Shown: positions 1-64,000 of the stretch, in pieces
Position numbering within the stretch: the stretch's first letter is position 1
How the letters are laid out: the number at the start of each line of letters is the position of its first letter
DNA from: an uncultured Bacteroidales bacterium
GTDB taxonomy: Bacteria > Bacteroidota > Bacteroidia > Bacteroidales > P3
Assembly (NCBI GenBank): GCA_900318665.1
Contig: ONLQ01000001.1
Span: forward strand, 143,342 to 207,341
Reading direction: 5' to 3'
DNA length: 64,000 nucleotides
Notes under the pieces: generated by a model
Seen by the model: the letters and a program-made list of their open reading frames with translations, nothing else
The model's database searches: none
Told to the model about the DNA's origin: nothing
Position numbers and translations under genes: made by a program

Positions 1-645
1 TTTCACCTTGCCTTTTACTATTTCGGTGGCGGTGTAGGTTACGGCTTTGCCCTCGCCCATGTCTTGTTTGCACATGAGGGGCATGCCTTTGATGCCAAGG
101 AGCAGGAAGTTGTATTGCGGGCCCATCTCATCGGTGTACCACATTTCGAGGGGATGGTCGTTGCCGTCGGAATCGTAGGCGTGGCGTATTACCTTTTTAG
201 CAGCAATGCCAGCAATCTCGCGAGTCTCGTCTTCTACATATTCCAGATAGAAATGGCCGGGCTCGGTGTCGGGGATAGTGATGCTGTCGATGTCGCCCTG
301 CGTGTAGGTGCGTTTGATGAGAATTTTGCCGTCGCCCTGATAGGTGAACTCGCTGCCGTTGCCACGCAGATAGGCAAGCAACTGACCGTAGTTTTCACAA
401 TGGGTGACGGTGAGATTGTTTACCAGCACGCACTCCGAGAATGGGCTGCTCAAGAAGATGGCGCTCTTGGTGAAAAGACGGTCGCCGTTGACCAAAATTT
501 CGGCATTGGCAGCCTCGGCAGGGACCTGGAATGCAACCTCGCCAGAGGATTCGACTTTATATTTCACGATGCCCTTAAAGTTATTCTGTGCTGACAGTGA
601 GAAGAAAAGGGCGACGAATGTTATGATTGAAAAGATTTTTTTCAT
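1..645 (-). CDS. Exported protein of unknown function, 3' part beyond window
   Basis: Open from an ATG at 645 to the window edge (215 codons, no stop), so the C-terminus is missing. The first 20 residues form a typical signal peptide (MKKIFSII..., hydrophobic core, ending SAQ), so the product should be exported. The mature part opens with a beta-strand-like NNFKGIVKYKVES and later has a LEMWYTDEMGPQYNFLL stretch. This resembles the GLPGLI/DUF4412-type proteins common in Bacteroidetes, in which a 'G-I-V-Y' start and a 'WYT' strand recur, but the likeness is only suggestive. No catalytic motif was seen. Start chosen because the signal peptide begins exactly there. Confidence 0.75.
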   Translation of the reverse strand, partial: MKKIFSIITFVALFFSLSAQNNFKGIVKYKVESSGEVAFQVPAEAANAEILVNGDRLFTKSAIFLSSPFSECVLVNNLTVTHCENYGQLLAYLRGNGSEFTYQGDGKILIKRTYTQGDIDSITIPDTEPGHFYLEYVEDETREIAGIAAKKVIRHAYDSDGNDHPLEMWYTDEMGPQYNFLLLGIKGMPLMCKQDMGEGKAVTYTATEIVKGKVK

Positions 646-711
646 GATAATGGTTTTGTATTGAGATTTTTATGTTTTGTTTTCTTTGGAATAGGCGTTT
701 TTTATTTTGTG

Positions 712-1683
712 TCACTCGGTTTTATCGGTTGGAGTATTTCCAATGTTGAATGCTTTTCGGATACGGCGAGCCGTGCGAGGTCCGATACCGCGTATCTGTG
801 AGTGGTCCATCTGAGCCACAAAGAGTCCGACAATGACGATTGCCATGCCAATGATTTTCATCCATGCGAATTGCTCTTGTCCGATGATGAGGGCTGCGGC
901 AAGGGTGAAAACGGGGCTGATGTTCATGAAGGCTGCCGCCTGGCTGGCTCCAATCTGTTTGAAACCATAGTTATAGGCTGTGTATGCCAGCATGCTGCAG
1001 AGCAATCCGAGAGTGAGTATAAGCAGCCATGTCTTGGTGCTGTAAAGGGGCAGATTGCTGATGGCGGAAGAGTCGGTAAGCAGGGTGCAGGGGATGAAAT
1101 ATACCAGGCCGAAGAGGTTTTGATAGGTGGTGATGGTTACGGGTTTGTAGTTGTCGGCAATCTTGACGAGGATGAGCATATAGGCTGTTGAAGCAAGCAC
1201 CGCGCAGAGCAGGATGAGGATGCCCTTGAGTTTGCTGCCGCCTTCGGAGTCGTCGCCAAGAGTCATGGCAACAACACCGACAATGGATATGACAACGCCA
1301 AAGAGCAGTTGGCGGTTGATTTTCTGCTTATAGACTGCCGCAACGCCGAAAGGCACAAAGAGCGGCACGGTGGCCACGATGACGGACACAAGGCTGGCAT
1401 TGACCATGCTGACGGCGCCAGTCTCGCAGAGATGATAGAGGAAGGGCTCGAACAGTGATATGAGCATAAACCATTTCCAGTCGCCTTTCTTGAGGTGTTC
1501 CCATTGCTTCATGAAAAGGAGCACAGGAATGGTGATTATCGAGGCGAGCAAGAGGCGCAGAGTGACTAATGCTGTTACGCTTGGCGCAGGGTCTCCTGCA
1601 AAGATTTCACGACTGAAAATGAAACTCAGTCCCCAACAGCCGGTCGCAAAAATTAGTAGTAGATAGGCAATATTTTTTTTCAT
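712..1683 (-). CDS. EamA/DMT-family drug/metabolite exporter
   Basis: 323 residues with about ten hydrophobic segments in two repeated halves, as in EamA (DMT) transporters. Family hallmarks are visible: the WGLSFIFSRE start of the first repeat, the PAPSVTALVTLRLLLA segment, and PVFTLAAALIIGQEQF in the second repeat. The substrate cannot be read from sequence; the family exports amino acids, nucleosides or drugs across the inner membrane. The length is normal. A TACTTTTG -7 element lies on the minus strand at 1708-1715, divergent from the lipoprotein operon that starts at 1786. The last 25 residues are hydrophilic. Confidence 0.9.
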   Translation of the reverse strand: MKKNIAYLLLIFATGCWGLSFIFSREIFAGDPAPSVTALVTLRLLLASIITIPVLLFMKQWEHLKKGDWKWFMLISLFEPFLYHLCETGAVSMVNASLVSVIVATVPLFVPFGVAAVYKQKINRQLLFGVVISIVGVVAMTLGDDSEGGSKLKGILILLCAVLASTAYMLILVKIADNYKPVTITTYQNLFGLVYFIPCTLLTDSSAISNLPLYSTKTWLLILTLGLLCSMLAYTAYNYGFKQIGASQAAAFMNISPVFTLAAALIIGQEQFAWMKIIGMAIVIVGLFVAQMDHSQIRGIGPRTARRIRKAFNIGNTPTDKTE

Positions 1684-1731
1684 GGAGTAAATGAGTAATT
1701 AAGTTTGCAAAAGTACAAGTTTTTTTTCTTT

Positions 1732-1761
1732 TTTGAAATAATTAAATAAATTGTATCTTTG
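1732..1761 (+). promoter_or_regulatory. Bacteroidetes-type promoter for the NCRC lipoprotein operon
   Basis: TTTG at 1732-1735, 18 bases, then TATCTTTG at 1754-1761, matching the -33/-7 consensus. Transcription should begin near 1768, giving a leader of about 18 bases before the ATG at 1786. Confidence 0.7.
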
Positions 1762-1785
1762 CAACCAAAATTGGAAATGCCTATT

Positions 1786-1998
1786 ATGAAGAAATTGTTA
1801 TTTTTGATGTTAGGAGCCTGTATGGTGTTGGCGGTGTCGTGTGCGAAGGAAAAGAATTGCCGCTGCTCTGTTCCAGGTTCCGACAAAGTTCATCATCTTA
1901 CCATAAAGGATGGCGATTGCGCCGGTCTTAACACGTTGGAATATAATGACGAATACACCGCTTTTCGTCGCGACTCTCTTTATTGCATCGAAAAATAA
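1786..1998 (+). CDS. Small cysteine-rich lipoprotein with NCRC motif (first of three)
   Basis: 70 residues. The N-terminus is a lipoprotein signal (MKKLLFLMLGACMVLAVSC) with lipobox LAVSC. The mature chain has exactly four further cysteines: two in KEKNCRC just after the lipid cysteine, one mid-chain (GDC) and one three residues from the end (YCIEK). An upstream TTG (1759) or ATG (1777) could be used, but 1759 lies inside the promoter and MKKLLF is the signal start. It is the first gene of an operon with a second NCRC lipoprotein, a MauE-thioredoxin protein and a third NCRC lipoprotein. No known family was recognised; function unknown. The four cysteines could form two disulfides (inference). 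Confidence 0.75.
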   Translation: MKKLLFLMLGACMVLAVSCAKEKNCRCSVPGSDKVHHLTIKDGDCAGLNTLEYNDEYTAFRRDSLYCIEK

Positions 1999-2010
1999 CC
2001 ATACACTGCT

Positions 2011-2256
2011 ATGAAAAATCTGTTTTCTATTTTTTTGCTTTTTGCCATCGTCGCATTGTGTGGTGCCTGTTCTAAAGAGAAAAATTGCCGTTGCCAGGTG
2101 ACAGATGTTGATGACCACCAAACTGTTACGAGTAAGGAGGTTATCATTAATGCCAGCGGCGTCAAATGTGAGGACATCACTGATGTAGGCGACGAATGGA
2201 TGGCTCGCGAGGGCTTCAACTCGTCGCATAACAAGGTGGCCTGCGCCGAAGAATGA
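2011..2256 (+). CDS. Small cysteine-rich lipoprotein with NCRC motif (second of three)
   Basis: 81 residues with a lipoprotein signal and lipobox LCGAC. The mature chain begins SKEKNCRC, nearly identical to the preceding gene, and has the same four-cysteine plan: NC, RC, a mid-chain KC and a last cysteine three residues from the end (ACAEE). The loops between cysteines (24 and 24 residues) differ from gene one (17 and 21) and share little sequence, so these are diverged paralogues, not a recent duplication. It starts 12 bases after the previous stop, and its stop overlaps the start of the next gene in an ATGA at 2253-2256, indicating translational coupling. Function unknown. Confidence 0.78.
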   Translation: MKNLFSIFLLFAIVALCGACSKEKNCRCQVTDVDDHQTVTSKEVIINASGVKCEDITDVGDEWMAREGFNSSHNKVACAEE

Positions 2257-3185
2257 CACGTTCTCGGTTTCTTGTCGGCAAGCCTGGCCGTGTTGCGGCC
2301 GTGGTGTTGCAGGCTGCGGTGGCTCTATGGTTTGTGGCCTCTGCCGTAGGCAAACTGATAGACATCGACTCGTTCGAGGTCTATTTCTTTTCTTTTGGTT
2401 TTGTATCGCTTAGCGCGTCGTTTTTGATTGCGCGACTTGTTATAGTGGCGGAGTTGGTGCTTGGCGTTCTTCTGCTTAGTGGTATTGCTCCACGAAAGGC
2501 AACGGTGTTGTTGCTGTTGCTGATTATTGTGTTCTGCTGTTTCCTATGCTATGCCGAATGGATAGGGCGCAGCGACGACTGTCATTGTATGGGAGCGTTG
2601 GCTTCGTTGCCACCGTTGTTGTCGTTGCTGAAGAACGCTGTGCTCATCGTTCTGCTGTTGTTGCTATTGCGCGTCCGCCTCTATGCGTGGCATTCGCCGT
2701 GGTATGTGTTGCTGTTGGTTATCGTGGTTCTGACTGTCAGCGTGTTTGCTATCTCGTTGCCGGACAACTGGATGTTTGGCAAAGATAATGAGACATACAA
2801 TTCCGAACTGCTTGCCGTTATGGCCGAGGAGGGCGAACCGTTACAAGATGCGGATATTTTTGAGGGACGCAAAGTGGTGGTGATGGCCAGCGAAGGCTGT
2901 GGTAATTGCCGCATGGCTCTCAAAAAACTGAAAGCCATAGTTGAACGTCACGATTTAGATGAAGACGACTTTGTTGTGATTCTTGCAAGCCAGAAAAGCA
3001 ATGTGGTTGACGACGGGGTGCCTATGCTGCAGGGGCGGAAGTATGTGATAAACAATTCCGATTTTCTGCAATTGACTTATGGTGCACGGCCTATAATACT
3101 GCTGATGGATGACGGTGACACAGTAGCGTCATATCATGCTCGCAATATTGACGAAAACGAAATAGCGCAATTCCTGAAACAATGA
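2253..3185 (+). CDS. MauE/DoxX-like membrane domain fused to a periplasmic thioredoxin fold
   Basis: 310 residues. Residues about 10-170 carry roughly five membrane segments with a Cys-His-Cys-Met-Gly motif (Cys110, Cys112) at the place where MauE-type redox membrane proteins carry a CxC-F-G motif. Residues about 185-310 look like a thioredoxin fold: a CGNC active site (Cys216/Cys219) after a VVVMASEG strand, and a cis-proline-like ARPIILL near the end. MauE-family proteins are linked to disulfide formation or transfer; here electrons could pass between the membrane CxC and the CGNC site. It overlaps the genes on both sides by ATGA (2253-2256 and 3182-3185). Substrates are unknown; the flanking four-cysteine lipoproteins are the obvious candidates (inference). 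Confidence 0.82.
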   Translation: MTRSRFLVGKPGRVAAVVLQAAVALWFVASAVGKLIDIDSFEVYFFSFGFVSLSASFLIARLVIVAELVLGVLLLSGIAPRKATVLLLLLIIVFCCFLCYAEWIGRSDDCHCMGALASLPPLLSLLKNAVLIVLLLLLLRVRLYAWHSPWYVLLLVIVVLTVSVFAISLPDNWMFGKDNETYNSELLAVMAEEGEPLQDADIFEGRKVVVMASEGCGNCRMALKKLKAIVERHDLDEDDFVVILASQKSNVVDDGVPMLQGRKYVINNSDFLQLTYGARPIILLMDDGDTVASYHARNIDENEIAQFLKQ

Positions 3186-3382
3186 AGAAATATATATTGC
3201 TTGTTATCATTTTGGTGGCATTGTTTGCCACTTCATGCCACAAGAACTGCCGTTGCTACGGCTACGACGGCACTGTGACAGACTACAGCAAAGACGAGGT
3301 TGATGACAATGGCGGCTCGTGTCCGAACATGATTTATATGTACAACACGCGCTACTACTCGATTTGCGAGTGGGATAATTGA
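3182..3382 (+). CDS. Small cysteine-rich lipoprotein with NCRC motif (third of three)
   Basis: 66 residues: lipoprotein signal with lipobox FATSC, then HKNCRC and the same pattern of four mature cysteines (NC, RC, a GGSC, and ICEWDN at the end, last cysteine four residues from the C-terminus). It is rich in Tyr and Asp between the cysteines. Its ATG overlaps the stop of the MauE-thioredoxin gene, so the two are translationally coupled. Its position after the redox gene, with two relatives before it, makes a shared role likely. Not recognised as a named family. Confidence 0.78.
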   Translation: MKKYILLVIILVALFATSCHKNCRCYGYDGTVTDYSKDEVDDNGGSCPNMIYMYNTRYYSICEWDN

Positions 3383-3444
3383 TGTTTTCGATATGGCGTT
3401 ACGAAGTTGTATCGCCAACCGATGCATCGAATGTCATATACTTT

Positions 3445-4935
3445 TTATCTATGGAGCAAACGGCGTAGCACTTTGCTCACAAGGTCGCGTTCGGCGTAGG
3501 CAACAACTCCTGCGTAAATGATTAGCAGTATTGTCCCGCCAGCAATGCGCCAACCCATTGTTAGGTCAGACATCAGCGTGGTGGCAAAATAAAGTATTAC
3601 CGCTAGTGCGAAATATCCTGCAATGGTCGCCACTGGGTAGGGAATGGGGTTGCGGCGCTGGCCTATGAAGTAGGATAGCGCCATGCAGACGCCGTAGCCT
3701 GCCAGTCCTCCCCAGGCGCAGGCCATGTAGCCGTAGGTGGGGACAAAAATGAAATTGATGGCAAGCAGTACCACGCAGCCGATGGTTGACATTATGGCGC
3801 CCCAGTAGGTCTCGCCGTTGAGTTTGTACCAAAACGAGAGGTTGAAATAAACGCCCATGAAGATTTCGGCCATCATGACTATGGGCACGGCTCGCAGGCC
3901 GTCCCAATACTGCGGACTGATGAGGAACTTGAACAGGTCCATATAGCACACCACGGCAAGGAACGCCGCCAGCGTGAAGATGACGAAGTATTTCATCACC
4001 ACACCCTGCGACTCCTTGCTGTTTTTGTCGCGGCTGCCGCCAAAAACGAAGGGCTCGTAAGCGTAGCGGAAGGCTTGCGTGATGATGGCCATAAGCATGG
4101 CAATCTTGACGCAGGCGCCATAGATGCCGAGTTGCACGTCGCCTTCGGGTCCGGGAACTATGAAACGATAGCAGATTTTGTCGGCCACCTGATTGAGAAT
4201 GCCTGCTATGCCGAGCAGCAGCAGTGGCCACGAATAGCGCAACATGGGGCCTATGAGGTCGCGGCTGATGCCGTGGCGCAGGTCGCGAATTTCGGGGAGG
4301 AATCCAAGAGTTACCGATGCGGTGCAGATGAGGTTGATGGCAAACACATAGCCCACTTGCCAGTCGGCACGATACCACGACATGAGTTCGGGATGACTTT
4401 CTGCCAAAACGGGCGCTAACAGGAAGATAAAGAGATTTAGAGCAATGTTGGCGACAATAAACGATAGTTTGAGGAGTGCGAATTTCCAAGCGTGGCCTTC
4501 GAAGCGCAGACGTCCGAAGAATATGGCTTGGAAGGCGTCAAGTGCTACCACGCAGGCCATCATAAGCAGATATTCTTTGTGGTCTGCATAGCCGAGGGTT
4601 GTGGAGAGTGGGTTGATGAAGGCAAAGCAGAGCGCTACGAAAAGTGCTGCCACAATGCCCACCATGAGTGCAGATGTGGAGAAAACCTGGCGCCAGCGGT
4701 CGCGCTCGCGGTTGGCAAAATAGAAGAATGTTGTCTCCATGCCGAAGGTAAGCAATACCAGCAGTAGCGCGGTGTAGGCATAGATGTTGGTGATTATGCC
4801 GTAGCCGCCCGATGCGGCAGCAATCTTGTAAGTGTAGAGCGGGACAAGTAGATAGTTCAGAAAACGCCCAACGATGCTGCTTAATCCGTAGATAAGAGTG
4901 TCGGAAAAAAGTTTTTTAAGCGACTTTGGTGCCAT
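3445..4935 (-). CDS. Polysaccharide flippase-like membrane protein (Wzx/MATE superfamily)
   Basis: 496 residues with about 12-14 hydrophobic segments. The N-terminus (LKKLFSDTLIYGLSSIVGRFLNYLLVPLYTYKI) is the standard opening of the polysaccharide biosynthesis/Wzx branch of the MOP superfamily, whose members flip lipid-linked sugar units across the inner membrane. The length is normal. It stands alone on the minus strand, divergent from the hexosaminidase gene, and is not next to glycosyltransferases, so its substrate cannot be inferred; the wza/wzc cluster lies 7 kb away. Confidence 0.85.
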   Translation of the reverse strand: MAPKSLKKLFSDTLIYGLSSIVGRFLNYLLVPLYTYKIAAASGGYGIITNIYAYTALLLVLLTFGMETTFFYFANRERDRWRQVFSTSALMVGIVAALFVALCFAFINPLSTTLGYADHKEYLLMMACVVALDAFQAIFFGRLRFEGHAWKFALLKLSFIVANIALNLFIFLLAPVLAESHPELMSWYRADWQVGYVFAINLICTASVTLGFLPEIRDLRHGISRDLIGPMLRYSWPLLLLGIAGILNQVADKICYRFIVPGPEGDVQLGIYGACVKIAMLMAIITQAFRYAYEPFVFGGSRDKNSKESQGVVMKYFVIFTLAAFLAVVCYMDLFKFLISPQYWDGLRAVPIVMMAEIFMGVYFNLSFWYKLNGETYWGAIMSTIGCVVLLAINFIFVPTYGYMACAWGGLAGYGVCMALSYFIGQRRNPIPYPVATIAGYFALAVILYFATTLMSDLTMGWRIAGGTILLIIYAGVVAYAERDLVSKVLRRLLHR

Positions 4936-5064
4936 AGGGTTTCAATCTTTTACATTAATAACGCCACCACATCGCAATTATTTTAATGTGGGGAATGAGT
5001 TGCTTGAAATCAGCAAAATATGGATGTCGGATAACAAAAGACTGTCTGTTTCAAGAAAAATTTG

Positions 5065-5072
5065 TAAATTTG
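5065..5072 (+). promoter_or_regulatory. -7 promoter element for the hexosaminidase gene
   Basis: TAAATTTG matches the TAnnTTTG consensus, 20 bases before the ATG at 5093. No clear TTTG is seen at the -33 distance. Confidence 0.55.
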
Positions 5073-5092
5073 CAACTTTAATAATCAAGCCT

Positions 5093-6973
5093 ATGAAACA
5101 GAAAATACTCAACCTTTTCGTTCTGTGCTGTTTTGTGCTCTGCGCTGTGGCGTGTGGCAAAGTGGCCGAAGTTACAGAATATTCAATTATTCCGGAGCCT
5201 GTGCAACTTGATGTTGCGGACGGTACGGCGGTAGTATGCTCTCCGCTAAAAATCAGTCTTTCGGGCATCAATCAGGACAGCCCTACGGCAAAATATGTGG
5301 GGCAGTCGCTCTCCAAACTTCACATGCGTCCTTCCTTTGTGTCGGAGGGCGAAGAGTTTGGCCTTTTGTTTGTGCTCAACAAAACTGCTAACGAGGAACT
5401 TGGCGACGAGGGCTATACCCTCGATGCCAACGCCGACGGCATCACCATCAGTGCTAACACTGAGACGGGCCTTTTCTATGGCTACCAGACTTTCTTGCAG
5501 ATGCTGCCCGACGATATTGCTGGCACGACTTACAGTAAGATAACCCTTCCGGCTTGCAAAATTGTTGACTATCCGCGCTACGAGTGGCGTGGCAGCCACA
5601 TGGACGTGTGCCGCCACTTCTTCCCTATGTCGCAGATTAAGAAGCATCTTGACGTGATGGCGGCATACAAGATGAACCGCTTCCACTGGCACCTGACCGA
5701 GGATCAGGGCTGGCGTCTCGAGATAGAGAAATACCCCTTGCTGACCGAGGTCGGCGCATGGCGCGTGGACCGCAACGACGAGGACTGGAACTATCCGCGT
5801 CCCGTGGAACCCGGCGAGAAACCCACCTACGGCGGTTTTTACAGCAAGAAAGATGTGGCCGAAATCATCGAATATGCCGCACAGCGTCATATCGAAGTTG
5901 TCCCCGAGATAGAGTTCCCCGGCCATTGCTGCGCAGTGCTTGCCGCCTATCCCGAACTGAGTTGTCGCCGCGACACTGTGTATGGCGTGGCTGTGGCCGA
6001 CTACTGGCCGCCGACGGCCATCATGTGTGCTGGCAACGACTCGGTGCAGACCTTCCTGAAAGATGTGTTTGACGAGGTTATAGAGATGTTCCCCTTCCAG
6101 TATATCCATGTGGGTGGCGACGAGGCTTTCAAGCACGACTGGGAGCAGTGCCCCAAATGCCAGGCCCGCATCAAGGAACTTGGATTCAAAAGCGAGCCCG
6201 ATTCGCCCGCCGAGGCCAAACTGCAGAGTTGGCTCACTGCCGAGATAGAGAAATACCTCATCTCCAAAGGCAAGCGCATCATCGGATGGGACGAGATACT
6301 CGAAGGCTTCGTAACGCCGTCGTGCACTGTCATGTCGTGGCGTGGTACCAAGGGCGGTATAGAGGCCGCCAAGAAGGGCAACGACGTCATCATGACCCCC
6401 ACCAAGTATTGCTATTTCGACTATCGTCAGAGCGACTCGCTCTATCAGCCCCAGGCCATAGGCCGCGCTAGTACGGTGCTGCCCATTAGCCGGGTGTATC
6501 AGTTCAACCCCAGCGAGGGGCTCTCTTCCACTGAGGCTACGCATGTACTTGGCGGACAGTGTAACCTCTGGGCCGAGTTTATCAAGACATGCGAGCATCA
6601 GGAATACCTGCTGCTGCCGCGCCTCTGCGCCATGTCGGAATGCCTGTGGAGCCCCATGGAGCGCAAGAGTTGGGAGCGTTTCCAAGGCAAGGTGGAGCAC
6701 CACAAAGACCGTCTGACCAATATGGGCTACAACGTGTGCTGGGGTGCTTTCAAGCCCGTCATGACTATCGACACCCTTGCCGATGGTTACAGGGTGGCTA
6801 TGGAGGCCGAAGAGATTGGCACCGAGTTCCACTACACCATCGACGGCACCGAGCCTACGGAGGCTTCGCCAGTCTATGCCGAACCACTGGTATTGCCGAA
6901 GAATGCCACGCTGAAAACTATTGCTACCTATCGCAACAAGGTTCGCGAAGGCGTTTATACATTTGAGTTCTAA
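5093..6973 (+). CDS. Beta-N-acetylhexosaminidase lipoprotein (GH20)
   Basis: 626 residues. A lipoprotein signal ends at a CAVACGK lipobox. Residues about 30-150 form the GH20 N-terminal domain (PEPVQL... to TETGLFYGYQTFLQML). The catalytic barrel follows with YPRYEWRGSHMDVCRHF, FHWHLTEDQGWRLEI and the catalytic pair in HVGGDEAF (Asp343-Glu344), where the Asp assists the substrate acetamido group and the Glu is the acid. The C-terminus has a chitobiase-like domain (YTIDGTEPTEASPVY). It removes terminal GlcNAc/GalNAc from glycans, probably at the cell surface or in the periplasm. The reading frame stays open upstream to 4898, but the ATG at 5093 begins the signal peptide and follows the promoter. 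Confidence 0.95.
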   Translation: MKQKILNLFVLCCFVLCAVACGKVAEVTEYSIIPEPVQLDVADGTAVVCSPLKISLSGINQDSPTAKYVGQSLSKLHMRPSFVSEGEEFGLLFVLNKTANEELGDEGYTLDANADGITISANTETGLFYGYQTFLQMLPDDIAGTTYSKITLPACKIVDYPRYEWRGSHMDVCRHFFPMSQIKKHLDVMAAYKMNRFHWHLTEDQGWRLEIEKYPLLTEVGAWRVDRNDEDWNYPRPVEPGEKPTYGGFYSKKDVAEIIEYAAQRHIEVVPEIEFPGHCCAVLAAYPELSCRRDTVYGVAVADYWPPTAIMCAGNDSVQTFLKDVFDEVIEMFPFQYIHVGGDEAFKHDWEQCPKCQARIKELGFKSEPDSPAEAKLQSWLTAEIEKYLISKGKRIIGWDEILEGFVTPSCTVMSWRGTKGGIEAAKKGNDVIMTPTKYCYFDYRQSDSLYQPQAIGRASTVLPISRVYQFNPSEGLSSTEATHVLGGQCNLWAEFIKTCEHQEYLLLPRLCAMSECLWSPMERKSWERFQGKVEHHKDRLTNMGYNVCWGAFKPVMTIDTLADGYRVAMEAEEIGTEFHYTIDGTEPTEASPVYAEPLVLPKNATLKTIATYRNKVREGVYTFEF

Positions 6974-7071
6974 TGAAAATGTTTAATTGTTGATTGTTTA
7001 ATCGTTTAATTGTTGATTGGCACAATTTACAATTCATAATTCACAATTCGTTAATTACCAATTACTAATAT

Positions 7072-8472
7072 ATGAAAAAGATAATCCTTGGCGCCATGTT
7101 GCTCTGTCTCGGCGGCGCCCTTATGGCACAGCAGAATGGCGGCATCAGTGCCGACATGATGCAGCAGATGAAAAAGACCTATTCCGGCAATGCTTCTGAC
7201 AAGGCTCTGCGTAACATCATGGTGAATAACAGCCCCGCCAAGATGGCTGTCAACTTCGACAACAATCGTGCTTTCAACTCGCATTTTTCTAATCGCGTTG
7301 AAGGTCGCGCCGTGACCGACCAGAAATCGAGCGGCCGTTGCTGGATGTTTACTGGCATGAATGTGTTGCGCAACAAGGCCATCCGCAAGTTTGACCTGCC
7401 CGCCGACTTCCAGTTCTCGCAGGCCTACACCTTCTTCTACGACCAGTTGGAGAAATCCAACCTCTTCCTGCAGGCCGTTATCGACACCTACAAGAAGGAT
7501 TGGAGCGACCAAGAGGTCATATGGCTCTTCCAGAACCCCCTGAGCGATGGCGGTCAGTTTACAGGCGTTGCCAACCTCATCGACAAATACGGTTTGGTGC
7601 CATCCGACGTGATGCCCGAGACCTACAACACTAACAACACATCTTCTATTACTGGACTTATTAAACTGAAGTTGCGCGAGGATGGTCTCGAACTGCGACA
7701 GATGGCTGCCGAAAAGAAGATGACCGCCGAGAAACTGAACAAGCGCAAGACTGAGATGCTCAGCGAGATATACCGTATGCTGGCACTCACCTTTGGCGAG
7801 CCTCCTACGGAGTTCACTTGGGAGCAGAAAAATGCCAAGGGTGAGACTGTCTCGACCGAGACCTATACCCCCATGTCGTTCTATGAGAAATATGCCAAAC
7901 AGGATTTCTCGAAATACTATATGGTGATGAACGACCCCACGCGCGAGTATTACAAGGTGTATGAAATCCAGTACGACCGCCACGTCTATGACGGACAGAA
8001 CTGGCGCTACCTCAACCTCCCCATGCAGGACATCGCCCCCATGTGCATAGCCTCCATCAAGGACAGCACCATGATGTATTTCTCTTGCGATGTTGGAAAA
8101 TTCCTCGACCGAGATAAGGGCTTCATGGATATGAACAACTACGACTATGAGTCGCTTTTCGGCACCAAGTTCGGAATGAACAAAGAGCAGCGCGTGCGCA
8201 CCTTTGCCAGCGGCAGCAGCCACGCCATGACCCTCTGCGCCGTTGACCTCGACAAGGACGGCAAGCCCGTGAAATGGATGGTCGAGAACAGTTGGGGCCC
8301 CAGTTACGGCTATCAGGGCAACCTTATCATGACTAACGATTGGTTCAACGAGTATATGTTCCGCGTGGTTCTCGAAGAGAAATATATCCCCGCCAACCTG
8401 CTCACCATGCTCAAGACCCAGAAGCCCATCATGCTTCCCGCATGGGATCCTATGTTCGCTCCCGAGCAATAG
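7072..8472 (+). CDS. Exported C1B cysteine aminopeptidase (bleomycin-hydrolase/PepC family)
   Basis: 466 residues with a signal peptide (MKKIILGAMLLCLGGALMAQ). The papain-type triad of the C1B family is visible: Cys90 in DQKSSGRCWMF, His in SGSSHAMTLCAV and Asn in MVENSWGPSYG. The length matches bleomycin hydrolase/aminopeptidase C, which are normally cytoplasmic hexamers; an exported form is common in Bacteroidetes. It should trim peptides in the periplasm. A second exported C1B paralogue begins 52 bases downstream on the same strand, so the two are probably co-transcribed up to the hairpin at 9820. Confidence 0.93.
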   Translation: MKKIILGAMLLCLGGALMAQQNGGISADMMQQMKKTYSGNASDKALRNIMVNNSPAKMAVNFDNNRAFNSHFSNRVEGRAVTDQKSSGRCWMFTGMNVLRNKAIRKFDLPADFQFSQAYTFFYDQLEKSNLFLQAVIDTYKKDWSDQEVIWLFQNPLSDGGQFTGVANLIDKYGLVPSDVMPETYNTNNTSSITGLIKLKLREDGLELRQMAAEKKMTAEKLNKRKTEMLSEIYRMLALTFGEPPTEFTWEQKNAKGETVSTETYTPMSFYEKYAKQDFSKYYMVMNDPTREYYKVYEIQYDRHVYDGQNWRYLNLPMQDIAPMCIASIKDSTMMYFSCDVGKFLDRDKGFMDMNNYDYESLFGTKFGMNKEQRVRTFASGSSHAMTLCAVDLDKDGKPVKWMVENSWGPSYGYQGNLIMTNDWFNEYMFRVVLEEKYIPANLLTMLKTQKPIMLPAWDPMFAPEQ

Positions 8473-8524
8473 ACTGAATAGAAAATATCAAAAAACAAAC
8501 AATAACAATTAATCATTCAATCAA

Positions 8525-9799
8525 ATGAAAAAACTTTTTGCACTTGTGGCAGTTGCCATTCTCGGCACCACTGCTTTCGCACAGGAAGCCAAAGAGTCTG
8601 AAAAGCAGGACTCTGGCTATCACTTCACTGTGATTAAAGAAAACCCCATTACCTCTATTAAGGACCAGAATCGCGCTGGTACCTGCTGGGCTTATAGCGG
8701 TCTTGCTTTCCTCGAGAGCGAACTGATTCGCACCGGCAAGGGCGAGTTCGACCTCAGCGAGATGTATGTGGCCTACAAGACCTATCTCGACCGCGCCATG
8801 AAGGCCTATCGTACCGGTGGTGAGACCAGTTTCTCGCAGGGCGGTGCTTTCAGCGATGTTATCTGGTGCCTCAAATACTACGGCATGGTTCCCGAAGAGG
8901 TGATGCGTCCCGGCGTCATGTATGGCGACACCCTCTCCAACCACGGCGAACTCTCCACCATCACCAACGCTATGGTGAAGGCTGCCTCCAAAGACATCAA
9001 GAAACCCCAGGTCGACAAAGACGGTCAGATGCTTTGGATGAAAGCCGTTGACCAGGTCCATCAGATTTATCTCGGCACCAACCCCGTCGAGTTCACCTAT
9101 AAAGGCGTGAAATACACTCCTATGTCGTTTGCCAAGGACGCCCTCGGCCTCAATGCCGACGACTATGTGAGCATCACCTCCTACACCCATCACCCCTTCT
9201 ACACCAAGTTTGTGCTCGAAATCTCCGACAACTGGCGTTGGAGCGAGACCTACAACGTGCCTATCGACGAGATGATGGAAATCATGGACTATGCTATCGA
9301 CAATGGCTACACCATCGCTTGGGGTAGCGACGTCAGCGAGGATGGTTTCCGCGCAGGTGTCCGCAAAGGTTTCTGCGTGCTGCCCGACCTCGACAACAAA
9401 GGCAAAGACAACGGCGGTAGCGACATGGCCCACTGGACTGGCCTCAGCCGCGAAGAGCGTAGCAAGGAAGCCTACGAGCACCCCACTCCCCAGCGCTGGG
9501 TGAGCCAGGAGGAGCGTCAGGCTGGTTACGACCTCAAAGAGACCACCGACGACCACGGCATGCAGATTTACGGCCGCGCCAAAGACCAGATGGGCAACGA
9601 ATACTACATGGTGAAAAACAGCTGGGGCGAAGTCTATGAATACAAAGGCATGTTCTATGCTAGCAAAGCCTTCGTGCGCTACAAAACCATGAACTATGTT
9701 ATCCACAAAGACGCTCTGCCGGCTCACATTGCCAAGAAACTCGGCATCGAGCAGAGCAACGCTAACGACAGCAAAGCCAAGAAAAGCAAGAAAAAATAA
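8525..9799 (+). CDS. Exported C1B-type cysteine peptidase, diverged paralogue
   Basis: 424 residues with a signal peptide ending AFAQ. The catalytic Cys54 sits in QNRAGTCWAYSG and the Asn in MVKNSWGEVYEY; the histidine is probably in DDHGMQIYG, which departs from the HAM motif seen in the upstream gene. It is shorter than its neighbour and similar mainly around the catalytic centre. It ends with a lysine-rich tail (KAKKSKKK). Role: periplasmic peptide cleavage. The altered histidine motif suggests different specificity (inference). Confidence 0.9.
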   Translation: MKKLFALVAVAILGTTAFAQEAKESEKQDSGYHFTVIKENPITSIKDQNRAGTCWAYSGLAFLESELIRTGKGEFDLSEMYVAYKTYLDRAMKAYRTGGETSFSQGGAFSDVIWCLKYYGMVPEEVMRPGVMYGDTLSNHGELSTITNAMVKAASKDIKKPQVDKDGQMLWMKAVDQVHQIYLGTNPVEFTYKGVKYTPMSFAKDALGLNADDYVSITSYTHHPFYTKFVLEISDNWRWSETYNVPIDEMMEIMDYAIDNGYTIAWGSDVSEDGFRAGVRKGFCVLPDLDNKGKDNGGSDMAHWTGLSREERSKEAYEHPTPQRWVSQEERQAGYDLKETTDDHGMQIYGRAKDQMGNEYYMVKNSWGEVYEYKGMFYASKAFVRYKTMNYVIHKDALPAHIAKKLGIEQSNANDSKAKKSKKK

Positions 9800-9819
9800 T
9801 CATTCTTGACTGCAATATC

Positions 9820-9850
9820 AAAAGAGGGTGTCTCTATGGCACCCTCTTTT
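9820..9850 (+). terminator. Terminator after the C1B peptidase pair
   Basis: Perfect 11-bp stem AAAAGAGGGTG / CACCCTCTTTT with a 9-base loop, ending in TTTTGTTT. It lies 20 bases after the stop at 9799. Confidence 0.85.
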
Positions 9851-9896
9851 GTTTCCTGCCAAATCTATTTATTCCAATCTCGAAAATACACCAATA

Positions 9897-10301
9897 ATGT
9901 TACATGTAGTTTGCGCCGTAGTAGAACATCAGGGAGAAATTCTTTGTATGCAGAAAGGCGACCACAAATATCCCTATATCAGTCATCATTGGGAGTTCCC
10001 GGGCGGCAAAGTCGAAGCCGGAGAGAGTGAGGAACAGGCCCTCGTGCGAGAACTGATGGAAGAGATGGACTACCATGTAAAAGTGGAACGTCACTTGCTG
10101 ACAACCGACTATGTGTATCCCGATTTCGAGATAAGCCTTTCGGCCTATCTCTGCCATCCGTTAAACGAGGAGACTCCGCGTCGCTTTGCTATGAAAGAGC
10201 ATTTGCAAGCGTTGTGGCTGCCTTCGGAGAAACTGCATACGCTGAATTGGGCACCAGCAGACCAGCAACTCATAGAGATGTTGGTGGGTGATTTCCAATG
10301 A
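9897..10301 (+). CDS. NUDIX hydrolase, MutT/NudG-like
   Basis: 134 residues. The NUDIX box is complete: GKVEAGE, seven residues, then RELMEEMDY (G-x5-E-x7-RE-x2-EE), which binds the metal. The short length and the opening VVCAVVEHQGEILCMQKG fit the (deoxy)nucleotide pyrophosphohydrolase branch that hydrolyses oxidised or non-canonical NTPs such as 8-oxo-dGTP or 5-methyl-CTP. The ATG at 9897 was chosen because the coding frame further upstream runs through the terminator at 9820-9850. Confidence 0.88.
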   Translation: MLHVVCAVVEHQGEILCMQKGDHKYPYISHHWEFPGGKVEAGESEEQALVRELMEEMDYHVKVERHLLTTDYVYPDFEISLSAYLCHPLNEETPRRFAMKEHLQALWLPSEKLHTLNWAPADQQLIEMLVGDFQ

Positions 10302-10365
10302 ATGGTGCAATGGGGTTAATGTCTATGGCAGAGTGTGTCGGCGAAAAGATATTTTGCTTTGCACG

Positions 10366-11778
10366 TTAATCCCAGCAATCTATATCTTTTTCTATTTCGG
10401 GCAATTTGCTGCGGTGGAACCGTGGGTCCTTTATTCCTTGTCGTTTCTGGCTGCGGTAGTCATCGAGCAGACGGAAGGCGTATTTGTCTAAAAGGATTAT
10501 CGCAACGAGGTTGCAGATAGTTATGAGTGCCATAAAAAAGTCGCCCAGTGTCCATACTTGCTCCAAAGTGGCGATGGAACCTATTATAACCATAACTCCT
10601 CCAGACATAATGCGATAAATGTTTATGACCCATTGTTTTGAGGTCATAAATCTGATGTTGGCCTCGCCGTAATAGTAATTGCCAATTATTGACGAGAATG
10701 CGAACAGGAATATGGCGATGGCAACGAATGTGGGGCCGAAACTTCCAACCTCTTTGCCCATGGCGGCCTGGGTGAGCGATATTCCGTTGAGACCGGAATT
10801 GTCATATAGGCCGCTGATAATGATGACAAACGCTGTGCAAGAGCATACGAGTAGCGTGTCGGTGAATACGCCGAGGGCTTGCAATAGGCCTTGCTTTACG
10901 GGGTGGGTTACCGTGGCTGTGGCGGCTACGTTTGGCGCACTACCTTCGCCAGCCTCGTTGCTGAACAGACCGCGGCGAATGCCAATCATAATCGTCATGC
11001 CCAGTGTCCCTCCAGCCATTTGTTCAAAACCGAATGCGCCACGGAGTATGACTGCGAACACATGAGGGATAAGGTCTATATTCATTATCACGACTACCAA
11101 CGCCAGCAGGAAATAGCCTATGGCCATGAAAGGCACGATTACGGCGCTGATGCGGGCAATGCGTTGTATGCCGCCAAAGATGATGGTAAGCCCCATCACG
11201 GCAATGACTATTCCCACCACAATATGATTCCATCCAAATGCAGAGTGCAGCGCATCGCAGATGGTGTTGCTTTGGATAGAGTTATAGGACAGTCCGAAAG
11301 TGAGTGTGATAAGCACTGCAAAAAGCACTGCCATCCAGCGACAATGAAGTCCTTTCATGATATAGTATGCTGGCCCGCCAACAAATGAATCTTTGTTTCG
11401 CTGCTTGAAAAGTTGGGCAAGGGTTGACTCAACGAATGATGTGGCGGAACCGATTAATGCTATAATCCACATCCAGAACACAGAGCCCGGTCCTCCAATG
11501 GCAATGGCTGTTGCCACGCCTGCAAGGTTGCCAGTGCCAACACGGGTGGCTACCGACACGCAAAAAGCCTGGAATGAAGAGACGTGTTTGTGTTTTTTAT
11601 CTTCTTGAGAGGTGGCACTTGATGCTGTCGAATCTCCTAAAATGCGAAACATCTCACCTATCATTCGGAATTGCACACCGCGAGATTTTATGGTGAACCA
11701 AATGCCGCATGCAACAAGAACGCCTATGAGAAGATAGGTCCATAACGAATCGGTGATAAGGGTGACTATTTCGCTCAT
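10366..11778 (-). CDS. Alanine/glycine:cation symporter (AGCS family)
   Basis: 470 residues with about ten membrane segments. Family signatures: GTGNLAGVATAIAIGGPGSVFWMW near residue 80, FVGGPAYYIMKG, and RRGLFSNEAGEGSAPNVAATA (normally GLFSNEAGxGSAP). AGCS proteins import alanine or glycine with Na+ or H+. The length is usual. A minus-strand -7 element (TATTTTTG) lies at 11882-11889. Confidence 0.93.
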   Translation of the reverse strand: MSEIVTLITDSLWTYLLIGVLVACGIWFTIKSRGVQFRMIGEMFRILGDSTASSATSQEDKKHKHVSSFQAFCVSVATRVGTGNLAGVATAIAIGGPGSVFWMWIIALIGSATSFVESTLAQLFKQRNKDSFVGGPAYYIMKGLHCRWMAVLFAVLITLTFGLSYNSIQSNTICDALHSAFGWNHIVVGIVIAVMGLTIIFGGIQRIARISAVIVPFMAIGYFLLALVVVIMNIDLIPHVFAVILRGAFGFEQMAGGTLGMTIMIGIRRGLFSNEAGEGSAPNVAATATVTHPVKQGLLQALGVFTDTLLVCSCTAFVIIISGLYDNSGLNGISLTQAAMGKEVGSFGPTFVAIAIFLFAFSSIIGNYYYGEANIRFMTSKQWVINIYRIMSGGVMVIIGSIATLEQVWTLGDFFMALITICNLVAIILLDKYAFRLLDDYRSQKRQGIKDPRFHRSKLPEIEKDIDCWD

Positions 11779-11881
11779 TTTAGTTGTGTTCGAATGATTG
11801 TGTGGCTATAAACCGGTGTTATGCCGTTTAATAAAAATGTCAATAAGTGAAGTTCCCTTTTGTGGGAGACAAAAAGGAATG

Positions 11882-11889
11882 CAAAAATA
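11882..11889 (-). promoter_or_regulatory. -7 promoter element for the AGCS symporter
   Basis: The minus strand reads TATTTTTG (TAnnTTTG), about 100 bases upstream of the start at 11778. Confidence 0.5.
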
Positions 11890-11974
11890 GTTTTTTTTTC
11901 GCTATTTGCAATAGAACGGGTCGCTAAAATTCTTTTTAATATGTATAGAGAATGTAAATGTTCGCAAAAAATTG

Positions 11975-11982
11975 TAAATTTG
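11975..11982 (+). promoter_or_regulatory. -7 promoter element for the polysaccharide export cluster
   Basis: TAAATTTG fits TAnnTTTG, about 92 bases upstream of the wza-like ATG at 12075. The rest of the 296-base intergenic region is AT-rich, with no other feature seen. Confidence 0.5.
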
Positions 11983-12074
11983 CATAATCTATCAGTGTGT
12001 TTGTACGTCGGCAAATGTTGGCGTAAATCACACATACATAATTAAAAATAAAGAAAATAGAGAAATCGTACCTT

Positions 12075-12896
12075 ATGAAAATACGGATTTTTCTTTTGAC
12101 ATTCGCGGCTGCGTTGTTGCTTTTTACCTCATGTCGTACATCGGAGATTGCATATATCCATGATGCAACGCGCGATTCGTTGATGTATATCACTGGCTCG
12201 TTTTCGAGTGGCATACAGCCTAACGACCAACTCTACATATATGTGGAGAGCGAGGAGGCTGGTGCTTCGATACCTTTCAATCAAGAGACCAATAAGGTTG
12301 CCGTGAAGGACGGTGCGGTGCTTAACACTACCAGCGGAGCAACCAAGGTCCAGGGCTATCTTGTCAATCAAGACGGCGTGATAGTGTTCCCCGTGCTGGG
12401 AGAACTTGAGGTGCAGGGCCTTACCCATCACGAACTTGCCGAAATGATAAAAGACCGCCTTATAAGTGAGGGCCTTTTGAAGAACCCTACGGTGACGGTG
12501 AAACTGATGAATTTCAAGGTCAGTATTCTTGGCGATGTTACCAAGCCGGGGCAGTTGGTGGTTGACGGTGAGCGTATTACAATTCTCGAGGCTTTGAGTA
12601 TGGTTGGCGACCTTACAATCTATGGTCAGCGACAGAATGTTACAATCATACGAGAAGAAAACGGCGTCCGCACCATTGGTGAGGTTGACTTGTCGTCAAA
12701 AGACCTGTTCAAGTCGCCATATTACTACCTGCACCAGAACGATGTCGTCTACGTGGAACCCAATATGCGCCGTAAGAAGAATGCAGAGAGAGACCCGATG
12801 ACGATGACCTACATTTCGAGCGTCGTGTCAATTATATCGGTGCTTTCGACTGTGGCATATCAGTACATATTGATGAAATACTACTCCAAACGATAG
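12075..12896 (+). CDS. wza: Polysaccharide export outer-membrane lipoprotein (Wza-like)
   Basis: 273 residues. Lipoprotein signal with lipobox TSCRT. Residues about 45-140 are the polysaccharide biosynthesis/export domain (IQPNDQLYIYV... YLVNQDGVIVFPVLGELEVQGLTHHELAEMI). A SLBB-type beta-grasp domain follows (VSILGDVTKPGQLVVDGERITILEAL). The end is hydrophobic (VVSIISVLSTVAYQYILM), a single helix as in other Wza-like proteins. It should form the outer-membrane export channel paired with the Wzc-like kinase 51 bases downstream. It is shorter than E. coli Wza, as usual in Bacteroidetes. Confidence 0.92.
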   Translation: MKIRIFLLTFAAALLLFTSCRTSEIAYIHDATRDSLMYITGSFSSGIQPNDQLYIYVESEEAGASIPFNQETNKVAVKDGAVLNTTSGATKVQGYLVNQDGVIVFPVLGELEVQGLTHHELAEMIKDRLISEGLLKNPTVTVKLMNFKVSILGDVTKPGQLVVDGERITILEALSMVGDLTIYGQRQNVTIIREENGVRTIGEVDLSSKDLFKSPYYYLHQNDVVYVEPNMRRKKNAERDPMTMTYISSVVSIISVLSTVAYQYILMKYYSKR

Positions 12897-12947
12897 TCGT
12901 TGACTTCGATGGTAAAAGTAATCCTTGTTTTTGATATTCATTGAAAT

Positions 12948-15407
12948 ATGGAAAATAACTCCAGAGAAATAAATCAACCGCAAAACCCGAATATGGCTAT
13001 CCCCGCCACTAACAACGAGGAGAGTACCATAAATATTCGCGACTTGCTATTCATCTTGCTCAACAACTGGCTGCTTTTTGTTGTGTCGTTCGTGGTGTGT
13101 GTGGTTGTCACGATGATTGTTTACAAGACTCAGCCTAAGACCTATACCCAGCAGGCAAAAATCCTTCTTCGCGACGACAGCAAGAAGTCCATGAATACGA
13201 GTCAGAATATGGACAACCTCATAGCCAATATGGGTATGAACACGGGTTCGCTGTCAATAGAGAACGAGATATATCTGCTCAATTCGTCGCCGTTGATGTC
13301 GAATGTCGTGGAGCAGTTGGAACTGAACAATACTTGCTCGCGCATTGACTTATTCCACAAAGAGAGTTTTTATAAGAATGCGCCTTTCAAACTGTCATTC
13401 TATAACCGCGACCTTGGCAACGAGCATGCCAGTATCAGTGTTAAAATCACCCCTCGCAGCGAGTACAAGTATGACTACCGCGTTGTGCAGTTGAATGGCG
13501 AGAAGATAAAGCAGAAAGGTACAGCATATTATAACCAGACAATATCGGTTGACGAGAACGAGTCGTTCAGCATAGAGCGCACTGAGTTCTTTGACGAGGA
13601 ATATATTGGTTCCGATTTTGCCTTGAGCGAGAGCCCTGTGATTGATTGTGCCCGTGCTATTTTGAAGAAACTTTCTGTCAGCCGCGCCGACAAACTTTCG
13701 TCAATCATTCTTATCGATTATACGGATGACAACGAACGCCGTTCGGGCGAACTGATAGATAGCCTTATCGTAGCCTATAACAACGATGTTATCAAGGACA
13801 AAAACATTGTGGCACAAAAGACTGAAGATTTTATCTCGGAGCGTATCGACATAATCTTTGGAGAGTTGCGTGAGGTTGATAGTCAGGTGGAGCAACTGCA
13901 GAAAGGTGCCAAGCTGCCCGACATTGCTACCGCCTCGGGAACTCTTCTTGAAACAGGCACAAAATATAGCGAGGAGGTCGTTTCGCTCGAAACCGAACTG
14001 ACTTTGGCCAACTATATCAAGGACTATATGAGCAACCCCAGCAACGACGAGGAACTTATACCGTCGAATGTGGGTCTCTCCGATGTTGGCATCCAAAGCA
14101 TGATTGCCACATATAACAAGCAGATGCTCAACTATCAGAAACTCATCAGGAGTGCTGGTAGCAAAAACCCCCAATTGCTCAATACCAAGCGAGAACTCCA
14201 GGTGACGCACAATGCTATCGTGAGTTCTATTAATAACTTCATCAACTCCACCCAGGTGAGGTTGAACAATGCAAAGTCGAAGGAACAGCGCACGCGCAAG
14301 CAGATTACCGATATGCCTACCCAGACCAAGGCCGTTACCGAGGTCGCCCGTCAACAGAAAATCAAGGAAGGTCTGTATCTATATCTGCTCAACAAGCGCG
14401 AGGAAAACGCAATGACGCAGGCCATCACAGTTGCCAACGCGCGTGTGGTGGAGAGCGCTTTTATCCAGAAGAAAGGCCCGAGACGTATCATGTTCCTCTT
14501 TATAGGCGCTATCATTGGTCTTGTGCTTCCTGCAGCAGGTCTGTATCTTTTCAATTTCTTCAATACCAAGATTCGTGGTCGTGCCGATGTCGAGGCTGCA
14601 ACCAGTATTCCTGTGCTTGCCGAGATTCCGTCGAAGCCTGTTGGCCGCGAGAACGACGAGATTATTGTTACTCCCGAGGGTACTGATGCGGTTACCGAGG
14701 CGTTCCGAATACTGCACGCCAACCTGCCGTTCTTCCTGCCTAATGAGAATCAGAAGGTTATTCAGACTATTTCCACAACGCCGGGCGAGGGAAAATCGTT
14801 TGTGGCTCTCAACCTTGCGTTGTCGCTGGCATACCTTGGCAAGAAGACGCTGCTCATGGATATGGACCTTCGCAAACGCAGCCTGTCCAAAACCATTGAC
14901 CGTCATAACCGCGCGGGTCTAATTCACTATCTGCTCGGCCAGACTACCGAGGTGTCGTCGATTATTGCTCATAGCGATGCTTCGGAGTATCTTGATTATG
15001 TGGTTTGCGAGAAGGTTCCGCCTAACGCGACCCAACTTCTCCTTAATGGACGTCTGAATGCGCTTATGGAGCAACTGCGTCAGCAGTATGACTATATTAT
15101 TGTCGATACAACGCCGGCACAGTTGGTTGCCGACGCCACAATAGTCAATGCCTGTGTTGACCTTACCACCTATGTGATGCGTATCGGTCATGCTACAAAG
15201 GCTATGCTGCCTATGGTCCAGGAGTTGTCCGACAAGAGAAAGTTCAAGAATATGGTGATGATTCTCACCGATGTGCCTATGCGTAAGAAGGGCTACGGTT
15301 ATGGCTATGGCTATGGTTACGGCTATGGTTACGGCTATGGTTACGGCTATGGTTACGGTGAGGATGAGAAGAGCCGTAAGAGAAAGAAACACAGACATCG
15401 TAGATAA
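12948..15407 (+). CDS. wzc: Wzc-like chain-length determinant/tyrosine kinase with Gly-Tyr tail
   Basis: 819 residues. A Wzz domain with two membrane helices (near residues 35-55 and 515-535) encloses a coiled periplasmic region. A bacterial tyrosine kinase domain follows with Walker A (STTPGEGKSFVALNLAL, near 612), Walker A' (LLMDMDLRKRSLSK) and Walker B (YDYIIVDTTP). The C-terminus has eleven Gly-Tyr pairs (15292-15358) followed by a basic tail (KSRKRKKHRHRR). In BY-kinases the C-terminal tyrosine cluster is autophosphorylated and controls assembly with Wza. The strict GY dipeptide run is built from a 12-base DNA repeat and could change length by slippage (inference). Confidence 0.93.
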   Translation: MENNSREINQPQNPNMAIPATNNEESTINIRDLLFILLNNWLLFVVSFVVCVVVTMIVYKTQPKTYTQQAKILLRDDSKKSMNTSQNMDNLIANMGMNTGSLSIENEIYLLNSSPLMSNVVEQLELNNTCSRIDLFHKESFYKNAPFKLSFYNRDLGNEHASISVKITPRSEYKYDYRVVQLNGEKIKQKGTAYYNQTISVDENESFSIERTEFFDEEYIGSDFALSESPVIDCARAILKKLSVSRADKLSSIILIDYTDDNERRSGELIDSLIVAYNNDVIKDKNIVAQKTEDFISERIDIIFGELREVDSQVEQLQKGAKLPDIATASGTLLETGTKYSEEVVSLETELTLANYIKDYMSNPSNDEELIPSNVGLSDVGIQSMIATYNKQMLNYQKLIRSAGSKNPQLLNTKRELQVTHNAIVSSINNFINSTQVRLNNAKSKEQRTRKQITDMPTQTKAVTEVARQQKIKEGLYLYLLNKREENAMTQAITVANARVVESAFIQKKGPRRIMFLFIGAIIGLVLPAAGLYLFNFFNTKIRGRADVEAATSIPVLAEIPSKPVGRENDEIIVTPEGTDAVTEAFRILHANLPFFLPNENQKVIQTISTTPGEGKSFVALNLALSLAYLGKKTLLMDMDLRKRSLSKTIDRHNRAGLIHYLLGQTTEVSSIIAHSDASEYLDYVVCEKVPPNATQLLLNGRLNALMEQLRQQYDYIIVDTTPAQLVADATIVNACVDLTTYVMRIGHATKAMLPMVQELSDKRKFKNMVMILTDVPMRKKGYGYGYGYGYGYGYGYGYGYGYGEDEKSRKRKKHRHRR
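15292..15358 (+). repeat. In-frame microsatellite encoding (Gly-Tyr)11
   Basis: Alternating GGC/GGT and TAC/TAT codons, mostly a repeated 12-base unit GGCTATGGTTAC, at the end of the wzc-like gene. Because units are multiples of three, slippage would change the number of tyrosines without a frameshift. Confidence 0.9.
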
Positions 15408-15417
15408 TAGAGTTCCG

Positions 15418-15443
15418 AAAGGGCACTGCAATAGGTGCCCTTT
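15418..15443 (+). terminator. Hairpin between wzc and rfbC
   Basis: 9-bp stem AAAGGGCAC / GTGCCCTTT, loop of eight, followed by CTTATATT. The U-tract is weak, so it may act as an attenuator within the cluster. Confidence 0.6.
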
Positions 15444-15460
15444 CTTATATTACAGGAAAC

Positions 15461-16012
15461 ATGAAAGCAATAAAGACCGAAATAGAAGGCGTTTACATAA
15501 TAGAGCCACGGGTGTTTGGCGACCAGCGCGGATATTTTTTTGAGAGTTATAGTGCCCGAGATTTCAAAGAGCAGACGGGTTTGGATATAACCTTTGTCCA
15601 GGATAACGAGTCGAAGTCGCGTTATGGGGTGCTTCGTGGACTTCATTTCCAACTACCGCCTTTCACACAGAGCAAATTAGTGCGCGTTGTGAAAGGGCGT
15701 GTGCTTGATGTGGCTGTGGACCTTCGCCGTAATTCGCCAACCTATGGCCGTCATGTCTCTGTGGAACTGACTGGCGAAAACCATCTTCAGTTCTTTGTCC
15801 CACAAGGGTTTGCCCACGGTTTCTCGGTGCTGAGCGAAGAGGCGGTGTTTCAATACAAGTGCGACAATTTCTACGCTCCAGACCATGAGGGTGCCATTCT
15901 GTGGAACGACCCGCAATTGGCTATTGACTGGCGTTTGCCAGAAAGCGACGTTATATTGTCTGATAAAGACCGCTGCCATCCTTTGTTTTCCGACTTCGTA
16001 AGTCCGTTTTAA
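15461..16012 (+). CDS. rfbC: dTDP-4-dehydrorhamnose 3,5-epimerase
   Basis: 183 residues, the usual length. Cupin-fold enzyme with family motifs: FGDQRGYFFESY, NESKSRYGVLRGLHFQLPP (the RGLHFQ histidine is catalytic), LDVAVDLRRNSPTYG and FFVPQGFAHGFSVLS. It epimerises dTDP-4-keto-6-deoxyglucose at C3 and C5 on the way to dTDP-L-rhamnose. rfbD follows 39 bases downstream; rfbA and rfbB are not in the window. Confidence 0.95.
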   Translation: MKAIKTEIEGVYIIEPRVFGDQRGYFFESYSARDFKEQTGLDITFVQDNESKSRYGVLRGLHFQLPPFTQSKLVRVVKGRVLDVAVDLRRNSPTYGRHVSVELTGENHLQFFVPQGFAHGFSVLSEEAVFQYKCDNFYAPDHEGAILWNDPQLAIDWRLPESDVILSDKDRCHPLFSDFVSPF

Positions 16013-16051
16013 GTAGTTGATTAGGCAAACCTGTATTCCAACCGCAAAACA

Positions 16052-16930
16052 ATGAATATCCTCGTAACAGGCTGTAATGGCCAACTGGGCAACCACATAC
16101 GAATTGCTGCTGCGTCATCGCCGCACACTTTTTTCTATACCGACATTGATACGCTTGATATTACCGATGCCGATGCCGTAGATGCTTTTTTCAAACAACA
16201 TGACATACGGCTTACAATAAATTGTGCTGCCTATACCAATGTGGACCGTGCCGAGGACGAGGAGGCTATTGCCGACCGTGTGAACCACCATGCTGTTGCT
16301 GTTTTGGCAAATAGCACGAAGTCGGCAGGCGGTATGCTTTTCCATATTTCTACCGACTATGTGTTTGGCGGCAGTCTCCACAATACGCCTTGCGTAGAGT
16401 CGCTTGCTGCCAATCCCACAGGAGCCTACGGCCGTACAAAGTTGCGTGGCGAAGAGGCTATAATCGGGTCGGGATGCAATTATGTTATTATTCGCACGTC
16501 ATGGCTATACAGTGAGTTTGGCAAGAATTTCGTGAAAACCATGCTCAATATCACTGGTAGCAGACCCCAGTGCCGTGTGGTGTATGACCAGGTTGGCACT
16601 CCCACCTATGCTGGCGACTTGGCGCGCGCCATACTGCGAATTGCAGACACGCCCGACCTGTGTTCAAAGACAGGGATATACAATTATAGTAACGAGGGCG
16701 TGTGCAGTTGGTTCGATTTTGCCAAAGAGATAGCCCGACAGGCAGGACATACTGATTGCGCTATCGAGCCATGTCTCAGCAGCGAATACCCCTCGAAAGT
16801 TGTGCGTCCGGCCTATGCCGTGCTCGACAAAAGCAAGATTAAACAGACTTTCGGATTGCAAGTTCCTTATTGGATGGAGTCCCTTTCCGTATGCATAAAA
16901 AATATTGAAGATGGCAGTCTTTGTTCATGA
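16052..16930 (+). CDS. rfbD: dTDP-4-dehydrorhamnose reductase
   Basis: 292 residues, the usual length. Short-chain-dehydrogenase-like fold: nucleotide-binding [12 protein letters not shown] at the N-terminus, [17 protein letters not shown], and the catalytic YGRTKLRGE (YxxxK). It reduces the 4-keto sugar to dTDP-L-rhamnose with NAD(P)H. Its end overlaps the following acyltransferase start by 20 bases. Confidence 0.95.
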
Positions 16931-17474
16931 AAGCAGTTATGTGGACGATAACGTCTCCATTGGCGATGGTACCAAGATATGGCATTTCTGCCATATCCAG
17001 AGCGGAGCATCCATTGGTCGCGACTGCTCGTTGGGACAGAATGTGAATGTGGCTGCCAATGTGCACATTGGCAATGGTGTTCGCATACAGAACAATGTGT
17101 CGGTATATGAGGGCGTATGTTTGGAGGATAATGTCTTTTGCGGTCCTTCGTGTGTCTTTACTAATGTGCTTACGCCTCGAGCCCATTTCCCCGTTCATGG
17201 GGTTTACAAGTCCACGCTGGTAAAATCGGGAGCCTCGTTGGGTGCCAACTGCACTATCGTGTGCGGCAATACCATAGGCCGCTCTGCAATGATTGCCGCT
17301 GGCGCGGTAGTGACCCATGACGTGCCGGATTTTGCGCTTATGGCGGGAGTTCCTGCGCGGAGAATAGGCTGGGTGTGCGAGTGTGGCAAACCGCTTGACG
17401 ACAGTCTGCAATGCTCTTGTGGCAGGCATTATCATGCCTTGCCCGACGGCGCAATAGCCAAGTCCGAAGAATAG
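16911..17474 (+). CDS. Left-handed beta-helix N-acetyltransferase (WbpD/WlbB-like)
   Basis: 187 residues. Hexapeptide repeats run through residues 10-140 ([49 protein letters not shown]), giving a trimeric beta-helix acetyltransferase. [13 protein letters not shown] and [11 protein letters not shown] resemble the UDP-3-amino-sugar N-acetyltransferases (WbpD/WlbB). The C-terminus carries paired cysteines ([16 protein letters not shown]) that may bind zinc. The ATG at 16911 overlaps the rfbD 3' end; a TTG six bases earlier is less likely. It probably makes an N-acetylated sugar for the surface polysaccharide. Confidence 0.85.
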
Positions 17475-17519
17475 AGTTTTAATGCTGTGTTGCCAGCCGA
17501 TGGCAGAGGCGGTATCCGA

Positions 17520-19268
17520 TTAGTTGTTCCCAGCCTCTTTTTTGCTGTTGTCTATGGCTTCCGACACGTTGATTACGTAGTCGCCCAGTTTCTCGTAGAG
17601 CGAGAACAATCCGCTATACACTGAGCCGATAGAGTAGTTGTAAACGCCCAGTTTCAAAGCGTCAAGATGACGGTTGCGCAGTTGGTCGCGATATTTATTT
17701 ATGGCGTTTTCGGCATCGTAGGCTGCGTCGAGGTCAATCTTGTTCTTGTTGTAGTCGGTTTTCAAGTTATGGTCCATCACCGTCAGAGCCTGCTGCACCA
17801 ATTCCGTCATGTGTTCGAGGTTGTCGTTCTGCTCCTGGTCAAAATGGACGGCGGCGTCGCGCTTGTTTTTGCGCGTCATGGCTATCTGGAATACGGCGTC
17901 GCCAATGCTTTCGAGGTTGTCAACAATGCGAAGCATCGAACTCACGCGCTGCGAACCTTCTTTTGATAGGTCGCCCTCCGATATACGTGTCAGGAACTTG
18001 GCAATTTCGAGTTCCATGTGGTCGGTTATGCCTTCGTATTTCTCTATGCGAGCCATCACGGCGTCAAATTCCTCGTCGTCTTTTGCGGTGCGTAGCGATG
18101 GCAGGAAGGTGTACATTCGCAGCACACGTTTGGAGAAATTCTCAATCTCCTTGCGTGCCGACTCAAGGTTAAGTTCGGCGGTATTCATCCAGCCGCCACC
18201 AATAAATTTCAGGCGGAACTCGTCTTCCTCGTCGGCGGCAGTAGGCTTCACCATCCAGTTCACAATACGTATTATCTGTGGTATGAACCATACGAGTATC
18301 AGCGTATTAACCACATTGAAGAATGTGTGGAATAGCGACAGTGCCATAGGTATGGCCTCGGCGCTGTAGCCCACCGAGCCGACTTCGGCGTAGGGGTCGG
18401 CCCCCACCATGCCAGAGGTCAAATAGGCAATGACGTTCATTACGGGACGGAATACAACGAGAGTGATGAGTACGCCCAAGACGTTGAAAACCAAGTGTGC
18501 ACGGGCTGCTTTCTTACCAGCGGTATTGGCTACCATGGCGGCAAGGTTGGCGGTGATGGTGGTGCCGATGTTCTGACCCATGACCAGTGCTACGGCAACA
18601 TCGAAGCCTATCCAGCCTTTGTAGCACATAACAAGCGTGATGGCCATCATTGCTGCCGAAGCCTGTACGAGACATGTAAGCAATGCGCCTATGACGGTGA
18701 ATATCAGAATAGACCAGAATCCGAAATCAGACATACGTCCCAGCATTTCAAGAAATTTCGGATATTCTTCAAGGTTTGGCATGGCAGATTGCAGAAATCC
18801 CATTCCTACAAGCAGCAAGGCGAGACCCATTATAAATTCGCCGATGGATTTCATCTTATCCTTCTTGGCAAAGGTGAAGATGAGCGAAATGGCGCCCAAT
18901 GTCATTGGCAGGCTGAATGCACTGGTCGATTCGCCAAGTCCGAAAAGCGTGATAATCCACGCTGTTACGGTGGTTCCGATATTGGCGCCCATGATTACCG
19001 CCACGGCTCCCGCCAGCGATAGCAAGCCGGCATTCACAAAACTGACCACCATGACGGTGGTTGCTGACGACGACTGAATGGCAGTGGTAACTACCGTTCC
19101 CGTCAAGATGCCGCGAAGTGGGTTGTCGGTAATCTTGCCCAAGATGGAGCGCATCTTGTCACCGGCTATTTTTTGCAGACCCTCGCTCATCAGTTTCATA
19201 CCGAAGAGGAATAGGGCCAATGCTCCCGCAAAATTCAGAATGATAATAAGTATATCCCAGAAAAGCAT
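17520..19268 (-). CDS. Na+/phosphate cotransporter family protein with PhoU-like C-terminus
   Basis: 582 residues. The N-terminal half is the Na/Pi-cotransporter (NptA/PNaS) domain with two inverted repeats, each holding a Q-S-S/A-S-A motif (TAIQSSSATTVMVVSF and LVQASAAMMAITL) and a GxNIGTT signature (MGANIGTTVTAW, MGQNIGTTITAN). Residues about 365-575 are helical and PhoU-like (MRSILGK early; LRIVDNLESIGD late). Predicted to take up phosphate with Na+. A good minus-strand promoter lies at 19339-19369. Confidence 0.92.
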   Translation of the reverse strand: MLFWDILIIILNFAGALALFLFGMKLMSEGLQKIAGDKMRSILGKITDNPLRGILTGTVVTTAIQSSSATTVMVVSFVNAGLLSLAGAVAVIMGANIGTTVTAWIITLFGLGESTSAFSLPMTLGAISLIFTFAKKDKMKSIGEFIMGLALLLVGMGFLQSAMPNLEEYPKFLEMLGRMSDFGFWSILIFTVIGALLTCLVQASAAMMAITLVMCYKGWIGFDVAVALVMGQNIGTTITANLAAMVANTAGKKAARAHLVFNVLGVLITLVVFRPVMNVIAYLTSGMVGADPYAEVGSVGYSAEAIPMALSLFHTFFNVVNTLILVWFIPQIIRIVNWMVKPTAADEEDEFRLKFIGGGWMNTAELNLESARKEIENFSKRVLRMYTFLPSLRTAKDDEEFDAVMARIEKYEGITDHMELEIAKFLTRISEGDLSKEGSQRVSSMLRIVDNLESIGDAVFQIAMTRKNKRDAAVHFDQEQNDNLEHMTELVQQALTVMDHNLKTDYNKNKIDLDAAYDAENAINKYRDQLRNRHLDALKLGVYNYSIGSVYSGLFSLYEKLGDYVINVSEAIDNSKKEAGNN

Positions 19269-19338
19269 AAGGTATAAGGCTTTTAGTCTTTTGTGTTTTA
19301 GTGAGTTGAATAGGCTCTCTCGGAGAGTTGAACAATTG

Positions 19339-19369
19339 CAAAAATACTAATAGCATTTCACCTGACAAA
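19339..19369 (-). promoter_or_regulatory. Promoter for the Na/Pi cotransporter gene
   Basis: On the minus strand: TTTG at 19369-19366, 19 bases, then TATTTTTG at 19346-19339, an exact consensus match. A short CTCTC-CG-GAGAG palindrome lies just downstream, near 19315-19326. Confidence 0.75.
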
Positions 19370-19486
19370 GCATTTTCCGTTACGTTTTTGTTACATTTTC
19401 ATGCAGCAGAATTATGACATGGCAAATGATGCCATGTGACGAATGACATCGGAATAAAAGTCGAAAATTATATGTGTAGGGAAATA

Positions 19487-20086
19487 TTACAATGGCGAGA
19501 TAGTTAGCCCTTGCAGTTTCGACAAGGCGGCTACTATTCTCTCGGCCTGTGATTTGCGCACCGAAATGTCTATCTTGCAGTCCATCTCAAATTGCTGGTT
19601 CTGTGGCGAGATATTCTGCTCTTTCAGTATTCGCATCACGTTGTTCATCAGCGGGTACTCGAAACAGAGGCGGTAGTCGGCATTGACGGTGCGTTGCACA
19701 ATGGTGGCGTTTTGCAGGGCGTCATGCGCGGCGGCCTTGTAGGCATTGGCGAGACCCGATGCGCCAAGCAGTATGCCGCCGAAGTACCGAACAACAACTA
19801 TTAGCGTGTCGGTAATGTCGAACGAGAGCATCTGTCCGTGAATGGGACGGCCTCCGGTGCCAGAGGGTTCGCCATCGTCGTTGGCGCGATAGGTGGCCTT
19901 GTCTGGACCAAGAATGTAGGCATAGCAGTGGTGACGTGCGTCAAAATATTCTTTGCGCAAATGCTCGAGATGTTTCTTTACATCATCTACCGTGCGCACA
20001 GGATAGGCAAAGGCTAAAAATTTGCTGCCTTTCTCTTTGTAGATTCCTTCGGCAGGGGCGGCGAGAGTCTGGTAGGTGTCGTCCAT
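19487..20086 (-). CDS. YigZ/IMPACT family protein
   Basis: 199 residues, the usual length. Signature of the family (UPF0029): KGSKFLAFAYPVRT, ARHHCYAYILG, NDDGEPSGTGGRPI and VVVRYFGGILLGASGL, followed by a C-terminal ferredoxin-like domain. Bacterial members are linked to translation or RNA binding but have no settled reaction. It starts 14 bases after ribD ends, so the two are probably co-transcribed. Confidence 0.92.
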   Translation of the reverse strand: MDDTYQTLAAPAEGIYKEKGSKFLAFAYPVRTVDDVKKHLEHLRKEYFDARHHCYAYILGPDKATYRANDDGEPSGTGGRPIHGQMLSFDITDTLIVVVRYFGGILLGASGLANAYKAAAHDALQNATIVQRTVNADYRLCFEYPLMNNVMRILKEQNISPQNQQFEMDCKIDISVRKSQAERIVAALSKLQGLTISPL

Positions 20087-20100
20087 TGGGATAGAGCCTG

Positions 20101-21039
20101 TTAGTATTCGAGAATGGTTGTCGGCTTTTCTGGTCTGGCGGGTGCTGGAAGTCCGTTGCCGAGTTTGGTGTTTGAGCGAAAGATGCGTATCTCGTCGTAG
20201 AGGCCAGACGATAGGAATGAGTCAAGTATCTCACGTCCGCCTTCTACTATAACCGATTGGATTTTTTGTTGATAGAGTATCGGCATCAGTTGCTCGACAT
20301 CGGCACAGTCGAGATGCAGCCAGTGCTGCGGCACATTGGAGAGCCGATGTCTGCGGTCAAGGACTATGGGTTGAGGGTTGTCGCCTGCAAATAGACGTGC
20401 CGTGAGCGATGGCTTGTCGTCAATAAAAGTCTGCGAGCCAACGAGTATTGCTGCCTCTTCTGTGCGCCATTTGTGGGAGAGAAGTGTCTGCTGTATAGAG
20501 GAAATCCAGTAGGGTTTGCCCTCGTTTTTGTTCCAGCGGCTGCGGTCGGGAGCCATAAATCCGTCGGCACTCTCTGCCCATTTCAATATAATATAGGGAC
20601 GCTCCTGTTCCATATAGGTGAAGAAACGGCGGTTCAGATGCCTGCCGTCCTCTTCCAGCACATGACGCACCACCTCGATGCCTGCATCTTCCAGTTTGGC
20701 AAAACCATTTCCCGCCACAAGGGGATTGGGGTCGTCGTTGCAGCACACCACTTTGGCAATTCCGCGTTCCACAATGAGGTCAGCGCAAGGCGGTGTCTTG
20801 CCGTAGTGCGAGCAGGGTTCAAGATTGACATAGAGCGTGGCTTCTCGTAGGTCGGCAGTGGTGGAGAGTATGGCGTTGCGTTCGGCGTGGAAACCGCCAT
20901 ACTGCTGGTGATAGCCTTCGGCAATGACTGTGCCGTCTTTAACAATGACACAGCCCACCATAGGATTAGGACGCACACGCCCCAAACCATTCAGTGCCAG
21001 ATGAAAACAGCGTCGGATATAGAACTCGTCCTGCGTCAT
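20101..21039 (-). CDS. ribD: Riboflavin biosynthesis deaminase/reductase RibD
   Basis: 312 residues. The N-terminal zinc deaminase has FHAERNA and NLEPCSHYGKTPPC, which bind zinc. The C-terminal reductase domain has ILKWAESADGFMAP, AILVGSQTFIDDKPSLTAR and VIVEGGREILDSFL. It converts the GTP-derived pyrimidine to 5-amino-6-ribitylaminouracil precursors. The reading frame extends upstream to 21087, but that part runs through the asnS terminator hairpin; the ATG at 21039 (MTQDEFYIRRC) is the natural start. Confidence 0.94.
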   Translation of the reverse strand: MTQDEFYIRRCFHLALNGLGRVRPNPMVGCVIVKDGTVIAEGYHQQYGGFHAERNAILSTTADLREATLYVNLEPCSHYGKTPPCADLIVERGIAKVVCCNDDPNPLVAGNGFAKLEDAGIEVVRHVLEEDGRHLNRRFFTYMEQERPYIILKWAESADGFMAPDRSRWNKNEGKPYWISSIQQTLLSHKWRTEEAAILVGSQTFIDDKPSLTARLFAGDNPQPIVLDRRHRLSNVPQHWLHLDCADVEQLMPILYQQKIQSVIVEGGREILDSFLSSGLYDEIRIFRSNTKLGNGLPAPARPEKPTTILEY

Positions 21040-21063
21040 TCTTTGATTTGCAAGGCCATAACT

Positions 21064-21102
21064 AATAAAGGCTATCCCGTCATGCACGGGATAGCCTTTA
21101 TT
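21064..21102 (-). terminator. Terminator of asnS
   Basis: 17-bp perfect stem (AATAAAGGCTATCCCGT and its complement) with a five-base loop, 14 bases after the asnS stop on the minus strand. It is followed by a short T-rich stretch and lies just upstream of ribD. Confidence 0.8.
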
Positions 21103-21115
21103 CTATTATTGTTTT

Positions 21116-22522
21116 TTAGAATTCTGCGGTCTTGGGGGTGCGGGGGAAGGGGATGACGTCGCGAATGTTGCCCATGCCGGTGATGAAGAGCATCAGACGC
21201 TCAAAGCCGAGGCCGAAGCCAGCGTGCGGACAGGTACCATAGCGGCGGGTGTCGATATACCATTCCATGCCTTTGCGGTCCATGCCCAGTTCGTTCATGC
21301 GGGCGGTGAGTTTGTCGTAACTCTCTTCGCGTACCGAGCCGCCAATGATTTCGCCAATCTGCGGGAACAGCACGTCGGTGCCCTGCACGGTCTTGCCGTC
21401 GTCGTTCTGCTTCATGTAGAATGCCTTGATGTCCTTCGGGTAGTCGGTCATGATGACGGGGCGTTTGAAATGCTCTTCCACGAGGTAGCGCTCATGCTCT
21501 GAGGCGAGGTCGGCACCCCAGAATACGGGGAACTCGAATTTCTTGCCGTTCTTGATGGCGGCTTCGAGAATGTTGATTCCCTCGGTGTAGGGGAGGCGCA
21601 CAAAATCGGTGGCGATGACGCCTTTCAGGCGCTCTATCAAGCCGTTGTCCACCATCTTGTTGAGGAACTCAAGGTCGTCCATGCAGTGGTCGAGAGCCCA
21701 GCGGATGCAGTATTTTATGAATTCCTCTTCCAGTTCGGTGAGGCTGTCGAGGTCGTAGAAAGCCATTTCGGGCTCAATCATCCAGAACTCGGCCAGGTGG
21801 CGCGGGGTGTTGCTGTTCTCGGCGCGGAAGGTGGGGCCGAAGGTGTAGATCTTGCCCAAGGCGGTGGCGCCAAGTTCGCCTTCCAACTGACCGCTGACGG
21901 TCAGCGAGGTCTGTTTGCCGAAGAAATCCTGCTCGTAGTCTATGCTGCCGTCCTCTTTGCGTGGCAGGTTGTTGAGGTCCATAGTGGTTACCTGGAACAT
22001 CTCGCCGGCGCCTTCGCAGTCGGAGGCGGTGATGAGCGGAGTGTGGAAATAGTAGAAGCCGTGCTCGTGGAAGAAGGTGTGAATGGCGTAGGCCATATTG
22101 TGGCGCAGACGCATGATGGCTCCGAAGGTGTTGGTGCGTGGACGCAGGTGTCCAATCTCGCGCAGGAATTCCATCGAGTGGCCTTTCTTCTGCAGAGGAT
22201 AGGTGTCGGGGTCGGCGGTGCCGTAGAGTATGATATTCTCGGCCTGGAGTTCAACGGCCTGTCCTTGCCCTTGCGATTTCACCAGTTTTCCATCAACGCT
22301 GACGCATGCGCCAGTGGTGATGCCTTTCAGCAATTCCTCGTCGAAGTTGGCAAGGTCAACCACCACCTGCATGTTGTGGATAATGCTACCGTCGTTCACG
22401 GCCAGGAAAGCAACATTCTTGTTGCCGCGCTTGGTGCGGACCCAGCCCTTGATGTTGATAGAAGTGTCGAGGAGCGCACTGACGTCCTCTTTAAGCAAGT
22501 GTTTGATTTCGTAGCGTTTCAT
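21116..22522 (-). CDS. asnS: Asparaginyl-tRNA synthetase
   Basis: 468 residues, the usual length. An OB-fold anticodon-binding domain ([25 protein letters not shown]) precedes the class II catalytic core: motif 2 region [25 protein letters not shown] and motif 3 [16 protein letters not shown], with the end [17 protein letters not shown] typical of AsnRS. It charges tRNA-Asn in the cytoplasm. It lies 48 bases downstream of the guanylyltransferase gene. Confidence 0.97.
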
Positions 22523-22570
22523 TTGATATGTTTTTTTCTAACTAATTATTCAAATAGGTCTGATGCTTAA

Positions 22571-23656
22571 TCAGTGTTTGTTTTTGGATTTTATTTTGCT
22601 CAACTCCACGTCCGACATGAATTTGACGTGCCGCTCCTCTTGGTCGCGGCGGCAAATCATTAGGGTGTTGTTCTGCTCGGTCACCACATATCCGTCAAGT
22701 CCTTGCAGCACCACGGTTTTGTTGTTTGGCACATGCACCACGCAGTCGCGTGTGTCGTAGGCAAAGACCTTGCCCGATATGAAGGCGTTGCCGCTGCGGT
22801 CGTGGTCGCAGGTGTTGTAGAGCGAGTCCCAGGTCTCCACGTCCGACCAGCCGAAGGAGGCACGCATACCATACACGTTGTCCGATTTCTCCATAATGCC
22901 GTGGTCCACCGATATGGTCTCGCATTGCGAGTAGATGCGGTCGATGGTCTCTTTGGGAGTTTGTTCGGATAGGTCGAAGAATGCCTCGGCTATGGCTGGC
23001 AGATACTGTCGGTAGGCATCAATCAGAACGTCTATGTGCCAGATGAAGATACCCACGTTCCAGAAAAATTCGCCTGAGCAGATGAACTGACGTGCTACCT
23101 CCACAGGCGGCTTTTCGGTGAAAGTCAGAACCTTGTGCAGGTTGCCGATGGGGGGCATTGGCAACTCCTCGTCAAACTGTATGTAGCCGTATTTCGTGTT
23201 TGGATTAGACGGCTGGGCGCCGAGGGTAATAATCCATTTGTTGTTGCGGGCTATATCCATGGCATTACTGATGTCCTCCACATAGTCGTCCCATCCGGAG
23301 ATGAAATGGTCTGAAGGCGAGACGAATACCGTTGCATTGGGGTTGCGGCGGCGAATGATGGATGCGGCATAGGCAATGCAGGGAGCGGTGTTGCGGCGCG
23401 TGGGCTCGCACAGCACCTGATAGTCGGCCAGTCCGGGAATCTGCTGATGTATGATGTCGCCGTAGAGGTCGGAAGAGACGAGGATGATATTTTCGCGTGG
23501 ACAAATCTGCGCGCAGCGCCGGAAAGTGCGCTGTATCATGGTCTCACCTATGCCCAGCAGGTCGATGAACTGCTTGGGATGCTCCTCGGTGCTGAGGGGC
23601 CAGAAACGGCTGCCAGGGCCTCCGGCCATGATGATGCAGTAATTATTCTTGTCCAT
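22571..23656 (-). CDS. manC: Mannose-1-phosphate guanylyltransferase (single domain)
   Basis: 361 residues. Nucleotidyltransferase signature IIMAGGPGSRFWPLSTEEHPKQF at the N-terminus, then VFVSPSDHFI and FTEKPPVEVA. It makes GDP-mannose for glycan synthesis. It lacks the C-terminal phosphomannose-isomerase domain of the bifunctional ManC/AlgA type, which fits its length. Gene order thyA-manC-asnS on one strand with short gaps suggests one transcript. Confidence 0.92.
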   Translation of the reverse strand: MDKNNYCIIMAGGPGSRFWPLSTEEHPKQFIDLLGIGETMIQRTFRRCAQICPRENIILVSSDLYGDIIHQQIPGLADYQVLCEPTRRNTAPCIAYAASIIRRRNPNATVFVSPSDHFISGWDDYVEDISNAMDIARNNKWIITLGAQPSNPNTKYGYIQFDEELPMPPIGNLHKVLTFTEKPPVEVARQFICSGEFFWNVGIFIWHIDVLIDAYRQYLPAIAEAFFDLSEQTPKETIDRIYSQCETISVDHGIMEKSDNVYGMRASFGWSDVETWDSLYNTCDHDRSGNAFISGKVFAYDTRDCVVHVPNNKTVVLQGLDGYVVTEQNNTLMICRRDQEERHVKFMSDVELSKIKSKNKH

Positions 23657-23699
23657 ATTGCTTTGGTTTTGTGTTGCAAGTAGTTGATGTGTCCGAAGG

Positions 23700-24494
23700 T
23701 CAGACGCTCACCTCGCCTTTGATGTGGGGGTGAGGGTCGTAGCCTTCGAGCGTGAAGTCGTCGTAGTCGAATGAGAATATATCGTGTTTGTCGGGATTGA
23801 TATGCATGGTAGGCAGCGGCCGTGGGTCGCGGCTCAACTGCAGGCGGCACTGCTCTATGTGGTTCTTATAGATGTGTGCGTCGCCGAGGGTGTGGATGAA
23901 GTCGCCATATTTGAGCCCTGCGGCCTGCGCTATCATCATTGTGAACAAGGCGTAAGAGGCAATATTGAACGGCACGCCGAGGAATATGTCCGCCGAGCGT
24001 TGATAGAGTTGGCAACTGAGGCGTCCGTTGGCAACATAGAATTGGAAAAGTATATGGCATGGCGGCAGGGCCATCTGGTCAACCTCGCCAACATTCCATG
24101 CCGACACCAGAAGACGTCGTGAGTCGGGGTTGCTCTTTATCTGCTCGATTAGTTGCGTTATTTGGTCTATATGACCACCGTCGGCACAGCCCCAACTGCG
24201 CCACTGACGGCCGTAGATTGGGCCCAGGTCGCCGTTCTCGTCGGCCCATTCGTCCCAGATGGTCACCTTATGGTCGTGGAGGTATTTTATGTTGGTGTCG
24301 CCACGCAGAAACCACAGCAACTCGTAGATGATAGACCGCAGGTGCAGTTTCTTGGTGGTGAGCAGCGGAAATCCGTCGTCAAGATGGAAACGCATCTGAT
24401 AGCCGAAAGTGCTGATGGTCCCAGTCCCGGTGCGGTCGCTTTTCTCCACTCCGGTGTCAAGCACATGCTGCAGAAGGTCTAAATATTGTTTCAT
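23700..24494 (-). CDS. thyA: Thymidylate synthase
   Basis: 264 residues, the length of E. coli ThyA. Motifs: [19 protein letters not shown] (folate/phosphate site), [10 protein letters not shown], the catalytic cysteine in [13 protein letters not shown], and [19 protein letters not shown]. It methylates dUMP to dTMP using methylene-tetrahydrofolate. A minus-strand -7 element lies at 24595-24602, implying a leader of about 90 bases. Confidence 0.97.
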
Positions 24495-24594
24495 ATATAT
24501 TTATATATGCCAATAAATGCTTGCACTCCAAAACCGCCTATATTGCGAATAGAGCAATAATTAGGTGGGGCACACGCAGTTATGTTTATATCTG

Positions 24595-24602
24595 CAAAGG
24601 TA
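24595..24602 (-). promoter_or_regulatory. -7 promoter element for thyA
   Basis: The minus strand reads TACCTTTG, matching TAnnTTTG. It lies between thyA and the 33-bp repeat array. Confidence 0.6.
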
Positions 24603-24662
24603 CGAATAAAAAAGCATATAAACAACCCAAGCCCTCAAAACGCCCCAGAACCCCAAGAAAAG

Positions 24663-24840
24663 TGTTTAGCGAATTAAACACTTTTTGCTGAAATCTGTTT
24701 AGCGAATTAAACACTTTTTGCTGAAATCTGTTTAACGCATTAAACACTTTTTGCTGAAATTTGTTTAACATGTTAAACACTTTTTGTAGAAATTTGTTTA
24801 ACGTATTAAACACTTTTTGTTAGACCATGTTTGACAAACT
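24663..24840. repeat. Five 33-bp tandem repeats, each holding an 18-bp (near-)palindrome, plus a degenerate sixth
   Basis: Unit starts at 24664, 24697, 24730, 24763 and 24796, exactly 33 bases apart. Each unit contains TGTTTA-N6-TAAACA followed by CTTTTTG. The fourth (24762-24779) is a perfect 18-bp palindrome, TGTTTAACATGTTAAACA. A sixth, shortened copy (GTTTGACAAAC) is at 24829-24839 and runs into the -33 box of the next promoter. The array separates the divergent thyA and RNA promoters. A 33-base period is close to three helical turns, so the palindromes face the same side of the DNA. A 75-residue reading frame crosses it on the minus strand only because 33 is a multiple of three. Confidence 0.9.
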
Positions 24841-24841
24841 T

Positions 24842-24872
24842 TTTGTTAAATTCAGCAAAAAACGTATTTTTG
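24842..24872 (+). promoter_or_regulatory. Consensus promoter for the structured RNA
   Basis: TTTG at 24842-24845, 19 bases, TATTTTTG at 24865-24872: an exact match to the Bacteroidetes -33/-7 consensus. Transcription should start near 24879. It directly abuts the palindrome repeat array. Confidence 0.8.
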
Positions 24873-24878
24873 CACTGC

Positions 24879-25124
24879 TTACGAGAGCAAGGTAAGTTAA
24901 AGCAGAAAAGCATTGCGATACTGTCCTGTTATCGAAATCGGCAAAATTTCAGAGGAAGGACGGAGCATTATGTTTTCGCTTGTATGTGTATGCTATATCC
25001 TTTAGCATAACATCAGGCGTGAGATATGTCCCCAAATTCCCGTTTCCTCAAAGGTGTTTGCCGATACCTGATAACAACGGACAAGAGCACATAAGTCTCA
25101 TGCCTTTCTTATTTGTATTTTTTT
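24879..25124 (+). ncRNA. Structured RNA, about 240 nt (6S-like hairpin or attenuated leader)
   Basis: No gene fits this span, but long-range base pairing nests cleanly. TGTCC (24922-26) pairs with GGACA (25079-83), GTTATC (24928-33) with GATAAC (25070-75), ATCGGCA (24937-43) with TGCCGAT (25059-65), GAGGAA (24952-57) with TTCCTC (25044-49), and an apical TATGCTA (24989-95) with TAGCATA (25003-09). An outer stem CAAGGTAAG (24888-96) can close on CTTATTTG (25108-15). The 3' end runs into a T-rich tract at 25105-25124. A competing hairpin, GGCGTGAGA (25017-25) with TCTCATGCC (25096-104) plus TGTCC (25027-31) with GGACA (25079-83), would form a terminator-like structure. The single long rod with bubbles resembles 6S RNA; family unproven. 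Ends are estimates. Confidence 0.6.
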
Positions 25125-25169
25125 AACGCTCAACCGGAGACTTGCGGAGCAACCAAACATCAACAAAAA

Positions 25170-25991
25170 ATGGAAGAAATAAAACTTAACGACTTCCTGC
25201 GTATTCCCGAAGAGGAATTGAGCAAGTACAAATTGCATTTAGCCAACTTTAACGGAGAGACGCAGCCTCTTGACGTTTTCGCAAGTAGTTGGGACGAATG
25301 GATGGGCTGGAATCGCTGGCGTGGCAATCGCAACGACTGGAACCGCGAATACATTTTCTCTCTAATTGCAGACTACCGTCGCCCCAATAAATACATCTTC
25401 GGTGGCATATTTAAGGTAATATCTCGCGAGGGTGAAGAATATGAGATTGAACTCTCCGAGCAATTTCGTCCCCTCATAGGTCGCCTTGTGGTTGATTTCT
25501 ATCGCTATCAAGGGCTTCGTGGACGTGCATTTTGTCTTGAAGGGTATATGGATAGTTTCCGACTGCATGAAATAACACAAAATCCATATAGTGGCGAGCC
25601 TTTCTGCGGATATGAGAATATACGTCTTGATTTCACTGCGCTCGAGGTTATTGTCCGCAACCAAAAAGCAGACTGGCAGACTGCTCTTTCTCACATGAAA
25701 GGCATTTACCTTATTGCTGATAAGAGCAATGGTAAACAATATGTAGGTTCAGCCTATGGCGAAGGTGGCGTTTGGTCGCGTTGGAGCCAGTATGTGGGGT
25801 CAGGTCATGGTGGAAACGATGAATTGGTTTCGATTATCCAAGAAAATGGTATGGACTATGCAAGACGCAATTTTCAATTCTCTTTAATAGAGGCCATACC
25901 AATGCCTACTGATAATGATACCGTAATTCGTCGCGAAAGCCATTGGAAAGACATATTGTTAACTCGTCAGTATGGATACAATAACAATTAA
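25170..25991 (+). CDS. GIY-YIG nuclease-domain protein
   Basis: 273 residues. The C-terminal 95 residues are a GIY-YIG domain: GIYLIADKSNGKQYVGSAYG, with Tyr and a WSRWSQYVGSGHGGN stretch holding the usual Arg, and a late Glu (RRESHWKDIL) that would bind metal. The N-terminal 170 residues (LNDFLRIPEEELSKYKLHLANF... FRPLIGRLVVDFYRY) are not recognised and may bind nucleic acid. The ATG at 25170 begins MEEIKLNDFL; the longer frame from 25113 would start inside the T-rich end of the structured RNA. It is a lone gene in an accessory region; a mobile or defence role is possible but unproven. Confidence 0.85.
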   Translation: MEEIKLNDFLRIPEEELSKYKLHLANFNGETQPLDVFASSWDEWMGWNRWRGNRNDWNREYIFSLIADYRRPNKYIFGGIFKVISREGEEYEIELSEQFRPLIGRLVVDFYRYQGLRGRAFCLEGYMDSFRLHEITQNPYSGEPFCGYENIRLDFTALEVIVRNQKADWQTALSHMKGIYLIADKSNGKQYVGSAYGEGGVWSRWSQYVGSGHGGNDELVSIIQENGMDYARRNFQFSLIEAIPMPTDNDTVIRRESHWKDILLTRQYGYNNN

Positions 25992-26069
25992 TCGTTGTGG
26001 AGGCCATTTTTTGATATAGGAAGGACGAAAAAAAACTTCCCTATGTCCGGATTTGGCACACCCTGTCTG

Positions 26070-26077
26070 TATTTTTG
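26070..26077 (+). promoter_or_regulatory. -7 promoter element for the BspA-like gene
   Basis: TATTTTTG fits TAnnTTTG, 28 bases before the ATG at 26106. No TTTG lies at the usual -33 distance. Confidence 0.5.
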
Positions 26078-26105
26078 CAAATCGAAATGATAAAACTTAT
26101 ACAAA

Positions 26106-28085
26106 ATGAAAAAAATAATCCATTTTTTACTATTCTTCACTCTGCTGGTAGCAGGTAAGGTCTCGTATGCTGACAGTTTTACAGCAACCTCTCCTTCAGG
26201 ACATACGCTGACCTACAGAATATTAGATGAAAATAATAGAACCGTTGCTGTTTTGAACTTACAATTCCAAAGTGGCGATGTCATTATTCCCTCAAGCGTT
26301 ACGGATGGTAATACTACTTATACCGTTACTTCTATTATTATGGGAGGTTCGCAACATGGCTATTCAGGTCCAACCTCCGTCACCATCCCCAACTCGGTAA
26401 CATCTATTGGCAATGGAGCTTTCTCTGGCTGCACCGACCTGACATCTATAACCATCCCCAACTCGGTAACATCTATTGGTGATTATGCTTTCAATGGCTG
26501 CACAGGTCTGAGTTCCATCACTATCCCCAACTCGGTAACATCTATTGGTGATTATGCTTTCGATGGCTGCACAGGTCTGAGTTCCATCACTATCCCCAAC
26601 TCCGTAACCTCTATTGGCAATTCTGCTTTCTATGGCTGCACAGGTCTGAGTTCCATCACTATTCCCAACTCGGTAACTTCTATTGGCATGCTTGCTTTCA
26701 GCTTCTGCATAGGCCTTACCTCTATTATTGTTTCAAGTGGAAACACTCACTATGATAGTCGCGACAATTGCAACGCCATTATTGAAACTTCTACTAATAC
26801 ACTCGTTGCAGTTTGTCAAAATACAATTATCCCCAACTCGGTAACATCTATTGGCAATTATGTTTTCTTTGGCCGCACAGGTCTGACCTCAGTTACCATT
26901 CCCAATTCGGTAACATCTATTGGTGATTATGCTTTCTATGTCAGCACCGACCTGACATCTTTCACCATCCCCAACTCGGTAACAGCTATTGGTGATCATG
27001 CTTTCGATGGCTGCACAGGTCTGAGTTCCATCACTATTCCCAACTCCGTAACCTCTATTGGCACTTCAGCTTTCTCTGGCTGCACAGGTCTAACCTCCGT
27101 CACCATTGGCAACTCCGTAACCTCAATTGGCGATCTGGCTTTCAATGGCTGCACAGGCCTGACCTCTGTCACCATCCCAAGCTCGGTGACATCTATTGGC
27201 CGTTATGCTTTCTCTGGCTGCACAGGCCTGACCTCCCTCACCATTGGCAACTCCGTAACCTCTATTGGCGATGGGGCTTTCAATGGCTGCACAGGCCTAA
27301 CCTCCATTACCATTCCTGATTCTGTAACCTCTATTGGCAACTCTGCTTTCTATGAATGCACAGGCCTGGACTCCATCATCATTGGTAACTCTGTAACTTC
27401 TATTGGCAATTCTGCTTTTTATAAATGCACTGGCCTAACCTCCATCACCATCCCCAACTCCGTAACATCTATTGGTGATGAAGTTTTTCGCAATTGTTCG
27501 GGGCTTCGTAGCATTACGTTTGAAGCTACCACCCCACCAAGTTTAAGCCCATATACTTTCAATGGTGTATCTCGCAATGTTACTATTATTGTACCTTGTG
27601 ATTGTCGGGATGCCTATTTGTATGCTCAATACTACGACTATTTCAATGCAATCACGCCCGATTGCAGCAACAACGGCGGAGGAGATAATGGTGGCGGCAA
27701 CGGTGGTAACGGCGGCAATGGTGGTTCTGACACCACAACCGTAACTCATGGCGACACGGTGTATGTCTATGTAACAATACATGATACTATTAATACAATC
27801 ATCCACGACACAGACTACATCACCATCCACGACACTGTCTGCCCCGAGGTCAACAGCATCTCGCCTACCGTCATTAGCGACATCAATATCTACACCATAG
27901 AACGTCAGATAGTGGTGGAAGGTTCTGCCTCAATGCCAGTAACATTCTACGACATGCAAGGCAGAACACTGGAGACAAAGCAGAGCCGCAACGACCAGCC
28001 CCTCCGCTTCGATGCTCCCGCCACAGGCATCTACATGGTAAGAGTTGGCAACCTACCCGCCCAGCGCGTTGCGATTCTACGCTGA
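26106..28085 (+). CDS. BspA-like leucine-rich-repeat surface protein with C-terminal sorting-like domain
   Basis: 659 residues: a signal peptide, then about seventeen 23-residue BspA/LRR_5 repeats (consensus [22 protein letters not shown]) covering roughly residues 90-480, broken once by a non-repeat insert near residues 205-240. A Gly/Asn linker ([10 protein letters not shown]...) and a His/Asp-Thr-rich stretch ([21 protein letters not shown]) follow. The last 60 residues ([14 protein letters not shown]... [18 protein letters not shown]) look like a type A C-terminal sorting domain of the type IX secretion system. BspA-like proteins bind host proteins or other bacteria. The repeats are strongly conserved in DNA and could recombine. 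Confidence 0.9.
26382..27500 (+). repeat. 69-bp coding repeats of the BspA-like gene
   Basis: About seventeen near-identical 69-base units (core CCCAACTCGGTAACATCTAT) encode the 23-residue leucine-rich repeats. Several neighbouring units differ by only a few bases, so recent expansion or gene conversion is likely. Confidence 0.85.
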
Positions 28086-28125
28086 ACGGAGTAGAAACTC
28101 TGATTGATTTTTATTATTGAAAAGT

Positions 28126-28158
28126 AAATGAGGGTGCCTCGGCAAGGCATCCTCATTT
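28126..28158 (+). terminator. Terminator after the BspA-like gene
   Basis: 13-bp stem AAATGAGGGTGCC / GGCATCCTCATTT (one G-U pair) with a 7-base loop, followed by ATCTTTTTA. Confidence 0.8.
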
Positions 28159-28219
28159 ATCTTTTTAGGACCCATCTGAAAAATACACCGAGTCTGGCGG
28201 TGATTTACGAAATAAGCTT

Positions 28220-29257
28220 TTAATCTTTAATGGTACCAATGGCACGGAATCGTTCTTGAAGTTTTCTAATCTGATCAATCAAATCCTTAAACTCCAAAGG
28301 TTGTCCATAAATGAAACTTTCCTTCATATCTGTGTAGTCAGCCTCGTAAGCAGGCAACAAATCTTCTCTTGGCACAATCTGAATATTTGCAGGTAGTTCC
28401 TTGTCGTAGTCCACATAGCCTACATGGTAGAATCTGCGTCGATGTTCTACAATTTCATGATAAAGAGTCGTGTCATTGAGTGCCATTTCAACATATGGGG
28501 TGTGCATCAGTTTCTCTAAATCATATAAATGTCGTGTCATTCTGTGTGTTCTCGGCTTGTCTTTCTGATATTCCTCACACAACAAAAATGCTTTCTCAAG
28601 AAATGTTCTGGCTGGACTAACAGTTCTAATAGATTGAATAAAATCAGAATCGATATCGTCTTTATGGAATACTTGTTCTACCAATGACGATATTTGTCTC
28701 ATTTCGAAAGGCTCGGACATAGACAGCACGCTTATTTCTATTTTGATCGTAGGAATGGCGTATGAGATTTGGCTATTGTAGAGTGATGGATATTGAACAT
28801 AAAGGGCTGACGGGTCCTTGTCATGTGGGGCTTTTTCGTTCAGTATATCATTATCGTCAAGCACTGTCACGTTAAGTCCAATTTCTCTTAGTTTGTAATC
28901 TAATTCCATTTTGAAATCCCCCAGGAGGTAGTCTTGCCCTTTCTCACGAAAGTTATGTATTTGCGTGTTAGTGGTGCAATTGGCACAAGACAGACCCTTT
29001 ACATTCAAGAAAAAGTCTCGATGAAGTGCTATGTCTATGTCTTCGCTGAATCTATTGATGATATTCCATCCCTTACTAAGACTTGTACCTCCTTTGAACA
29101 AAAGGTATTCGCTAATGTTTGTATGAAATAGGGCATAGAGGACAGCCGTTACCCACCAGTCTTTTTCGGCAGCGGCTTCGTCTATCTGTTTTGTTTGGCA
29201 GACAGCCTGAATCATCGCTTTGCGCTCATCAATAGAAAAATCTATCCATTTACTCAT
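28220..29257 (-). CDS. AbiEii-like nucleotidyltransferase toxin
   Basis: 345 residues. The N-terminal part has the AbiEii/AbiGii signature: LLFKGGTSLSKGWNIINRFSEDIDIAL, that is, the G-G-T-S-L/K-G motif followed by the D-x-D metal pair of a DNA polymerase beta-type nucleotidyltransferase. In known type IV systems AbiEii modifies nucleotides or tRNA and stops growth. Its start overlaps the end of the antitoxin-like gene by eight bases. The codon use is more AT-rich than neighbouring core genes, fitting transfer. Confidence 0.88.
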   Translation of the reverse strand: MSKWIDFSIDERKAMIQAVCQTKQIDEAAAEKDWWVTAVLYALFHTNISEYLLFKGGTSLSKGWNIINRFSEDIDIALHRDFFLNVKGLSCANCTTNTQIHNFREKGQDYLLGDFKMELDYKLREIGLNVTVLDDNDILNEKAPHDKDPSALYVQYPSLYNSQISYAIPTIKIEISVLSMSEPFEMRQISSLVEQVFHKDDIDSDFIQSIRTVSPARTFLEKAFLLCEEYQKDKPRTHRMTRHLYDLEKLMHTPYVEMALNDTTLYHEIVEHRRRFYHVGYVDYDKELPANIQIVPREDLLPAYEADYTDMKESFIYGQPLEFKDLIDQIRKLQERFRAIGTIKD

Positions 29258-29861
29258 TTCCTGGCCCTTTCATGTTTTTTCTGATTATTTGCCTCATCCA
29301 AACAGGAGCTAATAGCAGGTCGGACGCTATATTTTTTTCCTCCATAGTGCCTGCCAACAACTTTGCAATGTGCAATTCATCTTCTTGAGTTATATTGTTT
29401 TCTCCAATGCTACGCAATGCTTGTACGAGTTCCTGCATCAACTTGCTATGAAAAGCAAAATTTCTTGGTGATCCATGCTTCAATGTGACAGTTCTATTGC
29501 CAAGAGTTATTTTTCTACTTGAGCCTGTTGTTAGGAAACTTGTATTCATAGGGACTTGCGTAGAGAACCCCAGACGATTCTCAGCAGTGGTTCCTGTCGG
29601 GATTATTTCAGCCTTGTCTCTTTTGGCAATTTCTGTTACCAATTCAAAGACAGAAGGGTACAGCGTTCCAAAACGGGTTTTACGTGCCTTTATATAGACA
29701 CCTTTTGCTATACGGCAGATAATGCCTTCTTTCTCAAAGATAGCCAGTAATTTTGTGACGTATTCCACGTCATATTGGGGGAAGGATGATACGAAATAAA
29801 CTTCTCCGAATTTGCCGTTTGCTATCTTGTTTCTAATTTTTTTTATAACAGTGTCTTGCAT
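29250..29861 (-). CDS. AbiEi-like antitoxin / DUF6088 family protein
   Basis: 203 residues. The N-terminal 60 residues form a winged-helix-like region (KIRNKIANGKFGEVYFVSSFPQYDVEYVTKLLAIFEKEGIICRIAKGVYIK) typical of AbiEi/DUF6088 proteins that bind DNA and repress their own operon; the C-terminal part would counter the toxin. It is the first gene of the pair. A 27-base inverted repeat (29883-29909) lies between its promoter and start, a good autoregulatory operator. Confidence 0.83.
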   Translation of the reverse strand: MQDTVIKKIRNKIANGKFGEVYFVSSFPQYDVEYVTKLLAIFEKEGIICRIAKGVYIKARKTRFGTLYPSVFELVTEIAKRDKAEIIPTGTTAENRLGFSTQVPMNTSFLTTGSSRKITLGNRTVTLKHGSPRNFAFHSKLMQELVQALRSIGENNITQEDELHIAKLLAGTMEEKNIASDLLLAPVWMRQIIRKNMKGPGNE

Positions 29862-29882
29862 CTGTTTTTTTTGTTATTTTTG

Positions 29883-29909
29883 GTCGGAATAATTGTGAAT
29901 ATTTCCGAC
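29883..29909. promoter_or_regulatory. Inverted repeat, candidate operator of the AbiE-like pair
   Basis: Perfect 7-bp arms GTCGGAA (29883-29889) and TTCCGAC (29903-29909) with a 13-base spacer. It starts three bases downstream of the -7 element at 29912-29919, so it covers the transcription start. Confidence 0.65.
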
Positions 29910-29911
29910 TG

Positions 29912-29942
29912 CAAAGATACTTCTTTTTCTCAAATGAACAAA
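29912..29942 (-). promoter_or_regulatory. Promoter of the AbiE-like toxin-antitoxin pair
   Basis: On the minus strand TTTG (29942-29939), 19 bases, TATCTTTG (29919-29912), an exact consensus match about 50 bases before the antitoxin start. Confidence 0.78.
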
Positions 29943-30252
29943 ACCTTAAGCAACGTCTTTTTTCATCTACATGGTTGGAGAAGGGCTATTCGCCAACCAG
30001 AGAGGGCCAATCTACGATGAATTTAGAGAATCATTATCATTGTTTCGTTCAAAAAGTACTTGCAATATGCTGTAAACAAAGTTTTTTTTGCTATGTTGCA
30101 GAAAGTTTGTATTTTTGCAACGGAAATGAATGAGGGGACACGGGGTCCCCTTCTTTATTGCCATAGCGTTGCAACGTTTGGCGGGAGTGTTTGTGGAAAT
30201 TGATTTTATGCGTTGTGATACAGTGATATAGAATATTTAGAGATTCTGAAAA
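29943..30252. other. Intergenic region upstream of rimP
   Basis: No gene seen. It holds an imperfect inverted repeat GGTTGG...CCAACC near 29973-29999, the rimP promoter at 30087-30117, and a 6-bp hairpin GGGGAC/GTCCCC at 30134-30150 in the leader. Confidence 0.7.
30087..30117 (+). promoter_or_regulatory. Promoter of the rimP-nusA-infB operon
   Basis: TTTG at 30087-30090, 19 bases, TATTTTTG at 30110-30117. The leader to the rimP ATG is about 130 bases and contains the hairpin at 30134-30150 (GGGGAC, 5-base loop, GTCCCC), which has no T-run and could be regulatory. Confidence 0.75.
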
Positions 30253-30693
30253 ATGATAGATAAACTAAAGGTATTGGAACTTGCTCACGATGCCCTTGAG
30301 GGTAGCGACAAGTATGTTGTAAATCTGAAAATCACCTCCGACAACCGCATTTTTGTGGACATCGACGGCGACAACGGCATCAATATTGACGACTGCATTG
30401 AGTTGAGCCGCGCCATTGAAGGACAGTTGGACCGTGAGGTGGAGGATTTTGAACTCAACGTCAGTTCGGCAGGTGCCGACAGTCCGCTGAAAATGCCGCG
30501 CCAGTACAAGCGCCATGTTGGCCGCCGACTGGAGATAAAACTGAAAGACGGTCGCGAGATGGAAGCAACGCTGCAAGAGGCTGAGGACGACCACATAGTG
30601 GTGCGCACCAAGGGTACGAAAAAAACCGCTCCCGAGACGCTGACGCTGCCTTTTGCCGACATAATGAGCGCCCATGTGGTGATTGCGTTTTAG
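30253..30693 (+). CDS. rimP: Ribosome maturation factor RimP
   Basis: 146 residues. RimP pattern: acidic N-domain with VFVDIDGDNGINIDDCIELSRAIEGQLD and the conserved FELNVSSAGADSPLKMPRQYKRHVGR, followed by the Sm-like C-domain. It assists 30S subunit maturation. The arrangement rimP-nusA-infB is conserved across bacteria and supports the call. Confidence 0.93.
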   Translation: MIDKLKVLELAHDALEGSDKYVVNLKITSDNRIFVDIDGDNGINIDDCIELSRAIEGQLDREVEDFELNVSSAGADSPLKMPRQYKRHVGRRLEIKLKDGREMEATLQEAEDDHIVVRTKGTKKTAPETLTLPFADIMSAHVVIAF

Positions 30694-30762
30694 CGAAGAG
30701 TGAGCGTGATTATACATTTGTAATAGACAATATAGAATATATCAACACAATAATCAGTCAAA

Positions 30763-32007
30763 ATGAAGACTTCCGATTTGATTAATTCCTTCTCGGAATT
30801 CAAAGAGTTAAAAAACATAGACCGTGAAACCTTGATGCACATCCTTGAGGAGGTGTTCCGTTCCACGCTGCTCAAGCGCTATGGCTCTGAGGACAATTTC
30901 GACATCATCGTCAATATCGACAAGGGCGACCTCGAGATTTTCCGCAACCGCCTCATCGTCGAGGACGGCAAACTGACCAATCCGCAGCGCGAGATAGAGT
31001 ACAGCGAGGCTATCAAGATTGAGGACGACTTCGAGGTTGGCGAGGAACTCTCCGAGCCTATCCAGATGAGCGAGTTTGGCCGCCGCGAGATTTTGAGCAT
31101 CCGCCAGAACCTCGTGAGCAAGATTCAGGACTACGAGAAGGCCAATATCTATCAGAAATACAAGGAGAAAAAAGGCCAGATTATTGTTGGCGAGGTCTAT
31201 CAGCCCTGGAACAAGGAAATCCTTGTTATTGACGAGGATAAGAACGAGTTGACCCTGCCCAAGTCGGAACAGATTCCGCAGGACCGCTATCGCAAGGGCG
31301 ACACTCTGCGTGCCGTGGTTCTGGACGTGGTGATGAAGAACAACAATCCCGTAATCATTCTTTCGCGTACCGCCCCCATATTCCTTGAAAGACTTTTGGA
31401 ACAAGAGGTGCCCGAAATCTACGACGGATTGATTAGAATAGAGAACGTGGTGCGTGAGCCGGGCGAGAGAGCCAAGGTGTCGGTGGAGTCGTATGACGAC
31501 CGTATCGACCCCGTGGGTTCGTGCGTGGGTGTCAAGGGCTCGAGAATCCACGGCATTGTGCGCGAACTGCGCAACGAGAGCATCGATGTCATCAACTACA
31601 CTCCGCGTGTGGATGTGATGATACAGCGCGCTCTCAATCCTGCCAAGATTTCGTCTATCAAAATCAATGAGGCAACTCGCAGCGCCGAGGTGTTTATGGA
31701 CCCCGACCAGGTGAGCCTCGCCATAGGCAAGGGCGGCCACAATATCAAGTTGGCCAGCAAGTTGGTGGGCTACGAGATTGAGGTTTACCGCACCGAGGAC
31801 GAGGGCTATGTAGATGACGTGGCTTTGCGCGACTTCAACGACGAAATCGACCAGTGGGTTATCGACGAACTCATCAAGATTGGCTGCGACACCGCTAAGA
31901 GCGTGCTGGCCATACCCAAGGCCGAGTTGCTGGCTCGTACCGACCTCGAGGAAGAGACCATCGACGAGGTGCTGCGCGTGCTGAAGGCCGAATTTGAAGA
32001 AGACTAA
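30763..32007 (+). CDS. nusA: Transcription termination/antitermination factor NusA
   Basis: 414 residues: N-terminal RNA-polymerase-binding domain, S1 domain (about 130-200; GQIIVGEVYQ...), and two KH domains (DPVGSCVGVKGSRIHGIVREL and VSLAIGKGGHNIKLASKLVG). It lacks the long acidic C-terminal repeats of E. coli NusA, normal for this phylum. It controls pausing and termination. Confidence 0.96.
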   Translation: MKTSDLINSFSEFKELKNIDRETLMHILEEVFRSTLLKRYGSEDNFDIIVNIDKGDLEIFRNRLIVEDGKLTNPQREIEYSEAIKIEDDFEVGEELSEPIQMSEFGRREILSIRQNLVSKIQDYEKANIYQKYKEKKGQIIVGEVYQPWNKEILVIDEDKNELTLPKSEQIPQDRYRKGDTLRAVVLDVVMKNNNPVIILSRTAPIFLERLLEQEVPEIYDGLIRIENVVREPGERAKVSVESYDDRIDPVGSCVGVKGSRIHGIVRELRNESIDVINYTPRVDVMIQRALNPAKISSIKINEATRSAEVFMDPDQVSLAIGKGGHNIKLASKLVGYEIEVYRTEDEGYVDDVALRDFNDEIDQWVIDELIKIGCDTAKSVLAIPKAELLARTDLEEETIDEVLRVLKAEFEED

Positions 32008-32099
32008 TATCATTGCTCGACAGGGCGATGTGTGGCCGCAGAGAGGCAAGAGGCTGATGACCTCGCAATAAACGTAACAACCGATTAATAACTAACGGA

Positions 32100-35006
32100 A
32101 TGGCAGAAGAAGTAAAAAATATCCGACTTTCAAAGTTTGCAAAAGAATTCAATGTTGGATTGCCCAGCCTCGTGGAATGTCTGGGAAAGAATGGTTATCA
32201 GGTTGATTTGAACCCCAATACGCGTCTTACGCCAGAGCAGTATGACTTGCTGGCCGAGACGTTCAAGGATCAGCGTGTGGTGAAGGAGCAGGCCGACAAG
32301 ATTGCCGAAATGACCGCCATAGTGAATGCCGCCGACAAGAAGGCCGAAGAGGCTACGGCTGGCGATTATGTGCCCGACGAGGTGATAATCAAGAATGTTT
32401 ACTCCAAGCCTGCTGCGTCGGCAAGCAAAGCCGAGGCTCAGAGCGACAACCATGTCGCAGAGGAGAAGAAGGTGGTCGAGGAGCAGCCTGCTGCCGAGGT
32501 GGAGAAGGTTGAACAGCCTGTGGCTGAGAAGAAAGAGGAAGAACCTGTCGCAGAGGCCAAGCCTGTGGCCGAAAAACCTGCCAAGAAGGCCAAGCCTGCT
32601 GGCGATGCCGCAACCGTTGGTGTCAATGTGGTTGGAAAGATAGACCTTGACGATGTAGATGGCTCCACACGTCCGCAGCGCAAAAAGGAAAGCAAGAAAA
32701 AGAACGAGAAGAGCGAAAGCCGCCACGAGAAGGCCGCCAAGCCTGCCCCTGTAGAGGCTCCGGCGCCTAAGGATGAGCCGCAGCCCGAAGTTGAGGCAGT
32801 GGCACAGCCTGAACCTAAAAAGGAGGTCGAGTTTATTGAGACCCAGTACACTAAACTGGAAGGCCCGAAGGTGGTGAGCAAGATTGACTTGACGCAGTTT
32901 GAGAAACCAAAGCCTGCCGAAAGCGAGAAAAAGAAGAAACGCAACCGTATCAAGAAAGAAGGTATTAAAGTTGACGATGTTGCTGGCAACATGAACAATA
33001 AAAATGCCAACGGCGGCGCTAACGGCGGCAACCAGGGTAAAAAAGATAAGGACAAGGCCAACAAGAAGGGCAACAAGAATGCCCCGAAGAAGGTCGAGAT
33101 AGACGACAGCGAGATTGAGAAGCAGATACGCGACACCCTTGCTCGTTTGGGCACTATGGGCAAGTCGAAGACCTCTAAACATAATCGCGAGAAACGACAG
33201 AAGGTTCAGATGCGCACCGAAGAGGAGCGTATGAACGAACTCGAGAACCAGAAGACGTTGCAGGTGACGGAATTCGTCACCGCCAACGAGTTGGCAACGA
33301 TGATGAATGTCCCTGTCACGCAGATTATTTCCACCTGTATGGCAGTGGGACGTTTCGTCAGCATCAACCAGCGTCTCGATGCCGAGACAATATCGTTTAT
33401 TGCCGACGAGTTTGGTTTCCAGATTAATTTTGCCAGCGCCGACGTGGTGGACACGTTGCAGCGCGAAGAGGAGGAGGACCGTCCCGAAGACATGGTGCCT
33501 CGTACTCCTATCATTACCGTTATGGGTCACGTTGACCATGGTAAGACATCGTTGCTTGACTATATCCGCAAGACCAACGTCATTGCTGGCGAGGCTGGCG
33601 GTATAACACAGCATATTGGTGCCTACGAGGTGACGATGCCTGATGGTAGAAAGATAACGTTCCTCGATACTCCTGGCCACGAGGCTTTTACCGCTATGCG
33701 TGCCCGTGGTGCCAAGATGACGGATATCGCTATCATCGTTATCTCTGCCGACGACCATATCATGCCGCAGACCGTTGAGGCTATCAATCACGCCCAGGCT
33801 GCTGGTGTCCCGATTATATTTGCTATCAACAAGATAGATAAACCTGGCGCCGACCCCGACCGCATCAAGACCGAGTTGGCTAACATGAACCTGCTGGTCG
33901 AAGAATGGGGCGGAAAGTATCAGAGCCAGGACATTTCGGCCAAGAAGGGCATCAATGTTGACGAACTGCTTGAGAAGGTGTTGCTGCAGGCCGAAATCAT
34001 GGAATTGAAAGGCAACCCCAACAAGCGCGCCAAGGGTACCGTTATCGAGAGTTCTCTCGACAAGGGCCGTGGCTATGTGGCTAAACTGTTGGTCGAAGAT
34101 GGTACAATCCGCAAAGGTGACCCCATCGTGGCTGGTTCTATTTCCGGACGTGTGCGTGCTATGTACAACGAACGTAACCAAGAGGTTATGTCGGCAGGTC
34201 CGTCGCAGCCGGTGCTTCTGCTTGGCCTCACGGGTGCTTGCCAGGCTGGCGACACATTCAACGTTATGCCGTCGGAAAAAGAGGCAAAGGATATTGCCGC
34301 CAAGCGTACACAGTTGCAGCGCGAAATGGGTCTGCGTACACAAACCCACGTCACCCTCGACGAGATTGGCCGCCGCATAGCGCTCGGCAACTTCAAGGAA
34401 CTGAATGTTATTGTGAAGGGCGATGTGGACGGCTCGGTAGAGGCTCTGTCCGACTCGCTCATCAAACTCAGTACCGAGGAGGTGCAGGTCAATGTCATCC
34501 ACAAGGCCGTGGGTCAGATTACGGAGAGCGACGTGTTGCTTGCCGAATCGTCCGACGCTATCATCATCGGTTTCCAGGTGCGTCCGTCCGTAGGCGCGCG
34601 CAAGATGGCCGAAACACAGCAAATCGACATCCGTCTTTACAGTATTATCTACGATGCTATCAACGAGTTGAAAGATGCTATCGAGGGTATGCTTGCTCCC
34701 GAGACGCAGGAGAAAATCGTTGCCAACCTCGAAATCCGCGAGACCTTCAAAATCAGCAAGGTCGGTACCATTGCAGGCTGTATGTGTCTTGATGGTAAGA
34801 TACAGCGCAGCCATAATGTGCGCATAATTCGTGACGGTATCGTGGTTTACACGGGCAAACTCGCATCGCTCAAGCGTTTCAAAGATGACGTCAAAGAGGT
34901 TGTTGCCGGTCAGGACTGCGGTCTCAATATCGAGAATTTCAACGATATTAAGATTGGCGACATCGTCGAGGCCTACGAGATTATCGAGGTGAAACGAAAA
35001 CTGTAA
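32100..35006 (+). CDS. infB: Translation initiation factor IF-2
   Basis: 968 residues. A short N-terminal IF2_N-like domain ([25 protein letters not shown]) is followed by a long Ala/Glu/Lys/Pro-rich linker (about 90-350) and a second IF2_N domain. The GTPase domain starts near residue 475 with [15 protein letters not shown], then DTPGHEAF and NKIDKPGAD, and domains II-IV follow. It brings initiator tRNA to the 30S subunit. The length fits Bacteroidetes IF-2. Confidence 0.97.
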
Positions 35007-35080
35007 GAAAATAGAATATCTATTTTAACTATCGCAAGTAGTAGAACAACCATTAAAACTAAAATCATTATGCGACCTCA

Positions 35081-35152
35081 GCCTCTGTAGTTCAAGGGAT
35101 AGAATCGTGGTTTCCTAAACCATTGATCTGGGTTCGAATCCCAGCGGAGGTA
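35081..35152 (+). tRNA. tRNA-Arg (anticodon CCU)
   Basis: A full cloverleaf can be folded: acceptor GCCTCTG / CGGAGGT (two G-U pairs), D arm GTTC/GAAT, anticodon stem GTGGT/ACCAT with loop TTCCTAA (anticodon CCT), T arm CTGGG-TTCGAAT-CCCAG, discriminator A. CCA is not encoded. Confidence 0.92.
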
Positions 35153-35153
35153 C

Positions 35154-35179
35154 AAGGGCGGCTGCGATTGGCCGCCCTT
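35154..35179 (+). terminator. Terminator after tRNA-Arg
   Basis: 9-bp stem AAGGGCGGC / GCCGCCCTT with loop TGCGATTG, followed by TATTTTG. Confidence 0.82.
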
Positions 35180-35228
35180 TATTTTGAAAAAGAATCTTTT
35201 ACGAATAATACAAACAATCAATAAAAAA

Positions 35229-38200
35229 ATGTACCGAATTACCAATCATCCCATATTGGATATTGCTGAAAGCGAAGAAGTTGAATTTACATATAATGGA
35301 ACCCTCGTCAAAGGACGTAAGGGACACACCATTGCCGCTGCATTGCATCAGGCGGGTTTCCCTATCCACAGTCATAGCCTTGACGGCCGCAAACGCAGTT
35401 TGGAGTGCGGCATAGGCAAATGCGGTGCCTGCGAAATGCTGGTTGACGGCGAAGTCCGCAGGATTTGTATCACGCTGGTGGACAACGTTCACGAGGTGTG
35501 TGAGATAACGAAAGGCAACAAGCCTGCCACCACATCTTCCGACAAGCCGCATGATGTGAAGATTTACAAGACCACCGTGGCTATCATCGGTGCTGGTCCT
35601 GCGGGTCTTTCGTGCCGCCGCCAGTTGAACGAGTTGGGCGTTGACAACCTTCTGATAGACAACAACGCGCGTGTTGGCGGACAGTTCAATATGCAGACAC
35701 ACCAGTTCTTCTTCTTCGAGCAAGAGCATCAGTTGGGCGGTATGCGTGGTTTCGACATTGCGCGCCATCTTGTTGGAGAAAACGAGGACAACGTGCTGCT
35801 CAACAACACGGTGTGGGATGTGCTTGAAGGACGTCGCATAGCGTTGAAGAATATTGTTACCGGCGAGATAGGTTTCGTCGATGCCGAGTATATGGTTGTG
35901 GCAACAGGCGCTACTCCCTATATGCCCTCGTTTGAGAATGATGACCTGCCAGGCGTCTATACCGCAGGCGTGTTCCAGAAGATGATGAACCAGGAGCACA
36001 CTCTTCTCGGCAAGAAAATCCTGACCGTCGGCGCTGGCAACATAGGCTATCTGACCTCTTATCAGGCCATGCAGGCTGGTGCGGAGATTCGTGCCATTGT
36101 GGAATATATGGACCATGAGGGCGGATTTCCGGTGCAGGCCAACCGTGTGCGCCGTCTCGGCATACCTATTCTCACAAGTCGCACGTTGCTGAAAGCCATA
36201 CCCAACAAGGATGGCAGCGGCATACGTGGCGCAGTGATAGGACAAGTGGTTGATGGCCGCTATGTTCCGGGTACCGAGGAGGTTATCGAGGATATTGATA
36301 TGATAAACATCTGCACGGGCCTTATCTCCGACGACAGACTTATCAATAAGTCGCGCGATGTGTTTGGCCTTAAGGCTTTTGCCGCTGGCGATGCTACGCG
36401 TATAGGCGAGGGCACCAGTGCCGTGCTGCAAGGCAGCAAAGTGGCCTACGAGATTGCGCAGCAGATAGGCTTGAAGGTTGACTACGACCGCTATCTCGAC
36501 ATTTCGAAACGCCACATCGAGTCGCAGCAGCACCCCGTGCGTGTGCTCGAAAAGCCTGCGCTTCCTTCTGCCGAGCGTATGAAACTGCGTCCTTTTGTGA
36601 TTCAGGACTGCATATACGGCTTTGCCTGCAATCCCTGCACCTTTGCCTGTCCGCAGGGCGCGATAAGCAAACCCGCCACCAACACCGTGCCCACCATTGA
36701 CTACGACCGTTGCATAGGTTGTATGCAGTGTGTGTCGCATTGCCCGGGCCTGGCTATTTTCGGTTTCGATGCCAATAAGGGCGTCTGCTTTATGCCTGTC
36801 GAGCATGCGGTGGAGGAAAACGCCGAGGTGTTTTTGGTTGACAATTACGGCAGCATAATTGGCGAAGGCGATATCCGGCGTATCATAAAGAACAGCAACA
36901 AGACGAACGTGGCTGTTGTGAAGGTTGCCGAGCAGGATTGGGTTGGCTCCAATACGCTGACCGATGTCCGTGGATTTATCGAGAAGGCCAAATATCCGCA
37001 GGCTTTGCAGACCCGCTTTGTGGGACACGAGGAGCATGAGGAGGAGCCGCAGTATGTGTGCCATTGCGAGGATGTGGAGTTGAACAAGGTCTTACAGATG
37101 ATTGGCGACCGCAAATATATCTCTATCGACGAGTTGAAGCACACCACACGTCTCGGTATGGGACCTTGCCGTGGCCGCCGTTGTGTGCCGCGTATCAAGC
37201 AGTTGCTTGCCGCCCGTGGCATTGAGTTGACGGGCATGATAACTCCGCGAGCCTCTATGGCCAACTATATCACGCTGGGCGACGCCTACAATCCCAACAC
37301 CCGCGAAACCTTTGTATTCCCCAAAGGCAAGCAGATGCCGACCGAGGAGGTTGAGATTTTTGTGGCTGGCGGTGGTATTGCTGGTAGCGCGTTGTTCCGC
37401 TATTTCAGCGAGTCGGGCCATAACACCGTGATGATTAACTACGACCGAGGTGCCACATGGCGCTGTATTGGCGGTGGCCGTCCGGCGTTCTCCAATCCCG
37501 ACATTGCCGATATCGCTACTCACAACCACGAGATTTTCCGTGAGATACAGCAGCACACCAATATCAACTACAAGCCCACGCGCTATGTCAACCTCGTCCA
37601 CGACGAAGCGACTTATCGTTCTCTCGATGCCTCGCGCGCGTGGAGCGATGCCTATATGATAGACCGCTCGCAGTTCAAGGCCGAAATCTCGCCTTTGTGG
37701 GACGACAGTCGCACCACCTACAGCCACGCCCTTATCACTCGAGGCTGCTGGCAGGCAACACCTGGCTTGACGGTGGATTATCTGCGTAAGGTTGGCTGCC
37801 AGCATGGCGGTCGCTACTATGAGGATAGCGAACTGCTGCAGGTGCAGAAGGTTGGCGACAAGTACCATCTTATTGTGCGTCTCCATGGTGGAAACTATAA
37901 GGAATATGTGGCCGACCATTTTGTCAATGCCCTTGGCTGGGGCGCCGAACGTTTCACCGATGCCCTCGGTATCGACACGCAACTCACGCCTGTAAAACAC
38001 CAGGCTTTCATCACCCGTAGGCTTCCCTTGATGGGTAAGGACGGCGACTCGCTTGATATGATTATCGACCGCCGCCATTACCACGGCTTCAGCGCCGTCT
38101 ATGGTCAGCAGTTTGCTCATACGGGGCAGATTATTGGCTGCGCATCGCCCGACAGCGATGGCTACGAGGCTCGTCAGTCGCTGAAATACAACAGCAAGGA

Positions 38201-38474
38201 GTTCCTCGAAATCATCGGCGAGATGTTCAGCGAGTGGATTCCCGACCTCAGCGACGTCAGTTTCTTGTCTGTTTGGGCAGGTTGGTACACCGAGCCACGC
38301 TACCTTGTCGATGCCACCAAGGGACTTCTCGTAGGTCTGCGCGGTCACGGCTTCATGCTGGCGCAGTATCTTGCCAAACTCTATGTGGACCAGTATCTTG
38401 GCCGCGACGTTCCGAGTTACATGAAAGACCTCGCCCTCAGTGGCAAAGGCCTAAGCGAAACAGCCTTCAAGTAA
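35229..38474 (+). CDS. Large fused FAD/iron-sulfur oxidoreductase (HcnA-HcnB-HcnC-like architecture)
   Basis: 1081 residues. Domains in order: a [2Fe-2S] domain (Cys60, Cys65, Cys68, Cys80); an FAD/NAD-binding pyridine-nucleotide oxidoreductase (VAIIGAGPAGLSC near 117, VGAGNIGYLTSYQAM); two [4Fe-4S]-type clusters (CNPCTFACP, CIGCMQCVSHCPG); a BFD-like [2Fe-2S] segment (CHCEDVELNKVL... GPCRGRRC); and a C-terminal DAO-type FAD domain (IFVAGGGIAGSALF). The order resembles fused subunits of hydrogen-cyanide synthase, opine oxidase or hydroxyproline/sarcosine dehydrogenases, so it probably oxidises an amino acid or imino acid. Substrate unknown. The ATG at 35229 was chosen over 35184, which lies just after the tRNA terminator. 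Confidence 0.88.
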   Translation: MYRITNHPILDIAESEEVEFTYNGTLVKGRKGHTIAAALHQAGFPIHSHSLDGRKRSLECGIGKCGACEMLVDGEVRRICITLVDNVHEVCEITKGNKPATTSSDKPHDVKIYKTTVAIIGAGPAGLSCRRQLNELGVDNLLIDNNARVGGQFNMQTHQFFFFEQEHQLGGMRGFDIARHLVGENEDNVLLNNTVWDVLEGRRIALKNIVTGEIGFVDAEYMVVATGATPYMPSFENDDLPGVYTAGVFQKMMNQEHTLLGKKILTVGAGNIGYLTSYQAMQAGAEIRAIVEYMDHEGGFPVQANRVRRLGIPILTSRTLLKAIPNKDGSGIRGAVIGQVVDGRYVPGTEEVIEDIDMINICTGLISDDRLINKSRDVFGLKAFAAGDATRIGEGTSAVLQGSKVAYEIAQQIGLKVDYDRYLDISKRHIESQQHPVRVLEKPALPSAERMKLRPFVIQDCIYGFACNPCTFACPQGAISKPATNTVPTIDYDRCIGCMQCVSHCPGLAIFGFDANKGVCFMPVEHAVEENAEVFLVDNYGSIIGEGDIRRIIKNSNKTNVAVVKVAEQDWVGSNTLTDVRGFIEKAKYPQALQTRFVGHEEHEEEPQYVCHCEDVELNKVLQMIGDRKYISIDELKHTTRLGMGPCRGRRCVPRIKQLLAARGIELTGMITPRASMANYITLGDAYNPNTRETFVFPKGKQMPTEEVEIFVAGGGIAGSALFRYFSESGHNTVMINYDRGATWRCIGGGRPAFSNPDIADIATHNHEIFREIQQHTNINYKPTRYVNLVHDEATYRSLDASRAWSDAYMIDRSQFKAEISPLWDDSRTTYSHALITRGCWQATPGLTVDYLRKVGCQHGGRYYEDSELLQVQKVGDKYHLIVRLHGGNYKEYVADHFVNALGWGAERFTDALGIDTQLTPVKHQAFITRRLPLMGKDGDSLDMIIDRRHYHGFSAVYGQQFAHTGQIIGCASPDSDGYEARQSLKYNSKEFLEIIGEMFSEWIPDLSDVSFLSVWAGWYTEPRYLVDATKGLLVGLRGHGFMLAQYLAKLYVDQYLGRDVPSYMKDLALSGKGLSETAFK

Positions 38475-38525
38475 GACGACAAAGGCATGAAGGTGGGGAA
38501 GTGTCGTTAGACTATTGATTAGAAA

Positions 38526-39032
38526 ATGAGAATAGGAGTCCTTTCCGATACCCACGGAACAGTCCCGAATCAGGTCTATACCTTTTTCAAAGACTGCGAC
38601 GAACTATGGCACGCTGGCGATTTGGGCTACAATGTGCTCGACATATTGCGCCAGTTCAAACCGCTGCGTGCCGTATATGGCAACATTGACGACAACAGCC
38701 TTCACCACGAGTTGCCGAAGGTCAATGTCTTTGAGCGTGAGGGGCAGAAGATAGTGCTAACCCATATAGGAGGCTGGCCGGGGCACTATCCCGCCGACAT
38801 CAGGGCGATGCTGCAACGCGAGAAGCCCGACATCTTTGTGTGTGGCCACAGCCATATACTAAAAGTGATGTACGACAAGCAGATGGACTTCTTGCATATC
38901 AATCCCGGCGCAGCAGGCTTCACGGGCTTCCACAAGGTGAGTACTCTAATCCGTTTCACCCTCGACCCAACCCCCAGAGAGTTAGAAATTCTCGACTACC
39001 CAAAGACCTTCAAAATAGCAGCCACGAGTTAA
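38526..39032 (+). CDS. YfcE/MJ0936-type metallophosphoesterase
   Basis: 168 residues with all calcineurin-like motifs: IGVLSDTHG, AGDLGYN, VYGNIDD, LTHIGG and CGHSHIL, which bind two metals. The small size fits the YfcE family of phosphodiesterases; the natural substrate is unknown. It lies 51 bases after the large oxidoreductase on the same strand. Confidence 0.92.
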   Translation: MRIGVLSDTHGTVPNQVYTFFKDCDELWHAGDLGYNVLDILRQFKPLRAVYGNIDDNSLHHELPKVNVFEREGQKIVLTHIGGWPGHYPADIRAMLQREKPDIFVCGHSHILKVMYDKQMDFLHINPGAAGFTGFHKVSTLIRFTLDPTPRELEILDYPKTFKIAATS

Positions 39033-39070
39033 GAAAAACTATTTTTAGGTTTGAGGAGATAGAACATCAA

Positions 39071-39988
39071 ATGCTTCATTTTATGAACGAGAAAAGGAAT
39101 ATGCATGGTGGTTGCATCGACAACGCTTCGGCTAAAATGATTGCCTTCTGCGGTTTAGACTGCAAGAAGTGCGACGCCTATATCGCTACGAAGAATAACG
39201 ACCAGGCCCTGCGCGAGAAAACCGCAAGATTGTGGAGCGAACTGAACCATGCGACCATTCTGCCAGAACACATCAACTGCGAAGGCTGTAAGGTTGATGG
39301 CGTTAAAACCTTTTATTGCGAGAGTCTGTGCGCCATTCGTCAATGTGCGTTGGCGAAAGGTGTTGCGACGTGCGCTCATTGTGAGAATATGGACGGCTGC
39401 CAGACCTTGGAAACCGTTGTGTCAAATAATCCTGATGCAATGAAGAACCTGCAAGAGCAGAGGCTGGAGTCGGCGAGATTGCTGCTGCGCCCATGGCGTG
39501 AGACAGATGCCGAAGTGCTCTACAAATATGCCAGCGACCCCGACGTGGGGCCTCGCGCTGGCTGGCCTCCGCACAAGACTGTGGATGAGAGCCGAGAAAT
39601 TATCCGCACTTTGTTCAACAACGACACCACATGGGCTATAGAACTTAAAGAAACTGGTGAGGCGATAGGCGCAATGGGTTATGGTCCCTCATGCGACTGC
39701 GCTCTTCCGTCTCGTGATGGCGAGCCTATTGTTGGCTACTGGGTTGCCAAACCTTATTGGAATCAAGGCATCTGCACAGAGGCGTTGCGCTTGATGCTCG
39801 ACCATATTCGCAAAACAACTGATATTCCATCGTTTATAAGCGGCCATTTTGTTGACAATCCCGCTTCAGGCAAGGTGATGGAGAAATGCGGTTTTGTCCC
39901 GACGGGCGAAATCTGCTATGACGAAAACATGTATCAGGGCACGGGCCGACCAATAAGAGTCCTAAGGCTGGAAATTGCCTCTATGTGA
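39071..39988 (+). CDS. DUF3795 domain fused to a GNAT acetyltransferase
   Basis: 305 residues. Residues about 20-115 match the cysteine-rich DUF3795 pattern (FCGLDCKKCDAYIAT, INCEGCKVDG, CESLCAIRQCALAKG, TCAHCENMDGC), probably metal-binding. Residues about 130-300 form a RimJ-like GNAT domain (RLLLRPWRETDAEVLYKYASDPDVG, VGYWVAKPYWNQGICTEALRLML, NPASGKVMEKCGF). The GNAT half should transfer an acetyl group from acetyl-CoA. The two halves are normally separate proteins. The start (ATG 39071; a second ATG is at 39083) follows the previous gene; the frame upstream overlaps that gene and is not used. Confidence 0.85.
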   Translation: MLHFMNEKRNMHGGCIDNASAKMIAFCGLDCKKCDAYIATKNNDQALREKTARLWSELNHATILPEHINCEGCKVDGVKTFYCESLCAIRQCALAKGVATCAHCENMDGCQTLETVVSNNPDAMKNLQEQRLESARLLLRPWRETDAEVLYKYASDPDVGPRAGWPPHKTVDESREIIRTLFNNDTTWAIELKETGEAIGAMGYGPSCDCALPSRDGEPIVGYWVAKPYWNQGICTEALRLMLDHIRKTTDIPSFISGHFVDNPASGKVMEKCGFVPTGEICYDENMYQGTGRPIRVLRLEIASM

Positions 39989-39999
39989 GAAAATATTGC

Positions 40000-40007
40000 T
40001 ATCTTTG
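40000..40007 (+). promoter_or_regulatory. -7 promoter element before the CNNM-type gene
   Basis: TATCTTTG, exact TAnnTTTG, about 80 bases before the TTG start at 40089. Confidence 0.55.
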
Positions 40008-40088
40008 CAGATTAAAAAGAAAAATAGTCTGAGTTTTTGAGTAATCTGAATAGTCAGCGTAATTTGAATATCTGAAAACTGCATTGAT

Positions 40089-41141
40089 TTGACACTCTTA
40101 TTTTTATATCTTGCCTTTGCTTTAGGCGTTTCGTTTCTCTGCTCCATATTGGAGTCGGTGCTGATGTCCACGCCAATATCCTACATCACGATGCGCGAGG
40201 ACGAGGGCTACAAGCCAGCCACACGCTTCAAACGCTACAAGCAAGACACCGCACGCCCCATTGCCGCCATACTGTCGCTGAACACCATCGCCAACACCTT
40301 TGGCGCCGCAGGCGTTGGTGGCCAGGCTGCCGAAGTGTTTGGCAGTCAGTGGTTCGGCGTTGTGTCGGCTGCCATGACTCTGATGGTGCTCGTCATATCG
40401 GAGATTATTCCCAAAACTATTGGCACACGCTATTGGAAACGTCTCATGGGCTTCACCTCTGGCACTATACACCTGCTCATTATCATCATGTTCCCCTTCG
40501 TGTGGTTGGTGCAGATGGTTACGAGATTGTTTGCCAGCAATGAGGACGAGAGTGCCGTAAGTCGTGAGGAGGTGGCAGCAATGGCCGACGTAGGCGAGGA
40601 CGAAGGCGTGATAGACGAGGGCGAGAATAAGATAATACAGAACGTAATAAAACTTGACAATATCAAGGCCTACGATGTAATGACCCCTCGTGTGGTGGCT
40701 GCCGTGGCTCCAGAGAGCATGACCCTGCGGGAGTTTTACAAAGAAGAGGAGTTCGGACATTTCTCGCGCATACCGGTGTATGCCGAAGACCCTGAATACA
40801 TCACAGGCTATATTCTGCGCCGTGAGGCTCTGGAGATGTTGGCCGATGACAAGTTCGACCAGACTCTCGGGTCAATACGTCGCGACATACCTTATTTCAA
40901 CGAAGAGATGTCTATCAGCGATATTTGGGAGCAGTTGCTGAAACACCGCGAACAGATAGCCCTCATCATTGACGAATATGGCGCTTTCGTGGGAATCTTG
41001 ACTCTCGAAGACGTTATAGAGACCATTCTCGGACTTGAAATAATAGACGAAAACGACGAGGTGAGCGATATGCAGCAATACGCTCGTGAACGTTGGAAAC
41101 AGCGTCAGAGCAAGTTCAAGCCCATACGTTTGCCGGAATAG
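40089..41141 (+). CDS. CNNM/DUF21 and CBS domain membrane protein (hemolysin C/CorC-like)
   Basis: 350 residues. An N-terminal CNNM domain of three or four helices (FLCSILESVLMSTPISYI, ILSLNTIANTFGAAGVGGQ, LVISEIIPKTIG) is followed by a CBS pair (VMTPRVVAAVAPES..., IIDEYGAFVGILTLEDVIETILGLEI). The family is linked to Mg2+ or other divalent cation export. It appears to start at TTG (40089), because the first ATG (near 40164) would remove the first membrane helix. It lacks the CorC_HlyC C-terminal domain. Confidence 0.88.
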   Translation: MTLLFLYLAFALGVSFLCSILESVLMSTPISYITMREDEGYKPATRFKRYKQDTARPIAAILSLNTIANTFGAAGVGGQAAEVFGSQWFGVVSAAMTLMVLVISEIIPKTIGTRYWKRLMGFTSGTIHLLIIIMFPFVWLVQMVTRLFASNEDESAVSREEVAAMADVGEDEGVIDEGENKIIQNVIKLDNIKAYDVMTPRVVAAVAPESMTLREFYKEEEFGHFSRIPVYAEDPEYITGYILRREALEMLADDKFDQTLGSIRRDIPYFNEEMSISDIWEQLLKHREQIALIIDEYGAFVGILTLEDVIETILGLEIIDENDEVSDMQQYARERWKQRQSKFKPIRLPE

Positions 41142-41203
41142 TTATGGTCTTTTCTCGAAATTTCTTTTGATTACATAATACAATCGAATAAATAAAACAG
41201 AAT

Positions 41204-42100
41204 ATGAAAGCATACGTTTTTCCAGGCCAAGGCTCGCAGTTTGTGGGCATGGGCAAAGACCTATACGACGGCAATGCCGAATGTCGCGCAATGTTTGAGC
41301 AAGCCAACGACATTCTCGGTTTCCGCATCACCGACCTTATGTTCGAGGGCACGCCCGAGGACCTGAAGCAGACCCATGTGACGCAGCCTGCTGTGTTCCT
41401 TCACTCTGTCATTATGGCTAAGTATCTAGGCGCAGACTTCCAACCTGATATGGTTGGCGGTCACTCGCTGGGCGAGTTCTCCGCACTCGTGGCTGCAGGT
41501 GCCATGAATTTTGACGATGGACTTCGATTGGTAAGCGCTCGCGCTCGCGCCATGCAGAAATGCTGCGAGGCCAAGCCTTCGACAATGGCGGCAATTGTGA
41601 AGTTGAGCGACGAGGTGGTGGAGCAGATTTGCGCCGAGGTTAGTGCAGAACAGCCGTCAGAGGTGGTTGTGGCTGCCAACTACAACAATCCCGGACAACT
41701 CGTGGTTAGCGGCACCATGGCTGGTGTGGCTGCGGCTTGCGAGAAAGCCAAGGCTGCTGGCGGAAAAGCCATACCACTGGCTGTTGGCGGAGCATTCCAT
41801 TCGCCATTGATGGAGCCTGCCCGCGTAGAACTGGCGGCTGCCATAGAGCAGACTGCCTTCCGCGCACCAGTATGTCCTGTCTATCAGAACGTCTGCGCTC
41901 TGCCCGTGAGCAATCCAGAGGAGATAAAGCAAAACCTCGTGAAGCAACTCACCTCGCCGGTGCGTTGGACCGCCACGGTACAGAATATGCTCAAAGACGG
42001 TGCTACCGAGTTTATAGAGGTTGGTCCAGGCAAAGCCCTGCAAGGAATGATTAAGAAGGTTGACGCCGAAGCCAATGCTCACGCCGCGTTGACGGAATAA
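41204..42100 (+). CDS. fabD: Malonyl-CoA:ACP transacylase
   Basis: 298 residues, the usual length. The FabD active-site motif GHSLGEFSALVAAGAM holds the nucleophile Ser; the catalytic His is in GGAFHSPLMEPA. The N-terminus KAYVFPGQGSQFVGMGKDLY is typical. It loads malonate onto acyl carrier protein for fatty-acid synthesis. A strong hairpin follows. Confidence 0.96.
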   Translation: MKAYVFPGQGSQFVGMGKDLYDGNAECRAMFEQANDILGFRITDLMFEGTPEDLKQTHVTQPAVFLHSVIMAKYLGADFQPDMVGGHSLGEFSALVAAGAMNFDDGLRLVSARARAMQKCCEAKPSTMAAIVKLSDEVVEQICAEVSAEQPSEVVVAANYNNPGQLVVSGTMAGVAAACEKAKAAGGKAIPLAVGGAFHSPLMEPARVELAAAIEQTAFRAPVCPVYQNVCALPVSNPEEIKQNLVKQLTSPVRWTATVQNMLKDGATEFIEVGPGKALQGMIKKVDAEANAHAALTE

Positions 42101-42150
42101 TCGGTAGAAGTATAGCCCCGAAAGAAAACTTAATCTTTAGGATAAAACAT

Positions 42151-42180
42151 AAGCGCGCATTGCCTTGGCAATGCGCGCTT
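42151..42180. terminator. Bidirectional terminator between fabD and the C69 peptidase
   Basis: 14-bp inverted repeat AAGCGCGCATTGCC / GGCAATGCGCGCTT. It serves fabD on the plus strand and the peptidase gene on the minus strand, whose stop is 22 bases away. Confidence 0.8.
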
Positions 42181-42202
42181 ACTTTATTAATTATATTAAC
42201 GA

Positions 42203-43948
42203 CTATTTCTCGATTATTACGTCGCCGTGGTCGTCAACAATCTGTTTGTAGAACCAGTCGGGATATTTGGGCTGGTCGGGCCATACGCAGTGACCATACT
42301 GGTCTTTGTCGAGTTTGCCATTGGTGGCGTGCTTCACGTTGCCATCAATGTATTTCATTAGGAGGAAGTGGTCGAGTTCTTTCCACTGGCGCATCATTTT
42401 TGCCGCCATGCGGTTGGAAAAGTCGTTGTTGAGAGTTACAATCTCAGCCTGGTTGGCATTGCTCACGCGCTTGTCGTTTTTCTCAACGTCGCGAATGAAA
42501 CTTGTTTCGAGGTCGTCCTGTGTGCGCTGAATGTCAACAATCATGTCGCAATAACGCAGATAGGCGAAGTTGCTCACGCGGTTGAAGAGCCAGAAAGCGC
42601 TTGTCTCGCTGTATTCGGTAAGGCTGCCGTTGCCCTCGCGGAAACATTCGGGAATCTCGGTGATGCAGCAATACATTGGGCAATAGACGGTGGTGTAGGT
42701 GTCGTCAACGCCAAACCATATGATGCCTCCAACAGGGTTGGGAAGCCAGCCGCGGCACTGGGCCACGAAACTGAAACCGGTCTGCTGGGTGCTAGTGGCA
42801 CGCTCGTGGACATAACTGTGGTCGCCAACTTTGAAATCCATAGGACGCCAACGATAGGGCAGTTTGAATGGGCCTGCGCCAACATCCTGCGTCATGTCGA
42901 GAGGAGTGCCCTCATAGTGGTCGCGCATCAGGTTCATCACCTCGTGGACATCAACCTTGTGGTCGGGTTTAATCCAAAGAGGCAGACGGTTCTTGGGGTT
43001 GCGTCCCAGGGCGTAGTCGGCATATTGGTCGCGGATGCCGTTTTTGACGCGGGCAAACATGGCATAAACACGAGCGTCGCAGCCACGCATACCGCTGAAA
43101 TCGAGCGGGCAATAAGCGTCGGCGAAACTAAATTCCTCGTCTTTTCCAGTGAAATAGCCCTTGGCGCGAGCAAAACTGATGACATCGTCAGAATAGACAC
43201 ATTCAACCTCGGGGTTAAAGATGTACTTCATGTTGCGGCTGGTGATGCTCTTGTAATTCTTTTTCTGTTCAAGGGGGAAGGTGGTGATGCGAGCCTGGTT
43301 GGCATGGCCGCAGACATAACCATCGGGCACGCGGCGAGCCACCCATACGGCGCCTTCTTTGAAATCCTTGAAGCCTTTTTTCAGCACCTGCTTGCCCTTG
43401 ATGGTATCGTACTGGGCTTTGCCTTTGCCAATGAGTTCCATAACCCAGACCTCGTTGGGGTCGCATATCGAGAACGACTCGCCCGAAGAGGCATAGCCGT
43501 AGGTGTCCATCAGTTCGGCGATGGTCTTGATAGCCTCGCGGGCGTTTTTGGCGCGCTGCAGTGTGAGATAGATAAGGCTGCCGTAGTCAATGCCCGTAGA
43601 GCCGTGGAGTTCTTTGCGGCCGCCATAGGTTGTCTCGCCAATGGCAAGTTGGTGTTCGTTCATGTTGCCCACCACGTTGTAGGTGTGTGACACCTGGGGA
43701 ATCTCGATAAGCGGACGGCCGCTATCCCAGTCGTAAACCATAAACATTGTGCCTTCGGGATAGTCGGCGGCGCGACGATAGTAAAGTTCGCCGTAGAGCG
43801 TGTGGGAATCGGCGGCATAGGTTATCATCGTCGAGCCATCTTTGGTGGCTCCCTTAGTGAAAAGGAAATTGGTACAGGCATCGGCAACGCCTGCGGTGAG
43901 AATGGCTCCCGCAAAGAGCATACCTGCAATAATACGATTGATTTTCAT
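42203..43948 (-). CDS. Exported C69-family dipeptidase
   Basis: 581 residues. The signal peptide (MKINRIIAGMLFAGAILTAGVADA) ends directly at Cys25, which in C69 (Ntn-hydrolase) enzymes becomes the N-terminal nucleophile: ACTNFLFTKGATKDGSTMITYAADSH. Later family segments include NEHQLAIGETTYGGR and SFSICDPNEVWVMELIG. It hydrolyses dipeptides, here probably in the periplasm. The length fits the Bacteroidetes members. Confidence 0.93.
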   Translation of the reverse strand: MKINRIIAGMLFAGAILTAGVADACTNFLFTKGATKDGSTMITYAADSHTLYGELYYRRAADYPEGTMFMVYDWDSGRPLIEIPQVSHTYNVVGNMNEHQLAIGETTYGGRKELHGSTGIDYGSLIYLTLQRAKNAREAIKTIAELMDTYGYASSGESFSICDPNEVWVMELIGKGKAQYDTIKGKQVLKKGFKDFKEGAVWVARRVPDGYVCGHANQARITTFPLEQKKNYKSITSRNMKYIFNPEVECVYSDDVISFARAKGYFTGKDEEFSFADAYCPLDFSGMRGCDARVYAMFARVKNGIRDQYADYALGRNPKNRLPLWIKPDHKVDVHEVMNLMRDHYEGTPLDMTQDVGAGPFKLPYRWRPMDFKVGDHSYVHERATSTQQTGFSFVAQCRGWLPNPVGGIIWFGVDDTYTTVYCPMYCCITEIPECFREGNGSLTEYSETSAFWLFNRVSNFAYLRYCDMIVDIQRTQDDLETSFIRDVEKNDKRVSNANQAEIVTLNNDFSNRMAAKMMRQWKELDHFLLMKYIDGNVKHATNGKLDKDQYGHCVWPDQPKYPDWFYKQIVDDHGDVIIEK

Positions 43949-44147
43949 AGATTTATTGTTGATCGTTGATTATTATCACACAGTCTTATCACTTTGTTTT
44001 GAGGATGTAAAGATACAAATTTTTATGAAATACGGAAAAACCTCTTTTTACACAGAGTGTCAAAAACACCTCTGTGAATCAAATGAGGATTTTCTTTCGT
44101 TGCATAGTCCGTTGGTTCTAACTATCGGAAGACCAATTGCATATACC

Positions 44148-44813
44148 CTAACGCCAAGGCTTATAATCCAACGGCTGCGTGCATCCCCACTCTTTGGCGA
44201 AACGGTCGAAATTCTTTCGCACAAGGCGTTTGATGAAGAGCGGGAACAGCAGGCGCACTATCAATGGGTTTTTCTCGAGGCCTGCAAACTTCCTGACCTC
44301 GGGAGTAAGGAAGTTGCCGTTGCGGGCAAACGATTGTCCCATAGGGATATAAGAATCCAGTAACTGGTCCATTATCTTGGTTATCTTCTCGTCGTCGCGC
44401 ATCCTAATCATGAAACTGCCGCCACGCACCAGACAGCCGCCACAGGTGCAGCCGAACTGCGCAGGAAGCGACAACAGGAAGCGTTCACCGAGACGCAGTT
44501 GATGACCCTCGTCGAAGCCGCCATGAAGGATGAACGACACCTGGGCAGGGTGCTGACGCTCAGTGGGGAGAGTCTCTAAAAACTCCAACATCACCGCCGG
44601 CACGCATTCCACATAAAGCGGAAGGGCAAAAATAATCTGCTCATGGCGTACGAAAGCCTCTCGGGCGGCATCCCACTCCTTACGATTAGACAGGGAATAG
44701 AGTTCGTAGGTGGAACCCTCTTTCTCCAATCCTTTGCCAAACGATTGTATAATCTTGTCCGTATTGCTGAATTTCTGCACACGCGGACTCCCGTTGATGA
44801 TGACTACATGCAT
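44148..44813 (-). CDS. Flavodoxin-like/NAD(P)H-dependent FMN reductase family protein
   Basis: 221 residues. The N-terminus HVVIINGSPRVQKFSNTDKIIQSF is the FMN-phosphate loop of flavodoxin-like FMN reductases; LPLYVECVPAVMLEFLETL follows the family pattern. The C-terminal 60 residues (FAGLEKNPLIVRLLFPLFIKRLV...) are hydrophobic and basic, perhaps membrane-associated. It overlaps the upstream iron-sulfur flavoprotein gene by ten bases, so the two are probably one electron-transfer unit. Substrate unknown. Confidence 0.8.
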   Translation of the reverse strand: MHVVIINGSPRVQKFSNTDKIIQSFGKGLEKEGSTYELYSLSNRKEWDAAREAFVRHEQIIFALPLYVECVPAVMLEFLETLPTERQHPAQVSFILHGGFDEGHQLRLGERFLLSLPAQFGCTCGGCLVRGGSFMIRMRDDEKITKIMDQLLDSYIPMGQSFARNGNFLTPEVRKFAGLEKNPLIVRLLFPLFIKRLVRKNFDRFAKEWGCTQPLDYKPWR

Positions 44814-45289
44814 GATTCTTCCTCCTTAATCCTGATTACACCCAGTGAACGGCCGCCGATATTTGCCGCCGTGCGTTCGCACCACTCTTCGAGCAACGAC
44901 TGGTCGCCATTGCCCCGATACAAAAGACCGACATTTAGCGCATGGTAGCGCAGTTGGTGGCGCTCCCAGCCGTCACGCATCTCGATATACATATTAACCA
45001 TCGGCATTAAGCGGTCCATCACCCGCTTGCCACGCCAGTCGATAAATCCGAAACGCGTATCGGAAACCAACCACAGGTCATTCGCCCCCACCATCTTTCG
45101 TACTATCGCTTCGTAGTCGTCTTTTATGACGCACACGCCAGGGGTCTTCAACCAGCACTGGTTGCAGCCCATACAGTGCGAAATGTTCATCTCCGAGGTG
45201 TCGACGACCTCTGCCTCCTTGTCGTTAATCAGAGTCATAATCTGCTCCGATACAGCACCAAGTTCTAATGTGTTTAATATTAATGTCAT
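44804..45289 (-). CDS. Iron-sulfur flavoprotein-like FMN reductase
   Basis: 161 residues. The motif HCMGCNQCWLKTPGVCVIKDD is the compact four-cysteine motif of iron-sulfur flavoproteins in the FMN-reductase family (C-x2-C-x2-C-x6-C here); DLWLVSDTRFGFIDWRGKRVMDRLMP matches the flavin-site region. The N-terminus is somewhat short for the family: the usual GSPR loop is replaced by TLILNTLELGAVSEQI. A minus-strand promoter lies at 45348-45379. Confidence 0.82.
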   Translation of the reverse strand: MTLILNTLELGAVSEQIMTLINDKEAEVVDTSEMNISHCMGCNQCWLKTPGVCVIKDDYEAIVRKMVGANDLWLVSDTRFGFIDWRGKRVMDRLMPMVNMYIEMRDGWERHQLRYHALNVGLLYRGNGDQSLLEEWCERTAANIGGRSLGVIRIKEEESCM

Positions 45290-45347
45290 GATTAGATAAC
45301 TATTAACCCATCTGTCATTATTGACTACCTACTTTGAAAAGAAGGTA

Positions 45348-45379
45348 CAAATTTACACATCTTTTTGCAATCCGCCAAA
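45348..45379 (-). promoter_or_regulatory. Promoter of the flavoprotein pair
   Basis: On the minus strand TTTG (45379-45376), 20 bases, TAAATTTG (45355-45348). Confidence 0.65.
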
Positions 45380-45491
45380 AGTGTGCTACATGTGGAATCT
45401 TCTTCACTGCCATGCGTGGATAACCAAAATTAGTGATAGCGCAAAAAAAGAATAGCCAATTTTAGCGATATGTCGTCGGTGAGGGTAAATC

Positions 45492-45499
45492 TAATTTTG
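45492..45499 (+). promoter_or_regulatory. -7 promoter element of the porin-imelysin operon
   Basis: TAATTTTG fits TAnnTTTG. Two related segments, CAAAATTAGTGATAGCG (near 45425) and CCAATTTTAGCGATATG (near 45456), lie just upstream and could be regulator sites. Confidence 0.5.
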
Positions 45500-45574
45500 C
45501 AAGCAGAAAAAGAATAATATACAATCATAATAAATAGTTGATTGTCTGTTGATTTAATGCAAAAACAAAAAAAG

Positions 45575-46864
45575 ATGAAACGCAATATACTATTTGTATT
45601 TCTCACATTATGTGTGGCCTGCGTGGCTGTCAATGCACAGGATACCACTACAAGTATCATTAGTCTGAAAAGGCTGTCGGTGGGCGGCTACGGCGAAGCC
45701 GTCTATCAATACAATTTCTTCAGCGACAATCCTTTCCGCTATAGCAATGCCGACAGGTACAAGGATTCCAAGGGACACGGCCGCGTCGATATACCCCATG
45801 CCGTAATCAATATTGGTTACGATTTCGGCCACGGCTGGTCGTTTGGCACAGAGATAGAATTTGAACATGGTGGCACCGAGGCTGCCGTCGAGGTGGAAGC
45901 CGAAGAGAGCGGCGAGTTTGAAAAGGAGATTGAGCGTGGTGGTGAGGTCGCTTTGGAGCAATTTTGGATTCAGAAGATTTTTTGCAATGCCTTCAATATT
46001 CGCGCGGGTCACGTTATAGTACCAGTAGGCGGCACCAACAATGCCCATGAGCCCGACAAGTTTTTCGGAGTCTATCGCCCCGAGGGAGAGAACACCATTA
46101 TCCCTTGCACATGGCACGAGACCGGCATTGAGGTGTTTGGTAACTTCGGTGACTGGCGTTACGACGCCATGGTGCTCCCCAGCCTTAACTCCAGTTATTT
46201 TACCGAGGCGGGCTGGGCCAACGGCGCATCGGCTTCGCCCTACGAGTTTCGCGTGGCAAACAATCTTGCAGGAGCCTTGCGCATAGACAACTATACCGTC
46301 AACAACCTGCGCATAGGTGTGAGCGGCTATGTGGGCAACACCTTTTTTAACGACATAGTGACCAATGAAAACTCAAAGAAATACGGCTCGGTAAAAGGCC
46401 TTGTGTATATCGGCGCCATTGATTTCGACTATCGATATGGCGGCCTTGTGGTGAGAGGCAATGCCGACTACGGCCACCTTGACGAAGCCGACATCATTTC
46501 CACCTACAACAAAAATCTGAGCCATGCCACCGGGTCGCCTTTCCCTCGTAGTCTGGTGGGCGAGGCCACCTATGCTTTTGGCTTGGAGGCTGGCTACGAC
46601 CTGCTGCAACTCTTTGCGCCGCAAAAAAGCAGTCGCAGACTCTATATTTTTGGCCGCTACGACAGATACGACTCCTATCTGCCTGCCGGAGTGCGCAGCA
46701 AGATAGGCTGGACAGAGCGGCAGTGCGTGAGCGGAGGCATAAACTACAGGCCCATTGCCCCCATCATCATAAAGGCCGAAGGCGGTGTGCGTCTGATGGA
46801 CCAGCAGTACAATAGCGAGCCGTGGTTTGCCATGGGTATTACATGGGTAGGTATGTTCGAATAG
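45575..46864 (+). CDS. Outer-membrane porin-like beta-barrel protein
   Basis: 429 residues. A signal peptide (MKRNILFVFLTLCVACVAVNAQ) is followed by amphipathic beta-strand patterns ending in aromatic residues (VINIGYDFGHGWSFGTEIEFEHGG, LYIFGRYDRYDSYLP), and the chain ends in Phe-Glu after an aromatic strand, as barrels do. The acidic patch EVEAEESGEFEKEIERGGE could attract cations. It is first in the operon with imelysin and a di-heme protein, so it may admit metal or metal complexes (inference). The ATG at 45575 begins the signal peptide; 45557 is possible. Confidence 0.85.
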   Translation: MKRNILFVFLTLCVACVAVNAQDTTTSIISLKRLSVGGYGEAVYQYNFFSDNPFRYSNADRYKDSKGHGRVDIPHAVINIGYDFGHGWSFGTEIEFEHGGTEAAVEVEAEESGEFEKEIERGGEVALEQFWIQKIFCNAFNIRAGHVIVPVGGTNNAHEPDKFFGVYRPEGENTIIPCTWHETGIEVFGNFGDWRYDAMVLPSLNSSYFTEAGWANGASASPYEFRVANNLAGALRIDNYTVNNLRIGVSGYVGNTFFNDIVTNENSKKYGSVKGLVYIGAIDFDYRYGGLVVRGNADYGHLDEADIISTYNKNLSHATGSPFPRSLVGEATYAFGLEAGYDLLQLFAPQKSSRRLYIFGRYDRYDSYLPAGVRSKIGWTERQCVSGGINYRPIAPIIIKAEGGVRLMDQQYNSEPWFAMGITWVGMFE

Positions 46865-46899
46865 AAAAAAAAACAACAACAAATAAAAACTCAAAACAC

Positions 46900-48087
46900 A
46901 TGAAAAAAACTTTCCGTAACATGATGCTTGTCGTGGCAGCTCTGACCACCACAATGGTCTTTACTGGTTGCAAAGACGACGATGACAACAACAAAGCCAG
47001 CAATGGCAATTCGACCGAGGTGGAATACAAGGCCATGGCCGAGCAATATGTAAACAACACAGTCATATACACCTACAAGCAACTGGCCGAGAAAACCGAG
47101 CAGTTGGCTGCCGACCTCGAAACCTTGAAGGATAGCAAAACACAGGCCAACCTGAACAAGGTGTGCGCGACTTTTCTCGATGCCCGCGAGTGGTGGGAGA
47201 AGAGCGAGGCCTTCCTCTTTGGTGCCGCCACCAGTTTCGGCATCGACCCGCATATTGACAGTTGGCCGCTCGACGCCACCCGTTTCGACGCATTGATGAG
47301 CAATGCCAACCAGTTGGAACAACTTGACGGCGACGATGGCGACATCGTGGCTAACGGCTTGGAGGCCACTCTGCTGGGCTTCCACGGCTTGGAATATGTG
47401 CTCTTTGCCAATGGCGCCGCCAAGCAGGTGAGTGCAATAACCGACAACCAACTCATCTATGCCGTGGCAGTGGCTGGCGACCTGCGCAACTGCTGCTATC
47501 GCCTGGCCGTGAGTTGGGCTGGCGAGGACAATGTGCCAGCACGCTATGTCGAAAAAATGGAAGAGGCCGAATGGGAATATACCGTCAACGGCAATGGCCG
47601 CAGTTATGGCGAGGATATGCTGCGTGCTGGCAATGCTGGCAGCACCTACGAGAGTTTCGCCCACGTCATGCAGCAGATTGCAACAGGCTGCGCCGATATA
47701 GCCGACGAGGTTGGAACCTCAAAGGTCGGCAGCGCCTACAAAGGCGAGGACGAGACCTATATTGAAAGCCCCTACAGCAAGAAATCGCTCATCGACTTCC
47801 GCGACAATATGATTAGCATCCAGAACGCCTATATGGGTGGTGTGGAAGGCCAGCGCAACGAAAGCAAGTCTATCCACAACTATGTGAAGGCCCACAACGC
47901 GACTCTCGACAACGAGATAATGACCGCCATAAGCAATGCTATAAACGAGTTTGAGACCAAGGCCGCTGAAGGTGCTTTTGTCGATACCTACATGAACGCC
48001 GGCGCATACGACAAGGCTATGCAGTACTGTGCCGAAGTCGAAGAGGCTATGCTGAAATTGCGTGTGTTCTTCGGTGGCGAGGAATGA
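46900..48087 (+). CDS. Imelysin-family lipoprotein
   Basis: 395 residues with a lipoprotein signal (lipobox FTGCK). The imelysin GxHxxE motif is present: Gly160-Phe-His162-Gly-Leu-Glu165 in LGFHGLEYVLF. Imelysins (IrpA-like, related to EfeO) bind iron or other metal in the periplasm, and the motif is thought to hold the metal. It follows the porin by 35 bases and precedes a di-heme oxidoreductase by 34, an arrangement suggesting reduction or oxidation of bound iron during uptake (inference). Confidence 0.92.
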   Translation: MKKTFRNMMLVVAALTTTMVFTGCKDDDDNNKASNGNSTEVEYKAMAEQYVNNTVIYTYKQLAEKTEQLAADLETLKDSKTQANLNKVCATFLDAREWWEKSEAFLFGAATSFGIDPHIDSWPLDATRFDALMSNANQLEQLDGDDGDIVANGLEATLLGFHGLEYVLFANGAAKQVSAITDNQLIYAVAVAGDLRNCCYRLAVSWAGEDNVPARYVEKMEEAEWEYTVNGNGRSYGEDMLRAGNAGSTYESFAHVMQQIATGCADIADEVGTSKVGSAYKGEDETYIESPYSKKSLIDFRDNMISIQNAYMGGVEGQRNESKSIHNYVKAHNATLDNEIMTAISNAINEFETKAAEGAFVDTYMNAGAYDKAMQYCAEVEEAMLKLRVFFGGEE

Positions 48088-48121
48088 GAAACAAGACATT
48101 ATAAACCATAAAAAGTACGAC

Positions 48122-49747
48122 ATGAAAAAAACATTATTTGTACCTATCGTCTGTTCGGCGCTCGCCATCATGGCCTTTGCCTCGTGCAAGGACGACGACA
48201 AGACCGAAGCCGAGGCCATTGCCGGTCTGCCCGACTATCTCGTAGAAGAGACCTATGCTGGCGGACAACTGGGCACCACGTTCAACTCCACCGCCTCGGC
48301 CTACGAGGACCCCGCTCCTGCCGTGGAAGAGGCTGGAATGGTAAACGAGTTCAAATATGGCGAATACTTCTTTGAACGCCCTATCACCACCAACAGCAAG
48401 CCCTTCAACGGATTAGGTCCACTCTACATTCGCAACTCTTGCGAATCCTGCCATCCTGGCTACGGACACGGCAAACGCATGACCCGCTATCGTGCCGACG
48501 ACTGGGGCAACGGCTATCTGCTGGTGTGCTACGACAAGCGCAACAACGCCTACCTCACCTCTCTCACCGGTATGCCGCAAACCAAGGCTGTGGCACCGTT
48601 TAAGGCACCTCTCGACGAAACCAAAATCAACATCGCATGGCTTAACTACACCGACGAGTGGAACAACCGTTTCCCAGACGGTGAGGCCTACGAATTGATT
48701 TACCCAGAGGTCACCATTCCGCGCGACGCATACTATATTCCCTTTGGCGAAGGTGGCGAGCCTGTGCCATACGAGCATGTGGGCGTGCTGCTGGAAGGCA
48801 CAATCGGCATCTATGGCACTGGATTGATAGACGCCATTCCCGACGACTCGCTGCGTGCGCAATATCAGAAGGAATACAACGACGGCTATATGCAGAACGG
48901 CATCAATCCCTCCATGTGGGCAGGCGCCGACTGGGCTCCGACGGGTCTGTATGGCAACACCTCTCACCCCAAACGCTACACCTATGCTCTTACGCGCGGA
49001 CCTCTGCAGGACGCTCCTGGCAGCAACGCCATTTGGAACATCACCAATGTCACGCGCAGCAACAAGCAGGCACACTATATGACTGCCATCTATGCCAACA
49101 TCGCCAAAAACGACCCCGACGTGCGTCGTGAGTTCTATCGCTACTATCCTAACATGAACATCACCGGCGACACTGCGCAGGACATCTACAACTATTTGAT
49201 GTATGCTACCGACGAGGTGAAACAGCGTCTCGAGCCCGAAATGAGCGACAAGGACTATGTCAACTTTATGGTTTGGCATCGCGGATTGGCAGTGCCTGCC
49301 GCACGCAACATGGGCGACAACGAGGTGCAACGCGGACGCCAACTGTTTCGTGAGATTGGCTGCTCCTACTGCCACCGTCCGGGCTGGACCACAGGCGACG
49401 ACGTTTTCACCGACCCGACGGGATTTTTTGCCGATGGCGACAGCCGTCTGCCTCGCTTCCCGCATCAGAAGATATGGCCCTATAGCGACTTTATCCAGCA
49501 CAAACTGATGATGAAGAATGACATACGCACTGGCTGGTGCAGAACCACCCCGTTGTGGGGGCGTGGCCTTTCGGCCATCTGCACTGGCGCTGCCGACCGT
49601 ATGCACGACTATCGCGCTCGCAACGTCATTGAGGCCATCATGTGGCACGGCGCACCCAATAGTGACGCTCGCCGCACGGTCGAGAAATTCCGCCAACTGA
49701 GCAAGTCTGACCGCGACGCAATAGTGAAATTCATCAACGCCATATAA
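48122..49747 (+). CDS. Di-heme oxidoreductase (DHOR/'thiol oxidoreductase', cytochrome c peroxidase-like) lipoprotein
   Basis: 541 residues. Lipoprotein signal with lipobox FASCK. Two c-type haem sites: CESCH (Cys107) and CSYCH (Cys414). Family segments include NSCESCHPGYGHG, LPDYL-VEETYAGG at the start and TTPLWGRGLS near the end, typical of the di-haem oxidoreductase (old DUF1111) family. It should pass electrons in the periplasm, probably for the neighbouring imelysin. Haem attachment is covered by the next gene, a CcsBA fusion, 19 bases downstream. Confidence 0.93.
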   Translation: MKKTLFVPIVCSALAIMAFASCKDDDKTEAEAIAGLPDYLVEETYAGGQLGTTFNSTASAYEDPAPAVEEAGMVNEFKYGEYFFERPITTNSKPFNGLGPLYIRNSCESCHPGYGHGKRMTRYRADDWGNGYLLVCYDKRNNAYLTSLTGMPQTKAVAPFKAPLDETKINIAWLNYTDEWNNRFPDGEAYELIYPEVTIPRDAYYIPFGEGGEPVPYEHVGVLLEGTIGIYGTGLIDAIPDDSLRAQYQKEYNDGYMQNGINPSMWAGADWAPTGLYGNTSHPKRYTYALTRGPLQDAPGSNAIWNITNVTRSNKQAHYMTAIYANIAKNDPDVRREFYRYYPNMNITGDTAQDIYNYLMYATDEVKQRLEPEMSDKDYVNFMVWHRGLAVPAARNMGDNEVQRGRQLFREIGCSYCHRPGWTTGDDVFTDPTGFFADGDSRLPRFPHQKIWPYSDFIQHKLMMKNDIRTGWCRTTPLWGRGLSAICTGAADRMHDYRARNVIEAIMWHGAPNSDARRTVEKFRQLSKSDRDAIVKFINAI

Positions 49748-49766
49748 TCCGGGTCTGAATATCCCT

Positions 49767-51989
49767 ATGAAACGCTGGTCAGTAATTTTGATAGTGCTCG
49801 CCGTCATAATCATGATGGCGGGCACTTTGCTTGAAAAAGTCCACGGCTCGGCATTTGCCTTGACGCACATCTACCGCACTCCGTGGTTTATTTTGTTGCT
49901 CGTTGCCATTGCCTCTGTGGGCATGGTGGTGGTTATCCGCCAGAAACTCTATCGGCGACTGGCTACCATGGGAATACATCTTGCTTTCGCCCTGATAGTG
50001 GCAGGCATGGTGCTTACAACCTTCACCGCAAAATCGGGACGACTGACGCTTACTGAAAATGAGTCAACCTCTGTTTTCGAGGCCACCGACGACGGACGCT
50101 CATGCAACGGCACTCTTCCCTTTGGCGTGAGGCTCAAGAACTTCGACGTGGTTTATTATCCAGGCACCCATGCCCCGCAGGATTTTGTCTCGCACATCTC
50201 GTTTGTCGATGCCGACGGCGGCGAGACCGAGGCGCAGGTGTCGATGAACAAGATAGCGCGCCATCGCGGCTATAGGTTCTATCAGGCGGGCTACGACAAC
50301 AATGGGCACGATTTTCTAACGGTGGCTCACGACCCTTTTGGAATACCGGTCACCTATGCTGGCTATCTGTTGCTTGCGCTATCGTTTGTGGGTTTCTTTT
50401 TCGACCGTCAAAGTCATTTTCGCCAGTTGCTTCGCACGCCAATAGCAAAGGCCGTTATTGTGGCAGTCTGCCTGTCGTCAACGTTTTCCGCAGTCCATGC
50501 CTCAACGCCTATGCCACGCACGCTACCTGCTGACCAGGCCGAGACAATGGGACGGCTATATGTGCTTCACAACGACCGCGTGTGTCCGCTTCAGACCCTC
50601 GCTATCGATTTCACCACCAAACTCTACGGCAAAGCCACCTATCGCGGACTTTCGGCCGAGCAGGTCCTCAGTGGCTGGATATTCTACTACAACGATTGGA
50701 GCAACGAGCCCATGTTCAAAATCAAAGGCAACGCCGTGCGCCAGGCTCTCGGCATCGACGGACGCTATGCGTCGCTCAACGACTTTGTTGCTCACGGCTC
50801 CACATACAAACTACAGGCTCCCATCGACAGCCTCTCTTTTTCCGACCCTCTGCGCGCCAAGTTCCTTGCCGCCGACGAGAAATACAACCTCATCGCCATG
50901 CTCTACGGCGGACAGTTGCTCAAACTGTTTCCTATTGCCGACAGCAACGGCACGACGCATTGGTATTCGCAATCCGACAATCTGCCGCTCGCCGTTTCCG
51001 ACGACGAATATCTCTTTGTCAAGAAAAGCCTTGCCTATTGTCAGGAACTTGTGGCTTTTGGTCGCTACGACCAATTGGACACAATGTTTGTCAAGATATG
51101 CGCGTATCAACGTCAGCGTGCCGAAAAGACGTTGCCGTCAGATAGCCGCATTGCCTCCGAAAGACTTATCAACTCGCTCAACTACAGCCGTCTGCTGGCC
51201 ATGTTCTTCATAACGATAGGGCTTGTCTTTTTTGTCTATACCTTGGTGCGTATGGCACGAGGACGCGAACTGCATCGTGGAGTGCGCCTTGCGGCATTGG
51301 TCTTGTTGTTCTTGTTGGCAGTATATCTGTGCGTGCTGTTCGTATTGCGGTGGGTGGTGTCTGGCCACATACCGCTTGCCAACGGCTACGAGACAATGCT
51401 GTTCCTATCGCTATGCGTGGCATTGATGGCGATGGCACTGCAACGCCGCCAATCGCTTTCATTGCCCGCCGGGCTGCTCCTGGTCGGCTTCACGCTGCTG
51501 GTGGCAATGATAGGTGGCAGCAATCCGTCGCTCACCCAGTTGATGCCCGTCCTCAACTCGCCATTGCTCTGCATCCACGTGGCAGTCATAATGCTCGCCT
51601 ATTCGCTATTGTCATTCGCAATGCTCGATGGCGTGGCGGCACTAATCATTGGACGGTTCTCGCCCAATCAGCAGACCGCATTGCAGCAGTCGCTGATGCG
51701 CATCAGCCAGATACTGCTATATCCCGCCGTGTTCCTTCTCGCCATAGGCATATTCATAGGGGCGGTGTGGGCTAACGTGTCGTGGGGCACCTATTGGTCG
51801 TGGGACCCCAAAGAGGTCTGGGCGCTCATAACACTATTGGTATATGCCCTGCCACTACACGCCCGCTCTTTTGCATGGCTGAAAAACCCCAAACTGTTCC
51901 ACATCTACATGGTAGCAGCCTTTCTAACAGTCCTAATAACCTATTTTGGAGTAAACCTACTATTAGGCGGACAACATAGTTACGCCTAA
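49767..51989 (+). CDS. ccsBA: Cytochrome c biogenesis CcsB-CcsA (ResBC) fusion
   Basis: 740 residues. The N-terminal ResB/CcsB half has membrane helices near residues 1-25, 30-50, 65-85 and 195-215, and a large periplasmic domain (about 220-470). The C-terminal CcsA/CcmC half has eight or so helices and the tryptophan-rich haem-binding WWD motif (WGTYWSWDPKEVWALITLLVYALPLHARS). It moves haem across the membrane and joins it to CxxCH apocytochromes (system II). Its place directly after the di-haem gene suggests a dedicated role. A terminator follows at 52002. Confidence 0.94.
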   Translation: MKRWSVILIVLAVIIMMAGTLLEKVHGSAFALTHIYRTPWFILLLVAIASVGMVVVIRQKLYRRLATMGIHLAFALIVAGMVLTTFTAKSGRLTLTENESTSVFEATDDGRSCNGTLPFGVRLKNFDVVYYPGTHAPQDFVSHISFVDADGGETEAQVSMNKIARHRGYRFYQAGYDNNGHDFLTVAHDPFGIPVTYAGYLLLALSFVGFFFDRQSHFRQLLRTPIAKAVIVAVCLSSTFSAVHASTPMPRTLPADQAETMGRLYVLHNDRVCPLQTLAIDFTTKLYGKATYRGLSAEQVLSGWIFYYNDWSNEPMFKIKGNAVRQALGIDGRYASLNDFVAHGSTYKLQAPIDSLSFSDPLRAKFLAADEKYNLIAMLYGGQLLKLFPIADSNGTTHWYSQSDNLPLAVSDDEYLFVKKSLAYCQELVAFGRYDQLDTMFVKICAYQRQRAEKTLPSDSRIASERLINSLNYSRLLAMFFITIGLVFFVYTLVRMARGRELHRGVRLAALVLLFLLAVYLCVLFVLRWVVSGHIPLANGYETMLFLSLCVALMAMALQRRQSLSLPAGLLLVGFTLLVAMIGGSNPSLTQLMPVLNSPLLCIHVAVIMLAYSLLSFAMLDGVAALIIGRFSPNQQTALQQSLMRISQILLYPAVFLLAIGIFIGAVWANVSWGTYWSWDPKEVWALITLLVYALPLHARSFAWLKNPKLFHIYMVAAFLTVLITYFGVNLLLGGQHSYA

Positions 51990-52001
51990 TAATAGACAAA
52001 C

Positions 52002-52030
52002 AAAAAAGCCTCCGAAAGGAGGCTTTTTTT
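52002..52030. terminator. Terminator after ccsBA
   Basis: AAAAAAGCCTCC-GAAA-GGAGGCTTTTTT, nearly perfect, followed by more T on the plus strand. It closely resembles the hairpin beside attR at 57617-57640. Confidence 0.88.
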
Positions 52031-52032
52031 TA

Positions 52033-52046
52033 TGTGGAGTATACCG
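52033..52046. repeat. attL, left direct repeat of the element
   Basis: TGTGGAGTATACCG, identical to 57645-57658. It also forms a small palindrome with GCTCCACA just inside (TGTGGAG...CTCCACA). Confidence 0.82.
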
Positions 52047-52108
52047 CTCCACATTATTGTTGTGTAAATATTTGTGGTATAATGAATTATATATTATTAA
52101 ATGTATTT

Positions 52109-52129
52109 TTGTGTCAAATTTGTGCCAAA
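52109..52129 (+). repeat. Left arm-type recombinase sites (two direct copies)
   Basis: TTGTGTCAAA (52109-52118) and TTGTGCCAAA (52120-52129), 11 bases apart. The same pair, same spacing, is at the right end (57500-57520). Confidence 0.65.
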
Positions 52130-52206
52130 AATATTTTTTTTGTCATTCTGTCAGTCTCCACAAAGATACATTTTTTTTGAAAATATACCCTATATCTGGA
52201 ATTTCT

Positions 52207-52695
52207 TTAATGTGGGATATGTTTCCACACATCATTGTATTTTTTCACCGCTGCAATCACTCTTTTACCGTATTTTGATAGTCTGTTATTGTAATAGGGC
52301 TTTCCGTAACGTTTCAAATCCGCATCCTCTTCCGCTTTAATAAGTCTGTCCCAAAACATCCACATCTTATTGTTGCATTTGTGGTATGTGTGTTCAAAGG
52401 TGTAACGGCTGCGCCATTCGTCATAGACAAAAAACAATTTCCGAAAGCAACGCCCCGTTTCGGGACAAACAAAAAAAGGAATTTCGCCAATGCCTAAATT
52501 GCTCGGTTTGTAAACAATTAAAAAGGTTTGTTCGTAATCCCTGCCAACAATCTTTAAGGCGTCAGGTCTCTGCCCAAACGTTATAAATTCGCCACTGAAT
52601 GAACGCCTGCCAATCGTTAGGGTAAAAGTATTTCGACAACGTTTGATTACATCCGAAATACTTAAACATGGCAAATGGTCAATTTCTATTTTCAT
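52207..52695 (-). CDS. Hypothetical protein of the integrative element
   Basis: 162 residues, no signal peptide or membrane helix. It contains a paired-cysteine segment FFVCPETGRCFRKLFFVYDEWRSRYTFEHTYHKCNN with a possible metal-binding Cys/His set, and a basic C-terminus (YNNRLSKYGKRVIAAVKKYNDVW). No family was recognised. It is the last gene on the left of the element, near attL and the left arm sites, a place often used by cargo genes. Confidence 0.65.
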   Translation of the reverse strand: MKIEIDHLPCLSISDVIKRCRNTFTLTIGRRSFSGEFITFGQRPDALKIVGRDYEQTFLIVYKPSNLGIGEIPFFVCPETGRCFRKLFFVYDEWRSRYTFEHTYHKCNNKMWMFWDRLIKAEEDADLKRYGKPYYNNRLSKYGKRVIAAVKKYNDVWKHIPH

Positions 52696-52801
52696 TTTTC
52701 TAAATTTTTAGACAATAACGCTCCTTGTTGCTTGATTATTGCAAAAAAAAAAATCTGCTGCGGTTTTGTATGCTGCATTAATACAAAGTATTAGATTTGT
52801 T

Positions 52802-52822
52802 TTTGACACAAAAATGACACAA
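52802..52822 (-). repeat. Internal inverted pair of arm-type sites
   Basis: TTTGACACAA (52802-52811), the exact reverse complement of the end sites, and AATGACACAA (52813-52822), again 11 bases apart. Confidence 0.6.
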
Positions 52823-53065
52823 TTTTTATATTTACACCACATTAACAAAATAACTGTTTAACGTGGATTTCTCGCCTTGTCTGGTAGATTGTGCAACCGT
52901 CTGCGGATACTGCCAAATAGAGCCGTTTCTGTGTCGTTATCGTGGTAGTCTATTGTTATCCTCTCCAGCAAAAAAAACATGGGGCTTAATACGAACATCC
53001 TGCTTGTTCGTTATCACACTTATTTTTTAATTAACATTCTTATTACTTATTACTTATTTTTACAC

Positions 53066-53175
53066 TTATTTAAGATACACATTTAAATACACACTTAAAT
53101 ACGCAATTAAATACACGCCCATTTAAGATACCACATAATACACAAATGATACACTCAATGATACAAAATAATATC
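53066..53175. repeat. AT-rich iteron-like repeats
   Basis: Successive short units: TTTAAGATACAC, TTTAAATACACAC, TTAAATACGCA, TTAAATACACGCC, TTTAAGATACCAC, ATAATACACA, ATGATACACT, ATGATACAAA. The common core is TTAAATACAC with 10-14 base periodicity. Such blocks are typical of replication origins or regulator clusters; function unproven. Confidence 0.55.
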
Positions 53176-53329
53176 ATCGCTTGTTTCTTAAATAAGTATA
53201 AGCACCACCACATAAACGCCTGCGCCATCCCGTGGTATGTCGTGCAAATGACAAATCGTTATAGAATAGAAAAGCGGCACACAACAATAATTTGTTATAT
53301 GCCGCAATTCCACACTATGAAAATCTGCA

Positions 53330-54067
53330 TTAAATATTGGGGTCGTTCCTTATACGTTTCAGCAATTCCCTTTCACGCCCCACCGCTGTACGTGGCTTTT
53401 TGCTATGGCAATACTTTTTCATCTCAATAATCTTTTCTTCCTCCGTTCCCGTATTACTGAACAATACAGCAAATCCCCTCAACCCTCTTTCGCTGTATGT
53501 GGCAAAATCACGAAAAGACGTTTGCACCCTCATTCGTAGTTCCTCCGTTTTCCTCATCCTTTTGCGTGTGGATTTCTTTTCAGTTTGAAAATAGGATTGA
53601 TATCCTTTCGGGATTGAGCCTACCATTGCAAAGTTCTTATACCCGAACATCCTCGCCCATACCATTTTACTATTTGTTAGGGTTATTCTCTTTTTTCCGC
53701 AAATAGACTTACAAGCAAGATAAAAAAGCAATTCTAACAATTCGTTTATCTGGTCTTTATCTTTTTTATGTTGCAATTGTCCATTGGGTAATTTTTTCTT
53801 GATAGTCCAAAACATAGTTTTCGATATAGACATGAAAACGCCACAATAACGCCCCTCGGATTCGTGTTTTTGGAATGTTTTGCACCAATCATCAACCATA
53901 AACATATTCCCCCAATTTATGCCCTCATTATAGCCCGTTTTAAGCACATCCCAATCATAAAAAGAACATTGGTAATACAAAATTGAATCAAATACAGATT
54001 TGGGGTTGTTCAACATATCCCGTATTAACTCAATGGGGAATTGAAAATAATGTTCGGATTGTTTCAT
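53330..54067 (-). CDS. Hypothetical element protein, possible replication or regulatory function
   Basis: 245 residues, mostly helical and basic in its last third (KKSTRKRMRKTEELRMRVQTSF). The N-terminus (MKQSEHYFQFPIELIRDMLNNPKSVFDSILYYQCSFY) resembles DNA-binding phage-type proteins in style, but no family was recognised. Start at 54067 chosen because its ATG overlaps the TGA of the VRR-NUC gene, matching the other overlaps in this operon. It ends next to the iteron-like repeats, which makes a replication role possible (inference). Confidence 0.65.
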   Translation of the reverse strand: MKQSEHYFQFPIELIRDMLNNPKSVFDSILYYQCSFYDWDVLKTGYNEGINWGNMFMVDDWCKTFQKHESEGRYCGVFMSISKTMFWTIKKKLPNGQLQHKKDKDQINELLELLFYLACKSICGKKRITLTNSKMVWARMFGYKNFAMVGSIPKGYQSYFQTEKKSTRKRMRKTEELRMRVQTSFRDFATYSERGLRGFAVLFSNTGTEEEKIIEMKKYCHSKKPRTAVGRERELLKRIRNDPNI

Positions 54068-54495
54068 GTCGCAAACGTTTTGTTGTACCATTCAACGAAA
54101 CTATCAAAATCCCGTGCTATGTAGTAGAGGCCGCCAGCCCGTTCCACTTCAGACTGATAACAGCGTTGCGCCTCGCTTTGTCGGTCTCTGCCTTTCTTCA
54201 CCTCGATTTTCACAGCCCTGCCCCCGACTATTGCGGAAATATCTGCCGTTCCTCGTGTCATGTGGGATTTGTCCCAGCGTATTCCCGTGGCTGTCTCGGT
54301 AGGTCTGCCCATTATGCTTATACGTTCAGCCTGCCCTCCCCTCAATCGTATATAATCCATTATGCATTGTGTAAGCCCATTTGCGGTCTTATCGGTGCGC
54401 TGCGGTATGGGGATATAAGCACGGGGAAAACTGGGGTGTTCTGTGGCTTGTTCATCTATCAACATTTGTTGTAGGGTCTTAATACTGTTGTTCAT
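54064..54495 (-). CDS. VRR-NUC domain nuclease
   Basis: 143 residues. The C-terminal half is a VRR-NUC domain: GTADISAIVGGRAVKIEVKKGRDRQSEAQRCYQSEVERAGGLYYIARDFDSF, with the PD-(D/E)xK-type D...ExK residues (Asp in ADISA, Glu-Val-Lys in IEVKKG). VRR-NUC proteins are common in phages and act as structure-specific nucleases. It overlaps both neighbours by ATGA, so it belongs to a tightly coupled four-gene operon. Confidence 0.85.
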   Translation of the reverse strand: MNNSIKTLQQMLIDEQATEHPSFPRAYIPIPQRTDKTANGLTQCIMDYIRLRGGQAERISIMGRPTETATGIRWDKSHMTRGTADISAIVGGRAVKIEVKKGRDRQSEAQRCYQSEVERAGGLYYIARDFDSFVEWYNKTFAT

Positions 54496-54761
54496 ATCAA
54501 ACCCTCCATATTAAGCCAATAACGTTTGTATCTTACACTCTGTGCGTTCTCCAGCCATTCATTATCTATTCCCCATCCAGCCCTGCGCAATACGGATATT
54601 GCTTTTCGTGGGTCTGCAACTTTGGCGGCAATAGAAATTTGCCGTGTGGTATGTTTTCCTCCCTTGTAGAGTAACGCCAGCACCCTGCGCTGTGCGTATG
54701 CCGCTTGTGTGGGTGTCTGCGGGTGCGCTGCGGCCTCATCCTTAAATCTCGGTAGTTTCAT
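54492..54761 (-). CDS. Small helix-turn-helix protein
   Basis: 89 residues. The segment AAYAQRRVLALLYKGGKHTTRQISIAAKVADPRKAISVLRRAGWGID reads as a winged helix: three helices and a wing, like the HTH domains in phage and integrative-element operons. It could regulate the operon or act with the VRR-NUC protein. It overlaps both neighbours by ATGA. No named family assigned. Confidence 0.72.
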   Translation of the reverse strand: MKLPRFKDEAAAHPQTPTQAAYAQRRVLALLYKGGKHTTRQISIAAKVADPRKAISVLRRAGWGIDNEWLENAQSVRYKRYWLNMEGLI

Positions 54762-55087
54762 TTTCTGCCTCCTTTCTTAATGGGATTATTCAAAGCGTAT
54801 GCCGCTGCCTCGCTCTGCAATTCGTCTTTGGTCTTGATTCTGTGTGAACACATCCATTCTTCAATCTCTTTTTTGCGAAAGAATGTGAGTTTGCCGCCTG
54901 CGCTCTTAAAGTGTGGTATCTGCCTATAACAAACAAGTTTGTAGATATATCCCTTTGTCAGTCCCGTATATTCGGATAACTCACTGACTGAAAGAACATC
55001 CTTTGCGGCCATTAGGGCAATTCGTTTTTGTTCCTGCCTCATTTCGTCAATACTTTGGGCAATCTGTTGAAATTCAATTTCTGACAT
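54758..55087 (-). CDS. Excisionase-type helix-turn-helix protein
   Basis: 109 residues. The core VLSVSELSEYTGLTKGYIYKLVCYRQIPHFKSAGGKLTFFRKKEIEEWM is the MerR/excisionase HTH_17 pattern used by Bacteroidetes element proteins. It should bind att-region DNA to direct excision or regulate the operon. An N-terminal coiled helix precedes it. The ATG at 55087 (MSEIEFQQIAQ) was chosen over the longer frame from 55147. It is the first gene of the ATGA-coupled operon. Confidence 0.85.
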   Translation of the reverse strand: MSEIEFQQIAQSIDEMRQEQKRIALMAAKDVLSVSELSEYTGLTKGYIYKLVCYRQIPHFKSAGGKLTFFRKKEIEEWMCSHRIKTKDELQSEAAAYALNNPIKKGGRK

Positions 55088-55219
55088 AATTTTTAATTTT
55101 GATATTAAAGCCCTCCGCTGCATACGGACAAAACAGCCTCGGTGCATTGTGCTTGTTTGGTTGGGTCTGTCCGTTCAACCGCCATTCAAACACAATGCAA
55201 AGGAACAACAATAGAAAAC

Positions 55220-55257
55220 AAAAAAAAGTCGGTATCATAGCCTGCTATCATACCGAC
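55220..55257 (-). terminator. Terminator of the 55324-55995 gene
   Basis: On the minus strand, stem GTCGGTAT (mismatch) ATAG with loop CAGG, ending GTATACC-type complement GACCGAC-side at 55228, followed by TTTTTTTT (A-run 55220-55227 on plus). The pairing arms are 55228-55240 and 55245-55257. Confidence 0.82.
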
Positions 55258-55323
55258 AAATAAAATATACTACTGAGTTTCAATAAACTATAAAAATATA
55301 TTTTTGTTCACTATCATATTTTT

Positions 55324-55995
55324 TTATGTCTTAATATCATACATCTGTATTATCTTTTCTATATCTGGGAAAGCGTTTTCCGGGTCTTTGGTAGAATTGT
55401 ATGCTGCTTGCAATCTATCAACCGAAAAACCTTTTTCAAAAACGCTCCAACAATTTTCAAAATTGTACCGCTTCCCCATCCGTTTTGCAAAATAAGCCAA
55501 TTCATTTTTTTTGCCGTTCCATTTCAATACAAGATTTTCAAATGTAACATATCCAGCCTTTATCATTTCCGCAAGTGTTAATCTTCCGCCTTTTGTAAGA
55601 AATACTGGCGGAAAAGATTGCTGCGGTGCTGTGTCGGTCGGTGCTACTGTTTCGGTGTCGGTCGGTGCTGACATCAAATGACGTTCAACAGCATCGTGAA
55701 ACTCATTCAGCATAACGCCATACAGCAAATAGAACGCTGCCACCTGCTCTGCGTTTTCACTGGTGTAGAGTTCCGCAATGTCGCAATAATCAAACTCGCC
55801 ACCATCGGTCTTGCAATATAAATCCCAATCCAATTTTTTGCCATTGCCAAAAAGAAAAAACCGGTTTTTGTCTTTGGGAATATTGTATGATTGTTCAACA
55901 TACTTAATCATCTTTGCCAGTCCGTTGGCAATGGTCTTATTATCTTTTGTGTCAAGCAAAAGTTTGATATCCTCTTTATAGTCTTTGATTTTCAT
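55324..55995 (-). CDS. Hypothetical protein of the integrative element
   Basis: 223 residues, no membrane segment. Two parts are joined by a Thr/Ala/Pro-rich linker with a short repeat (APTDTETVAPTDTAP, near residue 115). The N-terminal half has FFLFGNGKKLDWDLYCKTDGGEFDYCDIAELYTSENAEQVAAFYLLYG; the C-terminal half is basic and aromatic (LVLKWNGKKNELAYFAKRMGKRYNFENCWSVFEKGF), a style seen in RteC-like or phage-type regulators, but no family could be assigned. It has its own terminator. Confidence 0.65.
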   Translation of the reverse strand: MKIKDYKEDIKLLLDTKDNKTIANGLAKMIKYVEQSYNIPKDKNRFFLFGNGKKLDWDLYCKTDGGEFDYCDIAELYTSENAEQVAAFYLLYGVMLNEFHDAVERHLMSAPTDTETVAPTDTAPQQSFPPVFLTKGGRLTLAEMIKAGYVTFENLVLKWNGKKNELAYFAKRMGKRYNFENCWSVFEKGFSVDRLQAAYNSTKDPENAFPDIEKIIQMYDIKT

Positions 55996-55999
55996 GTAA

Positions 56000-56233
56000 T
56001 TAATATGTGCTACATTCGTATGTTTCTATTGTTTGCGACATCAAAAACTCAATGCCTTTTCGTGCCTCAAACATTGCATTTTGCCATTCGTTGCTATTGC
56101 TACCACCCCCGTATGGATAATTGATATTGGCGTTTAATTCGTCCGTATTCGCCGCTTTTTCAACATCCTCCCATAATTGGTTGAAACGCTTTAGGAGTTC
56201 GATTGCTTTGATTGATTGTGCGTGTAAATTCAT
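56000..56233 (-). CDS. Small hypothetical protein of the integrative element
   Basis: 77 residues, mostly one helical stretch (SIKAIELLKRFNQLWEDVEKAANTDELN) followed by a Gly/Ser/Asn linker and a second helix. It lies four bases before the 55324-55995 gene, in the same direction, so they probably share a transcript. No homologue recognised. Confidence 0.6.
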   Translation of the reverse strand: MNLHAQSIKAIELLKRFNQLWEDVEKAANTDELNANINYPYGGGSNSNEWQNAMFEARKGIEFLMSQTIETYECSTY

Positions 56234-56298
56234 AATGTTTTGGTTTTTAAGATTGTATATCTATTTTATTACGGTTTTATTACGTGTGTTAATTGCAT

Positions 56299-57444
56299 TC
56301 ATAATATGTCATTGAGCAAATCAACGGCTTTTTGTTTCTTTTCGTCAATGATTTTTGCATAAATCTGTGTGGTTCTTACGTTGGTATGTCCTAAAAGTTT
56401 GCTCGTTGTGTAAAGGTCTGCACCTTGTGTTAGTTCCAGCGTTGCAAATGTGTGGCGGGCGGTGTGTAGTGTGATACGTTTATTAATCCCTGCCCTCTGT
56501 GCCATTGTTTTTAATGCTCGGTTCATTGCTTGTTCGGTTGGGATTTGGGCAAATACAAGCCCGTCAGCGGTCGCATTTTCCTTTTGTGGTAAATAACGCC
56601 TTGCGGCCTCGGATAACGGCAAATAAGCCGCATCTTTGGTCTTTTGCTGCACAATACGCATTCGCCACGTATCTCCGTCTTGTTCTATGTCCTGCCACCG
56701 TAGTTTTTTCACATCGGATATACGCAGACCGCAGCAACACATGAACATATAGACCTGCTTTGTCGTTTCGCTGTCTGTCGGTACGTCTATAAGTCGCCGC
56801 AGTTCCTCGATGTTCAAATATTCACGTGTGGCTTGTGGTACTTTGATTTTGTCGGAGTTTGATATAAGATTGCACGGATTGTTGTTTATTAGTTCATTTC
56901 GTACTGCCTCATTAAGGCAAAAACGAATGCACGAATAATATTTGTCTGCCGTCTTTGGTGCAAGCCGTTTTCCTTGCTTTGTGGTGTATTGGTTTCGTAG
57001 ATAGTCAATAAAGCCAACAATATATTTTTTGTCAATATCCCCCAGCCGTGTGTCGCTCCCTGCATACTCTTTGAGAATAACAACCGTGTGCCTTATCATT
57101 CTCGCCCATGTGTGGCGGTTCATTCCCTCGGTCGCTTTTTGGTCTGCACGTGTGGCGCATTGCTCCAGCCAGTCGAAAAGCAGCAAACTGGAATAGGTGT
57201 TGTTAATGCCCAATTGTCCGTTGCGTATTTCCGTGATACGCTGCCACTGCACCGCCTCAGCCTTTGCCCGTGCCTCTCTGTAGTTCCGCTTGTCGGACTT
57301 ATGCACCCACGGAATATTTAACAACGTTTCTCTGTATCTTTTCCCGTTTATGGTATAATGCAAACAAAATCTTATACCCTTTGCATTGTCTCTCTCTATT
57401 AGGTGAACAATTGAATCTTGGTTGTTATTTTCTTTGCGTGCCAT
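56299..57444 (-). CDS. int: Tyrosine recombinase (integrase) of the element
   Basis: 381 residues. An N-terminal arm-binding and SAM-like region (about 1-170) is followed by the catalytic domain with all active-site residues: Arg in CCGLRISDVKKL, Lys in QQKTKDAAY, His-x-x-Arg in LHTARHTFATLEL, His in LLGHTNVRTTQ and the nucleophile Tyr in QIYAKI. The length and pattern fit Bacteroidetes tRNA-targeting integrases. It lies beside the tRNA-Ala gene and attR; its promoter (TATCTTTG, 57474-57481 minus) is near the arm-type sites at 57500-57520, so binding there could also regulate it (inference). Confidence 0.94.
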   Translation of the reverse strand: MARKENNNQDSIVHLIERDNAKGIRFCLHYTINGKRYRETLLNIPWVHKSDKRNYREARAKAEAVQWQRITEIRNGQLGINNTYSSLLLFDWLEQCATRADQKATEGMNRHTWARMIRHTVVILKEYAGSDTRLGDIDKKYIVGFIDYLRNQYTTKQGKRLAPKTADKYYSCIRFCLNEAVRNELINNNPCNLISNSDKIKVPQATREYLNIEELRRLIDVPTDSETTKQVYMFMCCCGLRISDVKKLRWQDIEQDGDTWRMRIVQQKTKDAAYLPLSEAARRYLPQKENATADGLVFAQIPTEQAMNRALKTMAQRAGINKRITLHTARHTFATLELTQGADLYTTSKLLGHTNVRTTQIYAKIIDEKKQKAVDLLNDIL

Positions 57445-57473
57445 TTGTTTTATTTTTGTTTTACTTTCGACTG

Positions 57474-57481
57474 CAAAGATA
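57474..57481 (-). promoter_or_regulatory. -7 promoter element of the integrase gene
   Basis: The minus strand reads TATCTTTG, 30 bases before the start at 57444. The arm-type sites start 19 bases further upstream. Confidence 0.6.
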
Positions 57482-57499
57482 TATCTTTTTTCGAAAAAC

Positions 57500-57540
57500 T
57501 TGTGTCAAACTTGTGTCAAAAATAGTCAATTCGTGTCAAA
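57500..57540 (+). repeat. Right arm-type recombinase sites (three copies)
   Basis: TTGTGTCAAA at 57500-57509 and 57511-57520 (11 bases apart) and TCGTGTCAAA at 57531-57540. They match the left pair at 52109-52129. Confidence 0.7.
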
Positions 57541-57616
57541 AATAAGGTAAAACAAAGGTATCTTTAATGTTTTGAATAATAATGTAATGTTGTTGTAATT
57601 CAGATGTTTAGGCAAT

Positions 57617-57640
57617 AAAAAAGCCTCCGTTTGGAGGCTT
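57617..57640 (-). terminator. Terminator of tRNA-Ala(CGC), carried on the element side
   Basis: On the minus strand AAGCCTCC-AAAC-GGAGGCTTTTTT. It duplicates the hairpin at 52002-52030 outside attL, so the element restores both the tRNA end and its terminator. Confidence 0.8.
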
Positions 57641-57644
57641 AAGG

Positions 57645-57658
57645 TGTGGAGTATACCG
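57645..57658. repeat. attR, right direct repeat of the element
   Basis: TGTGGAGTATACCG, overlapping the 3' end (acceptor and T arm) of tRNA-Ala(CGC). Identical to 52033-52046. Confidence 0.82.
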
Positions 57659-57719
57659 GAGTCGAACCGGTGACCTTTTGATTGCGAACCAAGCGCTCTA
57701 CCAACTGAGCTAATACCCC
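57647..57719 (-). tRNA. tRNA-Ala (anticodon CGC)
   Basis: Acceptor GGGGTAT / ATACTCC with the alanine identity pair G3-U70; D arm GCTC/GAGC; anticodon loop TTCGCAA (anticodon CGC); T arm ACCGG-TTCGACT-CCGGT; discriminator A. CCA is not encoded. The element is integrated at its 3' end. One anticodon-stem pair is mismatched (C27-A43). Confidence 0.9.
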
Positions 57720-57766
57720 TTGTTTTGTTCGGCAACGACTATTGCGCTTTCCGTATTACTGTTTTC

Positions 57767-57788
57767 AAAAAAAGAGGCTTGCGCCTCT
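57767..57788 (-). terminator. Terminator of tRNA-Ala(GGC)
   Basis: On the minus strand AGAGGC-GCAA-GCCTCT followed by TTTTTTT (A-run 57767-57773 on plus). Confidence 0.8.
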
Positions 57789-57794
57789 CTTTCG

Positions 57795-57868
57795 TGGAGT
57801 ATATCGGAATCGAACCGATTACCTTTTGACTGCCAGTCAAACGCTCTAGCCAAGTGAGCTAATACCCC
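57795..57868 (-). tRNA. tRNA-Ala (anticodon GGC)
   Basis: Acceptor GGGGTAT / ATACTCC with G3-U70, anticodon stem TTTGA/TCAAA with loop CTGGCAG (anticodon GGC), T arm ATCGG-TTCGATT-CCGAT, discriminator A. It shares acceptor and much of its body with the adjacent tRNA-Ala(CGC). Confidence 0.92.
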
Positions 57869-58027
57869 ATCGTTTTCGGTTTGCAAAGATACAATCTTTT
57901 TTTATACCGACAAAATATTTTTTACTATATGAGATGTAACTTGTTGATTTAGACTGTGAATATTGCTGACGTTTTTATTGTTGAGAACGCTATAAATACA
58001 TCTATATGATGTTGGATGTGGCTGTTT

Positions 58028-59527
58028 TTACCTGCTGTGATAGCCTGCGTAGTCGGTTAGGAAGCCGTATTTGAAGCCAAGGTCGTCGTTTTCGGTGATG
58101 ATACAGAAGCGGTTGATGGCCTCGCTGGTGGAGAGGTTGTGCTCTTTCATATATTGCAGTTGAGCGTGGTTGTCGTCGTTGGCAAATAGGCGCTCCTGCG
58201 TTTCGCCGTAGCGTATGGTGGCATTGGACGGACGGAAGGTCCGCAGTCCGTTCTCGTCGCGGCCTTGCAGCAGGTAGAAAGTCTCTCCTGCGTCGTTGGC
58301 GCTGTTGAGGGTAAGATGGAGGTTGTCGCGCTGGTGCATTGCAATTTCGGCAATGAGGCCGCCGCCGTTGCACACCGTGCGGTCGGCGCGGTTGAAGCAT
58401 ACCACCATGCGCAGCGATGCAAACTCGGTGCAGAAATTGAAATCGCCTGTGGCATCCATAAAGCCCGCCAAAGGTCCTTTATTGCCATAGAGCGGGGCTA
58501 TGGCGTTGGCAATGCTGATGCTTTTGCCCACGCCGCCGGTCTGCGCTCCAAGCGCAAGGCTGCCCGTGGTCCATCCGTCGGGCGTGGTGAGGCGCGCATA
58601 GCCTGTGGCGTAGTCAAATCCGCCGCAGTAGAGTCCTTCACCGTTGATTTTGGGCGCCATGCCTACAACGCCGCGGCAGTATTTGTGCATGCCGAAATGG
58701 TCGATGGCGGCGCAGATGTTCTCGGTGAGCGATGCGGAGCAGACCCAGACGTCGATGCCTGCCTCGTTGAGCACGCGCCAGAGTTCCTTGATATTTTCCG
58801 TGACCTGTATGCCGTTAATCCATTTGAAACTGACGGGGCCTATGCGTGACGACACTGTCGAGGGACCTTGGAAATATTCGATGCTGGTGGCAACAGGGCT
58901 GAACTTCTGATGCGATTTCATTGCCATATTGTAGAGTTCGCCTGGCTGCATGCCTGCAAACCACAGCAGGAGCCAGTCGTTGGCTTTGTCCTCCGGCACA
59001 TAGTCATAGACCTTGCTGTAGAAGCAGCCCATCTTGCTGGCAAATTCAAGCCACATGGGGTCTTGCTGTATGGCGGCCTGCTGTTCGGCGGTGAGCCCTT
59101 GGGCAGAGAAAGGTCCATAGGTAGAATATAGTGCCGCATAGGCGGTGCGGATATCGTAAAGCCAGTCGTGGCAGGCTGCTGGGGCATCGTCAAGTCCCAT
59201 ACCTATGATTTCGTCGAACTGCTGCGGTGTCATGGCAAACGACATGGTTTGCAACTGATAGACGATGGCCTGTTCGCAGACGTCGAAGATGGAGCAGGTG
59301 TTGTCGAAGTCGAACACAACGTAGGCCTGCGACGTGTTGTGGTAGCGCTCTATGAAGTCGTTGATGCCCTGCTTCACATCGGGAGCCCAGTCGGCATGCG
59401 CCACATGAGGCACTTTTTCGCTCGTCGTATTGTCGTTTTTCTTGCAGGCTTGGCAACTGATGATGATTGTCACGATAGTAATAAGCGATAGAAGGTTTAC
59501 CAGACGGTTGATATACAATTGTTTCAT
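58028..59527 (-). CDS. HAD-superfamily phosphatase-like lipoprotein
   Basis: 499 residues. A lipoprotein signal with lipobox IIISC (Cys25) and HAD motif I VVFDFDNTCS (Asp73 nucleophile, Asp75) place it as an exported phosphoserine-phosphatase-like HAD enzyme. Later segments VWVCSASLTENICAAI (motif II) and an acidic C-terminal region (GNKGPLAGFMDATGDFNF) fit the family; substrate unknown. The frame continues upstream to 59914, but those residues are antisense to purD; MKQLYINRLVNLL at 59527 is the signal start. Confidence 0.86.
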   Translation of the reverse strand: MKQLYINRLVNLLSLITIVTIIISCQACKKNDNTTSEKVPHVAHADWAPDVKQGINDFIERYHNTSQAYVVFDFDNTCSIFDVCEQAIVYQLQTMSFAMTPQQFDEIIGMGLDDAPAACHDWLYDIRTAYAALYSTYGPFSAQGLTAEQQAAIQQDPMWLEFASKMGCFYSKVYDYVPEDKANDWLLLWFAGMQPGELYNMAMKSHQKFSPVATSIEYFQGPSTVSSRIGPVSFKWINGIQVTENIKELWRVLNEAGIDVWVCSASLTENICAAIDHFGMHKYCRGVVGMAPKINGEGLYCGGFDYATGYARLTTPDGWTTGSLALGAQTGGVGKSISIANAIAPLYGNKGPLAGFMDATGDFNFCTEFASLRMVVCFNRADRTVCNGGGLIAEIAMHQRDNLHLTLNSANDAGETFYLLQGRDENGLRTFRPSNATIRYGETQERLFANDDNHAQLQYMKEHNLSTSEAINRFCIITENDDLGFKYGFLTDYAGYHSR

Positions 59528-59562
59528 TTGCTGATATTTTTTTTGCGGTGAATGGCGATGGC

Positions 59563-59594
59563 AAAAAAAGTGTCGCAACGTTTTATTGCGACAC
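59563..59594 (-). terminator. Terminator of purD
   Basis: On the minus strand, 9-bp stem GTGTCGCAA / TTGCGACAC with a 7-base loop, followed by TTTTTTT (A-run 59563-59569 on plus), 22 bases after the purD stop. Confidence 0.88.
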
Positions 59595-59616
59595 GGAATA
59601 GGTTTATAGGGCGCTG

Positions 59617-60924
59617 CTACATGAGCAGACGCAAAAGGTCTTGGCCTATGTCGTTGCGTTGGAACTTGTTGCGCCACTGTATCTTGCCTGCCGACTGATA
59701 ACTTGTCAGCAGTGCCTCGGGCAGCGTTGGCGCCAGCGAGGTGACGCACAGCACGCGTCCGCCATTGGAAAACACCTGTCCGTTGGCCGCGCGCGAGGTA
59801 CCGGCGTGGAACACGAGGCTGTCTCTGACGTTCTCTATGCCGGTGATAAGGTTGCCCTTCTCGTAACTGTCGGGATAGCCACCAGCCACCATCATCACGC
59901 AGGCGGCGGTCCATGGGTCGATGTTGAGTTCTACCTCGTCGAGTGTTCCCTTGCAGGCTGCGGTGAAGAGTTCCACCACGTCGCTCAGTATTCGAGGAAA
60001 GACGCTTTCGGTCTCCGGGTCGCCCATACGGACGTTGTATTCAATTACATAGGGGTCGTATTCGCCAGTGTCGGCATCGGGGGTTGCCATAAGGCCGAAG
60101 AAGATGAAGCCGCGATAGTCGATGCCGCGCATCTGCAGTCCGCGAATGGTGGGCTCAACAATACGCTCCGTCACCTTGTCCATAAAGCGCTTGTCGGCAA
60201 ACACCACGGGACTCACCGAGCCCATGCCGCCAGTGTTGGGGCCTTTGTCGCCATCGTATATGCGCTTGTAGTCCTTGGCTTCGGGCAGCATCTTGAAACT
60301 TGTGCCGTCGGTTATGGCAAATGCCGACATCTCGATGCCGGTGAGGTATTCCTCAATCACAACCTTGCCCGAGGCTTTGCCGAATTTGGCATCTACCAGC
60401 ATGTTGCGCAGTTCGCGTTTTGCCTCTTCGAGGGTGGGGAGAATCAGCACGCCCTTGCCAGCGGCCAGGCCGTCGGCTTTCAGCACATAGGGTGCCGCGA
60501 GGGTCTCAAGAAAAGCGTAGCCCTCGTTGATGTTGTCGGCCGTAAAGGTTTGATAGCGAGCCGTGGGGATGCCGTTTTCGCGCATAAACTGCTTGGCAAA
60601 ATCCTTGCTGCCCTCCAGTTGTGCGCCTTTGCTGTCGGGACCGAGAATGAGGATGTGGCGCAGGCGTGCGTCGCGATGGAAGAAATCGACAATGCCGCCC
60701 ACCAGCGGAGCCTCGGGGCCCACCACGATGAGTTCGATGCCGTTGTCGATAGCAAAGTCGCCAACAGCGGCGAAGTTGTTGATGTCCAATGCAATATTCT
60801 GGCCGCAAGCGGCGGTGCCTGCATTGCCAGGGGCTATGAAGAGTTTTTCGCACAGAGGGCTTTGCGCCATCTTGTAGGCTATGGCGTGCTCGCGCCCGCC
60901 CGAACCAAGAAGAAGTATTCTCAT
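59617..60924 (-). CDS. purD: Phosphoribosylamine-glycine ligase
   Basis: 435 residues, the usual length. The N-terminus ILLLGSGGREHAIAYKM is diagnostic for PurD; the ATP-grasp domain shows LKADGLAAGKGVLI, the family DGTSFKMLPEAKDYKRIYDGDKGPNTGGMGSVSP and EYNVRMGDPETE. It ligates glycine to phosphoribosylamine in purine synthesis. The frame extends upstream to 61011, but MRILLLG at 60924 is the conserved start. Confidence 0.97.
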   Translation of the reverse strand: MRILLLGSGGREHAIAYKMAQSPLCEKLFIAPGNAGTAACGQNIALDINNFAAVGDFAIDNGIELIVVGPEAPLVGGIVDFFHRDARLRHILILGPDSKGAQLEGSKDFAKQFMRENGIPTARYQTFTADNINEGYAFLETLAAPYVLKADGLAAGKGVLILPTLEEAKRELRNMLVDAKFGKASGKVVIEEYLTGIEMSAFAITDGTSFKMLPEAKDYKRIYDGDKGPNTGGMGSVSPVVFADKRFMDKVTERIVEPTIRGLQMRGIDYRGFIFFGLMATPDADTGEYDPYVIEYNVRMGDPETESVFPRILSDVVELFTAACKGTLDEVELNIDPWTAACVMMVAGGYPDSYEKGNLITGIENVRDSLVFHAGTSRAANGQVFSNGGRVLCVTSLAPTLPEALLTSYQSAGKIQWRNKFQRNDIGQDLLRLLM

Positions 60925-60949
60925 TGTGAAAGCGTTTGTTTTGAAAGTG

Positions 60950-60957
60950 CAAAAATA
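60950..60957 (-). promoter_or_regulatory. -7 promoter element of purD
   Basis: The minus strand reads TATTTTTG, 26 bases before the purD start. No clear -33 TTTG. Confidence 0.55.
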
Positions 60958-61132
60958 CGCAAAAATATTGAAACGGGGTCCGTGTCGTTTGCAGATGAGA
61001 TTATTCCACAATGTGCTGTTTGTATATTGCTGGCCATGGCTTTGAACGGCATTGATTTTTTCTCTATTTTTGCCTTCTGCATCACATAGTGTGCAGTAGC
61101 ATTATCGACAAAAAGTAAAAACCAATACAACT

Positions 61133-64000
61133 ATGAAATTTAAGCAGATAGGGCTGTTGGCAATGGCCTTGATGATTGGCGTTGCCACTATGGCGCAAAA
61201 GCCTAAAGCCGCCGACCTCACTTCCGAAAACCTGCCGGCCGAGTTGTTGCAGCAACTCAATGGCGCTACCAAGCAGGAGGACAAAATGAAGGCCAACAAG
61301 GAACTGATAGATGCCTTCACGTCTGTCTATCAGTCACAGAGTGGCGATTCGCAGAAAAAACTCACCGCCACGTTCAACGCCTTGGTAAAGGCCAAAAAGA
61401 CGGGCGATGTGGCAACGATTATTGGTCATCTCAACGATTTCTATTCCATGCCTATGGGCAAGGCCAACATGGACGGATGGGTGGCCTGCATGGAGATGTT
61501 GCAAAAGAAAGGCAAGAACACCAAGCGCATGCTCGACTTTGCCGAGTGGGCCTCGCAACTGGCAAAGGACCGCACGCTGTGCAAGTTCCAGAGCAACCTC
61601 TGGCAGGCGCAGGCGGGATGCTCGTTCACGCTCGAATGCAAGGGACAGGACATCCTTGTGCGCTTCGACAAGCCGATAGAGCTCTACTATGGCAGCAAGA
61701 ACGACAACGGTACCATTTACGGCACCACGGGCGTTTACGACTACAACGACAACAAATGGCATGGCAAGGGCGGCCGACTGAACTGGGACCGCACCGGTCT
61801 GCCGACAACCGTTTGCTGGGCAGTGCTGAACAACTACACCGCCGAAACCAAGTCGCCGAAATTCAGCGCCGACTCGGTAAAGTTCACCAACACCAACTAT
61901 TTCAAGAGTCCTATTCTTGGCCATGTGGACGACGTGCTTTCCACCAAGAAAGACCCCGACAAATACACCTATCCGCAGTTCAAATCCTATCAAAAGGATT
62001 TCAAAATCAAAGACATCGTGCAGGGTGTGGACTACGAGGGCACTTTCATGATGAATGGTGGCAAGATGGTTACCAACGACGAGGAGAACCCTGGCACGCT
62101 GGTGTTCTATCGTGGCGGCAAAAAGTTTATCACTGCCACGGCAGCCAAGTTCAGCGTCACGCCTTCGCGTCTTACGGTGGAACGCGCCAGCGTGGTGATA
62201 CGCATAGCCTCCGACTCCATCATCAACGACGGTGTCACGCTCCGCTACCAGACCAGCGACAAAATCGTGAACATCATCAACGAGCCGCAGCGTAACTTCT
62301 ACAGCCCCTACACCGACTCCTACCATAATATAGATATCTTCAGCGACAACATTTCATGGAAGGTTGACGACGCCACGCTGCATTTCGGTGCTTTAGGCAA
62401 TGCCGGCGACGCTTCGTTCTGCACCTTTGAGAGCGCCAACTACTATTCCTTCGACAAAGCCCGTGCCATGCAAGGCATCGATGCTGTCAACCCCGCCGTG
62501 CTGGTCTATAACTACGCCAAGAAACGCGGCTTTGAGGGCGAGTTCTATGTCGAGGACCTGGCACGCGCCATTCACATGGACATCATGCAGGTGAAACTGA
62601 TGATACACACCATAGCCAAGTCGGGTCTGGTGCGCTACAACGAAGGCACACAGCGTGTTACCTGCAAGCCCAAACTCGAGGACTATGTCAAGGCCGTCAA
62701 TCAGGTCAAGACCCACGACTACGACGCCATAGTGCTGGAATCCAGCAGCAAGGGTGGCAATGCAACCCTCGACCTCGAAACGGGCGACCTTCAAATCAAG
62801 GGTGTAGAGAAATTTGTCGTCAGCGACAGCCAGCGTGTGGCCATCTATCCTAAAAAAGGAGAATTGGTGATGCACAAAAACCGCGATATGTCATTCTCCG
62901 GACGTATTGCCGCAGGCCGTTTCGTGATGTATGTGACCGATGGTCAGTTCTCCTACGACAAGTTCAACCTCGACTTGCCCAAGGTCGATTCGCTTTTCTT
63001 CCGCGTCAAGATGTTCGAAGACCCCGACCACGAGCGTTTCGTCCGCACGCCTCTGCGCGACCTCGTGGCAGAGATACAGATAGACCAGCCCGACAACCAC
63101 AACGGATTGAAGTCGCTCAAAGGCTTCCCCGTGCTCACCAGCAAGGAGAAGAGTTATGTCTATTACGAGGTGCCCGACATGCAGCACGGCGCCTATAAAC
63201 GTGATAATTTCTATTTCACTCTCGACCCGTTCGTGGTCAAGGACCTCGACGACTTTGAGACCGACAGCCTGTGGTTTGGCGGAGTGCTGACATCGGCTGG
63301 CATCTTCCCCGACTTCCGCGAGCCTCTGCGCGTGCAGCCCGACTATTCGCTCGGCTTTGTCCGCGAAACACCCAAAGAGGGCTTCCCGGCCTATGGTGGC
63401 AAAGGCCGCTTTACCAGCACCATCGACCTCAGTTACCACGGCCTCCACGGTCGCGGCACGCTCAACTATCTGACGTCTGTAACGAAGTCAAAGACAATGC
63501 TCTTCCTGCCCGACTCGATGTTTGCCGTTACCGACACCTTCTATGTGCGCGAGGAGCAAGGATTCCCCGAAATACACAATGGAAAGACCGTCGAGCGCTG
63601 GTTCCCCTACAAAGACTCTATGCAGGTGGCACAGATGCGTGGCGGCACGCCGTTCTCCATGTACAACGGGGCTACCACGCTCAGCGGCTATGTGGCTCTG
63701 CGTCCCGCTGGCGCTGTGGCATCGGGCAAGGCCACGGTCGAGGAAGATGGCACACTCGAGTCGCCGCTCTTCACGCTCAACAGCACCGAGATGGACGCCC
63801 GCGTCAGCACCTTCACCCTGCGTAGCCGTATTTATAATAAGGTGGCATTCCATGCCGAGAATATGCAGGCGCATGTCGATTACAAGAACCGCCATGCCGA
63901 CTTCACAGCCAACGATGCTATAGGTCGTACCGAACTGCCGGTGCTGCAGTACATTGCCTTTATCAACAAGTTCTCGTGGCAGATGGACAAGCAGGCTCTC
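61133..64000 (+). CDS. Large exported protein of unknown function, 3' part beyond window
   Basis: 956 codons open to the window edge. A signal peptide (MKFKQIGLLAMALMIGVATMAQ) marks export. A helical region (about 25-150: LPAELLQQLNGATKQEDKMKAN... MLDFAEWASQLAKD) precedes repeated beta-rich segments, e.g. GTLVFYRGGKKFITATAAKFSVTP and NISWKVDDATLHFGALGNAGDASFCTFESANYY. The content suggests a large periplasmic or outer-membrane-associated beta structure. No catalytic motif or named family was recognised; Bacteroidetes genomes carry conserved proteins of this style. Single gene on its strand, divergent from purD. Confidence 0.8.
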   Translation, partial: MKFKQIGLLAMALMIGVATMAQKPKAADLTSENLPAELLQQLNGATKQEDKMKANKELIDAFTSVYQSQSGDSQKKLTATFNALVKAKKTGDVATIIGHLNDFYSMPMGKANMDGWVACMEMLQKKGKNTKRMLDFAEWASQLAKDRTLCKFQSNLWQAQAGCSFTLECKGQDILVRFDKPIELYYGSKNDNGTIYGTTGVYDYNDNKWHGKGGRLNWDRTGLPTTVCWAVLNNYTAETKSPKFSADSVKFTNTNYFKSPILGHVDDVLSTKKDPDKYTYPQFKSYQKDFKIKDIVQGVDYEGTFMMNGGKMVTNDEENPGTLVFYRGGKKFITATAAKFSVTPSRLTVERASVVIRIASDSIINDGVTLRYQTSDKIVNIINEPQRNFYSPYTDSYHNIDIFSDNISWKVDDATLHFGALGNAGDASFCTFESANYYSFDKARAMQGIDAVNPAVLVYNYAKKRGFEGEFYVEDLARAIHMDIMQVKLMIHTIAKSGLVRYNEGTQRVTCKPKLEDYVKAVNQVKTHDYDAIVLESSSKGGNATLDLETGDLQIKGVEKFVVSDSQRVAIYPKKGELVMHKNRDMSFSGRIAAGRFVMYVTDGQFSYDKFNLDLPKVDSLFFRVKMFEDPDHERFVRTPLRDLVAEIQIDQPDNHNGLKSLKGFPVLTSKEKSYVYYEVPDMQHGAYKRDNFYFTLDPFVVKDLDDFETDSLWFGGVLTSAGIFPDFREPLRVQPDYSLGFVRETPKEGFPAYGGKGRFTSTIDLSYHGLHGRGTLNYLTSVTKSKTMLFLPDSMFAVTDTFYVREEQGFPEIHNGKTVERWFPYKDSMQVAQMRGGTPFSMYNGATTLSGYVALRPAGAVASGKATVEEDGTLESPLFTLNSTEMDARVSTFTLRSRIYNKVAFHAENMQAHVDYKNRHADFTANDAIGRTELPVLQYIAFINKFSWQMDKQAL

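Follow-up and report, generated by a model that had tools for sequence, protein, structure and literature searches.

What is the task of a membrane-bound thioredoxin-type protein whose gene stands among three genes for very small, cysteine-rich lipoproteins? The question is raised by a locus near the start of a 64,000-nucleotide stretch of DNA from an uncultured Bacteroidales bacterium, the whole of which we call the window. Four genes lie there on the plus strand: LP1 (1786-1998; 70 residues from its ATG), LP2 (2011-2256; 81 residues), the MauE-thioredoxin membrane protein, here MauE-Trx (2253-3185; 310 residues), and LP3 (3182-3382; 66 residues). The positions and sequences given for them in an earlier sequence-only reading were correct, as were the ATGA overlaps that it had pointed out between LP2 and MauE-Trx (2253-2256) and between MauE-Trx and LP3 (3182-3185). 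The set is flanked upstream by an EamA transporter gene (Pfam) and downstream by what is presumably a flippase-like gene, for which no Pfam match above cut-off was found, both on the minus strand. Farther along the window (7072-8472 and 8525-9799, plus strand), two neighbouring secreted proteins resemble, by eye, C1-type (bleomycin hydrolase-like) peptidases.

A putative promoter, TTTG-N18-TATCTTTG (1732-1761, plus strand), which we take to be a Bacteroidales-type motif, ends 24 bases 5′ of the LP1 start codon; the window holds 8 occurrences of the pattern, where shuffles give an expectation of 1.03. Among relatives of the locus, TAnnTTTG was present within 130 bases 5′ of LP1 in 30 of 41, and at that distance from LP2, MauE-Trx and LP3 in 2/41, 2/41 and 1/31, respectively. 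The full, stricter two-box pattern preceded LP1 in just 7/41. Median intergenic gaps, in the order LP1 to LP3, were 11, -4 and 1 bases. Since the element is found mainly in front of LP1 and the gaps are small, LP1 is most likely the first gene of the operon and, judged from sequence, the four genes form an operon behind one predicted Bacteroidales-type promoter.

By a scripted lipobox rule, LP1-LP3 are bacterial lipoproteins, each with a signal peptide whose lipobox ends in cysteine. They share one plan, as had been noticed from the sequence: the lipid cysteine (C19, C20 and C19 in LP1, LP2 and LP3) is followed after 5, 5 and 3 residues, the last of them N, by CRC (C25/C27, C26/C28 and C23/C25), and then by two more cysteines (C45 and C67, C53 and C78, C47 and C62), the final one 3, 3 and 4 residues from the end. 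A regular expression for this plan, composed after the sequences had been seen, gave exactly three matches on both strands of the 64-kb window, namely LP1, LP2 and LP3. The NCRC motif noticed in the group is a local spelling: the form seen among relatives is CxC, in which x is most often R and the residue before the first cysteine is most often T, R, N, D or Q.

All five cysteines were invariant in the aligned sequences of LP1 (34/34), LP2 (32/32) and LP3 (31/31), the window included each time; the alignments omitted 8 of 41 LP1, 10 of 41 LP2 and 1 of 31 LP3 relatives. A check of all relatives found the succession of lipid Cys, CxC, C and C in 41/41, 41/41 and 31/31. Few other residues are invariant, none of them a histidine or a methionine other than Met1, which in LP3 is the sole addition to the cysteines (M50 of LP3 is nearly invariant). 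The same economy was seen in 207 distinct lipobox ORFs around 172 MauE-Trx loci, a set in which many genomes are counted twice: 184 have exactly four cysteines after the lipid cysteine, CxC first, and 16 have CxC and five cysteines, a signal-peptide cysteine having been mistaken for the lipid cysteine in 10 of the 12 listed. Seven fall outside the plan, and five ORFs with fewer than four later cysteines are, by eye, spurious or unrelated. With the number of cysteines fixed, the two loops range over 14-38 and 9-33 residues, a pattern that would follow if disulfides were what chiefly constrains these proteins. In one locus (L164), a small lipoprotein downstream of MauE-Trx has CxxC in place of CxC.

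None of the lipoproteins scanned had an above-cut-off match in Pfam, NCBIfam or PADLOC. Membership of the PG1828 family (NF050142) was rejected, LP1 scoring 14.2 bits and its best relative 21.0 against a cut-off of 50. The structure model of LP1 is middling (pLDDT 77, pTM 0.48), and in a comparison with the PDB its best match had E 0.51, none reaching E<=0.001.

MauE-Trx was described in the sequence-only reading as a MauE-like domain with CxC joined to a thioredoxin fold with CGNC, and the description stands. Its MauE domain (PF07291) scores 64.6 bits against a cut-off of 27 and is matched by 28/28 members of a first alignment (E<=0.01); no DsbB or VKOR domain was found in the protein with Pfam. 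C110-H-C112 (2580-2588, plus strand) lies in the MauE part, in the loop between helices 80-103 and 121-140, and C216-G-N-C219 (2898-2909, plus strand) is the thioredoxin active site. These four cysteines and P280 are invariant in 28/28 and, in a second alignment that omitted 5 of 41 relatives, in 37/37 sequences. Both motifs were located in 40 of the 41 relatives; in the exception (L089) the called frame starts late, and the fixed offset of the script may have missed the CxxC.

An AlphaFold2 model of MauE-Trx (mean pLDDT 91.6, pTM 0.86) shows five long helices (10-36, 53-76, 80-103, 121-140, 150-167) ahead of a thioredoxin-type domain. By Foldseek, this domain is nearest to DsbF, ResA, TlpA, DsbE-type proteins and thioredoxins; the top 50 were nearly all thioredoxin-type (probability 0.98-1.00, E 4e-3 to 5e-2), none at E<=0.001. 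A profile match to glutaredoxins was found at E 7e-4. The protein thus has the fold, the CxxC and a proline at the putative cis-Pro position (P280, taken as the cis-proline from sequence) that mark thioredoxin-fold oxidoreductases, and it probably makes or swaps disulfide bonds. The active site of TlpA and ResA is WCxPC. In MauE-Trx the active site was read at the first CxxC beyond residue 150; of 113 sequences, a few paralogues among them, the 8 that had none were dropped. In the 105 distinct active sites so obtained, the third residue was Y in 58, F in 27, H in 10 and another in 10. It was in no case P, and W in no case preceded the first cysteine. By the WCxPC criterion a TlpA/ResA-type reductant was therefore rejected (0/105). 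Should the thioredoxin domain lie in the periplasm, with the fifth helix leading to it, the C110/C112 loop would share that side and the N-terminus would lie inside; basic residues of the N-terminus and of loops 77-80 and 141-149 agree with this arrangement. Searches of plasmids and phages gave no match to MauE-Trx, and a mobile origin was rejected on that account.

Within the same family, 173 of 190 genomes gave a match to MauE-Trx at E<=0.001, a count that includes paralogues; LP1 and LP3 profiles matched 154 and 126 of the 190. Gene order was compared in 41 loci from a scan of named genomes, for which the query was an alignment of 11 MauE-Trx proteins, that is, the membrane protein alone. 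The loci are titled Bacteroidales, Bacteroidetes or Candidatus Colimorpha, and many come from rumen, other fore-stomachs or horse faeces. LP1 and LP2 lay upstream of MauE-Trx in 41/41, and LP3 downstream in 31/41, within 60 bases in 28 of these. Three of the ten loci with no downstream LP3 (L099, L100 and L102) had an LP3-like lipoprotein of the plan on the other strand, 4.0-6.2 kb from the MauE-Trx start. Plan matches at the 41 loci numbered 108 in the 118,106 bases that lie within 1 kb of MauE-Trx and 3 in the remaining 377,341 flank bases, the 3 being these LP3-like copies. The expectations of the sequence-only reading that the lipoproteins would accompany MauE-Trx elsewhere and would keep their cysteines in homologues were both borne out.

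Longer MauE paralogues (369-424 aa), called BT_3928-like here from their length and a partial match only, were compared at five loci, and none had a plan lipoprotein on its own strand within 2.5 kb. Larger neighbours recurred among the 41 loci: a protein that we take to be FtsK in 31, and a flippase-like and a 240-aa protein in 28 each. No constant extra neighbour was found, none being present in all 41. LP3-type genes (L219 3751-3954, L220 10713-10934) lie some kb from MauE-Trx on the opposite strand and adjoin genes that resemble, by eye, radical SAM enzymes.

Co-occurrence extended across the order. A strong MauE-Trx match (E<=1e-50) was present in 32 of 247 Bacteroidales genomes, spanning nearly the whole profile in 29; in G265, G357 and G432 it spans profile positions 5-192 only, and the frames hold both CxC and CxxC. 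A profile of 16 order-wide lipoproteins, to which 12 of the 247 genomes gave rows, matched 22 genomes at E<=1e-7, all within these 32 and none among the 215 others, counted among the best candidates of each genome (at most 23), with absences not exhaustive. Leaving out the 12 row-giving genomes gave 10/20 against 0/215 (Fisher 1.6e-12, which ignores relatedness); the 22 matched genomes share families and genera, and the co-occurrence counts ignore this kinship. Between E 1e-7 and 1e-6 the profile matched G000 and G142, both with MauE-Trx, and G395 (E 2.7e-7), which has no strong match and in the single stretch examined had no plan lipoprotein. With G000, G138, G141 and G142, whose MauE-Trx neighbours follow the plan, lipoproteins are present in 26 of the 32 MauE-Trx genomes; no clear one was found in G193, G213, G228, G282, G304 and G326, where G282 and G304 gave weak matches.

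The lipoproteins may also be unlinked to MauE-Trx, as in G265, G357, G388, G432, G190, G330, G411 and G301, and they then retain the full cysteine plan; G265 has four five-cysteine lipoproteins in a row (L203, 6859-8012), far from MauE-Trx. Six genomes of the window's genus (G010, G018, G043, G051, G053 and G114; 59-79% complete) have lipoprotein matches and no strong MauE-Trx match; G043, G051, G053 and G114 were inspected further. One genome, 69% complete and with no MauE-Trx match found, carries two nearly identical five-cysteine lipoproteins in tandem (L216, 2907-3354). Outside the genus, weak lipoprotein matches with no strong MauE-Trx were seen in G131, G144 and G152. Beyond Bacteroidales, a search of the phylum at E<=1e-25 gave MauE-Trx matches in 20 of 345 genomes, one of them that of the window; of the other 19 loci, a single one showed a plan lipoprotein in its short flanks (G477, same class, adjoining gene). 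Chance or a local oddity was rejected on the counts of synteny, locality and co-occurrence. As the sequence-only reading had proposed, the lipoproteins and MauE-Trx are, by these sequence comparisons, a real conserved unit, linked or unlinked, that is widespread in part of the Bacteroidales.

Genomes were also searched for disulfide machinery, and control genomes behaved as expected for DsbB, VKOR and DsbD. DsbB was found in 0/48 genomes and VKOR above cut-off in 0/62, one genome (G208, which has no MauE-Trx match) reaching E<=0.001; the DsbD membrane domain was present in 48/48, with or without MauE-Trx. A reducing route is therefore likely present, and no known oxidising route was found. The 48 genomes comprised 33 with and 15 without a MauE-Trx match, and both kinds were devoid of DsbB and above-cut-off VKOR. 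Since genomes without MauE-Trx also lack both, a role of the unit as general replacement for DsbB or VKOR was rejected, and the argument from their absence is weak.

Genome comparison gives good support to the view that MauE-Trx has the lipoproteins as redox partners. The reading that we prefer, and hold to be on balance just probable, is that MauE-Trx is a membrane thiol oxidase dedicated to its own lipoproteins, into which it would introduce disulfides much as proposed for MauE/MauD. A role of MauE in disulfide formation in methylamine dehydrogenase has been put forward as a speculation (PMC7794033). MauE-Trx would sit in the inner membrane, its CxC and thioredoxin domain facing the periplasm, and would oxidise, or oxidise and shuffle, the four non-lipid cysteines of each lipoprotein, which would thereby gain two disulfides. 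Electrons would pass from CxxC to the CxC of the membrane part and on to a membrane acceptor, probably a quinone. The lipoproteins would then be clients: very small folds, stapled by disulfides and held by a lipid anchor, that carry out the actual function at the envelope. Synteny, co-occurrence, locality, the economy of cysteines, the motifs and model of the enzyme, the presence of DsbD where no DsbB or above-cut-off VKOR was found and the non-WCxPC active sites together favour this explanation. Against it count the six MauE-Trx genomes with no clear lipoprotein, the lipoprotein genomes with no strong MauE-Trx and the single plan lipoprotein among the 19 loci outside the order, and against an oxidase in particular counts a fold nearest to the TlpA/ResA/DsbE and thioredoxin types, many of which are reducing.

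Another reading has the opposite direction of electron flow, in which MauE-Trx would keep the CxC...C...C of the lipoproteins reduced for loading with copper, zinc or iron; the invariant cysteines would also fit a metal site. TlpA is a reductant for copper-binding oxidase subunits, and the structural neighbours of the thioredoxin domain (DsbF, ResA, TlpA and DsbE-type proteins) include a TlpA-client complex (4txv). The MauE part, moreover, distantly matches HvfX, a copper-peptide maturation protein, at 23.6 bits, a score far below the cut-off of 80. We nevertheless consider a reductase unlikely, as the DsbD membrane domain is already present in 48/48 genomes whether or not they have MauE-Trx, the active site is not of the WCxPC form, and LP1-LP3 hold no invariant histidine, nor a methionine beyond Met1 (M50 of LP3 nearly so).

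The lipoproteins might themselves be catalysts, their CxC being charged by MauE-Trx and the disulfides passed on to other envelope proteins. CxC is known as a redox motif in Mia40, which works with Erv1 in mitochondria, and a quinone-coupled MauE-Trx with lipid-anchored micro-proteins could, as a rather doubtful idea, be a bacterial counterpart of Erv1-Mia40 that supplies envelope or outer-membrane proteins in anaerobes with no recognisable DsbB or VKOR. We know of no bacterium with a disulfide relay of this kind. The several lipoproteins per genome, some of them unlinked, could serve different targets, and the searches for DsbB and above-cut-off VKOR showed no other such oxidant. Catalytic and structural cysteine pairs might, however, sometimes be expected to separate, and among the 207 lipobox ORFs no member stood out with CxC alone or with the C...C pair alone; carriers are for that reason less favoured, and we rate them as decidedly unlikely.

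All parts of the unit are redox-capable, so that the lipoproteins could instead change form with the redox state of the envelope and report it; the sequence-only reading had suggested that the unit may present or sense redox state, or bind a ligand. The operon contains no regulator, and the recurrent neighbours (FtsK-like, 31; flippase-like, 28; 240-aa protein, 28) are not in all 41 loci; we regard sensing as very improbable, and clients of a dedicated oxidase as the more likely role. That unrelated small lipoproteins, which are common in Bacteroidales, stand beside a redox gene by chance has next to nothing to recommend it, given synteny in 41/41 loci, co-occurrence when unlinked, near absence of the plan elsewhere and the five longer MauE paralogue loci with no such lipoprotein nearby. 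Anti-phage defence was also rejected, the sole PADLOC match being a weak one to a helicase model (11.9 bits).

The unit defines an as yet unnamed, testable family of Bacteroidales micro-lipoproteins whose conserved content is five cysteines and which are tied to one membrane enzyme. In the Bacteroidales tested, which have no recognisable DsbB or above-cut-off VKOR, a dedicated oxidase with its clients would, if true, open directly to experiment by what means, and to what end, disulfides arise in these anaerobes, and it would widen the known roles of MauE domains.

The sequence-only reading recognised no described system of this form, and we likewise found no above-cut-off family match for the lipoproteins and no such unit among the literature matches listed; as far as databases and literature were searched, it is unnamed. 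In PMC10783030 the match to MauE is an author's name. In candidate RiPP clusters of Streptomyces, a MauE homologue is encoded beside a predicted small precursor of 8 or more cysteines, which the authors suggest that it modifies (PMC7794033). As described there, those are candidate RiPP precursors of Actinobacteria, not lipoproteins (PMC7794033). The BT_3928 family (NCBIfam NF045576) has the MauE region in common with MauE-Trx (49 bits, residues 18-145); membership was rejected against a cut-off of 250, the model having 358 positions and the protein 310 residues, and the five longer BT_3928-like paralogue loci differ in having no five-cysteine lipoprotein nearby. The window's genome also encodes a second, distant MauE protein (L002, G000:C42, 66898-70161; E 5.3e-5), whose open frame of 387 residues has the length of BT_3928-type paralogues, a likeness of length alone. 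The HvfX family (NCBIfam NF050144) has, by its name, a DoxX/MauE-like membrane part that matures a copper-binding peptide; membership was rejected at 23.6 bits against 80.

In DsbA/DsbB and in VKOR-thioredoxin fusions a membrane cysteine pair is coupled to a periplasmic thioredoxin fold. MauE-Trx likewise combines such a pair with the fold, but has no DsbB or VKOR domain, and its putative partners are co-encoded and few. DsbL/DsbI with AssT is a dedicated oxidant-client operon and resembles our preferred reading in having one oxidant with its own client alongside; here the membrane family is another, and several tiny lipoproteins take the place of one enzyme. In methylamine utilisation, MauE has the same membrane domain, MauD is its thioredoxin-type partner, and a cysteine-rich periplasmic protein is served. 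The operon in the window contains no mau gene, both parts are fused in one chain, and the neighbours are five-cysteine lipoproteins instead of a dehydrogenase subunit.
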